Positions 1-64,000 of a stretch of DNA of 64,000 nucleotides are shown here, piece after piece. Positions within the stretch are counted from its first letter, which is position 1, and each line of letters begins with the position of its first letter. The DNA is from Erysipelotrichaceae bacterium (lineage in GTDB: Bacteria > Bacillota_I > Bacilli_A > Erysipelotrichales > Erysipelotrichaceae), in assembly GCA_017432005.1 (NCBI GenBank), contig JAFRKA010000015.1, positions 124,001-188,000 on the forward strand, written 5' to 3'. The position numbers and the translations under genes were made by a program. The notes under the pieces are model-generated. The model saw only the letters and a program-made list of their open reading frames with translations. It was not told where the DNA came from and did not search any database.

Positions 1-347
1 CCGCAGCCATCGCCGGTGTTCTCTCTGGTATGGGTGCAACGACAGCGCTGTTGACGCAGACGACCTTCTATACGCCGTCACAGTCCCTGGTCGGTATCGG
101 TTTCAGCGGCATGCTGATGTCGATGCTGGGAAGAAACAATCCTATCGGTATCGTCATTGCTGCCTTCATGATCAAGTATCTTGAACAGGGTACTGCAATA
201 CTTTACTTCGTCGATAATTCCGTTCCTTCAGAGATCGTTGCGATCGTTGAAGGTATCATTATCATGCTGATCTCTTCTCAGCACTTCCTGAGAAGATTCA
301 GAGAGAAGAAGTTATTAAAGGAGGGCTTGGAAGAACATGCTGAGTAG
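1..347 (+). CDS. ABC transporter permease, nucleoside-type (3' part)
   Basis: The gene enters from the left edge and its reading frame starts at base 3. The visible part is the last ~114 residues of a very hydrophobic protein. A GIGFSGMLMSMLGRNNPIGI stretch and a charged tail (RRFREKK) resemble the C-terminus of the BPD_transp_2 permeases that carry nucleosides or ribose. It overlaps the next permease by 11 bases, so the two probably form the heteromeric membrane channel of one importer. The ATPase and the BmpA-like binding lipoprotein would lie off the left edge. The family is well supported; the substrate is inferred from the downstream nucleoside hydrolase. Confidence 0.85.
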   Translation, partial: AAIAGVLSGMGATTALLTQTTFYTPSQSLVGIGFSGMLMSMLGRNNPIGIVIAAFMIKYLEQGTAILYFVDNSVPSEIVAIVEGIIIMLISSQHFLRRFREKKLLKEGLEEHAE

Positions 348-1275
348 TATTTTATCAACTCTGTTTACAATGAGATTTCTCTTGACGATCATCCGTATGG
401 CCACTCCGATCCTCTTCGCAGCTCTCGGTGCCTTCATCGCTGCATCGACCGGTATCGGCAATATCGCCATCGAATCGATCATGACTTTCGCAGCTCTGGC
501 AGGTGTACTGGGCAGCTATCTGACCGGCAGTGCCTGGGCAGGCGTCGTCTTCGGTATGGTCGTCGGTGTACTGACCGTCATGCTGATCGCGTTCTTCTCC
601 ATGAAACTGGGTGCGGATGCCTTCCTGATCATGATCGCTCTCAATACGTTTGCGGATGCGGTCGCGATCTTCATCCTGTATCAGATCACGGGTGATAAAG
701 GTACGACTGCTTCACTCACGACTCCGATCCTGGGTTCAGTCGATATACCGGTCATCAAGGATATCCCGATCATCGGTGAGATCCTCTCTGGACACTATAT
801 CCTGACATATCTGTGCTGGCTGCTGATCATCGTCATGTTCATCGTCATCTACAAGACTCCTCTCGGTATGAGAATGAGAGCCTGCGGACTCAATGCCGAT
901 GCAGCCAAGACAGCCGGTGTCAACGTTGAAAGACTTCAGGTCCTTTCACTTGTCTTATCCGGTATCTTCGCAGCTTTAGGCGGTGTCTACCTGTCATTAA
1001 ACTATCTGAAGATCTTCTCCAAGGGAATGGTCTCCGGACAGGGCTGGATGGGCGTTGCCGCCAACGGTATCGCCAACGGCAACTACTGGATGCTGGTCTT
1101 ATCCGGACTGGTCTTTGCAGTCTTCCGTGCCGTTTCGATCATTTTCAGCTCCAACTCGGCTTTCCCGACGGACCTCGTAGGTGCTATTCCTTACTTCTCC
1201 GTCTTTGTGATCCTGACAGTCGTCTCGATCGTCAATTACTACCGTGTGAAACGCGGTAAAGTTGAAGGACAATAA
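337..1275 (+). CDS. ABC transporter permease, nucleoside-type (second subunit)
   Basis: This 312-residue integral membrane protein has about eight to nine hydrophobic segments. It carries the family loop KTPLGMRMRACGLNADAAKTAGVN (residues ~168-191), the cytoplasmic EAA-like region of BPD_transp_2 permeases of the NupQ/YufQ type. AAAGGAGGG lies inside the end of the preceding gene, about 12 bases before the ATG, and fits the 11-base overlap. Only two bases separate its stop from the nucleoside hydrolase, so uptake and first catabolic step look co-transcribed. Substrate assignment to nucleosides is inference from that neighbour. Confidence 0.88.
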   Translation: MLSSILSTLFTMRFLLTIIRMATPILFAALGAFIAASTGIGNIAIESIMTFAALAGVLGSYLTGSAWAGVVFGMVVGVLTVMLIAFFSMKLGADAFLIMIALNTFADAVAIFILYQITGDKGTTASLTTPILGSVDIPVIKDIPIIGEILSGHYILTYLCWLLIIVMFIVIYKTPLGMRMRACGLNADAAKTAGVNVERLQVLSLVLSGIFAALGGVYLSLNYLKIFSKGMVSGQGWMGVAANGIANGNYWMLVLSGLVFAVFRAVSIIFSSNSAFPTDLVGAIPYFSVFVILTVVSIVNYYRVKRGKVEGQ

Positions 1276-1277
1276 TA

Positions 1278-2195
1278 ATGCGCAAAATAGTTTTTGATAC
1301 CGATCCGGGTCACGACGATATCATGGCTATCCTTACAGCTCTAGCTCACAGTGATGAACTAGAGCTTTTTGGATTTGCAACTGTTGCCGGAAATCAGACC
1401 CTTGATAAAGTAACGAATAATATCCTTAAAGTAGAAGAATATCTGAAAATAAATTATCCGGTCTATAAGGGGCTTGATCGTCCTCTGGTCAAGCAGCCTC
1501 AGCCTCAGCCTGCTGCCCATGGTGAATCAGGCATGGACGGTCCGGTGCTGGCTGACCCGGAAAAGAAAGCGGAACCGATATCAGCGATCGATTTCTATTG
1601 CGAACTTTTAAAGAATAATGACAAGGTCACGATCATCGCTCTGGCACCTTTGACCAATCTCGGTGTACTGTTGAGAGACCACCCGGAAGTAAAAGAACAT
1701 ATCGAAGAGATCGTCCTGATGGGCGGAGCACTTAACGGCGGCAATATCAACAAGTATGCCGAATTCAATATCTGGCATGATCCTGAAGCAGCGAAGATCG
1801 TCTTTGATTCCGGTGTACCGGTAACGATGGCTCCGCTGGAAGTCTGCTATGCCGGAGGCATACTGCTGAAGGAGACAGAAAGATTTGAAGAGGGGGGCTA
1901 TGTTTCAAGCCTTGTCTGGGATCTCTTTGATTTCTATTGTGAATATGCCCGCAAGCGGAATTGGGACAAGACAGCCGTCTTCGATCTGATCCCGGTATTG
2001 TATCTGCTGAAACCTGAGATCTTCACCTGCAAGGAAGGAAAGATCGATGTCATCCTGGATGGCGAAGATACGCAGGGACAGACGCTGTTTGAAGAAGGTG
2101 AAGGCAATCATAAGGTCCTGCTCGATACCGACAGGGAAGCCTGCATGAAGATCTTCTTTGAGGCGATCGACAGTCTGGATCAGAAATACAGGTAA
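1278..2195 (+). CDS. Inosine-uridine-type nucleoside hydrolase
   Basis: The 305-residue protein begins with DTDPGHDD (residues 7-14), the calcium-binding signature of ribonucleoside hydrolases, which split the N-glycosidic bond to give base and ribose. APLTNLG (~118) and the EFNIWHDPEAA segment (~157) are also family features. The usual catalytic HDP near residue 240 seems to be replaced by VFDLIPV, so activity or specificity may be altered. The length is normal (about 305-320). It follows the permeases by two bases and overlaps the next gene as TAATG, so all four are probably one operon for nucleoside salvage. A ribosome site AAGGA sits in the end of the permease gene. Confidence 0.88.
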   Translation: MRKIVFDTDPGHDDIMAILTALAHSDELELFGFATVAGNQTLDKVTNNILKVEEYLKINYPVYKGLDRPLVKQPQPQPAAHGESGMDGPVLADPEKKAEPISAIDFYCELLKNNDKVTIIALAPLTNLGVLLRDHPEVKEHIEEIVLMGGALNGGNINKYAEFNIWHDPEAAKIVFDSGVPVTMAPLEVCYAGGILLKETERFEEGGYVSSLVWDLFDFYCEYARKRNWDKTAVFDLIPVLYLLKPEIFTCKEGKIDVILDGEDTQGQTLFEEGEGNHKVLLDTDREACMKIFFEAIDSLDQKYR

Positions 2196-2809
2196 TGAAA
2201 CAAGAGACTCTGAGCATCCTGTCAGATGCCATCTCGGAAATGGGTTCATGGACAGGCTGGGATCTGGAAAAAGATGAATCACGTCTGGAATTCACTGATG
2301 TCTTCCTGTATGACGAGACAAAGGCTGAGAAGGATACCCATACCGGTTCAGTAACATTATGTTTCAGCAATGATCCGTTTGTGATCTTCCTGGATAATCA
2401 TACCGAAGAGGCATCACAGAAGTGGTATGATCTGCTGAAAGAGGGTAAGATCAGACCGCTTCCGATCGCAACATATGAATTCCGTTTCAATGATCCGGAA
2501 TATACAGACACTGTATATAAGAGTTATAAAAACCGGACTGCGATAAGATCAGAGCTGTCTGCCTCGGCAAAGTATATTCTGACAGCCAGATGTGAAGATG
2601 TGGGATTCATCGTCGGTGCTGACGATCTGATTGTTGCAGGCAATGGTAAAACATATACGGATGAAGAAGTGACGGACGCGGTAAGAAAGTGGTGGAAGTA
2701 CTGGAGAGATTACTGGCTACTTCGCAAGACCAAAGACGCATATCCGAAAGATCCGGTCTGTGAACTGACAATCCCTGCTGACAGGAAAGATCCGAAGGGA
2801 AACTTCTGA
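2195..2809 (+). CDS. Hypothetical protein in nucleoside operon
   Basis: A 204-residue soluble protein with no motif I recognise. It is rich in charged and aromatic residues, has no signal peptide or membrane segment, and ends hydrophilic. Its ATG overlaps the stop of the nucleoside hydrolase (TAATG), which implies translational coupling and a linked role, but nothing in the sequence shows a catalytic site. It is the last gene before a strong bidirectional terminator. Confidence 0.7.
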   Translation: MKQETLSILSDAISEMGSWTGWDLEKDESRLEFTDVFLYDETKAEKDTHTGSVTLCFSNDPFVIFLDNHTEEASQKWYDLLKEGKIRPLPIATYEFRFNDPEYTDTVYKSYKNRTAIRSELSASAKYILTARCEDVGFIVGADDLIVAGNGKTYTDEEVTDAVRKWWKYWRDYWLLRKTKDAYPKDPVCELTIPADRKDPKGNF

Positions 2810-2816
2810 ATTAATG

Positions 2817-2849
2817 AAAAGTACAGAATCAGCATGATCCTGTACTTTT
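2817..2849. terminator. Bidirectional intrinsic terminator
   Basis: Arms AAAAGTACAG (2817-2826) and CTGTACTTTT (2840-2849) pair perfectly across a 13-base loop. A-rich and T-rich ends serve both converging transcription units, and the right arm reaches the stop codon of the FGGY kinase on the minus strand. Confidence 0.85.
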
Positions 2850-4351
2850 TAAATATCGTTGTATGTATCGGTGAAAGAATGCATCCAGTCTTTTGCGGCC
2901 GGATAGAAGCTCTTATAGAGTTCATAGATCTTCCGGTATCTCTGATGAGCTTGAGGATCAGGATAATAGGTCTTTTCATAGGAGACCATCTGATCGACGG
3001 CTGTCTTGAGATCTGGATAGATACCCAGCATCACTGCACAGGCGATGGCACAGCCAAGACAAGGCGCATTCGTATCTTTCGGGACATTGATGCGGATATT
3101 GCTGACATCGGCATGTATCTGCATCCACAGATCGCTGCGGGCACTGCCTCCAGCGATCGACATCTCTTCGATCTTCACGCCTTTGTCTCTGAAGACGTCC
3201 AGCATCCTCTCGCTGCCGAAGGCTACACCTTCCAGGATCGCTCTGTACAGATCGGCTCTGGTATGAGCCAGTGACAGTCCATAGAACATGCCTTTGACTT
3301 TGTTGTCGTGATACGGTTCCTTGTTACCCTGGAAATAGTCCAGCAGGATCAGTCCGTTGGATCCGATCGGGATCTTTTCAGCTTCTTCATCGAGTTGTTT
3401 ATAGGAGAGATCCGCACAGAACTGTTTTCTGTACCAGGACAGGATACTGCCGGAAGCGCTCTGGGCGACATAGTCGGTATAGTAGCCTCTGATCAGATTA
3501 TCCGGTCCGTTATTGGACCCGGTCGGATTCAGCAGCGGTCTTTCATTTAAAGCCATGGCCAGATTGGAACTGCCGGTGATCATACCGATCTTGCCCGGGC
3601 GGTTGATACCCATGCCCAGCAGACCGATCGAGGAATCGATGCCGGCCTGAGCGATCGGCAGACCTTTATTCAGTCCCAGATATTCAGCAGCTTCAGCTGA
3701 AAGTTCACCGATCTTTTCGCCGACTCTGTATACTTCGCTGCTCGGGAACCTGTCCAGAGCATCTTCGATATCCAGTGCTGCATAGATCTTTCTTGAGAAT
3801 CCGTCATTTATACTGTAAGCCCAGTTGCAGGCGGTATTGTTGTTCATGCACCACTTGCCGGTAAGTTTATAAGCCAGCCAGTCCTGATATTCACAGAAGA
3901 CTTCTGCAGCATCATAGATCTCTTTCTCATTTCTCTTTAACCAGGCCAGTTTCGGCGGCATCCATTCCGGTGAATAGAATTCTGAAGTTTTTTCGAAGAG
4001 CTCTTCAGCTTCTCTGGCAGCTCTGACATCCATCCAGATGATGCAGGGTCTCAAAGGTGTACCGTCTTTCCGGCAGACGACGACGCTCGTGCAGGTCGTA
4101 TCAAAGGCCATGGCACTGAGCTGATCTTTACTGATCTGTCCTTTATTGAGAGCTTCGCTGACGGTTTCTTTAAGCGTCTTCCACCAGTCGGCCGGATCCT
4201 GCTCGACATATCCTGGTCTTGGATAAGCTGTCGCATATTCTTTCATCGCAAAAGAAAGACAGTTTCCGGACCGGTCATAGAGTCCGACTCTGATCCCGCC
4301 GGTCCCGCCGTCGATACCCATCATTATCTGATCATCATGTTTCTCAGTCAT
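2849..4351 (-). CDS. FGGY-family carbohydrate kinase (ribulokinase/xylulokinase-like)
   Basis: 500 residues from the chosen ATG. It shows the FGGY fold motifs: MGIDGGTGGIRVGLYD (phosphate loop, ~10-25), DTTCTSVVV, AGIDSSIG holding the probable catalytic Asp, a GSSN loop, and the C-terminal SIAGGSARSDLWMQ signature. The enzyme should phosphorylate a pentose, pentulose or related sugar with ATP; the exact sugar cannot be told. Open reading frame extends 27 codons upstream, but the ATG at 4351 fits the homologous N-terminus. No ribosome site precedes it; instead a promoter -10 box lies six bases upstream, so the mRNA may be leaderless. It faces the nucleoside operon, so ribose-derived sugars are a plausible link. 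Confidence 0.85.
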   Translation of the reverse strand: MTEKHDDQIMMGIDGGTGGIRVGLYDRSGNCLSFAMKEYATAYPRPGYVEQDPADWWKTLKETVSEALNKGQISKDQLSAMAFDTTCTSVVVCRKDGTPLRPCIIWMDVRAAREAEELFEKTSEFYSPEWMPPKLAWLKRNEKEIYDAAEVFCEYQDWLAYKLTGKWCMNNNTACNWAYSINDGFSRKIYAALDIEDALDRFPSSEVYRVGEKIGELSAEAAEYLGLNKGLPIAQAGIDSSIGLLGMGINRPGKIGMITGSSNLAMALNERPLLNPTGSNNGPDNLIRGYYTDYVAQSASGSILSWYRKQFCADLSYKQLDEEAEKIPIGSNGLILLDYFQGNKEPYHDNKVKGMFYGLSLAHTRADLYRAILEGVAFGSERMLDVFRDKGVKIEEMSIAGGSARSDLWMQIHADVSNIRINVPKDTNAPCLGCAIACAVMLGIYPDLKTAVDQMVSYEKTYYPDPQAHQRYRKIYELYKSFYPAAKDWMHSFTDTYNDI

Positions 4352-4357
4352 GACAGA

Positions 4358-4387
4358 ATTGTAGCACAGGAAGAGCGGTACTGTTAA
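4358..4387 (-). promoter_or_regulatory. Predicted promoter of the FGGY kinase
   Basis: On the minus strand TTAACA (4387-4382) and an extended -10 box TGCTACAAT (hexamer 4363-4358) are separated by 18 bases. The start point would fall at or within a base or two of the kinase ATG. The -35 box occupies the same bases as the -35 of the divergent peptidase promoter. Confidence 0.5.
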
Positions 4388-4408
4388 GAAAGGGTTTTGA
4401 GATATAAT
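4381..4408 (+). promoter_or_regulatory. Predicted promoter of the M42 peptidase
   Basis: A perfect TATAAT lies at 4403-4408, with a weak -35 (CTGTTA, 4381-4386) 16 bases upstream. A ribosome site GAGGAAG (4420-4426) follows, five bases before the ATG at 4432. Confidence 0.5.
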
Positions 4409-4431
4409 TATGCTGAAGCGAGGAAGAGACA

Positions 4432-5532
4432 ATGGAACTTAAAGACATCAAAGCTAAGCTTAAAGAGTATATGGCTGTACCAAGGGTCAGCGGCTACGAA
4501 AAGGAAATGGCTTATCTGCTGAAGAAGGATCTTGAACAGTATGCCGATGATGTTTATATCGACAAGATCGGCAACTGTATCGCGACTTTCAAAGGAACGA
4601 AGAGCGAGAATCCGGCTCTGATGGTCTTTGCACATATGGATACGATCGGTTTTGTGATCAGCAGGATCGATCCTGACGGCTTCATCTTTGTTGAAAGAGT
4701 AGGCGGTGTACCGGAGAAGGTCATGACCGGAACGGCAGTCCGCGTCGGCAGTGAAGACGGAAAGTACTATAACGGACTGTTTGGCACCAGAGCCTATCAC
4801 ATCATGTCTCCTGAAGAAAAAGCCAAGGCTGATACATTGTCTTCTCTGTTCATCGACATCGGTGCCAGAAGTGACAGCGAAGTCTACGCGAAAGGCATCC
4901 AGGTCGGCTGTCCGGTCTGTTATGCGAACAATTACTACGAACTGCTCAACGACAGGATCAGCGGTTCCTATATCGATGCGGCTGCCGGTATGACCAACCT
5001 CATCCAGATCGCCGAACATCTTAAGAACGATCCGCCACAGACGACCGTCCATCTGGTCGGGACCGTCTGGGAAGAATACTCAGCCCGCGGTGCTATGATC
5101 GCCAGCCGTACCGCAAAGACGGATCTGGCCATCTCCATCCTTGGCCCTGGTGCTGCCGATACGCCTGACCAGAAAGGAAAAGTCAGCAACGTCTCCATGA
5201 ACAACGGCGTCGGGGTCACGATGTTCAACTTCCATGGCAAAGGTACGCTCAATGGCAACATCATCCATAAAGGCATGTTCGAACTGCTGAAGAAAGCAGC
5301 TGAAGAAAATGGCATTAAGATCCAGCGTCAGGCTGCCCGCGGAGCTCTTTCCGATACGGCTTATCTGGCTCTGGAGGATGAAGGTATCCCGTGCATGGAT
5401 CTGGGTACACCGGATCGTTATTCACATTCGCCGATGGAACTCATCGATACCGGTGATCTCAAACAGACCGGTGAACTGATCTGTCATTTCATCGACAAAC
5501 TGACACCGGATTTCGATGTGAGCCGCTACTAG
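4432..5532 (+). CDS. M42-family aminopeptidase
   Basis: 366 residues, typical of M42 glutamyl/deblocking aminopeptidases, which are cytoplasmic di-metal enzymes that trim peptide N-termini. Seen: AHMDTIGFVIS (first metal His and Asp, ~66), SYIDAAAG (bridging Asp), VWEEYSARGA (catalytic and metal Glu), and RYSHSPMELID (C-terminal metal His). The usual Asp a few residues before DTP appears as SILGPGAADTP, so one metal ligand may be changed or realigned. The start is fixed by GAGGAAG five bases upstream. The DUF4186 gene follows after one base and is probably co-transcribed. Confidence 0.87.
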   Translation: MELKDIKAKLKEYMAVPRVSGYEKEMAYLLKKDLEQYADDVYIDKIGNCIATFKGTKSENPALMVFAHMDTIGFVISRIDPDGFIFVERVGGVPEKVMTGTAVRVGSEDGKYYNGLFGTRAYHIMSPEEKAKADTLSSLFIDIGARSDSEVYAKGIQVGCPVCYANNYYELLNDRISGSYIDAAAGMTNLIQIAEHLKNDPPQTTVHLVGTVWEEYSARGAMIASRTAKTDLAISILGPGAADTPDQKGKVSNVSMNNGVGVTMFNFHGKGTLNGNIIHKGMFELLKKAAEENGIKIQRQAARGALSDTAYLALEDEGIPCMDLGTPDRYSHSPMELIDTGDLKQTGELICHFIDKLTPDFDVSRY

Positions 5533-5533
5533 G

Positions 5534-5893
5534 ATGTCCCGAAGCATTGAAGAGACTCTGAAAAGACTGAGTTCATCGAAATTCAGAAGTTCCTTTCATC
5601 TTTCAGCTAAAGACAGGAAATACATCGAACAGAAAGGCATGGATGTGATCGCATCGCATACCCGGGATTTTGTCAGACAGAAGGTCTCTGCTGCCTGTCC
5701 TGATAATGACGGAAGACAGACACCGATGTCCGGTCATCCTTCCTTCAAAGCCATGCATGCGACAGCGTGCTGCTGCCGGGGCTGTCTCAACAGATGGTAC
5801 AGAGTGCCCAAAGGAATACCGTTAAATGAGCAACAGCAGGAAAAGATCACAAGACTTATCCTGGCCTGGATCGAAAATGAAATGCATAAATAA
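5534..5893 (+). CDS. DUF4186 family protein
   Basis: 119 residues matching the small DUF4186 family. Its key segment is MHATACCCRGCLNRWYRVPKG (~74-94), with a cluster of Cys residues and a Trp that suggest metal binding, followed by a helix (WIENEM) at the C-terminus. The biochemical role of the family is not known. It begins one base after the peptidase stop and ends at a strong terminator, so it is the second gene of that unit. No clear ribosome site, which fits translational coupling. Confidence 0.8.
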   Translation: MSRSIEETLKRLSSSKFRSSFHLSAKDRKYIEQKGMDVIASHTRDFVRQKVSAACPDNDGRQTPMSGHPSFKAMHATACCCRGCLNRWYRVPKGIPLNEQQQEKITRLILAWIENEMHK

Positions 5894-5924
5894 GAAAAGC
5901 TCCCTATTATCTGGAGCTTTTCTT
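5892..5924. terminator. Intrinsic terminator after DUF4186
   Basis: AAGAAAAGCTCC (5892-5903) pairs with GGAGCTTTTCTT (5913-5924) around a nine-base loop, directly after the stop codon. A-rich and T-rich arms make it usable from both sides. Confidence 0.85.
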
Positions 5925-5982
5925 ATTAATACGATTATTTAAGGGGATAAATATATACGATACAACTAATTTTAGGGGGCTA

Positions 5983-6021
5983 GTATCGGCAAGGTCTCAC
6001 CACCTTGCATATTCATGATAC
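5983..6021. other. Nested hairpin in intergenic region (possible small RNA)
   Basis: GTATC (5983-5987) pairs with GATAC (6017-6021) and, inside it, CAAGGT (5990-5995) pairs with ACCTTG (6002-6007). It lies between a terminator and the 3' side of tRNA-Pro with no open reading frame. Function unknown; it could be a short RNA or the tail of a processed transcript. Confidence 0.3.
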
Positions 6022-6037
6022 AAAAAGTCTATATCGA

Positions 6038-6066
6038 AATTATGTTTCAATTATGTAAAATTATGT
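6038..6066. repeat. Three phased copies of AATTATGT
   Basis: AATTATGT occurs at 6038-6045, 6049-6056 and 6059-6066, that is at 11- and 10-base intervals, about one helical turn each. Such same-face direct repeats can be binding sites, but the DNA is AT-rich and chance is possible. Confidence 0.35.
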
Positions 6067-6072
6067 GAATGA

Positions 6073-6099
6073 AAAACACCGCCATGATGACGGTGTTTT
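6073..6099 (-). terminator. Terminator of tRNA-Pro
   Basis: AAAACACCG (6073-6081) and CGGTGTTTT (6091-6099) pair. Read on the minus strand, the hairpin is followed by a T-run just downstream of the tRNA. Confidence 0.75.
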
Positions 6100-6107
6100 A
6101 TAAGCAA

Positions 6108-6184
6108 TGGTCTGAATAGAGAGATTTGAACTCTCGGCCTCTCGGACCCGAACCGAGCACTCTACCAAGCTGAGCTATATTCAG
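6108..6184 (-). tRNA. tRNA-Pro (anticodon CGG)
   Basis: The minus strand folds as a full cloverleaf. Acceptor arms CTGAATA and TATTCAG are perfectly paired, and the D arm contains AGCTTGGTA. The anticodon stem CTCGG/CCGAG encloses the loop TTCGGGT, so the anticodon is CGG reading CCG. The T arm is GAGAG-TTCAAAT-CTCTC. Discriminator A73, pair C1-G72 and an encoded CCA fit proline identity. Confidence 0.93.
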
Positions 6185-6243
6185 TCTTTGCATATATATT
6201 ATACTTAATAAGCATAATTATACGCAAATTATTTGATAATCGA

Positions 6244-7308
6244 TTATTTCAGGATGAAGGTATCTCCTGCCATCGACATGCATATTTCAGTCTTGAGCAC
6301 CAGGGTCTTGTCATCCTGTTTTTCAAACTGGATGAGTTTGAGATCATCGCCTTTGAACCCTTGCATCATCGAAGCATCGTCGACGTGGCAGACGAAGCCG
6401 GAATCATTGCTTTCATACCAGCCTTTCAGCTGAGCCATCCCGGCAAGGACATTTTCGGTGAAGACGAAACGGCCGGCCGCATCGAATTCGATTTTTGGCA
6501 GATACATATCGTTGATGTCCTGCATCGGCGAGTGTACCCATGTCGATCCAGTATCAGCCAAACCTGAAAGTGAATCAGGGATCGTGTTGTTGTCGGAGAA
6601 AAGATCGCCGTATTTTGATACACCGAGATTATCGGTCATCAGGATCAGACCGTGATCGTCATAGACATCGAACTGGATCTCCGCATGATTGTCGGATTTC
6701 AGATGGAGGATACCGTTGGATTCGGTATAGGTACCGTTGATCTCTTCCACTCCGAAATCATTCATATCCAGTAAGGCGAAACTGCCGTCCGATCTGATCT
6801 CGATGTATGACTTGTTCTTGGTCTCCTGGAACATATTGTAATAGGTCGTGTAGGTAAAACCGGACTGGTTATTGTTTTCAGTGTTGCCTCCGCCGCCGGA
6901 ACTGTTTCCGGAACCTTTTACTTCCGTGGTGGAGAAGATGTGATCGGACTGCGATCCTGCCAGCGAAGTCTTGAGGATCAGCGTCTCAGGATCTTTGATC
7001 TCGAAGAGGACTTTGGTGAACTGACCGTAGCCGGTGCTCTTCACATTCAGGGTCACGACGTTTTCACTGACTGACCAGTCACCGTTCATTTCATACCAGC
7101 CTTCAAAGAAATTGTCTTTCAGGACAAAAGAGCCGTCAGTACCGAACCAGACTTTGGAATGTTCGTTGTTACCATATTCATCGACGGTATCATAGTAGGT
7201 CTTGCCGGAAATGACCGGTACGGTCTCTTCTTCCTTTTTGCCTCCTGTACAGGCACATAGCATCAAAATACAGGACACACTTAAAATGATCTTTATTGCT
7301 TTTTTCAT
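6244..7308 (-). CDS. Lipoprotein with three tandem repeats
   Basis: 354 residues with a lipoprotein signal (MKKAIKIILSVSCILMLCAC, Cys at 20) and a Gly/Asn-rich linker near residue 140. Three ~95-residue repeats follow one pattern: a strand with DGSF or AGRF, a GWY/GTY turn, and a closing segment TLILKT, GLILMT or TLVLKT. The second Gly/Tyr turn reads NGTY. This resembles lipocalin-like or DUF5640-like beta modules in Bacillota surface lipoproteins; no enzyme motif is visible. A ribosome site AAAGGTGA and a TATAAT box (about 7333-7338) lie upstream. It is probably anchored on the outer face of the membrane; ligand unknown. Confidence 0.75.
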   Translation of the reverse strand: MKKAIKIILSVSCILMLCACTGGKKEEETVPVISGKTYYDTVDEYGNNEHSKVWFGTDGSFVLKDNFFEGWYEMNGDWSVSENVVTLNVKSTGYGQFTKVLFEIKDPETLILKTSLAGSQSDHIFSTTEVKGSGNSSGGGGNTENNNQSGFTYTTYYNMFQETKNKSYIEIRSDGSFALLDMNDFGVEEINGTYTESNGILHLKSDNHAEIQFDVYDDHGLILMTDNLGVSKYGDLFSDNNTIPDSLSGLADTGSTWVHSPMQDINDMYLPKIEFDAAGRFVFTENVLAGMAQLKGWYESNDSGFVCHVDDASMMQGFKGDDLKLIQFEKQDDKTLVLKTEICMSMAGDTFILK

Positions 7309-7401
7309 TATCGTTCACCTTTTCTGACTTAATTATAACAGATACGGGAAAAGATAAGGCGGGCGTAAAGTGATAAGATGGAAGTGAAGGAAGGTAGTGC
7401 T

Positions 7402-8649
7402 ATGAACCAGATAATTTGTCCGAAATGCGGTGAAGTGTTCACCATCGATGAATCGAATTATGAATCGATCGTCAGACAGGTCAGAGATCATCAGTTTGCG
7501 GAAGAGATAAACAGAAGAGAAAAAGAATACGAGGAGAAGCTGGAAAGGGAACTGAAGATCGTAAAAAGTGAAGCCGAAAATCAGAAGCAGCTTTCACTGA
7601 ACGAGAAGGACAAGATCATCGAGACACTGCGCAATGAACTGGATAACAAGGATACCGAGAACCGGCTCGTCACCAGAGAAGCTCTGGATCAGGTGAAGGA
7701 AGAACTCAACAGGAAGGAAGCCCTCATCACAAAGCTCAACGGTGAACTCAAAAACAAGGACACGGAAGCCGAACTGGCCGTCAACAGGGCTCTGGCTGAA
7801 AAGGAGAAGGAGATCTCGGAATTAAAGACCATCAATCAGTCTCAGAACGAAAACTACAGACAGCAGCTGGCCGATAAGGATGAGATGATCGCCTACTACA
7901 AGGATTTCAAAGCCAGACAGTCGACCAAGATGATCGGTGAAGATCTGGAACAGCACTGCAGCTATGAATTCAACCGGGTCAGACCTTTATTCAAAAATGC
8001 CTACTTTGAAAAAGACAACGATGCTTCAAAGGGATCGAAAGGAGACTTCATCTTCAGAGATTTCGATGATGAAGGAACAGAGATCGTTTCGATCATGTTC
8101 GAGATGAAGAACGAAGCCGATGAGACGGCAACGAAACACAAGAACGAAGATTTCCTCAGTAAGCTGGACAAAGACAGAAAAGAGAAGGAATGTGAATATG
8201 CGGTGCTGGTATCGCTGCTGGAGATGGACAACGATCTCTACAACGAAGGCATCGTCGACATGTCTCACCGCTATGAGAAGATGTACGTGATCAGACCGCA
8301 GAATTTCATCCCGATCATCACTCTGCTGCGCAATGCGAACCTCAATTCGCTGTCTTACAAGAAACAGCTGATCGTGGCACAGAATCAGGATCTTGACTAT
8401 AAGAACTTCGAAAGCAACATGAATGCTTTCAAGGATGCCTTCGGGAAGAACTACACCACGGCAGCCAAGAAGTTCCAGGATGCGATCGATGAGATCGACA
8501 AGTCGATCGCTCATCTCAACAAGATCAAGGAAGCTCTGACTTCCTCATCCAATCAGCTGCGTCTGGCCAATGACAAGGCACAGGATCTCAGTATCAGAAA
8601 ACTGACCAAGAATGCCCCGAGCGTGGCAGAGAAATTCAAAGAAGAATGA
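7402..8649 (+). CDS. DUF2130 coiled-coil protein (RmuC/PD-(D/E)XK-related)
   Basis: 415 residues from ATG 7402, which follows GGAAGG; an upstream in-frame ATG at 7378 lacks a site. The N-terminus has a short zinc finger start (ICPKCGEVF), then a long charged coiled coil to ~165. The DUF2130 core has MIGEDLEQHC, GSKGDFIFRDF and IMFEMKNEADETATKH. The GDF and EMK pieces match the D and (D/E)xK positions of the PD-(D/E)XK nuclease fold. The family is predicted to act on DNA but is not characterised. It is a single-gene unit ending in a strong terminator. Confidence 0.82.
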   Translation: MNQIICPKCGEVFTIDESNYESIVRQVRDHQFAEEINRREKEYEEKLERELKIVKSEAENQKQLSLNEKDKIIETLRNELDNKDTENRLVTREALDQVKEELNRKEALITKLNGELKNKDTEAELAVNRALAEKEKEISELKTINQSQNENYRQQLADKDEMIAYYKDFKARQSTKMIGEDLEQHCSYEFNRVRPLFKNAYFEKDNDASKGSKGDFIFRDFDDEGTEIVSIMFEMKNEADETATKHKNEDFLSKLDKDRKEKECEYAVLVSLLEMDNDLYNEGIVDMSHRYEKMYVIRPQNFIPIITLLRNANLNSLSYKKQLIVAQNQDLDYKNFESNMNAFKDAFGKNYTTAAKKFQDAIDEIDKSIAHLNKIKEALTSSSNQLRLANDKAQDLSIRKLTKNAPSVAEKFKEE

Positions 8650-8653
8650 TATG

Positions 8654-16393: not shown

Positions 16394-18487
16394 GTGAAAA
16401 GGATAGCGGATTTATGCAGAAACAGTAACAGTTCCCGATTCAGAAGAGACCTTCTGATCCTTTTTGTCATCCTTTTATACTGGGAACTGCTTCTGTATTC
16501 GCAGCTGCATTCTTCCTTGAGAGGTTTCTCTTTCTGGAATGCCCTGTTCGTTCTGCCGATCGCGTTCTTCCTTTTGTCATTTGAATTCTGTCTGGCAAAC
16601 AGACCGCGTTATGAACTGTTTTTCAATACGGTCATCATCGTCATCATATCGTTCTTCTATCTGGCCGATCTGATCTACTACAAGACCTTCGGATCGCTGT
16701 TCTCGGTCGCGATGCTGGGAACGGGAACAGACGCGATCACCAGTTTCTGGTGGAGCATCTCTTCCACACTTAAAGAGAACATCTTCCTGATCTTCTGTTT
16801 TGAGATCCCGGTCCTGCTGATGCCGGTGCTGGTCCTGTACGATGATGAAAAGAGCGGCTATTCCCTGCTGGGCAGGATGCTGATGCTGTTCAGTTCCTTT
16901 GTCCTGTGGAATCTGATCGTTCTGGCTTTACCGGTCACCGGCAAGGCTGATTACAGTGCCTATGGTGTCTATCACAGCCGCTACACCGATACCGATACGG
17001 CTTCAGCAAAATTGGGCGCATTGCCTAACTTCATCATCGAAGCCAAGAGCTCGCTGTTCGGTTTTTCCGGCAAGAGCGAAACGCTGACGGCTGCCGAAGA
17101 TGTGAAGATCGAAGAGAAGGAAGAGATCATCAAGGAAGCTGTCACCTATAACGAGTACAGCAGTCTTGATTTCCGCGAGATCAAGAAGAACAGCGATAAT
17201 GAAACAGTCGATACTCTCTGTGATTATCTGGTCAATGTCTCTCCAAGCAACAGGAACGAATACACCGGTCTTTTTGAAGGATATGATCTGATCTATATCT
17301 GTGCCGAGTCTTTCTCGTCACTGGCGATCGATGAACAGATCACTCCGACTTTGTATAAACTGGCCAATAACGGCATCGTCTTAAACAATTATTACAATTC
17401 ATTCAAGAACGTCACGACCAACGGCGAGTATGCCTTCTTGACAGGTCTATGGCCTGATGTCGCCCGCAAGGACACCAACAACGGTGTGCTTACCGGTACG
17501 ATGGGCCAGTCGATCGATAAGGACATGAGCATGGCCTTAGGCAATATGTTCAACAGATATGAAGGCATCCAGAGCAGGGGCTATCACAACTATTACGGCT
17601 ACTACTACGGAAGGAACCAGACTCTGCCTAACATGGGCTTTGACTGCAAATTCATGGATGACGGCATGTCTTTCACGACAGCCTGGCCGGCATCCGATCT
17701 GGAGATGATGGAACAGTCCGTCGATGATTACATCAATGACGATCAGTATGTCGCCTACTACATGACCTTCTCAGGACATGGCAACTACACGACCAACAAC
17801 ATCATGGTCTACCGCAACTACGATACCGTCAATTCGATGATCGATACATTCTTACCGAGCAGCGCCATCGGTTACCTCTCCTGCAACTATGAACTGGAGA
17901 AAGCCATGACCTATCTTTTGGAAAGGCTGGAAGAAGCCGGAAGACTCGACCGCACGGTCATCGTTCTGACCGGCGATCACTATCCATACTATCTGACTGA
18001 TCCCGCCTATGAAGCTCTTAAAGGCGAAGAGAAGGACGAAGACTTTGAAAGCTATCACTCCACCTGCATCATCTACAATGCCGGTCTGAAACAGAAGATC
18101 GAAGTGGATACGCCGTGCTGCAATGTCGATATCCTGCCGACTGTCCTCAATCTGTTTGCGATCCCTTATGATTCAAGGCTGTATGCCGGAATAGATATCT
18201 TCTCTGACGGTTTCCATGCCGCTCAGCTGTATAACCGTTCTTTCATCACCGATAAGGTGAAATACGACTATACGACCGGCAGGACGCAGTGGCTGATCGA
18301 TACGCAGGATTATGACGAGAAACTGCTGGAATCCTATCTTGAAAGTGCGATCAGTACCGTCAAGAACCGTTATGCGATGTCGATCGAGATCGAAGATTCC
18401 GATTTCTATGATTATGTCACTGCGAATCTGAAATCTGTCAGAACAGATTCAGTCTCTCACAATGCCGTGGCATTGGACGTTGAATAG
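16394..18487 (+). CDS. LTA-synthase-family sulfatase-fold transferase
   Basis: 697 residues. Four to five membrane segments fill residues ~20-185, followed by a linker and a large extracellular sulfatase domain. ICAESFSSLAIDEQITPTLYKL (~300) is the metal and substrate region. VTTNGEYAFLTG (~340) contains the probable catalytic Thr, and VLTGDHYPYYL (~530) the second metal site. Such enzymes move glycerol-phosphate or phosphoethanolamine to lipoteichoic acid or other glycans outside the cell. The start is GTG with no ribosome site; a TAAAAT box ends 10 bases upstream, so the leader would be nearly absent. Some doubt remains about the exact start. Confidence 0.82.
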   Translation: MKRIADLCRNSNSSRFRRDLLILFVILLYWELLLYSQLHSSLRGFSFWNALFVLPIAFFLLSFEFCLANRPRYELFFNTVIIVIISFFYLADLIYYKTFGSLFSVAMLGTGTDAITSFWWSISSTLKENIFLIFCFEIPVLLMPVLVLYDDEKSGYSLLGRMLMLFSSFVLWNLIVLALPVTGKADYSAYGVYHSRYTDTDTASAKLGALPNFIIEAKSSLFGFSGKSETLTAAEDVKIEEKEEIIKEAVTYNEYSSLDFREIKKNSDNETVDTLCDYLVNVSPSNRNEYTGLFEGYDLIYICAESFSSLAIDEQITPTLYKLANNGIVLNNYYNSFKNVTTNGEYAFLTGLWPDVARKDTNNGVLTGTMGQSIDKDMSMALGNMFNRYEGIQSRGYHNYYGYYYGRNQTLPNMGFDCKFMDDGMSFTTAWPASDLEMMEQSVDDYINDDQYVAYYMTFSGHGNYTTNNIMVYRNYDTVNSMIDTFLPSSAIGYLSCNYELEKAMTYLLERLEEAGRLDRTVIVLTGDHYPYYLTDPAYEALKGEEKDEDFESYHSTCIIYNAGLKQKIEVDTPCCNVDILPTVLNLFAIPYDSRLYAGIDIFSDGFHAAQLYNRSFITDKVKYDYTTGRTQWLIDTQDYDEKLLESYLESAISTVKNRYAMSIEIEDSDFYDYVTANLKSVRTDSVSHNAVALDVE

Positions 18488-18681
18488 AGATCTGTTTATA
18501 AATAGATCATGGAAAAATAACAGTCATATACTGCCTAAAGAATTATAATCATGCTAATATAAGTCAAGCACTTTTTCCTTGTTTTTGATTATTCTGTATA
18601 ACCATGACTAAAAGCCGGATCGATCTGAGGTTTTTGTTTACCTTATATTGCAAAATGAAAGTATAAGGAGAGAAAAAATTA

Positions 18682-18940
18682 ATGATCTATGATATGAATT
18701 TCTGCATACTTGCATTTGACATCCTTGAATGATCAGACTGATAAATTGAATTTGGTGCAAATTTGGTGTCAATTTTATAACGAAAAACTAAAAGATGATG
18801 CGATAGAATGGCTTAAAAACAGCCTAAAAACGTACAGAGATAAACAAAACGGAAAAAAACCAGATTCCTGTAGTTGGCACCATTATCAGATCAAGGTTCT
18901 GGAAACAGAACCTTTCTTTATGTATTTATCTGCCCGATAA
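18682..18940 (+). pseudogene. Small disrupted gene (frameshift), unknown
   Basis: AAGGAG lies well placed before an ATG at 18682, but that frame stops at 18732 after 16 codons (MIYDMNFCILAFDILE). A second frame, shifted by +1, stays open from about 18710 to 18940 and encodes a Lys/Trp-containing tail (DDAIEWLKNSLKTYRDKQNG). The two may be halves of one ~85-residue gene broken by a one-base change, or a short peptide followed by non-coding sequence. It stands at the head of the leader-peptide cluster. No family recognised. Confidence 0.35.
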
Positions 18941-18975
18941 ATTATAATAATCGTATAAAACAGTGGAGGATATGG

Positions 18976-19272
18976 ATAATAGATAAAAAAGCAGAACTCA
19001 GCAATGAAGCATTGGAAAAAGTTTCTGGCGGTTTTACGACTTCAACTATGGTAGATGAGGAAGGAAACACGATCATCACAAAATTCGGAGTCATGAATGT
19101 GTGCAGCCAGTGTGGTGCATGTGTCAATGTATGCCCGACCGGCGCTATCACCATCGGTCCTAACGGTGCTGAAATAAACGGAAACGAATGTGCGATCTGC
19201 TGGGTATGTGCAGATGTATGTCCGCTTGAAGCGATCGGCGAAAAGCAGATCATCATCCCGGCGGGATCATAA
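18976..19272 (+). CDS. Double-glycine leader fused to 2x[4Fe-4S] ferredoxin
   Basis: About 98 residues. The first 20 form a double-glycine leader (LSNEALEKVSGG). They are followed by a short linker and a ferredoxin with two complete CxxCxxCxxxCP sites, CSQCGACVNVCP and CAICWVCADVCP. A GG-type leader normally directs cleavage and export by C39 peptidase transporters, so a leader-bearing redox protein is unusual. The start is odd: GGAGGA (18965-18970) is best spaced for AUA codons at 18976 or 18979, while the only nearby ATG (18972) is out of frame. Either a rare AUA start, a one-base error, or a decayed start. Followed by 19288 in the same direction. Confidence 0.65.
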   Translation: MIDKKAELSNEALEKVSGGFTTSTMVDEEGNTIITKFGVMNVCSQCGACVNVCPTGAITIGPNGAEINGNECAICWVCADVCPLEAIGEKQIIIPAGS

Positions 19273-19287
19273 AGAGTATCGATCGAT

Positions 19288-19650
19288 ATGTTAAGCCAAA
19301 AAGTAGAAGACTATATCCGTGAGCACAGTTTCTGTCCAGAGTATCTTTTTAAAGACTGGAATTCATTTCTGGATATCCTCTATTCGGAAGGCGGGCATGT
19401 TTCCTCAATTATTTGGCGTGAACATTGCAGGAAGAAAATGCAGCATCTGCCGATAGACGACGATAAATACTCAGATCCGGATGATCCGGAATATACCTAC
19501 GCAGAAACTCAGTTTTTTGAAGAAGGGTTCGAGGCGATGTCTCTTGACGAGATCAAGAAACACATCGAAGAAACAAGAGCATCAGGACTTATTCTGAATG
19601 ACAAGTATTTCTGCTTTGATCTGGTGCCGTCATTCAATCTTGGTGAATAA
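19288..19650 (+). CDS. Hypothetical protein in leader-peptide cluster
   Basis: 120 residues, acidic (DDDKYSDPDDPEYTYAETQFFEEGFE), soluble, with no signal, membrane segment or motif that I recognise. It starts 15 bases after the ferredoxin-type gene and is probably co-transcribed. The position suggests an accessory or immunity-like protein for the leader-bearing peptides, which is only inference. No strong ribosome site is visible. Confidence 0.6.
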   Translation: MLSQKVEDYIREHSFCPEYLFKDWNSFLDILYSEGGHVSSIIWREHCRKKMQHLPIDDDKYSDPDDPEYTYAETQFFEEGFEAMSLDEIKKHIEETRASGLILNDKYFCFDLVPSFNLGE

Positions 19651-19758
19651 CAGATCCCTGCCTGCAGAAAGAGTTCAATGAAAGAAATTCTCGATTATCG
19701 TACCGATGAATAGAAACTGAATAAAAACTATTATAGACAATTTAGAAAGGAAACAACA

Positions 19759-20005
19759 ATGAAAGAAAAAAAGACTTAATGATGATGAATTACAGGATGT
19801 TTCCGGCGGTCTGCTCAAAGACGACTGGAAAGAGACCCTGAGTGAGATTGCCCAATCTTACAGAGATGAAAATAAGAGTTATAATCTTTTTCAATTGAGA
19901 GTTCGTAACGGACATTTTAATGAAAGGATCAAAGACAGTCAGTGGTTAAGCAAGGAAGATTCATTGGAGATCAACAAATTCCTTGATGATATCAAATGGG
20001 AATAG
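19759..20005 (+). pseudogene. Double-glycine leader peptide, frame broken at an A-run
   Basis: After GAAAGG, an ATG at 19759 opens MKEKKT and then meets TAA. If one A of the seven-A run (19766-19772) is removed, the frame continues for about 81 residues with a leader (RLNDDELQDVSGG) and an acidic/basic core ending FLDDIKW. The start closely resembles the gene at 20340 (MNEKKRLSLDDL). So it is one gene interrupted by one extra A: a mutation, an assembly error, or a site of polymerase slippage. The core has no Cys. Confidence 0.5.
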
Positions 20006-20051
20006 ATCTTAAGATCATCATCTGGTTTCTTAAGGAACAGGAGTTGATGAG

Positions 20052-20258
20052 ATGTCAGAAGAATTAAAGAAAATAGAAGATGAAAAACTTGAAGAAGTAG
20101 ATGGCGGTTTGTATGAATCCGGCGGGAAATACTTCTGTTCGATCTGCGGCTATGTCTATGATCCGGTAGAACACGAGGGAGTTGCCTTTGAGGATCTGCC
20201 GGAAGATTGGAAGTGTCCTCGCTGCCAACAGCCGAAAGAGAAATTCAACAAGGCATAG
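20052..20258 (+). CDS. Double-glycine leader fused to rubredoxin
   Basis: 68 residues. A leader ([11 protein letters not shown], ending at residue ~19) precedes a complete rubredoxin. The core has [11 protein letters not shown] and [13 protein letters not shown], the two CxxC pairs that bind one iron, and has the usual rubredoxin length of about 48 residues. AGGAG lies before the ATG. Rubredoxins are cytoplasmic one-electron carriers; the added leader suggests processing, export or recruitment by a leader-recognising partner, which is not in this window. Paralogous leaders occur at 18976, 19759, 20340 and 41022. Confidence 0.82.
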
Positions 20259-20339
20259 ATCTTTGCTTAAAGACAGTTTTATACAGTGAATTCTATTTAT
20301 TTAAATAGTTAAAAGAAACATAACAAGGAGTGGTTCAAC

Positions 20340-20597
20340 ATGAATGAAAAGAAAAGGCTATCATTAGATGATCTGGAAAATGTAAACGGAGGTTATCTGG
20401 GTTTTACTGCCGGATCTTGCGGCAATGGTGGTGAGCATGATTGGGTGCCTACGGGCTTTACTCGGCCAGCATCGAAATGTAACGAAAGGTATGCAGGCAC
20501 ACATCCTGATAAAGAGATACGTTGCACCAAGTGTAATAAGATCGGCTGGAAGATATTTACTAATGATTGCATGTGGGTCATTTCCTATGATGATTAA
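20340..20597 (+). CDS. Double-glycine leader peptide with Cys/His core
   Basis: 85 residues: leader MNEKKRLSLDDLENVNGG (1-18), then a Gly/aromatic core with GNGGEHDW, a lone Cys, and CTKCNKIGWK that looks like half of a zinc ribbon. The ribosome site ACAAGGAG is well placed. The core is of the type seen in bacteriocin-like or metal-binding small proteins, but I do not recognise a family. It is the last gene of the cluster and ends at a hairpin terminator. Confidence 0.7.
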   Translation: MNEKKRLSLDDLENVNGGYLGFTAGSCGNGGEHDWVPTGFTRPASKCNERYAGTHPDKEIRCTKCNKIGWKIFTNDCMWVISYDD

Positions 20598-20635
20598 AAC
20601 GGAAAAACAAATCTGAACACAGATCAATAAAGGAG

Positions 20636-20668
20636 GTTTCGGTTTTATAAACTGAAACCATTTTATTA
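20636..20668 (+). terminator. Terminator of the leader-peptide cluster
   Basis: GGTTTC-G-GTTT and AAAC-T-GAAACC pair around TAT and are followed by ATTTTATT. Confidence 0.65.
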
Positions 20669-20713
20669 AAATGGGATCAGAATGACAGATCAGGATTTAT
20701 TAAATGAAAACTT

Positions 20714-21250
20714 ATGAAGAATAAAATCGAAATCAGAAAATGCCTTGAAGCGGATATCGTTAAGACAGGAAGATTCTATGACAGCGTCATCCTCTGGCTG
20801 GATGATCATATCAACTATCCTCTTTGGGTCTATGGAGTGTATCCGAGCGAACAGAGCGTGCGAAAGATGACAGGATCATCAGCCCAGTATATCTGCACCG
20901 ACAAAGGAGCCATCCTCGCTGCTTTTGCTGTGAATGATGAGCCACAGGGGAACTATCAGAAGGGCCGCTGGAGCCAGGATCTTGCCGATGGCTCGTATCT
21001 GGTCATTCATTCCCTGGCGATCGCTCCGGAAATGCACAGGCAGGGACTGGGATCGGATGTGATCCGTTTCTGTATCGACAAGGCCAGATCAGAAGGCTAT
21101 AAGGCTGTCCGCGCTGATATAGTCCCGACAAACACTCCTGCGAGAAGGCTTTTCGAGAAGAATGGTTTCACTTATGTCGGAGATGTCGATCTGGAGATGG
21201 GGATTGAGAACATACCGGTGTTCAGTTTATATGAACTGAATATCCCATGA
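20714..21250 (+). CDS. GNAT-family N-acetyltransferase
   Basis: 178 residues. The acetyl-CoA site is HSLAIAPEMHRQGLGSDVIRF (~98-118; RQGLGS matches R/QxxGxG/A), followed by the NTPARRLFEKNGF motif (~141) typical of GNAT enzymes. The acceptor could be a small molecule or a protein N-terminus. The start codon lacks a good ribosome site, and an out-of-frame ATG lies ten bases upstream. It is downstream of the leader-peptide cluster but separated by its terminator. Confidence 0.82.
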   Translation: MKNKIEIRKCLEADIVKTGRFYDSVILWLDDHINYPLWVYGVYPSEQSVRKMTGSSAQYICTDKGAILAAFAVNDEPQGNYQKGRWSQDLADGSYLVIHSLAIAPEMHRQGLGSDVIRFCIDKARSEGYKAVRADIVPTNTPARRLFEKNGFTYVGDVDLEMGIENIPVFSLYELNIP

Positions 21251-21443
21251 TATTCACAGTAATAAGAAACGTATTTGAATAAATAATATATATATTAAGA
21301 CTGAATATGATCTCGGTTTTGATCGTTTTATGGTCGCAGCAGAAACGGCGATCATGCACTAAGCGTTTCCGGCACGGCTGATTATTTGTCCGGAACGTTG
21401 TAAAATAATAGTATATTAAAAAACCTTTACAAGGAGAATACTG

Positions 21444-22634
21444 ATGAGCAATATAAAAGAATTCAAAGACCAGAACGGCAATGTTCTGGCACATGCAGCT
21501 ATACCTGACGGTTATGTGACCGGAGGATCGCTGAATGACGGTTTCCAGCATGAAAGTGTTCCTTTCTTCATCACCGCTCATGCGGTAAACAACGACAAGA
21601 AGATCATGATCTTCGGTCTGAGCGATGAGAAGTTCACGACTTACAGAAACGATATGATCAAGATGACCCTGAAGGCCATGGCAGATGTGAAGTGGAATTC
21701 CATCAGGGATTTCATCGAACCGGAGGATTATCTCTATCAGTTTGCTTCAGCGATGTCGCAGCTGCAGCTGACGCCGGTAGGCGAAGCTGATCTGCCAAGT
21801 ATCTGCGGACAGAATCCGGAGCAGGCATACAAGGAGTTCATCGCTCCGTATGAAGCAGCGATCCAGAGAGATGCCCAGCTGGGTACGGATACGAAACTGA
21901 ACAATACGATCTGCCGTTCCTTCATGAGAAGATACAGCGCCAAGACAAAGAACGGCGATGACTGCACAGTCGTAGCAGGTATGGATTACCAGGGCGTTGA
22001 ATATTATTCATCAGTACCGGGCATGGAATTCATGGGCGGCATGATGGGTTCACTGTTTGCTTCCAAAAAGAAAGATCCTAATTCCTCAAAGAAGTTCGGT
22101 CACGGTACACCATGCGATGCGATCGAATGGGGTGCCAAGAACAAGTTCCTGATGATGAGCCCGAAGGAGTATGAACAGGAAGCTTTTGAAGCCTTCTTTG
22201 AATTCGTCAGCACCTTCCATATGGATGATGCACTGCGTCAGCGCTACTATGATCTGATCGCTCAGCGGGTCCAGATGCGTCTGCAGGAGACGATGCAGTT
22301 CCAGGGCATCGCTCAGGCCAATATGCAGTCACTGATGTTCAACCAGCAGAGACTCACTCAGACGCTGGCTCAGAACTCCGCTTCGATGTCAGCCGGTATC
22401 ATGGATTCCTGGAACAAGAAGATGGCTTCAGATTCCCGGATTTCGCAAGCCAGATCGGAAGCTACCCTAGGTGTAAATACCTATCAGAACAGTTACGGAC
22501 AGAATGTCCAGGTCAGTGTAGCGGCTGATCACGTCTATCAGAACCAGTATGGTGATGTATACGGTGTATCAGGCAATGCGCCGGATCAGGATATCCTGAA
22601 CAAACTGCAGTGGACAGAACTGGAGAAGAAATAA
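21444..22634 (+). CDS. Unknown protein, member 2 of a three-paralogue family
   Basis: 396 residues. It begins with a QNGNVLAHAAIPDGY segment, has a hydrophobic Gly/Met patch (MEFMGGMMGSLFASKKK, ~195) and a Gln-rich helical stretch (~270-345). It ends with a tail GVNTYQNSYGQNVQV, DHVYQN, WTELEKK that matches the paralogues at 15137 and 33861. AAGGAG lies before the ATG. No catalytic motif. Three bases separate it from the next, frameshifted membrane gene, and the three genes to 23580 probably form one unit. Confidence 0.7.
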   Translation: MSNIKEFKDQNGNVLAHAAIPDGYVTGGSLNDGFQHESVPFFITAHAVNNDKKIMIFGLSDEKFTTYRNDMIKMTLKAMADVKWNSIRDFIEPEDYLYQFASAMSQLQLTPVGEADLPSICGQNPEQAYKEFIAPYEAAIQRDAQLGTDTKLNNTICRSFMRRYSAKTKNGDDCTVVAGMDYQGVEYYSSVPGMEFMGGMMGSLFASKKKDPNSSKKFGHGTPCDAIEWGAKNKFLMMSPKEYEQEAFEAFFEFVSTFHMDDALRQRYYDLIAQRVQMRLQETMQFQGIAQANMQSLMFNQQRLTQTLAQNSASMSAGIMDSWNKKMASDSRISQARSEATLGVNTYQNSYGQNVQVSVAADHVYQNQYGDVYGVSGNAPDQDILNKLQWTELEKK

Positions 22635-22637
22635 ACT

Positions 22638-23236
22638 ATGCAAAAGAACGAAAATGGATATTATACCTGGACCTACAGCATGGATATGTGGCAGAACCGT
22701 TCGATCATCAATCTCGTACTGAAGATCGTTCTGGGCATCATGGCTCTGCTTTATCTGTTCATGATGTTCCTGGTCTTCTCGGACGGATTTGATTTCGATC
22801 GGTGGTGGTGGGTTACCAAGATCATCCTGGCCTGTGTTGCGGCGATCGTAGTCATCAGTTACTTCGCTTACTGGCTTGTCAGCAAGTATTTCGGCGGAGT
22901 ATACACGTTCATCTATGAGATGGATGATGAGACTCTGCATTATTATCAGCCGGAGGATCAGAAAGAAAAGACCCAGAACATCGGTGCTGCGGCGACGTTT
23001 TCGGTCTGGCTACCAAGAATTTCGGTACAGCCAGTGCCGGTATGATGACGGCCAACGGCGTGAATGAGACGGTAAGGTTTGAGAAGATCCGTAAAGTAGG
23101 CAAGAAAGAAGACCAGAATCTGATCACGATGTCCGGTCTGATCATGCATCATATGATCTATGCGGATGACGTTGATTACGATTTCGTCTACGATTTCATC
23201 TGTGAGCATTGTACCAATGCGAAGATAAAAGCGTGA
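22638..23236 (+). pseudogene. Membrane protein with an apparent one-base frameshift
   Basis: The first frame (22638-23045) encodes two membrane segments (residues ~25-50 and ~62-85) and then a random-looking end (LPRISVQPVPV). From about 22997 another frame continues with well-coded residues (GLATKNFGTASAG, then VNETVRFEKIRKVGKKEDQN) to 23236. Joining the frames gives one ~199-residue protein with a C-terminal YcxB-like beta domain. One base seems to be missing near the GACGTTTTC stretch at 22995-23002. No slippery heptamer is evident, so mutation or sequence error is likelier than programmed shifting. The stop overlaps the next start as GTGA. Confidence 0.6.
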
Positions 23237-23580
23237 AAGACAGAGTACTGAAATATATCGATATCTTAAATAAAGAAAACTACGGCGAATGGAAGACATC
23301 CCCGAAAGATGCGACTCAGTCGTATTTTTCTTATACGGAAGATGTGCTGGATTTCATAAAGGATTTCTACAGATCGAAGTATGTCGATCATGACTACATG
23401 AAGACCTACCGACAGATCAGAGACAAAGATATCTCCACCCTGAATAAAAAAGAAGTCTGTGCCCTGCTGACGGCTTTCGTCAGAGGAGACAGGTTCTCGG
23501 AAGGTTTTCTCAACGACCAGCTGAAGAATGGAAGAGTCATGGAAGCTTTGTTGCGCCTGAAAGAGCTGAATGAAATATAA
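23233..23580 (+). CDS. DUF6508 family protein
   Basis: 115 residues from a GTG that overlaps the preceding stop (GTGA). It matches the small DUF6508 family: GEW near residue 15, YFSYTEDVLDFIKDFYRS, then CALLTAFVRGDRFSEGF and a final LLRLKEL. The family has no known activity. Upstream codons at 23209-23232 keep the frame open, but the overlap start is more natural. It is the last gene of the 21444 unit. Confidence 0.7.
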   Translation: MKDRVLKYIDILNKENYGEWKTSPKDATQSYFSYTEDVLDFIKDFYRSKYVDHDYMKTYRQIRDKDISTLNKKEVCALLTAFVRGDRFSEGFLNDQLKNGRVMEALLRLKELNEI

Positions 23581-23607
23581 TTAAAATAGAATATATAAGG
23601 GATAAAT

Positions 23608-26600
23608 ATGGAAACGGTACAAGATAAAAGACGTGAACTGTCGGTATTTGAGGCCTGGGCTTTTTCAATCGGCACGGCGATCGGCTGGGGCTCTCTGGTC
23701 GTAACGGCCAATACCTATCTGGCTGAGTCCGGTCCTTTAGGCAGTGTCCTGGGGCTGATCATCGGCGGAGCGATCATGCTGGTGATGGGCAGGAACTACT
23801 ATTATCTGATGGAACTCTATCCAGATAACGGCGGAGCCTATACTTTTACGAAGGAACAGTTCGGTCATGATCACGGTTTCCTGACTTCATGGTTCCTGGC
23901 ACTGGTGTATCTGGCTGTCTTATGGGCCAACGCGACAGCCATCCCTTTGTTCGTACGCAATTTCCTCGGTGATATCTTTACTTTCGGCAGGATGTATACG
24001 CTGTTTGGCTATGAGGTCTATTTCGGTGAGACCCTGCTGACGATTGTTTCCATCCTGATCATTGCCTTGCTGTACTACAGAGGCAAGAGACTTTCCCACA
24101 TCATCATGACCATATTGGCTACCGTATTCACTTTAAGCATTACGGCTGTTTTCCTGTTTGTCATGTTGAAACACGAGGGGAATTTTGAACCGCTGTTTGT
24201 AGAGGGAAGTTCATCACTCAGACAGATCATCAATATCGCCGTCATCTCTCCATGGGCTTTCATCGGTTTTGAAAGTGTCTCCCACAGTACGGCCGATTTT
24301 TCTTTCAAAGGCGACAGGATCTTCAGGATGCTGGTGATCGCGATCGTGAGCACGATGCTTCTGTATATCTTTACGGTCTTGCTTTCAGCTGCTGCATATC
24401 CCAAAGAGTATTCCTCATGGTTCGCCTATATCTCAGATCTTAACAACAATACCGGTCTGAGTTCTTTCCCGGCTTTCTATACAGCTCATCATTATCTGGG
24501 CAATGCCGGTGTCACACTGCTGATGGCAGCCTTGTTCTCACTGATCATCACTTCGATGATCGGCAATACGACAGCTCTTTCTCAGCTGTTCTGTGCTTTA
24601 GGCAAGGACGAGATCCTGCCTGAGAAGTTTGGGAAATTAAATAAGTACGGTGTTCCGGGCAGGGGGATCCTGCTGGTAGCCGGACTTTCACTGATCACAC
24701 CTTTCCTGGGCAGGACAGCGATCGGCTGGATCGTCGATGTCACGACGCTTGGTGCTACTCTGATCTACGGTTTTGTTTCCGCTTCAGCTTATAAGGCAGC
24801 ATTGGTCAGAAATGACCGGATCGAGAAGGTCACCGGACTGCTCGGAGTCATCCTGATGATCGCATTCAGCCTTTATATCCTGGTGCCGAGTTTCGTCACA
24901 GTCAGTACGCTGGAGAAAGAGACATATTTCCTTTTCATCATCTGGAGCGTCCTGGGTTTCATCTATTTCCGTTATATCCTGGCTCACGATGAAAAAAGAC
25001 ATTACGGCAACACGATCATCGTCTGGGTCGCCCTGCTGTCGCTGGTGCTGGTCATCGCTTTGATCTGGATGAGACAGTCCATGATCTTTGCCAACCAAAC
25101 CATGCTGAAAAACGTTGAAGAGTACTATGATCATCTTTCTGATCCGAGCAAGGATCTGGATGAGCAGTATATCTATGAACAGGTCCTGAAGATGGAGGAT
25201 TCCGATAACCGGACCATGCTGATTGGTTTTGGCATGTTCATGTTTGCGATCGCGATCATGTTCACCAACTACTCATACATGAACAAGCGGACGAAGGAAA
25301 GCGAAATGATCGCAGCCATCGATCCGATGACCGGGGTCAAGAGCAAGCATGCCTATCTGATCAAGGAGAAGGAACTCAACAGCAGTATCAGTGAAGGAAG
25401 GGATACGAAATTTGCGATCGTCGTCTGTGATGTCAACGGTCTTAAAACGATCAATGATACTTTAGGTCATCAGGCCGGTGATGAACATATCTGCAAGGCC
25501 AGCCGGATGGTCTGTGAGATCTTCAAGCATTCACCTCTATACCGTATCGGCGGTGATGAATTCGTCGCCATCCTGACCGGTCAGAATTACCGCTTGCGCC
25601 GTGAGCTCATGCGTCAGCTGCACAACATGTCAGTCGACCATATCTCCGGCAATGATGTCGTCATCTCCGGAGGCATGTCCGAATACCACGCAGGAGAGGA
25701 TCTTTCGTTCCATGATGTCTTTCAGCGGGCGGATCAGCTGATGTATGAAGAGAAACAGCTGCTCAAGGGACTTGGTTCCATCAGCCGCGAAGAGAGTCCG
25801 GATGAGAGGCTGGAAGAGAACGTCTCGATCCTTGATCTCAAACGGCAGATCCTCATTGTAGAAGATGAAGCGATCAACCAGATGCTGCTGAGCAATATCC
25901 TGCAGGAGGACTATGAACTGCTGTATGCCGATGACGGTGTGGCAGCTCTTGAGATTGCCAAGGAAAACAAGGATGAACTGTCACTGGTCCTGCTGGACCT
26001 GATGCTTCCGAAAGTCAACGGTTTTGAAGTGCTCAGAGACATGAAAGGGGATGTCGATCTCAAGGATATCCCGGTCATCATCATGACGGCTGACCAGCAG
26101 TCCGAGGTCGAATGTCTGAACATGGGTGCTTCCGATTTCATTCCTAAACCTTACCCGGCACCGGAGATCATCAAAGCCCGTGTCGACAGGTGCATCGAGA
26201 TCTCCGAGAACAGGGATACGATCGAACTGACGGAGAGAGATCCGCTGACGAAACTTTACAATATCGAATACTTTGACCGTTATGTGAATATGTATGACCG
26301 TCACTATACGGATATGCCGATGGATGCGATTGTCGTCGATATTAACCGCTTCCATATGGTCAATGAACGCTACGGCAAGCAGTTCGGCGATCTGGTACTG
26401 CAGAAACTCGGTACGAGGATCAGACTGCTGGCCAGGGAAGTCGGAGGTGTAGGAGGAAGAAGAGGTTCTGATACTTTCCTGCTGTACTGTCCGCACCTTG
26501 AAGACTATGAAGCCAGACTGGAAGAACTCTCTGACGATCTGCTGGACAACGAAGATGAAAGCAGCCGTATCAGCCTGAGGATGGGCGTTTACAGCAATGC

Positions 26601-27888
26601 CGACAAGAACCTGGATATCGAAAGAAGGTTCGACAGAGCCAAGATCGCTGCCGATACGATCAAGAACACTCCGCAGAAGATCGGCATGTACGATGAAGAA
26701 CTTCATGAGACGGCTCTGTATCAGGAGAGACTGCTGGAAGATTTCCATATTTCGCTTGAAAACGATGATTTCTCGGTCTTCTACCAGCCGAAGTTCGATG
26801 TCCGTCCGGAAAAGCCGCTGCTGGCTTCTGCCGAGGCGCTGGTGCGCTGGAAACATCCTGAACTGGGCATGATATCTCCTGGTGTTTTCGTCCCGCTGCT
26901 GGAAGAAAGCGGACTTATCTATGAACTCGATACTTTCGTCTGGAAAGAAGTTGCCAAGAGGATCGCTTACTGGAAGAAGGAATTCTCTTTGTCCGTTCCG
27001 GTCTCCGTCAACGTCTCAAGGATAGATATGCTGATGCCTGATCTGAAGGAAGTCCTCTCTGACATTCTGAAAGACAATGGTCTTTCAACCGATGACATCA
27101 TCCTGGAGATCACTGAATCGGCCTATACCGGTGATTCCGATCAGGTCATTGCGATGGCCAAGGAACTCAGGAAGATCGGCTTCAGGATCGAGATGGATGA
27201 CTTCGGTACAGGCTACTCGTCACTGGGCATGCTTTCAAAGCTGCCGATCGATGTCCTGAAACTGGATATGACTTTCATCCGTTCAGCTTTCGGTGAGAAC
27301 AAGGATGTGAAGATGATCGAACTGATCATCGATATCGCTGATTACCTCCATGTGCCGGTCGTTGCCGAAGGTGTCGAGACGGCTGAACAGATGGTGGTCC
27401 TCAAAGCTTTGGGCTGCGATCTGATCCAGGGCTACTATTTCTCAAGACCGCTGGAACCGGAGAAGTTCGATGAGTTCCTCAACGATCACCGTGAACTGAA
27501 TACGAATGCCATTCCGGAAGCAGGCAAATCCTACATAAGCATCTCCAAGGCTTTACGCGGTGATTATGAATGCATCTGCTACATCAATATCGAAAGCAAC
27601 GCCTATATCGAGTTCTATGCTGGTCAGGACAAGGAACTGCATATCACGACGGACGGAACAGATTTCTTCTCCGACAGAAACAGGATCTTTGAGGATGTCT
27701 GTGCTGAAGATCTGCCTAAGCTCAAACAGATCCTGAACAAAGATGACCTGGAGGAATATCTGAACGGCGAGAAAGAACTGGATCTGCTGTTCAGAAAGAA
27801 CGATCAGAGCGTCTGTCACCTGCAGACGATCAGGACCAGGAACAAGGATGCCAGACATATCGTTCTGGGTGTCAGGAAGGAAAAATAA
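23608..27888 (+). CDS. APC-type permease fused to GGDEF-REC-GGDEF-EAL c-di-GMP module
   Basis: 1426 residues. Residues 1-~560 form an amino-acid/polyamine (APC) permease with ~12-13 membrane segments, starting SVFEAWAFSIGTAIGWGSL. Then follow an intact GGDEF domain (RIGGDEF, GGDEF 649-653, no RxxD site), a receiver (~745-870, phospho-acceptor Asp797 in LLDLMLP, Lys in PKPYP) and a degenerate GGDEF (RGSDTF, 952-957). An EAL domain comes next with all key residues (EAL 1076-1078, ITES, DDFGTG 1197-1202, Lys1218, Glu1254, QGYYFSRP). A final ~110-residue sensor like those at 8751 ends the protein. It should both make and cut c-di-GMP, perhaps in response to transported solute. AAGGGA precedes the ATG. 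Confidence 0.88.
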   Translation: METVQDKRRELSVFEAWAFSIGTAIGWGSLVVTANTYLAESGPLGSVLGLIIGGAIMLVMGRNYYYLMELYPDNGGAYTFTKEQFGHDHGFLTSWFLALVYLAVLWANATAIPLFVRNFLGDIFTFGRMYTLFGYEVYFGETLLTIVSILIIALLYYRGKRLSHIIMTILATVFTLSITAVFLFVMLKHEGNFEPLFVEGSSSLRQIINIAVISPWAFIGFESVSHSTADFSFKGDRIFRMLVIAIVSTMLLYIFTVLLSAAAYPKEYSSWFAYISDLNNNTGLSSFPAFYTAHHYLGNAGVTLLMAALFSLIITSMIGNTTALSQLFCALGKDEILPEKFGKLNKYGVPGRGILLVAGLSLITPFLGRTAIGWIVDVTTLGATLIYGFVSASAYKAALVRNDRIEKVTGLLGVILMIAFSLYILVPSFVTVSTLEKETYFLFIIWSVLGFIYFRYILAHDEKRHYGNTIIVWVALLSLVLVIALIWMRQSMIFANQTMLKNVEEYYDHLSDPSKDLDEQYIYEQVLKMEDSDNRTMLIGFGMFMFAIAIMFTNYSYMNKRTKESEMIAAIDPMTGVKSKHAYLIKEKELNSSISEGRDTKFAIVVCDVNGLKTINDTLGHQAGDEHICKASRMVCEIFKHSPLYRIGGDEFVAILTGQNYRLRRELMRQLHNMSVDHISGNDVVISGGMSEYHAGEDLSFHDVFQRADQLMYEEKQLLKGLGSISREESPDERLEENVSILDLKRQILIVEDEAINQMLLSNILQEDYELLYADDGVAALEIAKENKDELSLVLLDLMLPKVNGFEVLRDMKGDVDLKDIPVIIMTADQQSEVECLNMGASDFIPKPYPAPEIIKARVDRCIEISENRDTIELTERDPLTKLYNIEYFDRYVNMYDRHYTDMPMDAIVVDINRFHMVNERYGKQFGDLVLQKLGTRIRLLAREVGGVGGRRGSDTFLLYCPHLEDYEARLEELSDDLLDNEDESSRISLRMGVYSNADKNLDIERRFDRAKIAADTIKNTPQKIGMYDEELHETALYQERLLEDFHISLENDDFSVFYQPKFDVRPEKPLLASAEALVRWKHPELGMISPGVFVPLLEESGLIYELDTFVWKEVAKRIAYWKKEFSLSVPVSVNVSRIDMLMPDLKEVLSDILKDNGLSTDDIILEITESAYTGDSDQVIAMAKELRKIGFRIEMDDFGTGYSSLGMLSKLPIDVLKLDMTFIRSAFGENKDVKMIELIIDIADYLHVPVVAEGVETAEQMVVLKALGCDLIQGYYFSRPLEPEKFDEFLNDHRELNTNAIPEAGKSYISISKALRGDYECICYINIESNAYIEFYAGQDKELHITTDGTDFFSDRNRIFEDVCAEDLPKLKQILNKDDLEEYLNGEKELDLLFRKNDQSVCHLQTIRTRNKDARHIVLGVRKEK

Positions 27889-27915
27889 CAGATTTCATCT
27901 GTTGTTCACAATTGA

Positions 27916-27930
27916 CTGATATCATATCAG
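27916..27930. promoter_or_regulatory. Inverted repeat, possible operator
   Basis: CTGATAT-C-ATATCAG is a perfect 7-base inverted repeat just after a TTGACT (27912-27917) that could be a -35 box, with GTAAAT further on. It may be an operator within a promoter; the direction and target are uncertain. Confidence 0.3.
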
Positions 27931-27991
27931 TGTAAATAGTTTTTTCATTAAAATTCTTCCTGTACTTGATAAGCATTTAAGTAATAAAGAG

Positions 27992-28020
27992 ACAGCAGCT
28001 GAGACTGCTGTTTTCTTTTT
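27992..28020 (+). terminator. Intrinsic terminator
   Basis: ACAGCAG and CTGCTGT pair around six bases, followed by TTTTCTTTTT. It lies about 100 bases after the permease hybrid, so the RNA between may be a long 3' end or a short separate transcript. Confidence 0.75.
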
Positions 28021-28093
28021 GAAACTTTCCTGATCAGTTTGTCCTGTGTCAGCAGTCTGCTTTTGTTATACTTGAAATGAAAGAGGTCTCATA

Positions 28094-29917
28094 ATGGCAG
28101 CAAACAGAAGAAATGATTTTACCCTGAAAGACAGATTCAGATACTGGCTGGACAAGAAGATGGCCAGAGGTACGATGAGCATCATCGTCCTGCTCTCTTT
28201 GGCAGTATTGTCCGTACTGGTCTTCGTATCGGTACTGACGATCCTTTTCAAACTAAGAGACAGCATCTTTCCGGCTTTCTGGGATTCTTTAGCCAATACT
28301 ATCAATACCGATATGCCTTCCAGTGAAGACGGCAGTGTCGGCTATATCGTCTTGAACACCCTGACGGCGATCGTCGGTCTGCTGTTCACGAGTATCCTGA
28401 TCGGTGTCGTCAGCAGCGGTATCGAAGAAAAGCTCGACAGTCTGAGAAGAGGCAATTCACTCGTCCTTGAAAGCAATCATACCGTCATTCTGGGCTACAA
28501 CCTCGGTGAACACGGTCTGCTTCATCAGCTGATCCTGGCGACCGGCAAAAAGAAGAGTGTCATCGTCATCTGCACCGATATCGAGAAACCGGATATCGAG
28601 GAAGATCTCAAGAACAATGTCGATATCCCTGACAACATCGAAGTCATCTGCCGCAACGGCGATATCACGAGCACCAACGATCTGCGCTGCTGCTCGATCG
28701 AGAAGGCAAATCTGGTCATCATCAATGCCCTGAATGACAACCGCCGTATCAAAGCCATTCTGGCTGTCCTGTGTCTGGAGAAAGAGTATCCGGAATTCAA
28801 GGCCAGGATCGTAGCCTGTGTCACGGATGAGAAGCATCTGCTGCCGCAGAACAAGATGGACAACAAGAAGATCATTATGATGAAGACCGATGATGTCATG
28901 GCCAGGATCGTAGCTCACACGTCAACGGAACCGGGACTTTCAGTTGCCTTCAAGGAACTGCTGAACTTTGAACAGAATGAATTCTATTTTGAAAAAGAAC
29001 TTAAGCTCATCGGCAAGACCGTGATGGAGACGGCTGCGTGTCTCGACAAGGCTTCCTTGGTCGGTATCAGAAGGAATGGCAAGACCATCCTGAATCCTGG
29101 CAAGGATATGGTCATCGATCTCAATGATGATCTGGTCTTTTATGAACAGTGCAAAGAATCGTATGAGATAAGTGATGACAACAGTAAGGACATCATGGAA
29201 CGTGAATACAAGGAGATCAGAAACGATATCCGCGGTGATGTCTTCATCGTCGGCTACAACAGACTGTTGGATACGATCCTGAATGAACTTCCGGCTGATG
29301 TCAAAGATATCACGATCGTTACCGACAAAAAAGATGAGATCAAGGAACTGATCAAGAAACACAAGAAGAGAAATATCAGCCTCTACAAAGGCGATTTCGA
29401 AAAAGATCTGGCGAAGGTCGCCGCAAAAGCGGAACACTTCGTCTTGCTTACGGACAGAGAGATCGACAAGGAAGATGCGGATATAAACAATATCCTGCTG
29501 CTTCTGAAACTGATGAACCTCAAGGAACTTCATGACTATCCGTATAACCTGACCGTTGAACTGAACATGGAGAACTCCTACAACGTCGCCATGAAGAACG
29601 ACAAGATCGACTATATCGTCGGTTCCAATATCGCCTCACTGCTGCTGGCACAGATCTCCGAGAATCCTGATCTTAAAGAAATATTAGAAGAACTTCTTTC
29701 TAAAAAGGGAAATGAACTCTTCTCCAAATCCATCCGCTGTTTCAATCTGGAAGCCGGACATGATTATTCCTATGGTGCTCTGAAGCAGATCATCCTGTCA
29801 TATAACTACACGCTTTTAGGCTACAGTAATGAAGGCAAGACGATCCTTAACCCGAAGTCAGCTGAAAGAGTGATCTTCGATGAGGATGATAGACTGTTCG
29901 TCCTGGGACAGAAATAG
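28094..29917 (+). CDS. CASTOR/POLLUX-type ion channel with TrkA-N-like domains
   Basis: 607 residues. Two to three membrane segments occur near the start (~28-50 and ~84-106). Two Rossmann-like RCK/TrkA-N domains follow, the first with HTVILGYNLGEHG (~135) and the second with DVFIVGYNRLLD (~383). The order and the long C-terminal part match bacterial relatives of plant CASTOR and POLLUX, potassium or calcium channels gated by ligands or ions. The segment ILILGVVSSGIEEKLDSLRRG-like stretch after TM2 is typical. No phosphate or nucleotide specificity is evident beyond the Gly motifs. The next gene starts 10 bases after the stop. Confidence 0.82.
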   Translation: MAANRRNDFTLKDRFRYWLDKKMARGTMSIIVLLSLAVLSVLVFVSVLTILFKLRDSIFPAFWDSLANTINTDMPSSEDGSVGYIVLNTLTAIVGLLFTSILIGVVSSGIEEKLDSLRRGNSLVLESNHTVILGYNLGEHGLLHQLILATGKKKSVIVICTDIEKPDIEEDLKNNVDIPDNIEVICRNGDITSTNDLRCCSIEKANLVIINALNDNRRIKAILAVLCLEKEYPEFKARIVACVTDEKHLLPQNKMDNKKIIMMKTDDVMARIVAHTSTEPGLSVAFKELLNFEQNEFYFEKELKLIGKTVMETAACLDKASLVGIRRNGKTILNPGKDMVIDLNDDLVFYEQCKESYEISDDNSKDIMEREYKEIRNDIRGDVFIVGYNRLLDTILNELPADVKDITIVTDKKDEIKELIKKHKKRNISLYKGDFEKDLAKVAAKAEHFVLLTDREIDKEDADINNILLLLKLMNLKELHDYPYNLTVELNMENSYNVAMKNDKIDYIVGSNIASLLLAQISENPDLKEILEELLSKKGNELFSKSIRCFNLEAGHDYSYGALKQIILSYNYTLLGYSNEGKTILNPKSAERVIFDEDDRLFVLGQK

Positions 29918-29927
29918 GACTGTATCA

Positions 29928-30269
29928 ATGGAACTTAAAGTAAACAGAGTCAAACTGAGTGTTGCGATCCCGCCGGAAAGCGTTGAAGAAGTGAGGAAGG
30001 CGATCTGTGAAGCCGGGGCAGGCGTTTTAGGTAACTATACATACTGCACTATGACAACAGAATGTATCGGTACTTTCAGACCTGATGAGAACGCTGAACC
30101 GTATGTCGGTGAAAACAGTGAACTGAATCGAGTCAAAGAAGTGAAACTGGAGACATTCTGTGATGTGAAGGATGTGAAGAAGATCGTTGCGAGACTCAGA
30201 GAAGTCCATCCGTATGAGGAACCATCGATCGAGATCGTTCCTTTACTGGATGAAGACAGTTTTGAATAA
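29928..30269 (+). CDS. NIF3/YqfO-like dimer-domain protein
   Basis: 113 residues from the ATG at 29928; AGGA overlaps the channel stop. The protein matches the CutA-like insert of NIF3-family proteins standing alone. It has VAIPPESVEEVRKAICEAGAG, then GNYTYCTMTTECIGTFRP, a VGENSELNRVKEVKLE strand and the end REVHPYEEPSIEIVPL. Function of the free domain is unknown; the fold often binds metal or forms trimers. It is probably co-transcribed with the channel and may be a regulator of it, which is inference. Confidence 0.8.
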   Translation: MELKVNRVKLSVAIPPESVEEVRKAICEAGAGVLGNYTYCTMTTECIGTFRPDENAEPYVGENSELNRVKEVKLETFCDVKDVKKIVARLREVHPYEEPSIEIVPLLDEDSFE

Positions 30270-30292
30270 TAACTGAATTGGGGGAAGTATTC

Positions 30293-30832
30293 ATGAAAGC
30301 ACTGGTTATCAACTGCAGTCCGGTCAGAGACGGAGCGACTGCCAGGATCGTGGAAATTGTTACCGGCAATCTGTCAGAAAGATATGAGACGAAAGCCGTC
30401 TGTATCGATGATTATCATTTTTCTTTCTGCAAAGGCTGCCGCAGCTGTCATACGACAGCAGAATGCGTCATGAAGGATGATGTCGATAAACTGATGGAAG
30501 AATTCGCGCAAGCGGATATCATCGTTTCGGTTTCACCGTCCTACTGGGCAGATATACCCGGTCAGTTCAAGGCTTTCATCGACAGGTGTACTCCCTGGTG
30601 CAATACCCATGAACCCCACAAGACCATTCCGGCAGGAAAGAAAGGCTATGCGATCGTCCTGCGTACCGGTCCGCATATGAAAGAGTGTGAGAGGATCATC
30701 AGCAGTATCGAACATTTCTACGGTCATCTGGAGATCGAGTGCTGTGACAGACTCGGTCTGTGTTCCGTCGAATACAGAAAAGACGTTGAAGGCAGAAAAG
30801 ACGAGATCGAAACGTTCTGTGACAAGATCTGA
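30293..30832 (+). CDS. NADPH-dependent FMN reductase/iron-sulfur flavoprotein-like
   Basis: 179 residues from the ATG at 30293, six bases after GGGGGAAG; five upstream codons lack a site. It begins with the flavodoxin-fold FMN motif ALVINCSPVRDGATARI (residues 3-19), has CKGCRSCHTTAECVMKDD (Cys cluster as in iron-sulfur flavoproteins), SPSYWADIPGQFKAFIDR and a C-terminal helix. It probably reduces quinones, azo compounds or similar with NAD(P)H. It follows the NIF3-like gene by 23 bases and precedes the nuclease by three. Confidence 0.85.
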   Translation: MKALVINCSPVRDGATARIVEIVTGNLSERYETKAVCIDDYHFSFCKGCRSCHTTAECVMKDDVDKLMEEFAQADIIVSVSPSYWADIPGQFKAFIDRCTPWCNTHEPHKTIPAGKKGYAIVLRTGPHMKECERIISSIEHFYGHLEIECCDRLGLCSVEYRKDVEGRKDEIETFCDKI

Positions 30833-30835
30833 CTT

Positions 30836-31534
30836 ATGGCAATAACCAAGACTTCATTCATGAGGGGCATGCAATGCCCGAAGATGATCTGGCTCGACAG
30901 GCACAGACCGTCTTTGAAAGTGATCCCTCCGGAAGTCCAGGAAAGGCTTGATGCCGGCAATGAGTTCGGTGATAAAGCCATGGCTATGTTTGGACCATAC
31001 GAGGAGATGACCATCTATCTTCCCGGTACGACCATACCAGACAAGAAGGCGATGGTCGCCAAGACCAGAGAACATCTCGATAAAGGAACAGCAGTGATCT
31101 GTGAAGCTGCCTTTATGTCCTATAACAACTACTGTGCCATCGATATCCTGCGCAAGACCGATAACGGCTATGACATCTATGAGGTCAAGAATACTCCCGA
31201 AGTCCATGAACAGTATATCGAAGATGCGGCCTTTCAGTACTACATTACTGATCATTGTCATCTCAAGGTCGGAAAGATCTTCATCGTGATCCGCGGTGAA
31301 GATGAAAACGAGCCCTTCGTCCCGGTGGATGTAACGGAAGAAGTGAAGAAAAAGTACAACTGGATCGACAACAACATCTGGAGACTCAACCGGATCCAGA
31401 AACAGTCAGAGGAAGTTGAGATCGAACCAGGTGAACAGTGTAATAGACCATATGAATGCTGGTACTACGGATACTGCCATCATACAGAAACAGAAGAGAA
31501 GAATGATCAGCCTGAACAGCTGACGCTGATATAA
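30836..31534 (+). CDS. PD-(D/E)XK nuclease-like protein with Cys cluster (DUF2779-associated)
   Basis: 232 residues. FMRGMQCPKMIWLDRHRP (~8-25) is the N-terminal motif of the Cas4/DUF2779 class. AIDILRKTDNGYDIYEVK (~103-120) supplies the D and ExK of a PD-(D/E)XK site, and CNRPYECWYYGYCHH (~201) with Cys9 could bind a 4Fe-4S cluster, as in Cas4 and AddB. Full DUF2779 proteins carry a second, RNase H-like half that is missing here, so this is a stand-alone nuclease part. It lies three bases after the flavoprotein gene. The true role (repair or defence) is not known. Confidence 0.72.
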   Translation: MAITKTSFMRGMQCPKMIWLDRHRPSLKVIPPEVQERLDAGNEFGDKAMAMFGPYEEMTIYLPGTTIPDKKAMVAKTREHLDKGTAVICEAAFMSYNNYCAIDILRKTDNGYDIYEVKNTPEVHEQYIEDAAFQYYITDHCHLKVGKIFIVIRGEDENEPFVPVDVTEEVKKKYNWIDNNIWRLNRIQKQSEEVEIEPGEQCNRPYECWYYGYCHHTETEEKNDQPEQLTLI

Positions 31535-31543
31535 AGGACAATT

Positions 31544-33031
31544 ATGAGTAAAAAGATATTTCACAATATGATCGCCTATGAGATCTACCCGACTTCCTTT
31601 TCCGACAGCAATAACGACGGTATCGGTGATCTCAACGGTATCACTTCCAAACTGGAATATATACAGGGAATGGGTTTTAATGCGATCTGGCTGAATCCGT
31701 TCTACCGTTCACCGTTCAAGGACGGAGGATATGATGTGGAAGATTTCTTTGATGTCGATCCCCGTTTTGGAACGATGAATGATTTCCGCAGACTGGCGAA
31801 AAAAGCCCATAAACTTGGTATAAGAGTGCTTGTCGATCTGGTCGCCGGACATGCGTCAGCTGACAATCCTGATTTTCTTAAAAGTGCTGAAGCAGAAAGA
31901 AATGAAAACAGCGATCTGTTCATCTGGAACGACAATCCCTGGGACAAGGACAACGGACTGATCTCCGGCATGTATGATCGGCACGGATGTTACATGGTCA
32001 ACTTCTTTGCACATCAGCCGGCCTTCAATTACGGTTTCAGCAGGATCGATCATCCTTCATGGCAGCTTTCATATAAAGATAAAAGAACGTTTATTGCCAG
32101 AGAATACATGCTGAAGGTGATGCGCTATTGGCTTGACAGCGGTGCTGACGGATTCCGGGTCGACATGGCTGATTCACTGGTCAAGAACGATGATGACAAG
32201 ACAGCGACCATTGAAGTCTGGCGATGGATGTTCAGAAAGATCAGAAAAGAATATCCTGATGTCTTCTTTGTGAGTGAATGGTCATATCCTGAAAGATCTT
32301 TTGCAGCCGGTTTCGATGCGGACTTCGTCCTCGATCACTGGGATAATTTCTATCACCGTTTCTTCAGAAGTGATGCATCGACCAGAGGCACATCGATCAT
32401 CAACGGAAAAAACGATGTGAAGTTTGCACTGAAGGACATGAGAGAAAGATTTGCGGAAGCCGAGAAAAACAACAGCTATCTCGCACTGATCAGCGGCAAT
32501 CATGATACCTGGCGGATCGCCAATTATCTCGATCATGAGCAGCTGAAAGTCTTCTACATGTTCCTGTTCACGATGCCTGGCATTCCTTTCATTTACTATG
32601 GTGATGAACTGGAAATGAAGACTACTGATCTGACTTCCAAAGACGGAGGTTATCAGCGTACCGGCAGCCGGACCCCGATGATCTGGGATGATGCATCATC
32701 GGGTCACGGATTCACTTTAAATAAAGATCCGTATCTGCCTTTCGATCCTCAGAATACCATCTCTGTAAGCAGGGCGATGAAAGATAAAGATTCTCTGTAT
32801 CATTTCATCCGTGAACTGATTTCGCTGAGAAAGAGTATAAAGGATCTTACTGATCCTCATGTGAAGATAGGAGAAAGAAACAGAGTCTTCTTCTTTGATC
32901 GGAGAAGATATCGGCTGATCGCCAATATGTCAGATAAAGAATACAGATTCAAAGGAGAGGCCATGATCAGCACCGTACCTGCAGATGATAAACTGCCTCC
33001 GGGGGCAGCTGTATTGATAAAAAAGAAATAA
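31544..33031 (+). CDS. GH13 alpha-amylase-family glycosidase
   Basis: 495 residues. The conserved GH13 regions are all visible: NAIWLNPFYRSPFKDGGYDV (region near ~45), DLVAGHAS (~96), GFRVDMAD (nucleophile Asp, ~202), FVSEWS (general acid Glu, ~242), and SGNHDTWR (~314). No signal peptide, so it should act inside the cell on oligosaccharides, as alpha-glucosidases or sucrose/trehalulose hydrolases do; specificity is not clear. AAAGGA precedes the ATG. It ends at a bidirectional terminator. Confidence 0.87.
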   Translation: MSKKIFHNMIAYEIYPTSFSDSNNDGIGDLNGITSKLEYIQGMGFNAIWLNPFYRSPFKDGGYDVEDFFDVDPRFGTMNDFRRLAKKAHKLGIRVLVDLVAGHASADNPDFLKSAEAERNENSDLFIWNDNPWDKDNGLISGMYDRHGCYMVNFFAHQPAFNYGFSRIDHPSWQLSYKDKRTFIAREYMLKVMRYWLDSGADGFRVDMADSLVKNDDDKTATIEVWRWMFRKIRKEYPDVFFVSEWSYPERSFAAGFDADFVLDHWDNFYHRFFRSDASTRGTSIINGKNDVKFALKDMRERFAEAEKNNSYLALISGNHDTWRIANYLDHEQLKVFYMFLFTMPGIPFIYYGDELEMKTTDLTSKDGGYQRTGSRTPMIWDDASSGHGFTLNKDPYLPFDPQNTISVSRAMKDKDSLYHFIRELISLRKSIKDLTDPHVKIGERNRVFFFDRRRYRLIANMSDKEYRFKGEAMISTVPADDKLPPGAAVLIKKK

Positions 33032-33032
33032 T

Positions 33033-33055
33033 AATACTCGAGAGACTCGAGTATT
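33033..33055. terminator. Bidirectional terminator
   Basis: AATACTCGA and TCGAGTATT pair around five bases between two converging genes, with T/A-rich ends both ways. Confidence 0.8.
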
Positions 33056-33056
33056 T

Positions 33057-33752
33057 TTATGCTTCTGCTTTGTCTTCCTGGATCTTGTTTAAGATCAGGA
33101 ATTCATTGTTTTCAAATTTCAGATGATAGATCCTGCCGCAGCTGTTGCAGAAGACCAGCAGTTCATTTCCTTCTTTTATGTCAGTAGCATCGAAGATGAT
33201 CTCCTGTTTGCAGGCCGGACATTTGAGGACTCTGGTATTTTCGTTTTCTTCCTTAGGCTGTGAAGGGATACCGATATCCTTCCTCAGATCTCTGAAGCGG
33301 CCGTAGAAGAAGCGGACCAGCCAGATATCACCGAAATTGTATTTTTCCACATAGTAGGCTCCGTATTCCTGATGTGTTCCTTCGTTGTTCCAGCCGCAGA
33401 GGAAACGCATCTCTCTGCTGTCGATTGGATCGATGCCTTTCTCCAGAGTATAGTAAGCCAGCCGGTTGGTCTTTGTATCCATGAAGATGAAGGCACAGAA
33501 ACACAGAGGTGTTTCGGCCGGAGTCGGAAACCTCAGACAGACGGCAACCGTATCGACATCCAGACGGGTATGAAAACCGCTGTAATCTTCTTCTTTATAA
33601 GGGAATTCGGTATTGTTGTCTTCATAGAATTTCTTGGCAGCACGGTAAAGTGTCGTCTGCTCACCGCAGTTGATCAGGTCATTGAAGAACTGCGGAGTGG
33701 TATAGACCCACTTGGGGATGATACGGTGCTGAAAATTGTATTCGAGATTCAT
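33057..33752 (-). CDS. Unknown protein with C-terminal zinc ribbon
   Basis: 231 residues, soluble. Residues ~165-205 form a zinc ribbon: CPACKQEI then CNSCGRIYHL, two CxxC pairs. The front 150 residues are aromatic-rich and contain DTKTNRLAYYTLEKG and EMRFLCGWNNEGTHQEYG, with no enzyme motif that I recognise. On the minus strand GGAGGAC lies eight bases before the start. It is a single gene, divergent from the paralogue at 33861. Confidence 0.68.
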   Translation of the reverse strand: MNLEYNFQHRIIPKWVYTTPQFFNDLINCGEQTTLYRAAKKFYEDNNTEFPYKEEDYSGFHTRLDVDTVAVCLRFPTPAETPLCFCAFIFMDTKTNRLAYYTLEKGIDPIDSREMRFLCGWNNEGTHQEYGAYYVEKYNFGDIWLVRFFYGRFRDLRKDIGIPSQPKEENENTRVLKCPACKQEIIFDATDIKEGNELLVFCNSCGRIYHLKFENNEFLILNKIQEDKAEA

Positions 33753-33860
33753 TATTATTTTGTCCTCCGCTGATTTAATTATACAGGAAGATAAGGTCTT
33801 TAAGGGGTAGCGTTTGATGGTGATTTGTAAGAAAATATAAATATAGAAGGAGTATATAAG

Positions 33861-35060
33861 ATGATCATTAATGATAAAAATAATGGAATGCCTTTATTCA
33901 AATGTGAACTGCCTGATGATTTCAAAACTCAGGGCTGGACTGAAATGAAGACCTACCCTCAGAGTCAGAGGATCTACTTGCAGATAGAAGCCAAAAGAGG
34001 AAACTGCAACATCAGTTTCCACAGCGGCGAAAGCTACATATATGAAAAGAAGATGTTCCAGATCATGACTCAGGTGCCTAAGCATCAGCTGGGAACCCAG
34101 AACGAGACCGGTGCCTGGTATGCTGAACCGACATCGTTAAGAGATGATCTGGATGCCGTCGCATCATCACTGGTGAATAAGAAACTGACCACCGAGACTT
34201 ATTTCGATCTGTCAAAAAAGGTCGAAGAAGGGATGAGAAAAGGCTTTAAGGAGATGATCGATCAGTTTATCGATGATCTTCAGTTTGAAGCATCGCTCTC
34301 AGCCGTTCCGATCGGTGTGGATATCCGCAATTATCTGTTTGACGGCGGAGTAGGAGTCTATGAAGACAAGGGAAAGATCATAGCTTCCTGCCTGGTCAGG
34401 ATGGGAATGGAGATCGACATGCTGCAAAGAGGCAGCATCATGGAGAACATTACCGGCGAAGAGTTTGGAAAAGCTTCTGACAGTCCGTATGTGCTTGGAT
34501 CCACCTGTTCATGGAGTACACCTTTTATCGCTACGATGATCTCTGACAATAAAGAAGATCTCAAGGTCTTCATGAATTTCATTGAAAGTGCCGAGAACTC
34601 CGAAGAACTCAAGAACAGCTCCAAACAGCTCTCTCAGCAGCTCAACTACAATCACCGCCAGCAGGCTCAGATGAGTGCCATGCAGAACCAGGCGATGTGG
34701 AACAATATGTTCATGCAGCAGGAACAGCGCTGGAATGCCGTCCGGAACATGCAGAGATCCATGAGCCAGGATCTGGATAACTGGCGGGCTTCACAAGCCC
34801 AGATGCGGGCGCAGTCGGATATGCGTTTCCAGACTCCGGGAACACAGTTTGAATCGTCGGATGACAGGATCCAGAGGATGAGACATGAGTCGATGATGGG
34901 AGTTGAGACTTACGAAAGAAACGACGGTTCGACCGTGGAATACTCCAACATGGCTGATCGGGTCTTTGAAAACAATCTGGACAATACCGTGCACTTCGGA
35001 ACTCATAACTATTATGATGACTATATCCCTGAAGGCTGGCACGAGATGAAAAAGAAATAG
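33861..35060 (+). CDS. Unknown protein, member 3 of a three-paralogue family
   Basis: 399 residues. Beta-type start with a LPDDFKTQGWTEMK segment; a middle with GSTCSWSTPFIATM; then a Gln/Met-rich coiled coil (HRQQAQMSAMQNQAMWNNMF, ~265). The tail GVETYERNDGSTVEY, DRVFENN, GWHEMKKK matches the paralogues at 15137 and 21444. No signal peptide. AAGGAG precedes the ATG. It is a single-gene unit ended by its own terminator. The role is unknown; the low-complexity coiled region suggests self-assembly. Confidence 0.7.
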   Translation: MIINDKNNGMPLFKCELPDDFKTQGWTEMKTYPQSQRIYLQIEAKRGNCNISFHSGESYIYEKKMFQIMTQVPKHQLGTQNETGAWYAEPTSLRDDLDAVASSLVNKKLTTETYFDLSKKVEEGMRKGFKEMIDQFIDDLQFEASLSAVPIGVDIRNYLFDGGVGVYEDKGKIIASCLVRMGMEIDMLQRGSIMENITGEEFGKASDSPYVLGSTCSWSTPFIATMISDNKEDLKVFMNFIESAENSEELKNSSKQLSQQLNYNHRQQAQMSAMQNQAMWNNMFMQQEQRWNAVRNMQRSMSQDLDNWRASQAQMRAQSDMRFQTPGTQFESSDDRIQRMRHESMMGVETYERNDGSTVEYSNMADRVFENNLDNTVHFGTHNYYDDYIPEGWHEMKKK

Positions 35061-35079
35061 TCAATGATAAATAACCGCT

Positions 35080-35103
35080 GAGCAGTCTCTTGACTGCTCT
35101 TTA
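35080..35103 (+). terminator. Terminator after 33861 gene
   Basis: GAGCAGTC and GACTGCTC pair around TCTT and run into TTTATTTA. Confidence 0.8.
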
Positions 35104-35158
35104 TTTATGCATCTCGTAATATACTAATAGTAAGATCATAAAACCAAAGGAGAGATTT

Positions 35159-35542
35159 ATGGCACAGCTGGTATTCACATACGGAACTTTAATGAAGAAT
35201 CAGGCAGCTTACGGCAGGTTCGGTGAAGTCGAATTCGTTTCCGACGGCGTCCTTCATGATTACGGTATCTATGAAGTGAAAGAGGGTTATCCGGCAGCTG
35301 TACCGGTAAAAGGTTTCAGTGTCTACGGTGAGATCTACCGCATCAAAGATGAACTGCTGGAATGTTTTGACAGATATGAACTCGAAGGTGATCTTTATAT
35401 CCGCCATCTGATGAAGATCGAAACGGAAACAGGGTTGATCGATGCCTGGTTCTATGAATACAACAAAGACGTCTGCGGACTGGAGCTTCGTGCTCCGGTG
35501 GGAAAATGGAATACGGTAAGAAATCCTTATACAAAAGAATAA
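35159..35542 (+). CDS. Gamma-glutamylcyclotransferase-fold (AIG2-like) protein
   Basis: 127 residues. FTYGTLMKNQAAY (residues 5-17) is the substrate-loop signature of the GGCT/AIG2 fold, and LECFDRYELEG (~64-74) with DRYE holds the likely catalytic Glu. The enzymes form pyroglutamate from gamma-glutamyl amines or peptides; the exact substrate is unknown. AAAGGAG precedes the ATG, and the cation transporter follows by 18 bases. Confidence 0.85.
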   Translation: MAQLVFTYGTLMKNQAAYGRFGEVEFVSDGVLHDYGIYEVKEGYPAAVPVKGFSVYGEIYRIKDELLECFDRYELEGDLYIRHLMKIETETGLIDAWFYEYNKDVCGLELRAPVGKWNTVRNPYTKE

Positions 35543-35560
35543 TGAAGCAGGAGAAACGAT

Positions 35561-36676
35561 ATGGATAACAATACAAACAACAGATCAGCCGGGATCATAA
35601 AATACAATCTGCTGGGCATCGCCATGAACCTGCTTTTGGCGGTTATGAAGATCACGACCGGTCTGATGATCAATGCGCATGCGGTCATCCTCGACGGCAT
35701 CAATTCTTTTTCGGATATGGCCTCTTCAGCTGTCGCCATCATGTCAGCCCGTCTGGCCGGCAAACGCAGCAACAGTTCTCATCCGTTCGGTTTCGGACGC
35801 ATCGAATATCTGAGTTCCTTTGTCGTGACGATGGCTATCATGTATGTCGGTTTTACGACGATCATCGATACGATCAAGGCGATCATCCATCCGCATGAAG
35901 CTCCTTCATATAATACAGCCGTCATTATCATCATGATCATCTCCCTGATCATGAAACTGGCATACGGCATCCTGATGAGGAAGAAAGGCAAGGAACTCAG
36001 TTCCGAAGCCATGATCATGACCGGAACGGATTCAGCCTGTGATTCGCTGTTCTCTGTCGCCATCCTGGTGGCGATCGTGATCTACAAGATGACCGGTGTC
36101 GATATCGAACATTATCTGTGTATCTTCACTTCACTCATGATCATCTATACCGGTATCGGCATCATCAGAGAGTGTACCACGAAGATGCTGGGAAGCAGGA
36201 TTGATCCGGAAGACCGCAAGAGGATCATTTCGATGATCGCCGGATATGACGAAGTCCTGAACGTCTCCAACCTGGTCTTGCATAACTACGGGGAAGGTAA
36301 CCTCATCGGTTCAGTCGATATCGAAGTCGATGACGAGATGACGGCCGCCGAGATCAGTTCACTTTCAAGACGTATCATAAACAAGGCCGAAAAGATGGGT
36401 GTGGTCATCACTTCTGTCGGTATCAGCGGAACGGATCTTTCTGATCCTGAAACCATCAGGATGTCTGATCTCATCGTTGAACGCGCCATCAAGTACAAAA
36501 GTATCAAGAGGATCAGTGCCTTTACGATCGACCTCAAGAACAAGATCATCTCTTTCTATATCGTTCCTGATTATTCAGTAAAAGAAAGAGAAACGGATAT
36601 CGAAGCGTTCCGGCAGGAACTGCAGAAGTGCTTCCCTGCCTACCACATCTATATCCAGAAAGGTATAGATGTGTAG
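35561..36676 (+). CDS. Cation diffusion facilitator (CDF) transporter
   Basis: 371 residues with six membrane segments in the first ~215. Metal sites are HAVILDGINSFSDMASS (second helix, D-x3-D pattern with DG and SD) and the later TGTDSACDSLFS, in place of the usual HxxxD, which points to manganese or iron more than zinc. The SHPFGFGRIEYLSS loop is characteristic. A cytoplasmic ferredoxin-like domain and a ~90-residue extra C-terminal part follow. It exports divalent metal against protons. CAGGAG precedes the ATG. Confidence 0.87.
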   Translation: MDNNTNNRSAGIIKYNLLGIAMNLLLAVMKITTGLMINAHAVILDGINSFSDMASSAVAIMSARLAGKRSNSSHPFGFGRIEYLSSFVVTMAIMYVGFTTIIDTIKAIIHPHEAPSYNTAVIIIMIISLIMKLAYGILMRKKGKELSSEAMIMTGTDSACDSLFSVAILVAIVIYKMTGVDIEHYLCIFTSLMIIYTGIGIIRECTTKMLGSRIDPEDRKRIISMIAGYDEVLNVSNLVLHNYGEGNLIGSVDIEVDDEMTAAEISSLSRRIINKAEKMGVVITSVGISGTDLSDPETIRMSDLIVERAIKYKSIKRISAFTIDLKNKIISFYIVPDYSVKERETDIEAFRQELQKCFPAYHIYIQKGIDV

Positions 36677-36700
36677 GATTGTAAGGAGAGATAAAGACAT

Positions 36701-38098
36701 ATGAAAAAGATCGCTTTTTTCTGTATCCCGGCCCATGGACATACAAATCCCATGCTTCCGGTTGCGGCAAAACTGGTGGAACGGGGCAATACAGTAAAAT
36801 TCTATTCGTTCGATGAGTTTGCTGAGAAGATAAAGAAGACAGGAGCTGAATATGTATCCTGTGATCCTTTCCTGACTGAGCTTACAAAACAGGAAGAGCA
36901 GGGACTCAAGGAGATCTCTTCCACGGAGATGACGATCCAGGATATCAGGATCACTTTAAGAATGGACTCTTTTCTTGATGAAGAATTCAAGTCGTTCCAG
37001 CCTGATGTCGTATATACGGATTCCGTCTGCTTCTGGGGCAAGCTGAATGCCTGGAAACACAATGTACCTATGGTGGTCTCCACCAGCACTTTTGCCTACA
37101 ATCAGCTTTCCTCGCAATACATGAAGAATTCACCGAAGGAGATCAAAGATCTGATCTTGGGAATGCCCAGAGTATCAAAGGAACTTAAGAAGCTTGAGCC
37201 TTACGGATATCATGTGAAGAATGTCCTGTCGCTGATCCAGAGCGATAACGATACTGATTCGATCGTCTATACTTCCCAAAGATTCCAGCCTTATGGCGAA
37301 AGTTTCTCTGATCATTACGCCTTTGTCGGACCTTCAGTATTCTCGACCGTCATCCCTGACAAGAAGAAAGAACGTCCGCTCGTCTATATTTCCATGGGTA
37401 CCATCATCAATGACCGGCCTGATCTCTACAGTTCATGTATCGAAGCCCTGAAAGATCAGAATGTCGATGTCATCATTTCCTGTGGCAAGACACTGGATCC
37501 TAAAACCCTGGGAGTCCTGCCTGACAATATCGAAGTCAAGCCTTATGTCGATCAGCTCGATGTCCTTTCAAGAGCCGATGTCTTCATCACCCACTGCGGC
37601 ATGAACAGTGTTTCGGAAAGCCTGTATATGGCTACACCGATGGTCCTTTATCCGCAGACCAATGAACAGAAAGCTGTTGCCAGAAGAGTGATGGAGGTCA
37701 ATGCCGGTACATTACTGAATGACGATTCCGCCGAAGGCATACGTAGTGCTGTCAGACAGATCCTTGATGACGGCAGTTATGCCAAGGCAGCTCAGGCGTG
37801 CTGCGATGATTTCCGCTCCTGTTCAGGTACAGAAGGTGCAGCTGAATTCATCGAGACTGCTCCGCACACATCAGAGAGTATCGATGTCGTGAAAGAACTG
37901 AACAAAGCCAATACCCGTTTCATGATTTTTTACTGGATCGCAGTCATTCTGATGATCATCCTGACGGCTCTTTTCATCACCCGCAGAAATGCCTGGATCA
38001 TTGGTGCGGCAGCCGGATATCTTTATCCGAACTTCGCCAATACATTCCGGGAGCAGGCATACGAAAAACTTACTGCATATAAGAAACAGAGAGATTAG
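36701..38098 (+). CDS. GT1 (MGT/UGT-like) glycosyltransferase with membrane tail
   Basis: 465 residues. The start PAHGHTNPMLPVAAKLVERG is the N-terminal signature of macrolide-type UDP-glycosyltransferases. VFITHCGMNSVSESLYMATPM (~285-306) is the donor-sugar-binding motif. After residue ~400 two hydrophobic segments (FYWIAVILMIILTALFI, then IIGAAAGYLYP) add a membrane anchor that soluble members lack. It may glycosylate a lipid, sterol-like or small hydrophobic compound. GTAAGGAG precedes the ATG. Confidence 0.83.
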   Translation: MKKIAFFCIPAHGHTNPMLPVAAKLVERGNTVKFYSFDEFAEKIKKTGAEYVSCDPFLTELTKQEEQGLKEISSTEMTIQDIRITLRMDSFLDEEFKSFQPDVVYTDSVCFWGKLNAWKHNVPMVVSTSTFAYNQLSSQYMKNSPKEIKDLILGMPRVSKELKKLEPYGYHVKNVLSLIQSDNDTDSIVYTSQRFQPYGESFSDHYAFVGPSVFSTVIPDKKKERPLVYISMGTIINDRPDLYSSCIEALKDQNVDVIISCGKTLDPKTLGVLPDNIEVKPYVDQLDVLSRADVFITHCGMNSVSESLYMATPMVLYPQTNEQKAVARRVMEVNAGTLLNDDSAEGIRSAVRQILDDGSYAKAAQACCDDFRSCSGTEGAAEFIETAPHTSESIDVVKELNKANTRFMIFYWIAVILMIILTALFITRRNAWIIGAAAGYLYPNFANTFREQAYEKLTAYKKQRD

Positions 38099-38123
38099 AA
38101 TAATTATGAAGAGGTATTTATCC

Positions 38124-39221
38124 ATGAGATATGTAAACAAGATCATTGTCTTTCTGCTGGTAGTGATCCTGAGCGGCTGTTCTTTGTCGGAACTTAACAC
38201 GGGACCGCTCGATATGCAGATGGGAAACGATACCGGATCAGCAACCGTTGAGGACGGTGATCCTTTTGAGTATTTCGAATACGATGATGCTCAGATACCG
38301 GTATTACCGGATCCGCTCAATGTCGATGAACTGTTTTATCTGCAAAAATCTGCTCCTGAGAGTCTGGAGCCTTATTGGATGATACCGAAACACTTCCTTG
38401 CGACAGCCAAAGCCAGATTAGGCATGCATGGGGAAATAGGTGATTCTGAAAGATTTGCTTCACTGGTCTCATATGTGGATATCGAAGAAACAGACTACGG
38501 TTACTATGAGCAGTTAGAGGGATATCTGCTGAATGACGGCAGTCTGTACCTGCTGGATAAACATAAATGGTTTGAAGAGAAAGACGCCGACGAAAGAATA
38601 GCGTATATCTATACAACCCGCAAGAATGAAGCTTATATTGAACGCTGGTGGTCATATACTCCACCAAATCCCAATGAGAGCACCGTCGGCAAGAATGAAA
38701 CATCTTTCGTGTATGATCTCGATACCAGAGAGCTCAAGGGACAGGAGAGCTTCAGGATCCAGCATATGGAGTATTACAGTATGGAGGAAGAAGAGATTCC
38801 TGAGTATAAACATGACGTGAAGAAAGATGTCTCAGAATTAAGAAACGATCTGAGATCGACGATCGAGATCGGAGAGATCAGAGATCTGGCCTTCGACGAA
38901 TACGGTACGGCCGATAAGAGTGTGACAGCACTGATGTGGGTAGTAGGCAACTTTATTGCGGACGGTGTCCAGGAAGAACCGATCATGATACGTGTCAGTC
39001 CTGAGATCGCGTATCTGCAGAAATACATCTTTAATGATGATGGAACTGATATGGTCATGTCCAAAGATGATGATATCTTCCGTTTCGATGAAGGATGGAG
39101 ACTGCTTTCATGGGAAAACAGTAGGTATGAAGTCGATTATTCCTACGGTGACAGCAATGTAGAGCTAAGTATCAGAGATAAAGAAACAGGTTCATATGAA
39201 ACAGTAAACTATGAACATTAA
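38124..39221 (+). CDS. Lipoprotein of unknown function
   Basis: 365 residues from the ATG at 38124, eight bases after AAGAGGT; an ATG at 38106 has no site. The signal peptide YVNKIIVFLLVVILSGCS ends with lipobox LSGC (Cys ~18). The mature part is acidic and rich in Tyr and Trp, with beta-type strands (RWWSYTPPNPNESTVGKN). I see no known domain. It could be a substrate-binding or envelope sensor lipoprotein. It follows the glycosyltransferase by 25 bases and ends at a perfect palindromic terminator. Confidence 0.72.
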   Translation: MRYVNKIIVFLLVVILSGCSLSELNTGPLDMQMGNDTGSATVEDGDPFEYFEYDDAQIPVLPDPLNVDELFYLQKSAPESLEPYWMIPKHFLATAKARLGMHGEIGDSERFASLVSYVDIEETDYGYYEQLEGYLLNDGSLYLLDKHKWFEEKDADERIAYIYTTRKNEAYIERWWSYTPPNPNESTVGKNETSFVYDLDTRELKGQESFRIQHMEYYSMEEEEIPEYKHDVKKDVSELRNDLRSTIEIGEIRDLAFDEYGTADKSVTALMWVVGNFIADGVQEEPIMIRVSPEIAYLQKYIFNDDGTDMVMSKDDDIFRFDEGWRLLSWENSRYEVDYSYGDSNVELSIRDKETGSYETVNYEH

Positions 39222-39250
39222 AATCACGGTCTGATCAGACCGTGATTTTA
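39221..39250. terminator. Palindromic bidirectional terminator
   Basis: The 15-base arms AAAATCACGGTCTGA and TCAGACCGTGATTTT form a perfect 30-base palindrome between converging genes. It starts at the last base of the lipoprotein stop. Confidence 0.85.
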
Positions 39251-39263
39251 AACAATAATGGAC

Positions 39264-40898
39264 TTAATCCCATCTGTCGACCAGTTTGTCGACTTCCTTG
39301 AGGAACTTCTTTAGCTCGCTGTTGCGGGCATTTTTTCTTTTTTCGATCAGCCGGATCAGTTTCTTTCCCTTGGTCATGAGCTCGTTATAGTATTTGTTCT
39401 GACTGTAGGTATCCTGTTCCCGGTCGAGATCTTCTTCGATCTGTTCCTTTTTCTCCTTGGCTGTCTTGACTCTGTCCGGATCTTCAGCAGCAAGGTATTT
39501 ATTGAGCAGCAGATCGAAGACATAGCCTGTAAAAGGAGCTGATGCTTCGTAGCCGTGTTTGTATTTCAGGATGTTGGCGTATTCACCACAGACTTCATCA
39601 TCGCCATGGACCGCAAAGATCATGTCAGGACGGTCATGATTGTCGGTGATCCACTTGAGCAGACCTTCCTGATCGGCATGAGCACTGACATCCTGCAGCT
39701 GAATGATCTCGGCTGCCACATGGATGTCTTCCTGGAAGATTCTGACATCTTCATCACCGTCAGCCAGTCTTCGGCCCAGTGTTCCTTCAGCCTGATAGCC
39801 GGCTAAGGCGATCGTACATTCCGGACGCCACAGATTATGTTTTAGATGATGTTTTATACGTCCGTCTGAACACATTCCTGAAGCGGAGATGATGACGGAA
39901 GGTCTTTCGGAGCTGTTGATCTTTTTTGAGTCTTCCGTACTTACCGTGACTTTGAGATTAGGGAAGATGATCGGATGAGAACCTTCACGGATGATCTTCA
40001 GAGCTTCTTCATCATAGTAGCCGAAGGTATTCTCTTCAAAGATCGCCGTAGCTTCTACCGCCATCGGGCTGTCGACATAGACATCGAAGTCTTTGTATGT
40101 GAGCATGTCTCTTTCCAGGATCTCTCTGATGAAATAAAGGATCTCCTGGGTCCTGCCGACCGCAAAGGCCGGTATGACGACATTTCCGCCGCGCTTGAAT
40201 GTCCTGTCCATGATCTCAGAAAGCTGAGTGAGCGGATCGGATACCTTGTTGTGAAGACGGTCTCCGTAGGTGCTCTCGGTTATGACGTAATCGGTTGTTT
40301 CTCTTGGCGTCGGGTCATTGACGATCGGCATGCCTGTATTGCCCAGGTCACCGGTATAGACCAGTGTCTTCTTCTGTCCTTTTTCTTCCAGGGTAAGATA
40401 GGTGATCGCACTGCCCAGGATATGTCCGCCGTCTTCGAAGCGCGCTTCCACACCTTCGATCGGTGAGAAGGTCTTGCCGTATTCCACTGATTCAAAGCAG
40501 CGCAGGCAGTCTTCGGCATCATAAACAGTATAAAGAGGCTTTACCTGTTTCTTGCCGCTCCTTTTGGCTTTGCGGTTGTTCCACTCAGCTTCGGATTCCT
40601 GGATATGGGCCGAGTCCAGCAGCATGACTTCACTCAGTTGCCTGGTGGCATCTGTACACCAGATCTTGCCATCAAAGCCGTCTCTGTAGAGTTTAGGCAG
40701 AAGCCCCGAATGGTCGATATGGGCATGGGACAGCAATACTGCTTCGATCTTTGATGGTTCGACCGGCAGGTCTTCATTCACATAGATGTCTCTTCCCTGT
40801 TCCAGGCCGCAGTCCAGCATGATGTATCTGCCGCCTATTTCGATCACATGACAGCTTCCGGTCACTTCGTGATCAGCACCGATAAAGTGTATTTTCAT
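39264..40898 (-). CDS. Metallo-beta-lactamase/beta-CASP RNA exonuclease-like protein
   Basis: 544 residues. The metal motif LSHAHIDHSGLLP (HxHxDH, ~56-68) and GDLGN are followed by a beta-CASP insert (VIPAFAVGRTQEILYFI, ~236) and KINSSERPSVIISASGMCSDGR. The C-terminal HAD and HGDDE carry further metal ligands. It matches the YSH1/CPSF73-like processing nucleases of bacteria. A C-terminal coiled basic tail of ~90 residues is typical. It should cut RNA. On the minus strand GGAGAG lies before the start. Confidence 0.88.
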   Translation of the reverse strand: MKIHFIGADHEVTGSCHVIEIGGRYIMLDCGLEQGRDIYVNEDLPVEPSKIEAVLLSHAHIDHSGLLPKLYRDGFDGKIWCTDATRQLSEVMLLDSAHIQESEAEWNNRKAKRSGKKQVKPLYTVYDAEDCLRCFESVEYGKTFSPIEGVEARFEDGGHILGSAITYLTLEEKGQKKTLVYTGDLGNTGMPIVNDPTPRETTDYVITESTYGDRLHNKVSDPLTQLSEIMDRTFKRGGNVVIPAFAVGRTQEILYFIREILERDMLTYKDFDVYVDSPMAVEATAIFEENTFGYYDEEALKIIREGSHPIIFPNLKVTVSTEDSKKINSSERPSVIISASGMCSDGRIKHHLKHNLWRPECTIALAGYQAEGTLGRRLADGDEDVRIFQEDIHVAAEIIQLQDVSAHADQEGLLKWITDNHDRPDMIFAVHGDDEVCGEYANILKYKHGYEASAPFTGYVFDLLLNKYLAAEDPDRVKTAKEKKEQIEEDLDREQDTYSQNKYYNELMTKGKKLIRLIEKRKNARNSELKKFLKEVDKLVDRWD

Positions 40899-41021
40899 AT
40901 TGTTTTCTCTCCGTCTACACTTAAATTATATTTTTTACAGAAGAGATTTACCACAGCATAATCAGTTACGTACTAATCATGTTAGAGAAGGCTGATAAGT
41001 AAAACAAATGGAGGAAATCAG

Positions 41022-41327
41022 ATGGCAGAAGAAAGAAAGATGAATATCGAAGATGAACAGCTGGAAGAAGTGACCGGTGGCGGATCACACGAAGGTGCTG
41101 TGATGCAGAAAGTATATACGATCGACGGCGGTCCGATAAACATGTGGAATCCGGGCTTTCCGAAAGATCCTTTCTGGAGAGTTCCTAACGGGACGGAAAT
41201 GAAGGTGGATCCGGCAATACAGAGACAGGAAGGTATCTGGGACATGGAAGGGTATGATTTCTATTGGGCATGTCATGAAAGAAGATGGCTCATCATCAGA
41301 GCAAATGAAGTGGCCGTCACCTGGTAG
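41022..41327 (+). CDS. Double-glycine leader peptide with Trp/Cys core
   Basis: 101 residues. The leader NIEDEQLEEVTGGG ends near residue 20 and has the same IEDExLEEVxGG pattern as the rubredoxin-type gene at 20052. The core has many Trp (WNPGFPKDPFWRVPNG, and WACHERRWLII) and a single Cys, with no known fold. GGAGG precedes the ATG. A member of the leader family 20 kb away from the main cluster, alone before a terminator. Confidence 0.7.
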   Translation: MAEERKMNIEDEQLEEVTGGGSHEGAVMQKVYTIDGGPINMWNPGFPKDPFWRVPNGTEMKVDPAIQRQEGIWDMEGYDFYWACHERRWLIIRANEVAVTW

Positions 41328-41350
41328 ATATCAAGGACAGGGAAAGGCGA

Positions 41351-41376
41351 AACGTTCACATTTGTGAACGTTTTTT
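41351..41376 (+). terminator. Terminator after leader peptide gene
   Basis: AACGTTCAC and GTGAACGTT pair around ATTT and are followed by a six-T run. Confidence 0.85.
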
Positions 41377-41451
41377 AGTGTGGGAGATATGATTTTCATT
41401 TACAATATAATCGTAAGGATATGGATCAGGAAAGGCTGGTGAATCATTGAT

Positions 41452-41754
41452 ATGGAATACGGATATTCGATACTGATGGGTATATTCTCTGCTGCCTTGA
41501 TCATATATGCAGCGATTATGGCTGCGACCAAGGATTACAGCATGTTGCCAATACGTGCACAGGTCGCGGTTAAACCGAAGGATCCTGAACTCTACATGAG
41601 CAAGCTGGCCAAAGTCGTAGCACTGACTGCACTGGCTCCGGCTTTGAGTGCTCTGATAGGGCTCTGGAACGGCTTTCTGGCTTTGATCGTTCTGATCGGC
41701 GGCACAGTGTTCTTCCTGTGGCTGGGGACCAGGATCATGGCTGATGTGAACTGA
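41452..41754 (+). CDS. Small membrane protein (DUF3784-like)
   Basis: 100 residues with three hydrophobic helices (~5-25, ~57-76, ~78-95) and a cytoplasmic basic loop (VAVKPKDPELYMSKLAK). Its size and spacing resemble DUF3784-type small membrane proteins of Bacillota, but I am not certain. It lies 44 bases before the phosphodiesterase gene, so it could be co-transcribed. No ribosome site is obvious. Confidence 0.6.
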   Translation: MEYGYSILMGIFSAALIIYAAIMAATKDYSMLPIRAQVAVKPKDPELYMSKLAKVVALTALAPALSALIGLWNGFLALIVLIGGTVFFLWLGTRIMADVN

Positions 41755-41798
41755 TAAAGAAACAACGATAATACATTTGAAATAGATCGGGGGATAAG

Positions 41799-44708
41799 AT
41801 GGTGCAGATGAAGAAGATGATAATGCTGTCGGTATTGTGTCTGGCAACTGTTTTCAGTGTGCTTCTTCCTTCCGCAATAAAGGGAGAAGAAGGCGGACGC
41901 AAGGTCGTAAGGGTAGGCTGGTATGATTCGACCTACAATACCGTTGATGAGAACGGCTACCGTTCAGGCTATGCCTATGAGTATCAGCTGAAGCTGTCGG
42001 CTTATAACGGCTGGACTTATGAATATGTCGAGGGCAGCTGGTCTGATCTGCTGCACATGCTGGAAACGGGCGAGATCGATCTGATGAGCGATGTCTCCTA
42101 TACGCCTGAAAGAGAAGAGTTCATGTACTATGCGGATCTGCCGATGGGTACGGAAGAGTATTATCTTTTCACTGCTCCTGATGCCGATCGGATCTCGATC
42201 ACGGACAGGACTTCGGTCAACGGCAAAAAGATCGGTATAAACAAAGACAGTTTTCAGGCCAGGCTTTATGAAGAATGGGCTAAAGAGAATAATATAAATT
42301 CAAATATAATCTACGTCACCTGCACTGAAGATGAATCACTGCAGATGCTGGAAAAGGGTGAACTGGACGGTTATGTCACCGTCGATTCTTTCGTCGAACC
42401 TTCCAGAGCCGTACCGGCATACAAGATCGGTTCTTCGGATTATTATTTCGCTGTCAGCAAGAACCGTCCCGATCTGCTCGATGATCTGAATTATGCGATG
42501 AGCAGGATCCAGGATGAGAACCGTTACTACAATGTGGAGATGTATGAGAAGTATATCCGCAGGACCGGTGCCAATGCTTTCCTCTCTTCTGAAGAGACGG
42601 CATGGCTGGCCAAGCACGGCAAGATCAGAGTGGGCTATCAGGACAATTATCTGGCTTTCTGTGCAGTCGACAAGTCGACCGGTGAACTGACCGGTGTGCT
42701 CAAGGATTATCTGGAGATCGCTGCCGACTGCATCAGCAACGCTCATCTGGAATTTGAGGCGATCGGTTATTCAACGGCTGAGGATGCCTTAAGGGCATTA
42801 AAAGCCGGTGAAGTGGACTGCGTCTTCCCGGCCAATCTGAGCGGTTATGAAGCGGAGATACAGGGAACGGTCATGACTCCGGCTTTGATGAATACCGAGA
42901 TGTATGCGGTAGTCAGAGCTACCGATCCGAATATCTTTGCCAAGAAGGAACAGGTCATCGCTGCCGTCAATGAAGGCAACCCGAACTATGATGCTTTCCT
43001 GTTCAAGCATTATCCTTCCTGGAAGAAGGTCTATTATCCTAATTCGGAAGTCTGTCTGCAGGCTGTGGCCAATGAAGCGGCAGACTGTCTGATCATCAGT
43101 AACTACCGTTACAACAATATCGCGAGACTTTGTGAGAAATACCGTCTGACGACTTTCTCGATCGGTATCGATATGGATTACTGCATGGCAGTAGCCAAGG
43201 GCAATACGGAACTGTATTCCGTTCTGGCCAAGGTCATCAGCATCGTTCCTGATTCCTATGTGAATGCCGCTCTGACACACTATATCGCTGAAGAGGCGAA
43301 ACTGACACTGAGTGATATCCTGCTGGACAATCTGCCGGCCGTCATGCTGGTGACATCGGCCATCGTGCTGATCATCCTGGGTCTGCTGATCCAGAACATG
43401 AGAGCCGTCAAAAAGGCTAACAGTCTTATTTCGGCTACTGAGATCGATGATCTTACCGGTCTTTATAACCGGAAGTATTTCTTCCAGTATGCCAACAACA
43501 TGCATCGTTCCAATCCGGATCTGCCATTGGATGCGATCGTCGTCAATATCGAACAGTTCCATTCCATCAACGCCCTCTATGGCCGTGAGATGGGTGATGA
43601 TATCTTGAGAGCTTTAGGCAGTGAATTATCTGCTGTGGCGAAAGAAGGAAACGGCATCGCGGGAAGATTCGAAGCGGACCGTTTCGATATCTACTGTCTG
43701 CACAAAGACGATTATCAGCAGACTTTTGACCGTCTGCAGAAGAAGCTCGATGAACTGGCACCTAACGCGAATATCCGTCTGCGTATGGGTGTCATGCCAT
43801 GGCGTGAGAAGCTCGAACCGGTACAGATGTTCGACAGAGCCAGGACGGCCTGCAACATGGCCAGAGGCCATTACAATAAGCCGCTGATGATCTATGACGA
43901 TACCGTCAGTGAAAGAGAGAATTATGAACAGCGGCTGGTAAATGACCTGCGTCAGGCACTGGACAATGGCGAATTCGAGGTCTTCTATCAGCCTAAATAC
44001 AATATCCAGTCCGATCCGGCCAGACTCGTGAGCACGGAAGCTTTAGTGAGATGGCGTCATCATGATCTGGGCATCATTGAACCGGGTGATTTCATTCCGC
44101 TGTTTGAGAAAAACGGTCAGGTCTCACTCCTTGACAATTATGTCTGGAGGAAGGCAGCGGAACAGATCGCAGAATGGAGAGACAGATACGGTTTCGTCAT
44201 GCCTGTATCCGTCAACCTTTCCAGAGTCGATGTCTTTGACCCGAAACTGGAGGAGACGATCGAAGAGATCCTGAAGAAGAACGATCTTGAATATGATGCG
44301 TTCAAACTGGAGATCACGGAATCGGCCTATACCGAGAATGCCGATCAGGTCATTCAGGTCGTAGGGAATCTGCGTGAGAAGGGCTTTGAAGTGGAGATGG
44401 ATGACTTCGGTACGGGTTATTCTTCCTTGAACATGCTGTCATCGATGCCGATCGATGTGCTGAAGATGGACAAGGAATTCATCAGGAACATCGACCATGA
44501 AGAGAAAGACAGACATCTGGTGGCTCTGATCATCGATATCGCCAAGAACCTGAAAGTTCCGGTCATCGCGGAAGGTGTCGAAAGAGCGACACAGCTGGAA
44601 CTCCTCAAGCAGATGGGCTGTGAGATCGTCCAGGGTTATTATTTCTCCCGTCCGCTCCCGGCTGATAAATTTGAAGAGAGATATCTGAAGGAAGGAGGAG
44701 ACAGATGA
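41799..44708 (+). CDS. Membrane c-di-GMP phosphodiesterase with twin periplasmic solute-binding domains
   Basis: 969 residues. A signal or anchor (~5-25) leads to two bacterial extracellular solute-binding (SBP_bac_3) domains, ~35-255 and ~270-490, the first starting KVVRVGWYDSTYN and the second KIRVGYQDNYLAF. One membrane helix (~507-530) joins them to a GGDEF-like domain whose signature is degenerate (RFEADRF instead of GGDEF). An intact EAL domain follows (EAL 747-749, ITES, DDFGTG 868-873, VIAEGVE, QGYYFSRP). It should sense an amino acid outside and cut c-di-GMP inside. The ATG of the next gene overlaps its stop (ATGA). Confidence 0.88.
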   Translation: MVQMKKMIMLSVLCLATVFSVLLPSAIKGEEGGRKVVRVGWYDSTYNTVDENGYRSGYAYEYQLKLSAYNGWTYEYVEGSWSDLLHMLETGEIDLMSDVSYTPEREEFMYYADLPMGTEEYYLFTAPDADRISITDRTSVNGKKIGINKDSFQARLYEEWAKENNINSNIIYVTCTEDESLQMLEKGELDGYVTVDSFVEPSRAVPAYKIGSSDYYFAVSKNRPDLLDDLNYAMSRIQDENRYYNVEMYEKYIRRTGANAFLSSEETAWLAKHGKIRVGYQDNYLAFCAVDKSTGELTGVLKDYLEIAADCISNAHLEFEAIGYSTAEDALRALKAGEVDCVFPANLSGYEAEIQGTVMTPALMNTEMYAVVRATDPNIFAKKEQVIAAVNEGNPNYDAFLFKHYPSWKKVYYPNSEVCLQAVANEAADCLIISNYRYNNIARLCEKYRLTTFSIGIDMDYCMAVAKGNTELYSVLAKVISIVPDSYVNAALTHYIAEEAKLTLSDILLDNLPAVMLVTSAIVLIILGLLIQNMRAVKKANSLISATEIDDLTGLYNRKYFFQYANNMHRSNPDLPLDAIVVNIEQFHSINALYGREMGDDILRALGSELSAVAKEGNGIAGRFEADRFDIYCLHKDDYQQTFDRLQKKLDELAPNANIRLRMGVMPWREKLEPVQMFDRARTACNMARGHYNKPLMIYDDTVSERENYEQRLVNDLRQALDNGEFEVFYQPKYNIQSDPARLVSTEALVRWRHHDLGIIEPGDFIPLFEKNGQVSLLDNYVWRKAAEQIAEWRDRYGFVMPVSVNLSRVDVFDPKLEETIEEILKKNDLEYDAFKLEITESAYTENADQVIQVVGNLREKGFEVEMDDFGTGYSSLNMLSSMPIDVLKMDKEFIRNIDHEEKDRHLVALIIDIAKNLKVPVIAEGVERATQLELLKQMGCEIVQGYYFSRPLPADKFEERYLKEGGDR

Positions 44709-46837
44709 GCAATATGTTAAAGAAACTTACTGTCATCTTCCTGCTTCTGATCACTATATTTACACCATTGAAGATCCATGCGGACGATGAACAGAAGATC
44801 GTCAGAGTCGGCTGGCATGAGGAACCGTATTTCATCACTGATGAATACGGAAGATGGTCAGGCTATACCTATGAGTATCAGCGCAAGATCGCGGCCTATA
44901 CCGGCTGGAAATACGAGTATGTGGAAGGCAGCTGGTCACAGCTGCTGCAGATGCTGAAAGACGGCGAGATCGATATGATGGGCAACGTCTCTTTTACGGA
45001 AGAAAGAGCGAAAGAACTGCTGTTTGCCTCTTCGGCCATGGGTACTGAATCCTATTATCTCTTTGTCAGTCCTGATGAAAACAGGATCAAAGAAGAGGAT
45101 TACAGTTCGATAAACAACAAAAGAGTAGGTGTCACCAAAGGCAGTATTCAGAGCGAGATGTTCAGAAACTGGGCGGAGACGCATTCGCTGACACCGCAGA
45201 TCATTGAACTCAGCGGTATGGAAGAAGAATCACTGGAACTGTTGGGTAAAAAGATCGATGCTTTCGTGACTGTCGATGTCTACGGTGATCAGGATACATC
45301 TGTTCCTCTCTGGAAGATCGGTTCATCGGATTTCTATTTCGCTCTAAACAAAGACCGTTCCGATCTGCTGATAGAACTCAATGCCGCCATGAGCAGTATC
45401 CAGTCCGAGAATGCGTATTTCAATGAACAGCTTCATGAGAAATATCTGAGTGACAATCAGACGATCTATTATCTCAATGATGTGGAAAAAGACTGGCTGT
45501 TCTCTCACGATATCATCAGAGTAGGCTATCAGGATAATTATCTGGCTTTCTGTGCCAAGGACACACTGACAGGAGAACTGATCGGTGCACTCAAGGATTA
45601 TCTTGATTATGCGAAAGACGGTTTTGAGAATGCCCAGCTGCATTTTGAAGCAGTCTGTTATCCTACTGCCGGAGCAGCTTTAGAAGCGCTAAAGAAAGGC
45701 GAGATCGACTGCATGTTCCCGGCAAACCTCACGGAATATGAAAGCGAGAGTCTGGGTGTACTTACAACGCCGGCTTTCATGACTACGGAGATGGATGCAG
45801 TCGTAAGAGCTTCTGATCAGAAGGAGTTCGTCCGTAAACAGGATGTCATCGTAGCGGTCAATGAAGGTAATACCAACTACGAGATGTTTCTGAAGGATAA
45901 TTATCCGGGCTGGCAGATAAAGTATTATCGTGATACACTTGAAGGTCTCAATGGCATATACAGAGGCGAAGCGGACTGTGTCATCATCAGTAACTATCGT
46001 TTCAGCAATATCGCCAAACAGTGTGAGAAGCTCAATCTCACGACTATCTATACCGGTGTGGATCTGGATTATTCACTGGCCGTCAGAGAAGGTGAAACTG
46101 AGCTGTATTCGATCCTGACGAAAGTCTCAAAGATCGTACCGAACAGTGTCATCAATTCAGCGCTGACTTATTATTCGACGGAAGATGCCAAGACCACTTT
46201 CCTGGATGTCATCAGGAACAATATCATTGCCGTACTGGTAAGTATCACGATGATATTCTCACTGATCATCATGCTGCTGATACGCGATATCAGAGCAGAG
46301 AAGAAGATCGTGGAAGAAGAGAGGATGCTGAATGCGCTCAATAAGAAAGTATTCGTCGATGCCCTGACTTCCGTCAGGAACAAGGGTGCCTACTCCAACT
46401 ATATCCAGGATCTTCAGGACAAGATCGACAGCGGTGAACCGGTAAGGTTCGCGATCGGTGTCTTTGACTGCAATGACCTTAAACACGTCAATGACAGTCA
46501 CGGACATGACAAGGGCGATATCTACCTGAAGAAAGCCAGCCGACTGATCTGTGAGATCTTCCAGCATTCACCGGTCTTCAGGATCGGCGGAGATGAATTC
46601 GCCGTGATCCTGGAGAATGAAGACCTGGACAATAAAGATGAACTGGTAAAGCAGTTTGAAACAGCCGCCAAACAGATAAGCAGTTCGGCATGTAATCTCT
46701 GGGAGCAGGTGCATCTGGCCTTAGGCGTAGCCGAATATGATCCTGAACTCGACGGATCCGTCATCGATACTTCACGAAGAGCCGATAAGATCATGTATGA
46801 GAATAAACGCTTGAGCAAGCAGGATAAACAATCATGA
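44705..46837 (+). CDS. Membrane diguanylate cyclase with twin periplasmic solute-binding domains
   Basis: 710 residues: a signal/anchor (~8-23), two SBP_bac_3 domains very like those of the preceding gene (KIVRVGWHEEPYF, and IIRVGYQDNYLAF), one membrane helix (~500-522), then a GGDEF domain with DALTSVRNKGAY and intact RIGGDEF (GGDEF 628-632). No RxxD inhibitory site. There is no EAL domain. GGAGG precedes the ATG, which overlaps the upstream stop. So the pair shares a sensor and has opposite outputs. A terminator follows. Confidence 0.88.
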   Translation: MSNMLKKLTVIFLLLITIFTPLKIHADDEQKIVRVGWHEEPYFITDEYGRWSGYTYEYQRKIAAYTGWKYEYVEGSWSQLLQMLKDGEIDMMGNVSFTEERAKELLFASSAMGTESYYLFVSPDENRIKEEDYSSINNKRVGVTKGSIQSEMFRNWAETHSLTPQIIELSGMEEESLELLGKKIDAFVTVDVYGDQDTSVPLWKIGSSDFYFALNKDRSDLLIELNAAMSSIQSENAYFNEQLHEKYLSDNQTIYYLNDVEKDWLFSHDIIRVGYQDNYLAFCAKDTLTGELIGALKDYLDYAKDGFENAQLHFEAVCYPTAGAALEALKKGEIDCMFPANLTEYESESLGVLTTPAFMTTEMDAVVRASDQKEFVRKQDVIVAVNEGNTNYEMFLKDNYPGWQIKYYRDTLEGLNGIYRGEADCVIISNYRFSNIAKQCEKLNLTTIYTGVDLDYSLAVREGETELYSILTKVSKIVPNSVINSALTYYSTEDAKTTFLDVIRNNIIAVLVSITMIFSLIIMLLIRDIRAEKKIVEEERMLNALNKKVFVDALTSVRNKGAYSNYIQDLQDKIDSGEPVRFAIGVFDCNDLKHVNDSHGHDKGDIYLKKASRLICEIFQHSPVFRIGGDEFAVILENEDLDNKDELVKQFETAAKQISSSACNLWEQVHLALGVAEYDPELDGSVIDTSRRADKIMYENKRLSKQDKQS

Positions 46838-46839
46838 TG

Positions 46840-46864
46840 AAGGACACGAAAGTGTCCTTTATTT
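46840..46864 (+). terminator. Terminator of the cyclase/phosphodiesterase operon
   Basis: AAGGACAC and GTGTCCTT pair around a GAAA loop and run into TATTTAT. Confidence 0.85.
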
Positions 46865-46912
46865 ATGATTGAAACATCACTATAATGGATACGTGAAACG
46901 AGGAAAATGCTT

Positions 46913-48184
46913 ATGAAAAAAGTTATGGTATGCGGCTGCGGTGCTCAGGGTTCGACGATCTGCCGGAAACTGGATGAAGAGCCGCTGATCGAAGAAATAA
47001 TATGTGCTGATCATGATCTGAAGGCAGCAGAGAACGTCTGCCGGCTCATGAAGAAAGGTACACCTGTCATGGTGGATGCTTCTGATCTTGAAGCGATCAA
47101 AAAAGCGGCACAGGGATGTGAACTGCTGGTCAATGTCATGCCGCTGAACTTCGGCGCAAACATGTTGAGAGCAGCCATGGATCTGGGCTGCTGCTACCAG
47201 GATCTTTCAGCCTGTGAGAATCTTCCTGAATGCATGGATGTCGATGAGTACGACCGCTGGGTAGCCGGTATCAGATACATGTATGAAAACTACGGAAAAG
47301 TATTCGCAGATAATGATACGACCGCCATCATCGGTACAGGATCAGCTCCGGGTATGATGTGCGTCATGGCCCGTAAATGTGTCAATGAACTTGATGAATG
47401 CGACACCATCAATATGATGGTCTATGAAGGTGTGGAAGCCAAAAGATTCCTGCCTTTCTGGTGGAGCACTGATGTGGCACTGGCTGATATGCAGGAAGAT
47501 GCCTTTGCCCTGGAAGACGGCAAGATCATCCGTACAAAACCTTTCAGCCGCAAGATCTGGAGAAAGTGGCCGGAATACGATATGCATCCGGTAATGCTTT
47601 GTGAACATGCCCATGATGAACCGATCTATGTCGGATTCAACTCCGAGAAATACTTCAAAGGCTGCAGGAATGCTTATTTCAAATACGGAGGGGTCGGGAT
47701 CCGCTTCTCTGAACCGTTATACAGAGCCGGTCTTTTAAGCAAGAAGGAAGAGGAAGTGGATGGACACAAGATAATTCCGCGTGATCTGATCCTTAAGCAT
47801 CTGCCTATGGCTCCTAAAGATCCTGAAGAGATCAAAGAGATCATCGATGAAGGAATCATCGCTGATGGCGGAGCATTTGTAATCGAAGCCTATGGAAAGA
47901 AAGAAGGCAAAGACATCATGGTCGAACTCCATCTATCTTCGCCAGGTCTAATAGAATCATATGAAAAAGCGAAGATGACCGGTGAGATGTATCTGACCGG
48001 ACAGGGCGCTTTCCTGTATACGAAGCTTTTTGTCAATGACCTGATCGATCAGAAGGGACTGATATCATCAGACATGCTGGATGACAGACAGGTCGATCAG
48101 TATGTTAAATGGGCTGAAGAACTGGGTATCACCTATGATATGCAGATAAAAGAAGATGTTACACCGGACGATCTGAGAGGTTAA
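46913..48184 (+). CDS. Saccharopine-dehydrogenase-family protein
   Basis: 423 residues from ATG 46913; GAGGA lies eight bases before it, while an ATG at 46907 is too close to it. The start VMVCGCGAQGSTICRKL is the Rossmann nucleotide site (GxGxxG) of the saccharopine dehydrogenase/LysN-like reductases. ACENLPECMD and GSAPGMMCVMARKCV fit the carboxynorspermidine-type reductases also. A TATAAT box occurs at 46881-46886. The reaction cannot be fixed: lysine or polyamine metabolism are both possible. It is followed after three bases by a CPBP protease. Confidence 0.78.
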   Translation: MKKVMVCGCGAQGSTICRKLDEEPLIEEIICADHDLKAAENVCRLMKKGTPVMVDASDLEAIKKAAQGCELLVNVMPLNFGANMLRAAMDLGCCYQDLSACENLPECMDVDEYDRWVAGIRYMYENYGKVFADNDTTAIIGTGSAPGMMCVMARKCVNELDECDTINMMVYEGVEAKRFLPFWWSTDVALADMQEDAFALEDGKIIRTKPFSRKIWRKWPEYDMHPVMLCEHAHDEPIYVGFNSEKYFKGCRNAYFKYGGVGIRFSEPLYRAGLLSKKEEEVDGHKIIPRDLILKHLPMAPKDPEEIKEIIDEGIIADGGAFVIEAYGKKEGKDIMVELHLSSPGLIESYEKAKMTGEMYLTGQGAFLYTKLFVNDLIDQKGLISSDMLDDRQVDQYVKWAEELGITYDMQIKEDVTPDDLRG

Positions 48185-48187
48185 AAT

Positions 48188-48898
48188 ATGTTCGAGTTTG
48201 AAGAAAAGAAACCGATCCTGTTTGAGATCATCCTGATAGTTATATCTTTTATTTCCGTGGTGATATTTACGGTCTTTGGAAATGCCTTGTATCTGAGTAC
48301 GGAACTCAGTACGTCGATCGGACGTATCATCGTCGGTATTGCGTTGATGATCATCTATCATAGAGTTTTCAGTAACGAAAGATCTTTTAAAGATCCTGTC
48401 ATAATGCTTCCTTCATTACTGTTTGCGGTATGGAACGTCATCTATAATCTGAGTTCCGGAGCAGTATTAGGCGGTATGTCTTACTATACGGAAGCGCTGG
48501 TGACAGCTTTGGCTCCTGCCATCTTTGAAGAAGTACTGTTCAGAGGCATCTTCATCTACAACCTGAAGAAGAGCGGAAAAAGCGACATGGTAAGTCTGCT
48601 TATTTCAGCAGCCTTCTTCTCAGCTTTGCATCTGACCAATATCGTTGGAGCAGATCCGATCAGTGTGGCCTTACAGGTAGGATATTCATTCGTCGTAGGA
48701 TTGGCTCTAGGAGCAATATATCTGAGAAACAACAGTATCATCCAGGTGATATTCGTTCATTTCCTGATCGACTTTACCAACCGTATCTATCTTGAACCTG
48801 TCGTATCTTCTACTGTACCGCAGCTGATCCTGTTCGGTCTGTTGCTGGTGATAGAAGCTGTCTATGCGATTAGACTGTGTTCCAATAATTCCAAATAA
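48188..48898 (+). CDS. CPBP-family intramembrane protease
   Basis: 236 residues with about seven membrane helices. The Abi/CAAX motif set is present: EEVLFRGIF (~118-126), AAFFSALHLTN (His ~148), and HFLIDFTN (~195). The family cleaves prenylated or other membrane proteins and includes bacteriocin self-immunity proteins. The ribosome site GAGAGG lies in the end of the preceding gene. It overlaps nothing downstream; the next ATG is one base after its stop. Confidence 0.85.
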   Translation: MFEFEEKKPILFEIILIVISFISVVIFTVFGNALYLSTELSTSIGRIIVGIALMIIYHRVFSNERSFKDPVIMLPSLLFAVWNVIYNLSSGAVLGGMSYYTEALVTALAPAIFEEVLFRGIFIYNLKKSGKSDMVSLLISAAFFSALHLTNIVGADPISVALQVGYSFVVGLALGAIYLRNNSIIQVIFVHFLIDFTNRIYLEPVVSSTVPQLILFGLLLVIEAVYAIRLCSNNSK

Positions 48899-48899
48899 T

Positions 48900-49538
48900 A
48901 TGACCACACAGGAAAACAAAGATCTGAAGATCCCTGATTATTACCGGATCCTGGATATGGAAATACCTGTTACGGATTTTCCGGTAAAAGAAAAGATTAT
49001 TTTAGGATCCGGTAACGATGAATATGACTGCATACTCATGAAATGCATCGTTGAAGAAGAAGTTGCGATGGATCATGAAGATCCTCAGAAGATCATCAAC
49101 GATTTTCATGAATCCATGGAAGATGATACAGGGATCATTGAAGTCGATGCCGGTAAAACGAAAGCAGGAAGACCTTACGTCTATTTCATCATCAAACATG
49201 CACTGTTCGCTGAGGACAAAGAATTCAGCGGTACCGAATATACGATGAACATCAACGTGAAATACGATGACCGTATCTACTTCATAAACTCATCTTTTGT
49301 GGAAGGACGGATAACAGGAAAAAGAGATACTGCAGTGTTCTCATTAAGAATGAAAGAAGAGAATATTCAGCTGGATGAAGATCCTTTCAGAGGCTGGAGT
49401 TACGATCCCTATGATCCTGAATATACAAAAGGTTTCCTGATGAACAGATCAGAAGATGTCAGATATGATGCGATGTTTCCTGATCATCCCCTCTCTAAAG
49501 CAAGGCAACTGGTGAGATATATTATCGATAATAACTGA
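48900..49538 (+). CDS. Hypothetical protein
   Basis: 212 residues from the ATG just after the protease stop. The ORF could begin at 48864, but that would overlap the protease gene. It is acidic with beta-type stretches (TAVFSLRMKEENIQLDED, ~145) and a short tail DHPLSKARQLVRYIIDNN. No signal, membrane segment or recognised motif. It is the last gene of the 46913 unit and ends at a strong terminator, at the edge of the AT-rich island. Confidence 0.65.
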   Translation: MTTQENKDLKIPDYYRILDMEIPVTDFPVKEKIILGSGNDEYDCILMKCIVEEEVAMDHEDPQKIINDFHESMEDDTGIIEVDAGKTKAGRPYVYFIIKHALFAEDKEFSGTEYTMNINVKYDDRIYFINSSFVEGRITGKRDTAVFSLRMKEENIQLDEDPFRGWSYDPYDPEYTKGFLMNRSEDVRYDAMFPDHPLSKARQLVRYIIDNN

Positions 49539-49544
49539 TCAAAA

Positions 49545-49572
49545 TATAAAGATGCCAATCGGCATCTTTATA
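49545..49572. terminator. Intrinsic terminator at island edge
   Basis: TATAAAGATGCC and GGCATCTTTATA pair around AATC. Confidence 0.85.
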
Positions 49573-49981
49573 CTGTTAGGCAATAAATGGAGAAGGAAAT
49601 AATGTGAAAGGATATATAAATCTGTTAAGAAAATGTTATAAATTTACAAACAGCAATTACGAGAAATTTCCTTCCCCAAAATGGATTATATCACTTATAA
49701 ATAATATATCTATAAAATAGTTTAAAAAACAGAAAATACAATAAAATAAACCAAAAATGTCCCTTTTATACAGAAAACATGTCTTATTTTAGTTCAATAG
49801 CGAATGATTTATGATTGTTCTGAAAATAATATCAATACAATGAATGAAGGTGTTTTGTTTGTTGGGGCAATAAAGCAAAATGTATTATTTATTGTAAGAG
49901 GCAGAATGGATTATAATTTAATCGCATTATTGAATATCTGAAGAATAAAAACTGAATGATTATTCATGGAGGTGATACATA
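49573..49981. other. AT-rich non-coding stretch with one possible short ORF
   Basis: About 400 bases, clearly richer in A and T than the DNA to the left. A GTG at 49604 behind GGAGAAGG opens a 38-codon frame (49604-49720, start VKGYINLLRKC), but it has no known similarity and could be chance. The rest shows no gene and no clear RNA fold; it marks the transition into the accessory region. Confidence 0.4.
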
Positions 49982-50482
49982 ATGGCACTCAGAGATTAAC
50001 TGGATATTATCGCAGACAGCGCTGAAAAAGAAAATGTTGAAATGTTCAGTGATGAAGATGTATATCAGATGCTGCTGAACTCATTGTACAACTCAATTAT
50101 CGGTTCTATAAAAGATGAAGTATCAAAAGGCAATTACAATATAGAGAAAGAAATACAGCTTTCTTCCAGTATGGGTATAGATATTGAAACAAGCGCGAGA
50201 ATCCCTCCGCATTGTTCTGTATGTAAAAGCTGGGCTGCATATGAAAGCGATAAGGATACCTTAATGTTCAATGATCTTTATGAATTGAAGGAAGGTTTCT
50301 TTAAAAATCGTGTCGTGCTTACACCGTTAGGTGAAAGAGTATACAGTGACATTAAAAGACTTGCCGAGAAAGATGGAATAAGTATCTCTGAACCAATAGA
50401 GAAGATCACCAACGGCAAAGCTTATGGTAAGGGATACACAAACGGTAACATGTATATAAAGTATTCATACCAGTATAAATAA
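49982..50482 (+). pseudogene. Unknown gene with in-frame TAA at codon 6
   Basis: A strong GGAGGTG lies eight bases before an ATG at 49982. The frame reads MALRD, then TAA (49997-49999), then continues open for over 150 codons (LDIIADSAEKENVEMF). Translation could restart at the ATG 50042 (146 residues). The product has Cys-x2-Cys (CSVCKSWAAY) and a basic C-terminus with repeated NGKAYGKGYTNG. No known family. Either a nonsense mutation, a sequencing error or a five-codon leader; the well-placed site makes the first ATG likely the original start. Confidence 0.5.
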
Positions 50483-50519
50483 GAAAACAATTATATAAGT
50501 ACTAGATATATTAAATTAA

Positions 50520-50545
50520 GACCTGTGGCGATTCGCTGCAGGTTT
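50520..50545 (+). terminator. Intrinsic terminator
   Basis: ACCTG-TG-GCG and CGC-TG-CAGGT pair around ATT and are followed by TTTTCTGATTTTTT. Confidence 0.75.
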
Positions 50546-50589
50546 TCTGATTTTTTAGTATTCCGATTTGAATCTGCTTTATATAGATA

Positions 50590-50617
50590 AAAAGCCGTTT
50601 TTGTAAAACGGCTTTTT
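50590..50617 (+). terminator. Intrinsic terminator, second copy
   Basis: AAAAGCCGTTTT and AAACGGCTTTTT pair around TGTA with a T-run. It stands less than 20 bases before a strong ribosome site, so it may also work as a 5' stabilising or control hairpin. Confidence 0.75.
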
Positions 50618-50635
50618 AGAAAGGAGAACATAACA

Positions 50636-50686
50636 ATGACGAACAAGAACAAACACGATTGGAATCGTAGTACTTACTGCAACTGA
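50636..50686 (+). CDS. 16-residue peptide ORF
   Basis: AAAGGAG is ideally placed before the ATG of a 16-codon frame (MTNKNKHDWNRSTYCN). It could be a short peptide, a leader, or the remains of a longer gene. No homology can be claimed. Confidence 0.3.
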   Translation: MTNKNKHDWNRSTYCN

Positions 50687-50770
50687 ATTATATATCATAG
50701 ATGTGTCGTGTTATTTGTACAACCGGTTTTTTATACTATGAATGGAAATTTATATGATAGGGGGGATAAC

Positions 50771-50947
50771 ATGATCATTCACATTCTGTTATGTACATTA
50801 GGTTCCGTAAGTATAGGATATGCAGTACATGTGTTGTTATACTGGCGTGAGATGCATGCACTGGTAGGCTTGGATGACGATGTGTGTTCAGGTGTAGATC
50901 TGATCATCTGTTTGGCTGTTGCAGGTCTAGTGATCTCTTTTTTCTGA
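50771..50947 (+). CDS. 58-residue membrane peptide
   Basis: From the ATG at 50771, behind GGGGGGAT, the peptide has two membrane segments (~5-25 and ~40-57) joined by a short loop with DDDVCSG. A decayed copy of the same gene lies at 61568-61716 (VCSGIVLIICLAVAGLL). An ORF extends upstream to 50708 but its start overlaps a repeat. It could be a small toxin, channel or membrane partner; not shown. Confidence 0.55.
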   Translation: MIIHILLCTLGSVSIGYAVHVLLYWREMHALVGLDDDVCSGVDLIICLAVAGLVISFF

Positions 50948-50966
50948 TCGTTAAAATGGTAGGAAA

Positions 50967-51710
50967 ATGATTGAGGCAAATTATAAAGAGAAGATCGACT
51001 TTTCATTGAATCATAAACTGTGTAAAGAAATCTGTTCACGAAAGATCGATCTTGGAAAGATCGAAAAGCTGCTGGCATCTGGAGCAGATCCTTTAGGATA
51101 TGAAGATGAGAATAATGGCTCATGTGCTTTGGAGCATCTCTTCTTTTATAACGATATCGTAAGAGATGACGAGACATTTGGCGTGATGGAAATTGTAAAT
51201 CTCTTTTTAAAATACGGTATGGATCCGAGTTTGATACAGCCGGCAAAAACTGATGATTCTGTTTCTGTGATGTGGAATCTGGCATTCAGATGCAATAAAG
51301 ACACTACAGAATTGCTAAAGATCCTTATTGACAACGGGTTGAGGACATGTGCGCTTGATGAGTTTATTGATCATTTCTTTGAAGATTGTGCATATGTTGG
51401 CGGGTGCGAAATAAATCGAATGTATTTTGATTATCTGGAATGGGGTTTCAGGATGATCATGCTCTCAGCATCATATCCAAGGATCATTGAAGAAAGCAAA
51501 GTGTTAAGCCGTTATATTGACACGGATAATGAAAAAAACAAGAATACCGATTTATTGATGTTTCGTAATTATGATAAGTATAACTGTAAAATTGATTTTT
51601 CAACCTGTAATAATATGCCGTTTGGTATAAGAAATGCATGTGTTAAGATATTTGACAACCAGTCATATGACAGGGTATGGATGTTTTATATTCAAGCATT
51701 GCTAAAATGA
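50967..51710 (+). CDS. Ankyrin-like protein
   Basis: 247 residues. Two or three ankyrin-type pieces are seen: KIDLGKIEKLLASGADPLG (~22-40) and a second VNLFLKYGMDPSLI, then LLKILIDNGL. The rest is acidic and helical. Ankyrin repeats mediate protein contacts, and in such islands such proteins often act as immunity or effector partners. Codon use is AT-rich relative to the genes left of 49.5 kb. No known immunity domain can be named. Confidence 0.6.
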   Translation: MIEANYKEKIDFSLNHKLCKEICSRKIDLGKIEKLLASGADPLGYEDENNGSCALEHLFFYNDIVRDDETFGVMEIVNLFLKYGMDPSLIQPAKTDDSVSVMWNLAFRCNKDTTELLKILIDNGLRTCALDEFIDHFFEDCAYVGGCEINRMYFDYLEWGFRMIMLSASYPRIIEESKVLSRYIDTDNEKNKNTDLLMFRNYDKYNCKIDFSTCNNMPFGIRNACVKIFDNQSYDRVWMFYIQALLK

Positions 51711-51725
51711 AGGAATAATTGATAT

Positions 51726-52187
51726 ATGTGGGATATAGAAAGCAGAATTATGCCGGATTGGCTATACGGAATCGCCGGAAACATTACAAGTAGCCATTAT
51801 GATGAGAATGGTGTTTTAAGATATGGAACAAAGGCGTTTTTGGCAGGAACCAAGGTATATCTTTCAAACTGGATCAGAGATGATGGGAAAATTCTTGTCG
51901 TCGGTCTTTCCCGGAAAAGAATAAAAAAGAGAAGAAAATACATTGAAGAACTTGTAGATCTGGAATACATAGAAAACATTAGACCGACCAGAATATTCAA
52001 TACAGCGGTAATAGAGAGGATGATACTTGGTGATGGTTACGGGCCTTTTGCGGATATGGAAGAAATAGACGGAAGGATCACGCTCAAATACACTTCTGAT
52101 TATTTCATGTACTGGGGAAATACCTTAGAAGACAGAGACGAGATAGATAGGTTCATAGAACGATGGAAGAGCGAGGAAATCGTATGA
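51726..52187 (+). CDS. Hypothetical protein
   Basis: 153 residues, soluble, with basic stretch SRKRIKKRRKYIEEL (~63-77) and an end FIERWKSEEIV. No motif recognised. It follows the ankyrin-like gene by 15 bases and overlaps the WG-repeat gene by four (ATGA), so the three are one operon. Confidence 0.55.
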   Translation: MWDIESRIMPDWLYGIAGNITSSHYDENGVLRYGTKAFLAGTKVYLSNWIRDDGKILVVGLSRKRIKKRRKYIEELVDLEYIENIRPTRIFNTAVIERMILGDGYGPFADMEEIDGRITLKYTSDYFMYWGNTLEDRDEIDRFIERWKSEEIV

Positions 52188-53290
52188 AGAAGTTTTTTTC
52201 ATTAAAAGCAAAACACGTAGATCTCAACGATAAAGAGAGAATGATCCTGGAGTTTTTACCTGGCGGCTACTATGACATTCATGGGAATCCAGTTAAAGAC
52301 ACTGATGGACTTGTTTCTGTGTGGGAAGATGATGAAATGGATGAATTAGAGGATCCGTGGAACGACAGTAGAATTGAAGATGAGGGAATCAGTGAACCGC
52401 TAATACCGGAATCTACAACTAAGCCGGAATGGGAGATTGACGATGCGTTTGGCAATTTTGGTTTCAAGAACAGAGAAGGTATATTTGTCATAGAACCTCA
52501 ATATGCATATGCATACTTGTTTTCTCATGGTCTTGCAGCCGTGAATTTAAACAGGACCTGGTTTCGTGGAAGGAACGGAAGTAGATACTATGAAAACCAT
52601 TTTGGTTATATTAATGAAAGAGGAGAAACCGTCATTCCTTTTGCCTATGATGAAGCATATCCGTTCAACAAATATGGCGTGGCTGTAGTTGAAGATAGAA
52701 AAGGGAGCCACCTTATCGATACAAACGGAGTTGTCGTCAAAGGGACAGAGTCTTTCAGATTTTGCAAATATTATGAGTACGATGACAGATATTTCAAGTA
52801 TTGGACTTTGAATGATGATAATGATCTTAAAGGAATCTATGATACCAAGGAAAGAAGAATCATTCTTGAACCTTCTGTCAATGGCTTTGATCAATGGTGG
52901 GGTGAGGATATCATAAGGGTGACTTTAAGAAATGGAAAAATGGGAGGAAGCGATTTTCATAAATACTTCATTGACAACAAAGGACAGATTATCTATCCGT
53001 GGCTTAAAGACAAAGGATTTGCCTATGTAGAAAAACCAAACAATTTAGAACTGTCCATAGTATCGGTATCAGAATATCATCAACTCCCGGATGATTATCC
53101 TTCCGGTTATTATCTAATTAATAGTGAGAAATATGATCGAACTATGAAATACGGGATCTATTCATCAAAAGAGAGATTTGTTCTTCCTTTGGAATATGAT
53201 GATATTTCTGAATTAACAGAAAGCTTGTACGCCTGTCATAAAGACGGAATGATAACCATAATGCAATTAGAAAATAGTGATTTGAGATAA
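52184..53290 (+). CDS. WG-repeat protein
   Basis: 368 residues from the ATG that overlaps the preceding stop; GAGGAAA precedes it. After an acidic head (~1-80), the protein has WG-type repeats: FGNFGFKNREGIFVIEPQYAYAY, then FGYINERGETVIPFAYDEAYP, and a third near YGIYSSKERFVLPLEYDD. WG repeats form beta-propeller-like surfaces for protein binding. Often seen in Bacillota and Bacteroidota, function usually unknown. Confidence 0.72.
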   Translation: MKKFFSLKAKHVDLNDKERMILEFLPGGYYDIHGNPVKDTDGLVSVWEDDEMDELEDPWNDSRIEDEGISEPLIPESTTKPEWEIDDAFGNFGFKNREGIFVIEPQYAYAYLFSHGLAAVNLNRTWFRGRNGSRYYENHFGYINERGETVIPFAYDEAYPFNKYGVAVVEDRKGSHLIDTNGVVVKGTESFRFCKYYEYDDRYFKYWTLNDDNDLKGIYDTKERRIILEPSVNGFDQWWGEDIIRVTLRNGKMGGSDFHKYFIDNKGQIIYPWLKDKGFAYVEKPNNLELSIVSVSEYHQLPDDYPSGYYLINSEKYDRTMKYGIYSSKERFVLPLEYDDISELTESLYACHKDGMITIMQLENSDLR

Positions 53291-53330
53291 CAGACAATTG
53301 TGAATCACGATGAAAAATGGAAGACAATAA

Positions 53331-53891
53331 ATGTCAAACATAACAATAGATATAACTGCTGATAAACCAGGTTTTTATGGCAGCGTATTAGCTATAAACG
53401 GTCTAGCCTTTTCTGGCAGTTACCTTGTTAAAGACAGATATCATATAAGCGACCTTGTACTAAACGATACTATGCTCTATTATTCTTCCGAATATGATTT
53501 CGGAGATCCTACAAGACCTAAAAATCGTCATTTCTATGTCCCTAATATAAATGTATTTGTACCTTACCATTTTACCGGTTCTTTAGTGATTGCCGATCAG
53601 GGAACATGCATTGGGAAATATCCTGTAGTTGGAAAAGGACATCCATGGTGGTCATATAAATCAGTAAAAGAGTATTTTCTTCATGAAGGATATTTGAGAC
53701 AGGTTGTTGATTACTCTCCTGAGATGAAGAGAATTATAGACATGATTATTAATAATCCGAATTTTGAAATAGAATTTGAAAGAGATTTTAATATGATTGA
53801 TTTTCTAATAGAAAAGATTGATTGCATCGATGTGTGGTGGATCAGAGAAATAATTACGGATAGATCTTATCTGAAACGATATTTTTATTAG
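53331..53891 (+). CDS. Hypothetical protein
   Basis: 186 residues with N-terminal beta strands (ITIDITADKPGFYGS) and C-terminal helices (MIDFLIEKIDCIDVWWI). No signal peptide. It is 40 bases after the WG-repeat gene. I do not recognise a family; the AT-rich codons fit the rest of the island. Confidence 0.5.
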   Translation: MSNITIDITADKPGFYGSVLAINGLAFSGSYLVKDRYHISDLVLNDTMLYYSSEYDFGDPTRPKNRHFYVPNINVFVPYHFTGSLVIADQGTCIGKYPVVGKGHPWWSYKSVKEYFLHEGYLRQVVDYSPEMKRIIDMIINNPNFEIEFERDFNMIDFLIEKIDCIDVWWIREIITDRSYLKRYFY

Positions 53892-53997
53892 TATAGTCAA
53901 AGAAGTAAAAAAAGTAATTATGAGAAAAACAAAAACAGTACAGTAAAAAAGACTCATTGAAAAAGTCTTCAAACAAATAACAGAACAGATAGGAAAG

Positions 53998-54014
53998 GTA
54001 AACTTAAAGTTTAC
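53998..54014. promoter_or_regulatory. Perfect palindrome, operator-like
   Basis: GTAAACTT-A-AAGTTTAC is a 17-base palindrome with 8-base arms, upstream of a TATATT box (near 54040) and the small ORF at 54063. It has the form of a dimeric repressor site, for example for the Xre protein encoded downstream, but that is inference. Confidence 0.35.
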
Positions 54015-54062
54015 TTACAAATCGAATTATTATCTGTTATATTGAATAGGGAAAAGGTATTT

Positions 54063-54188
54063 ATGAACCAGAACATGTTGTTACAAGCATTTAGATTATC
54101 AACAGGCGAAAGCCTGTGCGAAATCAAACTCGGAAACGAGAGTATTTTGTTTTATGCTGTAGCAGGATGTCAAAGGAACTTTTTGTAA
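54063..54188 (+). CDS. 41-residue ORF
   Basis: AAAAGGT precedes an ATG opening 41 codons (starts MNQNMLLQAFRLSTGES). No signal peptide or motif. A terminator and the Xre gene follow. Possibly a small regulator or a toxin-antitoxin element; not shown. Confidence 0.3.
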   Translation: MNQNMLLQAFRLSTGESLCEIKLGNESILFYAVAGCQRNFL

Positions 54189-54219
54189 GGATAATACCTC
54201 AACTAAGAACAGTTAAACG

Positions 54220-54254
54220 ACCGCTTGCTGCAACATTGTATCAAGCGGTTTTTA
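54220..54254 (+). terminator. Intrinsic terminator
   Basis: ACCGCTTG and CAAGCGGT pair around 14 bases and are followed by a T-run. Confidence 0.7.
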
Positions 54255-54276
54255 TTTGATCAGGAGGAATTTAAAA

Positions 54277-54516
54277 ATGAACACGTCAAGAATAGATATC
54301 AAAAATACAGCAGCAAACATATCGCGATTGAGAATAGAAAATAACCTTTCGGTAAAAGACATACAGGAAGCACTCGGCTTTAATACGCCTCAGGCGTTTT
54401 ATAAATGGCAGAGAGGTGAAACGCTTCCTTCGATAGATAATCTTGTCATATTGGCAGACATATATGGTGTCGGAATAAACCAGATTGTTGCTGTGTGCAA
54501 AGCTGATGATCGTTAA
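54277..54516 (+). CDS. Xre-family HTH regulator
   Basis: 79 residues from the ATG behind AGGAGG; upstream in-frame codons have no site. It is essentially one Cro/C1-type helix-turn-helix: ISRLRIENNLSVKDIQEALGF, then AFYKWQRGETLPSIDNLVILADIY. No extra domain. Such proteins control plasmid, phage or island genes; the palindrome at 53998 is a candidate site. Confidence 0.82.
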   Translation: MNTSRIDIKNTAANISRLRIENNLSVKDIQEALGFNTPQAFYKWQRGETLPSIDNLVILADIYGVGINQIVAVCKADDR

Positions 54517-54526
54517 GATTATCAAT

Positions 54527-54599
54527 GCCATGTTGGTTTAAAGAGAATATCTCTGCACACTAAGCAGAAGATATCTCTTCGATCCCGATACAGGGCTTC
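54527..54599 (+). tRNA. Degenerate tRNA-like sequence
   Basis: GCCATGT (54527-54533) pairs with ACAGGGC (54590-54596) at six of seven positions, and TCTGC/GCAGA frames a seven-base loop ACACTAA. The T arm has TTCGATC, but its stem has mismatches, and the D arm is poor. It ends in TTCA, not CCA. It lies seven bases before a good tRNA-Leu. It may be a decayed or mobile-element tRNA; the amino acid cannot be assigned. Confidence 0.35.
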
Positions 54600-54606
54600 A
54601 AAAAAG

Positions 54607-54690
54607 GGCGAGTGATGAAATTGGTATACATGCCAGTCTTAGAAACTGGTGCTTCGTGCATGCGGGTTCGACTCCCACCTCGCCCACCAT
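54607..54690 (+). tRNA. tRNA-Leu (anticodon TAG)
   Basis: Acceptor GGGCGAG/CTCGCCC is perfect and ends with ACCA. The anticodon stem CCAGT/ACTGG encloses CTTAGAA, giving anticodon TAG. A variable arm TGC/GCA and a T arm with TTCGACT complete a class II tRNA; one T-stem pair is mismatched. Length 84. Confidence 0.88.
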
Positions 54691-54694
54691 ATTG

Positions 54695-54781
54695 CTGGCT
54701 TGGGTGAGTGGTCTATACTGGCAGTTTGCTAAACCGCTATACATGTAACAGTGTATCGAAGATTCGAATCATCTATTCAGG
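54695..54781 (+). tRNA. tRNA-Ser-like (anticodon GCT), probably degenerate
   Basis: The sequence has a class II layout: a D arm GTG..TAC, an anticodon loop with TTTGCTAAA (anticodon GCT) on a stem with one mismatch, a long variable arm ATACA/TGTAT, and a TTCGAAT loop. The acceptor CTGGCTT/TATTCAG pairs at only five of seven positions, the T stem is weak, and no CCA is encoded. It may be a diverged mobile-element tRNA or a pseudo-tRNA. Confidence 0.45.
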
Positions 54782-54841
54782 GACAGTCGTGTTATTTGTA
54801 CACAGTAAGGAATATATTTATAGTGAATGAACTGGTAAGCA

Positions 54842-55114
54842 ATGGATGTAAAACCTGCTAGAAAAAAGGATCTGGATGATGAAATGATCGAATTACTGGA
54901 AAACAGATTCAAGGATTACTGTACCCGTTATGATCTGTGCTATGAAGATTATTCTCATAACGCAAGAGTTTACAATCCTATGATAAACACAAATATTGAC
55001 AGACTATTCATCCTGAAAAAACCAGAAAAACATGTAAAACCGATGATTGGCGGACCACCGGCAGAAATAGAGTTTGAAGTTACCATGTTTACTGTAAAAA
55101 GGAATCTGAATTGA
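54842..55114 (+). CDS. Hypothetical small protein upstream of Hen1
   Basis: 90 residues, charged (DDEMIELLENRFKDYCTRYD), soluble, without known motif; the ribosome site is weak. It lies 16 bases before the Hen1 gene on the same strand and may belong to the RNA-repair operon. Role unknown. Confidence 0.5.
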   Translation: MDVKPARKKDLDDEMIELLENRFKDYCTRYDLCYEDYSHNARVYNPMINTNIDRLFILKKPEKHVKPMIGGPPAEIEFEVTMFTVKRNLN

Positions 55115-55130
55115 AAGAAAGGAAACACAT

Positions 55131-56522
55131 ATGATCCTGACTATAACATATGAGGGAAGCAATACCCAGGATCTAGGCTATCTGCTGCACAAGAATCCTG
55201 AAAGAGCCCAGCAGTTTGAACTTACTTATGGAAAAGCTTATGTCTTCTATCCGGAAGTAAGTGATGAAAGAACAACTGCTGCTTTATTGCTTGATATCGA
55301 CCCGATCGATCTGGCCAAGGGAAAGCTTGGCAGCAGGGAAGGCGGGCTTTTTGATTATGTCAACGACAGGCCGTATGCTTCAACTTCTTTCATGTCGACA
55401 GCGATCTCCAAAGTATTCGGCACAGCTATGGCTGGCACATGCAAGAAGAAACCGGAACTTGTAGATGTTCCTTTGAAACTGACGGCCAAGGTATATGCAT
55501 TAAGAGATAACGGCAATGAAGAACTGGCTAAGAAGCTGTTTGAGCCATTAGGCTATACCGTAAGCACCGAAAGAAAAGTACTGGATGAAAAGTTCCCTGA
55601 ATGGGGCAATTCTCCGTATATAGATCTGACAATATCCGGAACGGTAAGACTTTGTGATCTGCTGAATCATCTTTATGTCATGATCCCGGTCTTTGACAGG
55701 CAGAAACACTACTACTATTCGGATGACGAGATTAAAAAACTCCTTGATCATGGCAAGGGCTGGCTGGAAAACCATCCGGAAAAAGAAAGGATCGCTTACC
55801 GTTATCTGGCCAGAAGAAAAGGCTATGCCAGAAAGGCAATAGATGTGCTGAGTGCCGAAGAGATAGTAGGGGAGAGCGAAGAAGAGATCGATGAGGAGAA
55901 GGAAGAACGTATCCCGCTAAATACGCAAAGGATGGATGCAGTATTTAAGGAAGCCATTAACAGCGGTGCCAGAAGCGTGATCGATCTGGGTTGTGGCGAA
56001 GGAAGACTTACTTCGATGCTGCTGAGTGAACCGCAGATCAGGAAAGTCACGGCAGTCGATGTCTCTGTCTCGGCATTGGAAAAAGCGGCCAGACGTCTTA
56101 AGCTCGACAGGATGGCGACTTTCAGAAAAGACAAGCTCGATCTGATTCAGGGTTCACTGACTTATAAAGACAGCAGATTCGAAGGGTATGACTGTGCCTG
56201 TCTGGTCGAGGTGCTTGAACATATCGATCCTTCCAGGATCCCGGCACTTGAAAGAGTCGTCTTTGAATTCGCTGCACCTCAGACAGTCATCGTTACGACG
56301 CCAAACAGGGAATATAACGCAAATTATGAAAGCATGAAAGAGAATTCTTTAAGGCATTCAGACCACCGTTTTGAATGGAGCAGGGAAGAATTCAAGAACT
56401 GGACCGATCATGTATGTGAGAAGTTTAATTATACATGCGAGATCAAGGGGATCGGTGAGAACGACATAAATCTTGGATCACCGACGCAGATGGGAGTATT
56501 TACCAGAAATGAGCAAGTATGA
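55131..56522 (+). CDS. hen1: Bacterial Hen1: 3'-terminal RNA ribose 2'-O-methyltransferase
   Basis: 463 residues with an N-terminal Hen1-specific domain (~1-240) and a C-terminal SAM methyltransferase. VIDLGCGEGRL (~285) is motif I, EVLEHID (~364) and RHSDHRFEW (~406) carry the E-E-H-H metal ligands of Hen1. It methylates the 2'-OH at the 3' end of a damaged RNA before ligation by Pnkp. AAGGAAA precedes the ATG. Its stop lies inside the start of the Pnkp gene (14-base overlap), as in other bacteria. Confidence 0.92.
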   Translation: MILTITYEGSNTQDLGYLLHKNPERAQQFELTYGKAYVFYPEVSDERTTAALLLDIDPIDLAKGKLGSREGGLFDYVNDRPYASTSFMSTAISKVFGTAMAGTCKKKPELVDVPLKLTAKVYALRDNGNEELAKKLFEPLGYTVSTERKVLDEKFPEWGNSPYIDLTISGTVRLCDLLNHLYVMIPVFDRQKHYYYSDDEIKKLLDHGKGWLENHPEKERIAYRYLARRKGYARKAIDVLSAEEIVGESEEEIDEEKEERIPLNTQRMDAVFKEAINSGARSVIDLGCGEGRLTSMLLSEPQIRKVTAVDVSVSALEKAARRLKLDRMATFRKDKLDLIQGSLTYKDSRFEGYDCACLVEVLEHIDPSRIPALERVVFEFAAPQTVIVTTPNREYNANYESMKENSLRHSDHRFEWSREEFKNWTDHVCEKFNYTCEIKGIGENDINLGSPTQMGVFTRNEQV

Positions 56523-59082
56523 GATCAGTATTCCTGAAGTATGTCTGGTTGCCATGGTAGGTGCCACCTCTTCAGGAAAGACACAATTCGCAAACAGGTA
56601 TTTCAAACCGACGGAAGTGCTCTCTTCTGACTTTTTCCGTGCCATAATCACCGATAACGAAAACGATCAAGGGATCTCTAAAGAAGCCTTTGATCTGCTT
56701 TTCTATGCCGCAAACAAAAGGCTGAACAATATGAAGCTGACAGTCATCGATGCCACCAACATTCAGAAGGATGCTAGAGCGGAAATTGTTGCCTTGGCAA
56801 AGAAGCAGAATGTTCATGCTGTAGCAATTGTGCTTGATCTTCCTGAGCAGTTGCTGCAGGAAAGAAACAGACAAAGACCTGAAAGAAACCTGCCGCCCAG
56901 AGTGATATCCAACCATTGTCGTGAAGTAAAAAGAGCGATCAAGTATCTGAAGAAAGACGGTTTCAGATTTGTCTATGTCATCAATTCCATTGAACAGTTT
57001 AACAACGTTGAGGTCATAAGAACTAAGCTGTGGAACGACAGAAAAGACGAGCATGGACCATTCGATATCATCGGTGATATCCACGGCTGCTGTGACGAAC
57101 TGGTCATGCTGCTGGAGAAACTTGGATATGTTAGCTCAGAGCACGGATATATACATCCTGAAGGCAGGAAAGCCGCTTTCCTGGGTGACTTCTGTGACCG
57201 TGGTCCGAAGAATGTTGAAGTATTGAAGCTTGTCATGGACATGGTCAAAGAGGGTAATGCCCTGGCTGTACCAGGCAACCATGACGTAAAGCTGTTCAAG
57301 TATCTGATTGGTAAAGAGATCAAGATCACTCACGGTATCGATAAAACGATTGAGGAACTGGAAGCAGAAGGCGAGGAATTCAAAAAGGAAGTATCCAAAC
57401 TCCTCGATTCTCTGATCAGCCATTATGTACTTGATGATGGCAAACTTGTCATCTCCCACGCCGGTATCAAACAGGAATACATCGGCAGGGCATCAATGAA
57501 GGTAAGGGATTTCTGTCTGTATGGAGAAACTACGGGCGAAGTCGATACCTACGGTTTGCCTGTAAGACTGGACTGGGCTTCTGATTACAGAGGCAGGGCA
57601 ACGATTGTCTACGGCCATATCGCAAACACCGAAGTAAAAGCGGTCAACGGAACGTACTGCATCGATACCGGATGCGTGTTCGGCGGCAAACTGAGCGCTT
57701 TCCGTTATCCGGAAAGGCAGGTCGTTGAGGTAGATGCACTTAAGCAGTACTATGAACCGATAAAACCTCTTGAAGAAAAGAAAGAAGAGGATACAGGCGA
57801 TGTGCTGATTGCCCAGGACTATAACCGCAAGATGCACATCACTACCGAACTGCTTCCTTCGATCGATATCCATGAAAACAACGCAGCAGCAGCTCTTGAG
57901 ATCATGTCGCGATTTGCGGCTGATCCTCATTGGCTGATCTATCTGCCTCCGACGATGTCGCCATGTGAGACCAGTTTCGAGGAAGGATATCTGGAATATC
58001 CAACACAGGCTTTTGAATACTATCGCAAAAGAGGTGTGAAAAACGTCGTGTGCGAAAAGAAACACATGGGTTCTAGAGCCGTCATCGTCTTATGCAAAGA
58101 CAACAAGAGTGCAAGAGAACGTTTCGGAATCAATGACGAAAGCCGGGGGATCATCTATACCAGGACCGGAAGGAAATTCTTTGATGACAACAATATCGAA
58201 AAACAGCTGCTCGGCAGACTTGGCGAAGTCCTTAACAAGACGAGATTCTGGAAAGATTTCGAAACCGATTGGGTATGTTTGGACTGTGAACTCATGCCGT
58301 GGTCTGAGAAAGCCCAGGGACTCTTACGGACCCAGTATGGCCCGACCGGATATGCAGGTATCGACAGCCTTGATAATGCAGTAGAAGCCTTAAAGAGAGT
58401 CTGCATGCGTCCTAATAACGCATTTAATGTAAGCGAGCTTACTACCGGGCAGAACATCGATCCAAAAGTCTTATTAGATAAGTTTACATCCAAGAAGGAA
58501 GATATCGAAAGATACATCGACGCTTACAGGGAATATTGCTGGAAGGTTGAGAATGTCGATGATATCCGTATCGCACCGTTCCATCTTCTGGCAACGGAAG
58601 GGAAGGTCTATTCAGACCAGAAACACGTATGGCATATAGAAACGATCAGGAAGTATATGACCGGCATCGATCCTGTGTTCATGGCGACTGATTATATCTG
58701 TGTTGATACTGAGAATGAAGAAAGCATCAACAATGGTATCAGATGGTGGCTGGACCTTACTTCTTCGGGAGGGGAGGGAATGGTCGTCAAACCTGAAACC
58801 TATATCGCGAGAGAAAACGGCAGGCTTTTACAGCCGGCAGTAAAATGCAGAGGCAGAGAATATCTGCGGATTATCTATGGTCCTGAATATCTTGAACCCG
58901 AACATCTTGAAAGATTGAAGAAGAGATCTTTGGGCAGAAAGAGATCACTGGCCGAAAGGGAATTCTCTTTAGGCATGGAATCACTGTATCGCTTTGTAAA
59001 GAAAGAACCGTTATACAAGGTGCATGAATGCGCTTTTGCGGTCATGGCTCTCGAAAGCGAACCGGTAGATCCAAGATTATAA
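56509..59082 (+). CDS. pnkp: Bacterial polynucleotide kinase-phosphatase-ligase (Pnkp)
   Basis: 857 residues with three modules. The kinase has the P-loop VGATSSGKTQ (~12-21). The phosphatase is a calcineurin-like domain, GDIHGC (~188), GDFCDRGPKN (~225), and GNHDVKL (~257). The C-terminal ligase shows EKKHMGSRAVIV (Lys nucleophile, ~517), DCELMPW, EGMVVKPE and KCRGREYLRIIYG. It removes 3' phosphates, phosphorylates 5' ends and seals RNA breaks together with Hen1. The ORF could start at 56473, but the overlap ATG at 56509 fits the family N-terminus. Confidence 0.93.
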   Translation: MSKYEISIPEVCLVAMVGATSSGKTQFANRYFKPTEVLSSDFFRAIITDNENDQGISKEAFDLLFYAANKRLNNMKLTVIDATNIQKDARAEIVALAKKQNVHAVAIVLDLPEQLLQERNRQRPERNLPPRVISNHCREVKRAIKYLKKDGFRFVYVINSIEQFNNVEVIRTKLWNDRKDEHGPFDIIGDIHGCCDELVMLLEKLGYVSSEHGYIHPEGRKAAFLGDFCDRGPKNVEVLKLVMDMVKEGNALAVPGNHDVKLFKYLIGKEIKITHGIDKTIEELEAEGEEFKKEVSKLLDSLISHYVLDDGKLVISHAGIKQEYIGRASMKVRDFCLYGETTGEVDTYGLPVRLDWASDYRGRATIVYGHIANTEVKAVNGTYCIDTGCVFGGKLSAFRYPERQVVEVDALKQYYEPIKPLEEKKEEDTGDVLIAQDYNRKMHITTELLPSIDIHENNAAAALEIMSRFAADPHWLIYLPPTMSPCETSFEEGYLEYPTQAFEYYRKRGVKNVVCEKKHMGSRAVIVLCKDNKSARERFGINDESRGIIYTRTGRKFFDDNNIEKQLLGRLGEVLNKTRFWKDFETDWVCLDCELMPWSEKAQGLLRTQYGPTGYAGIDSLDNAVEALKRVCMRPNNAFNVSELTTGQNIDPKVLLDKFTSKKEDIERYIDAYREYCWKVENVDDIRIAPFHLLATEGKVYSDQKHVWHIETIRKYMTGIDPVFMATDYICVDTENEESINNGIRWWLDLTSSGGEGMVVKPETYIARENGRLLQPAVKCRGREYLRIIYGPEYLEPEHLERLKKRSLGRKRSLAEREFSLGMESLYRFVKKEPLYKVHECAFAVMALESEPVDPRL

Positions 59083-59139
59083 TTGTTTTCCTGGCAGGCA
59101 TAAAACGTGACTGTCAGGAAACTTTATGGAAGCAAAATC

Positions 59140-59601
59140 ATGACAACAGAAAACAACAAAAACGCAGTGTTGCTTATCGGCCTCCAGGGAAGTGGAAAGT
59201 CAACCTTTTACAATAAGCATTTTCAGAATTACATACACATCAGTCTGGATGAGCTTCATACCAGAAACAAGGAAATGAACCTCATCTTAGAATGTCTTGA
59301 AGAAGGAAAAAGCTTTGTGGTAGACAACACCAACCCGGCAAAGTCTGACAGGCAGAGATATATTCCAGTGGCTAAGGAAAACGGATATAAAGTGACCGGT
59401 TATTATTTTGCCGCTAGGATCGCCGATTGTATACGAAGAAACAGTCTCAGAGAAGGCAAATCAAGAGTTCCTGACAAAGCCATTCTTGCCACCTACAACA
59501 GGCTTGAAATACCATCCTATGACGAAGGCTTTGATGAACTGTATTATGTGATCTTGGAGAATGATGAATTCAAGATAGAGGAGTGGAAAGATGAAATTTG
59601 A
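59140..59601 (+). CDS. Small P-loop kinase, T4-Pnk-like (AAA_33)
   Basis: 153 residues from the ATG at 59140 (12 codons upstream also open). LLIGLQGSGKSTFYNKHF (~11-28) is the P-loop; VVDNTNPAKSDRQRYIPVAK (~65) is the Asp/Asn and Arg segment of the polynucleotide-kinase subfamily, and the end EIPSYDEGFDELYYV is also typical. It likely phosphorylates 5'-OH RNA or DNA ends. It is one of several kinases in the operon and overlaps the Thg1-like gene by 11 bases. Confidence 0.8.
   Translation: MTTENNKNAVLLIGLQGSGKSTFYNKHFQNYIHISLDELHTRNKEMNLILECLEEGKSFVVDNTNPAKSDRQRYIPVAKENGYKVTGYYFAARIADCIRRNSLREGKSRVPDKAILATYNRLEIPSYDEGFDELYYVILENDEFKIEEWKDEI

Positions 59602-64000: not shown

Follow-up and report, generated by a model that had tools for sequence, protein, structure and literature searches.

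An APC-fold permease joined to cyclic-di-GMP enzymes in one chain: a candidate membrane receptor from an Erysipelotrichaceae bacterium

Transporter-fused sensors and the focal chain

CbrA and CrbS are SLC5-STAC-PAS-histidine kinase proteins in which an N-terminal LeuT-fold transporter domain and a signaling output share one chain. CbrA transports histidine, and its kinase activities are not significantly affected by histidine (PMC7096432); SLC5-STAC-diguanylate cyclase proteins are mentioned in the same paper. By PMC13022988 and PMC7096432, the coupling of the transporter domain to the kinase output remains unproven even for CbrA, the closest precedent to have been studied, and PMC13022988 holds bacterial transceptors to be rare. 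In Ks-Amt5, an Amt domain attached to a histidine kinase, transport has been lost and only sensing remains (PMC5764959). Sensor kinases and cyclases of the 5TMR or S-component fold couple a further transporter-related membrane fold to GGDEF, EAL and histidine kinase domains (PMC11109136).

The chain described here lies in a window of 64,000 nucleotides from an Erysipelotrichaceae bacterium. It shares with CbrA and CrbS the N-terminal LeuT-fold domain and, across its family, kinases and cyclases as outputs. Unlike theirs, its membrane domain is of the APC (SLC7-like) rather than the SLC5/SSF type, and REC-GGDEF-EAL halves and HD-GYP outputs occur on the side of the focal family; a TM13-TM14 hairpin takes the place of the cytoplasmic STAC bundle of CbrA, and the Na2-site lysine K196 of CbrA lacks a counterpart. 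Ks-Amt5 is similar in using a transporter fold as a receptor that is attached directly to its output without HAMP, and three PDB chains named 'Ammonium transporter' (8qj3, 8qj4 and 8qpf) carry a C-terminal GGDEF match that parallels the focal permease-GGDEF link. These proteins differ in having an ammonium Amt fold and in lacking the REC, second GGDEF and EAL domains, and the 5TMR sensors differ in having an ECF S-component fold. The transporters AdiC, GkApcT, BasC and CAT1/CAT4 share the fold and the TM1/TM6 site, whereas they have no signaling fusion and the ApcT-type members carry a lysine in TM5. Transporter-fused sensors are already known, as in CbrA and Ks-Amt5; what differs here is the membrane fold, the coupler and the output.

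The focal gene is one uninterrupted open reading frame from an ATG at 23608 to a stop at 27888, encoding 1426 amino acids. Pfam assigns AA_permease_2 to residues 11-447, GGDEF to 569-717 and to a further stretch, Response_reg to 748-857 and EAL to 1047-1281. The features, all on the + strand, are as follows.

23608..27888, +: whole chain, 1426 amino acids, APC permease, TM hairpin, GGDEF, REC, degenerate GGDEF, EAL and PAS-like domain
23638..24984, +: 12-TM APC-fold permease, residues 11-459 (Pfam, AlphaFold2 model, AdiC fold match, conservation)
25012..25314, +: TM13-TM14 hairpin, residues 469-569, proposed signal coupler (model and hydrophobic-helix comparison; standalone relatives stop earlier)
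25312..25758, +: GGDEF domain 1, residues 569-717, predicted active diguanylate cyclase (Pfam, signature check)
25849..26178, +: receiver domain, residues 748-857, phospho-acceptor D797 and K847 (Pfam Response_reg, residue check)
26212..26706, +: degenerate GGDEF domain 2, about residues 869-1033, GRRGSDTF (residue check)
26746..27450, +: EAL domain, residues 1047-1281, predicted active phosphodiesterase (Pfam, catalytic residues)
27520..27876, +: C-terminal PAS-like domain, about residues 1305-1423 (weak evidence)

A full-length paralog in the same genome is 54% identical over residues 10-1425, and relatives carry the same fusion. The union of a permease and a c-di-GMP module in a single chain, noticed in a sequence-only reading of this DNA, is thus real.

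The permease fold, its putative site and the hairpin

The membrane part matches AA_permease_2 with an E-value of 7.1e-29 (101.4 bits against a cut-off of 27), and AA_permease families are its only Pfam matches at E up to 0.01, with no SLC5/SSF and no Amt family among them. Its AlphaFold2 model (pLDDT 91.2) has a complete 12-helix LeuT-type fold: model residues 6-468 superpose on AdiC (3ob6) with a Z-score of 41.1 and an rmsd of 3.0 over 419 aligned residues. Fold matches to the APC transporters AdiC, GkApcT, BasC and CAT1/CAT4 span Z-scores of 31-41 and are accompanied by sequence matches. The model and the fold comparison rule out lost permease helices, which would have undercut the earlier reading, and they revise its count of 12-13 helices to 12 in the permease plus two extra, or 14 membrane helices.

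Conservation is highest in TM1, TM3, TM6 and TM10 (mean entropy 0.97-1.14, versus 1.39-2.24 for the other helices). TM1 carries G26-W27-G28, a motif common to standalone relatives too, and TM6 carries W216-A217-F218-I219-G220-F221-E222; G26, W27, G28, Y101, N108, W216, A217, G220 and F221 are identical in all 99 fused rows. We take W216 to be the counterpart of the AdiC TM6 tryptophan. Such invariant binding-site residues would be equally expected in a plain transporter, which weakens the argument for a receptor. At T33, W106, E222, S225 and H226, permeases fused to GGDEF depart from their standalone relatives. Proton coupling in transporters of the ApcT/GkApcT type depends on a TM5 lysine at a Na2-like site. 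That of GkApcT falls near V173 in a profile alignment, and no lysine, arginine or histidine occurs at residues 169-185 in any of the 99 fused rows. CAT-type relatives transport without this lysine.

Residues 469-569 form a hairpin with a short extracytoplasmic loop, whose second helix (TM14, residues 515-569) continues unbroken into the GGDEF domain in the model. All 101 fused frames have at least two hydrophobic helices between the permease and its output; standalone frames have little or nothing beyond TM12. A STAC or HAMP linker is unlikely as the coupler, as Pfam reports none in the chain (its library may hold no STAC model) and the two-helix membrane hairpin fills the place. We propose the TM13-TM14 hairpin as the signal coupler.

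Enzymatic domains, exchanged outputs and split forms

The first GGDEF domain keeps its active-site signature at residues 648-652, as do 84 of 85 frames compared, and has F639 and S642 in place of the inhibitory RxxD I-site of many diguanylate cyclases, the arginine and aspartate of which occur together in 0 of 85 frames. The phospho-acceptor aspartate of the receiver is present in 34 of 34 frames, the second GGDEF domain never reads GG[DE]EF among 34, and all eight EAL catalytic positions (E, N, E, D, D, K, E and Q) are identical in 35 of 35; the roles of the GGDEF, REC and EAL residues checked are those we presume. A first GGDEF, a degenerate second one and an intact EAL, as first read from the DNA, agree with these checks. 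The "sensor domain" of that reading fares less evenly: the tail is predicted to have PAS topology, its best Foldseek matches being mostly PAS domains but weak (best E-value 5.2e-3), whereas a Pfam PAS model matches the C-terminal domain in 0 of 44 family members.

Relatives were taken as the best 80 of 572 confirmed stretches, and because the permease query contained TM13-TM14, they are biased toward fused forms. Within this set, 79 of 80 have at least one permease-signaling fusion frame; in L069 only a broken copy is found, and L080 has an intact permease-GGDEF gene next to a best-matching copy that is interrupted. Locus organism names are submitters' labels, nearly all for metagenome bins. 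Among 116 distinct permease frames, counted after leaving out near-identical frames and permease matches shorter than 400 residues, 49 are fused to GGDEF, 34 to GGDEF-REC-GGDEF-EAL, whether the tail is present or not (a further one is truncated where its locus ends), 15 to HK-REC(-REC), one to GGDEF-EAL and one to HD-GYP. Pfam bears out the HD-GYP and PAS-kinase fusions. Permease-GGDEF proteins are about 740 amino acids long and have no further sensory domain. Searching other genomes for the focal domain order, as the sequence-only reading had proposed, thus recovered it widely; its remark that no standard architecture has this order holds for the named families and the literature searched, where AA_permease together with GGDEF as written names yielded no paper, but not as a sign of rarity.

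In quick-method, unrooted trees with SH-aLRT support only, fused permeases fall on one side of a branch and all 13 standalone permeases on the other (support of 100), and a second tree of 75 rows, five of them standalone, recovers the fused/standalone branch with a support of 99. Judged from sequence, the permease serves as a portable module for sensing, with outputs exchanged within one clade and the TM13-TM14 hairpin always in between.

The two halves of the chain also occur apart. Permease-GGDEF and REC-GGDEF-EAL are neighboring genes, in this order, in 13 of 44 permease-GGDEF loci with enough downstream sequence, which is a split form of the focal chain; in 28 of the 44, no signaling gene was detected directly downstream. 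An operon of HK-REC, REC-GGDEF-EAL, HPt and PERM-HK-REC-REC genes is found in the focal genome itself (L011) and in L134 and L137, and with its edges cut in L079, L081 and L121. In L079 and L081, this operon continues into a permease-GGDEF-REC-GGDEF-EAL gene.

A receptor reading, its alternatives and the gene surroundings

What the sequence itself shows is the set of domains, the intactness of the active sites, the 12 + 2 helices, the reuse of the module, and its split and operon forms. On balance, we think it probable that the chain is an APC-fold membrane receptor through which an amino-acid-like ligand sets the cyclase, and that a phosphorelay feeds into the phosphodiesterase. A solute, presumably amino-acid-like, would bind the TM1/TM6 site of the complete APC fold, and the conformational change would travel via the TM13-TM14 hairpin, the last helix of which is continuous with the GGDEF domain. 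There it may set diguanylate cyclase dimerization or activity, both the dimerization and the direction of regulation being presumed. The second half (REC, degenerate GGDEF, EAL and PAS-like domain) would act as a phosphodiesterase gated by REC phosphorylation. Phosphate would come from a histidine-kinase/HPt relay, the kinase of which is itself a permease fusion in several relatives; because no kinase or HPt gene adjoins the focal gene, this putative input is borrowed from those relatives. External solute would thereby feed c-di-GMP synthesis and the phosphorelay its breakdown, with both integrated in one protein.

The earlier reading went further in taking transport state itself as the signal. 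As a true transceptor, the permease would still transport an amino acid, and turnover of the transport cycle rather than mere binding would drive the cyclase. The complete 12-helix fold, the conserved TM1/TM6 site and the presumed match of W216 to the AdiC tryptophan fit this view, as does the dispensability of the TM5 lysine in CAT-type transporters, and CbrA shows that a fused SLC5 protein can transport (PMC7096432). Nonetheless, we regard it as rather unlikely, given the absence of the TM5 lysine from all 99 fused rows, the residues that set GGDEF-fused permeases apart from standalone relatives and the example of Ks-Amt5, a fused transporter domain able to lose transport and only sense (PMC5764959). 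What the data support in the transceptor claim is the permease as input module, with outputs swapped, 12 helices kept and the binding-site helices most conserved; transport, and transport state as the signal, would go beyond this, and precedents differ.

Control could also run in reverse, with an ordinary transporter regulated by its attached c-di-GMP and phosphorelay domains, or the permease could be a mere membrane anchor. Every transporter binding-site feature is kept, and KimA, a transporter of related fold among the fold matches (8b70), binds the messenger c-di-AMP. Yet the same module sits on histidine kinases and HD-GYP domains, which are sensible outputs for a sensor, and without it the permease-GGDEF proteins would lack any sensory domain; the c-di-GMP-binding I-site is missing from the first GGDEF domain throughout, and 12 helices with a conserved polar site would make a costly anchor, leaving this reading improbable. 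A frame or assembly error fusing neighboring genes could draw on the adjacent split genes of relatives, but the chance is negligible in view of the full-length paralog and of the same chain in 34 distinct frames, one of them on a 3.86-Mb contig of the isolate Lachnospiraceae AC2029 (L025).

Extending the receptor reading to the whole family is possible but tentative. The proteins may form an APC-fold receptor family in gut bacteria of herbivores from several orders, with permease and hairpin placed on every c-di-GMP enzyme class and on hybrid kinases, and the focal form may be a two-solute comparator in which ligand drives synthesis via TM14 and a permease-kinase signal drives breakdown via REC-EAL. 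The family points to a way in which bacteria of the rumen and gut may link nutrient sensing to c-di-GMP, and such a large family with one permease sensor on varied enzymes offers a clean system for separating ligand binding, transport and c-di-GMP read-out.

In the focal genome, no PilZ effector was matched, with the control search positive in five genomes; c-di-GMP-I and c-di-GMP-II riboswitches gave no match either, and their controls were silent everywhere, so that absence is not established. By Pfam, the focal gene is flanked by a DUF6508 gene upstream and a Castor/Pollux-TrkA-like gene downstream, which offer no clue to the ligand. Too little to name a substrate comes from the neighbors of standalone relatives, two of which (L133 and L138) adjoin sugar-transfer ATP-grasp genes and another (L131) a gene whose borderline match to QueC falls slightly short of the cut-off.

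Domain organization and membrane fold of the focal chain

The focal chain is encoded at 23608-27888 of the window (+ strand) by a single uninterrupted frame of 1426 codons. The sequence-only reading had joined a permease with GGDEF, receiver, second GGDEF and EAL domains in one chain, and this holds: all lie in one frame, with domains placed by Pfam, which also matched the second GGDEF stretch.

Domains placed by Pfam (residues of the focal chain, + strand)
11-447, AA_permease_2
569-717, first GGDEF
748-857, receiver
1047-1281, EAL

Residues 1-726 were modelled with AlphaFold2 from 80 aligned sequences (pTM 0.79, mean pLDDT 91.2). In this model the LeuT-type permease is complete, with all 12 helices present, since residues 6-468 align structurally with AdiC, the arginine/agmatine antiporter (Z 41.1, rmsd 3.0, 419 residues superposed), and further APC transporters come next among the fold matches. 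Hydropathy gives 14 membrane segments, and the model places two extra helices beyond the permease, at 469-509 and 515-569 (the TM13-TM14 hairpin), the second of which runs into the GGDEF domain with no break.

Across 99 aligned fused permeases, mean column entropy is lowest in TM3 (0.97), TM1 (1.04), TM6 (1.12) and TM10 (1.14); TM5 (2.24) and TM11 (2.15) have the highest values. Residues G26, W27, G28, Y101, N108, W216, A217, G220 and F221 (focal-chain numbering) are invariant in all 99, and none has a basic residue at TM5 positions 169-185, the region of the GkApcT and ApcT lysine that is described as proton-coupling in PMC13022988. By this pattern the fused permeases have probably kept ligand binding; ApcT-like uptake driven by protons is not supported.

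The roles of the GGDEF signature, the inhibitory RxxD motif, the receiver aspartate and the EAL catalytic residues are well established. The first GGDEF signature is intact in 84 of the 85 fused frames having that domain, and RxxD is found in none of the 85. GG[DE]EF is absent from the second GGDEF in all 34 full-chain frames, the receiver aspartate is conserved in all 34, and each of the 35 EAL-bearing frames retains the EAL catalytic positions. Because loci were fetched by their permease, this enzyme conservation is free of selection by the search, and the intact sites predict that the focal chain has a single functional cyclase and a single functional phosphodiesterase.

The C-terminal domain matched no Pfam PAS model in any of 44 family members. 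Its structural model (pLDDT 79.9) has the strand and helix order of PAS, most of the domains returned by Foldseek are PAS, at weak E-values (5.2e-3 at best), and in another protein of the same genome a homologous stretch overlaps a Pfam PAS_9 match; we refer to the domain as PAS-like. A PAS-PAS-GGDEF-like protein at 8751-10082 has an N-terminal part weakly related to the focal tail (match 1296-1422).

Distribution and evolution of permease-signaling fusions

A search of the permease alignment against 84,980 species genomes returned at least 572 relatives among at least 596 pattern matches. Among the best 80, which were kept, 79 loci carry a permease-signaling fusion frame; the other, L069, has a broken fusion frame only. 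By submitters' labels, these best 80 comprise 71 Bacillota, 7 Actinomycetota, 1 Chloroflexota and 1 Thermodesulfobacteriota. Almost all of them are metagenome bins, and the outlying phyla should therefore be treated with caution. An isolate, Lachnospiraceae AC2029 (L025), carries the chain in a 1326-codon frame on a 3.86-Mb contig. Among the 272 genomes of the window's GTDB family, 33 have a match at E 1e-100, 21 with a frame of at least 589 aa (fused size) and 12 with only about 470-523 aa. Of 392 genomes sampled evenly across the phylum, 8 match, and fused frames occur in the window's own genome only.

The fetched loci hold 116 distinct permease frames. The focal domain order, which the sequence-only reading proposed to look for in other genomes, accounts for 34 of them (permease-GGDEF-REC-GGDEF-EAL, with or without the PAS-like tail), plus one cut by the locus end. 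The remainder comprise permease-GGDEF (49), permease with histidine kinase (15), permease-GGDEF-EAL (1), permease-HD-GYP (1) and permease-only frames (15). Two of the last are cut, L109 at a contig end and L107 ahead of an apparent HD-GYP domain start, leaving 13 standalone permeases. Pfam confirmed both the HD-GYP fusion (L058) and a PAS-kinase form (L136). Two standalones (L133 2954-4393 and L138 3095-4510) adjoin sugar-transfer-associated ATP-grasp genes (PF14397), which may hint at the substrate of the ancestral permease.

The tree of all 116 permease domains sets the fused forms apart from all 13 standalones (SH-aLRT 100), as does a 75-row tree with five standalone rows (SH-aLRT 99). When the root is set on the standalones, permease-kinases branch first, L136 excepted, and the full-chain label requires five changes, three of them forced by starred branches. 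Standalones share G26-W27-G28 and differ from GGDEF-fused permeases at T33, W106, E222, S225 and H226. Standalone frames end at TM12 or shortly beyond, whereas all 101 of 101 fused frames place at least two further membrane segments between permease and output, which makes the hairpin the feature associated with signaling.

Permease-GGDEF loci with 700 or more bases of downstream sequence number 44 (two further loci were too short). A gene of REC-GGDEF-EAL type comes next in 13 of these and another kind of signaling gene in 3; in the other 28 no signaling gene was detected there. In both L079 and L081, an HPt-containing permease-kinase operon leads directly into a permease-GGDEF-REC-GGDEF-EAL gene. 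The separate-gene forms divide the focal chain into two halves, which are proposed here as two inputs.

The window's own genome encodes a second full-length copy (54% identity) and a 1087-aa permease-HisKA-HATPase-REC-REC protein. The latter belongs to an operon (L011) of HK-REC, REC-GGDEF-EAL, HPt and permease-HK-REC-REC genes, its REC-GGDEF-EAL gene being the same module as the focal chain's second half. A broken permease copy (L009 5446-6582) is followed by a GGDEF fragment and adjoined by intact GGDEF genes. The genome has many GGDEF/EAL genes and no PilZ match; c-di-GMP riboswitches matched nowhere in it, and neither did the controls anywhere.

Comparison with known systems

CbrA, an SLC5-STAC-PAS-kinase, is termed a rare transceptor whose activating signal is unsettled (PMC13022988). 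According to PMC7096432, CbrA transports histidine, histidine has no significant effect on CbrA activities, and diguanylate cyclases are also found joined to SLC5-STAC domains. Ks-Amt5, an ammonium transporter domain-histidine kinase, has kept ammonium sensing and lost transport (PMC5764959). Three PDB chains named 'Ammonium transporter' (8qj3, 8qj4 and 8qpf) have a GGDEF match at 412-625. The word permease does not occur in the main text of a 2022 census of c-di-GMP sensing (PMC8846402), and in the open-access PMC literature we found no description of a bacterial amino-acid permease fused to a GGDEF, EAL or kinase domain, which is not proof of absence. The focal chain shares its basic idea with CbrA and the Amt sensors and differs from them in membrane fold, coupler and two-enzyme output.

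Other features of the window

At 41799-46837, two adjoining genes each have apparently two solute-binding-protein domains, the first ending in GGDEF-EAL and the second in GGDEF, another nutrient-type c-di-GMP input. A possible RNA-repair cluster spans 55131-60361, with gene names taken from reading the translation:

55131-56522, Hen1-type methyltransferase-like
56473-59082, bacterial Pnkp kinase-phosphatase-ligase-like
59591-60361, Thg1-like protein

A 309-aa reverse-transcriptase-like frame lies at 62977-63906 within a low-G+C region (0.34). At 18874-19272 is a short two-cluster ferredoxin-like protein, and the leader ahead of it resembles a double-glycine bacteriocin leader.
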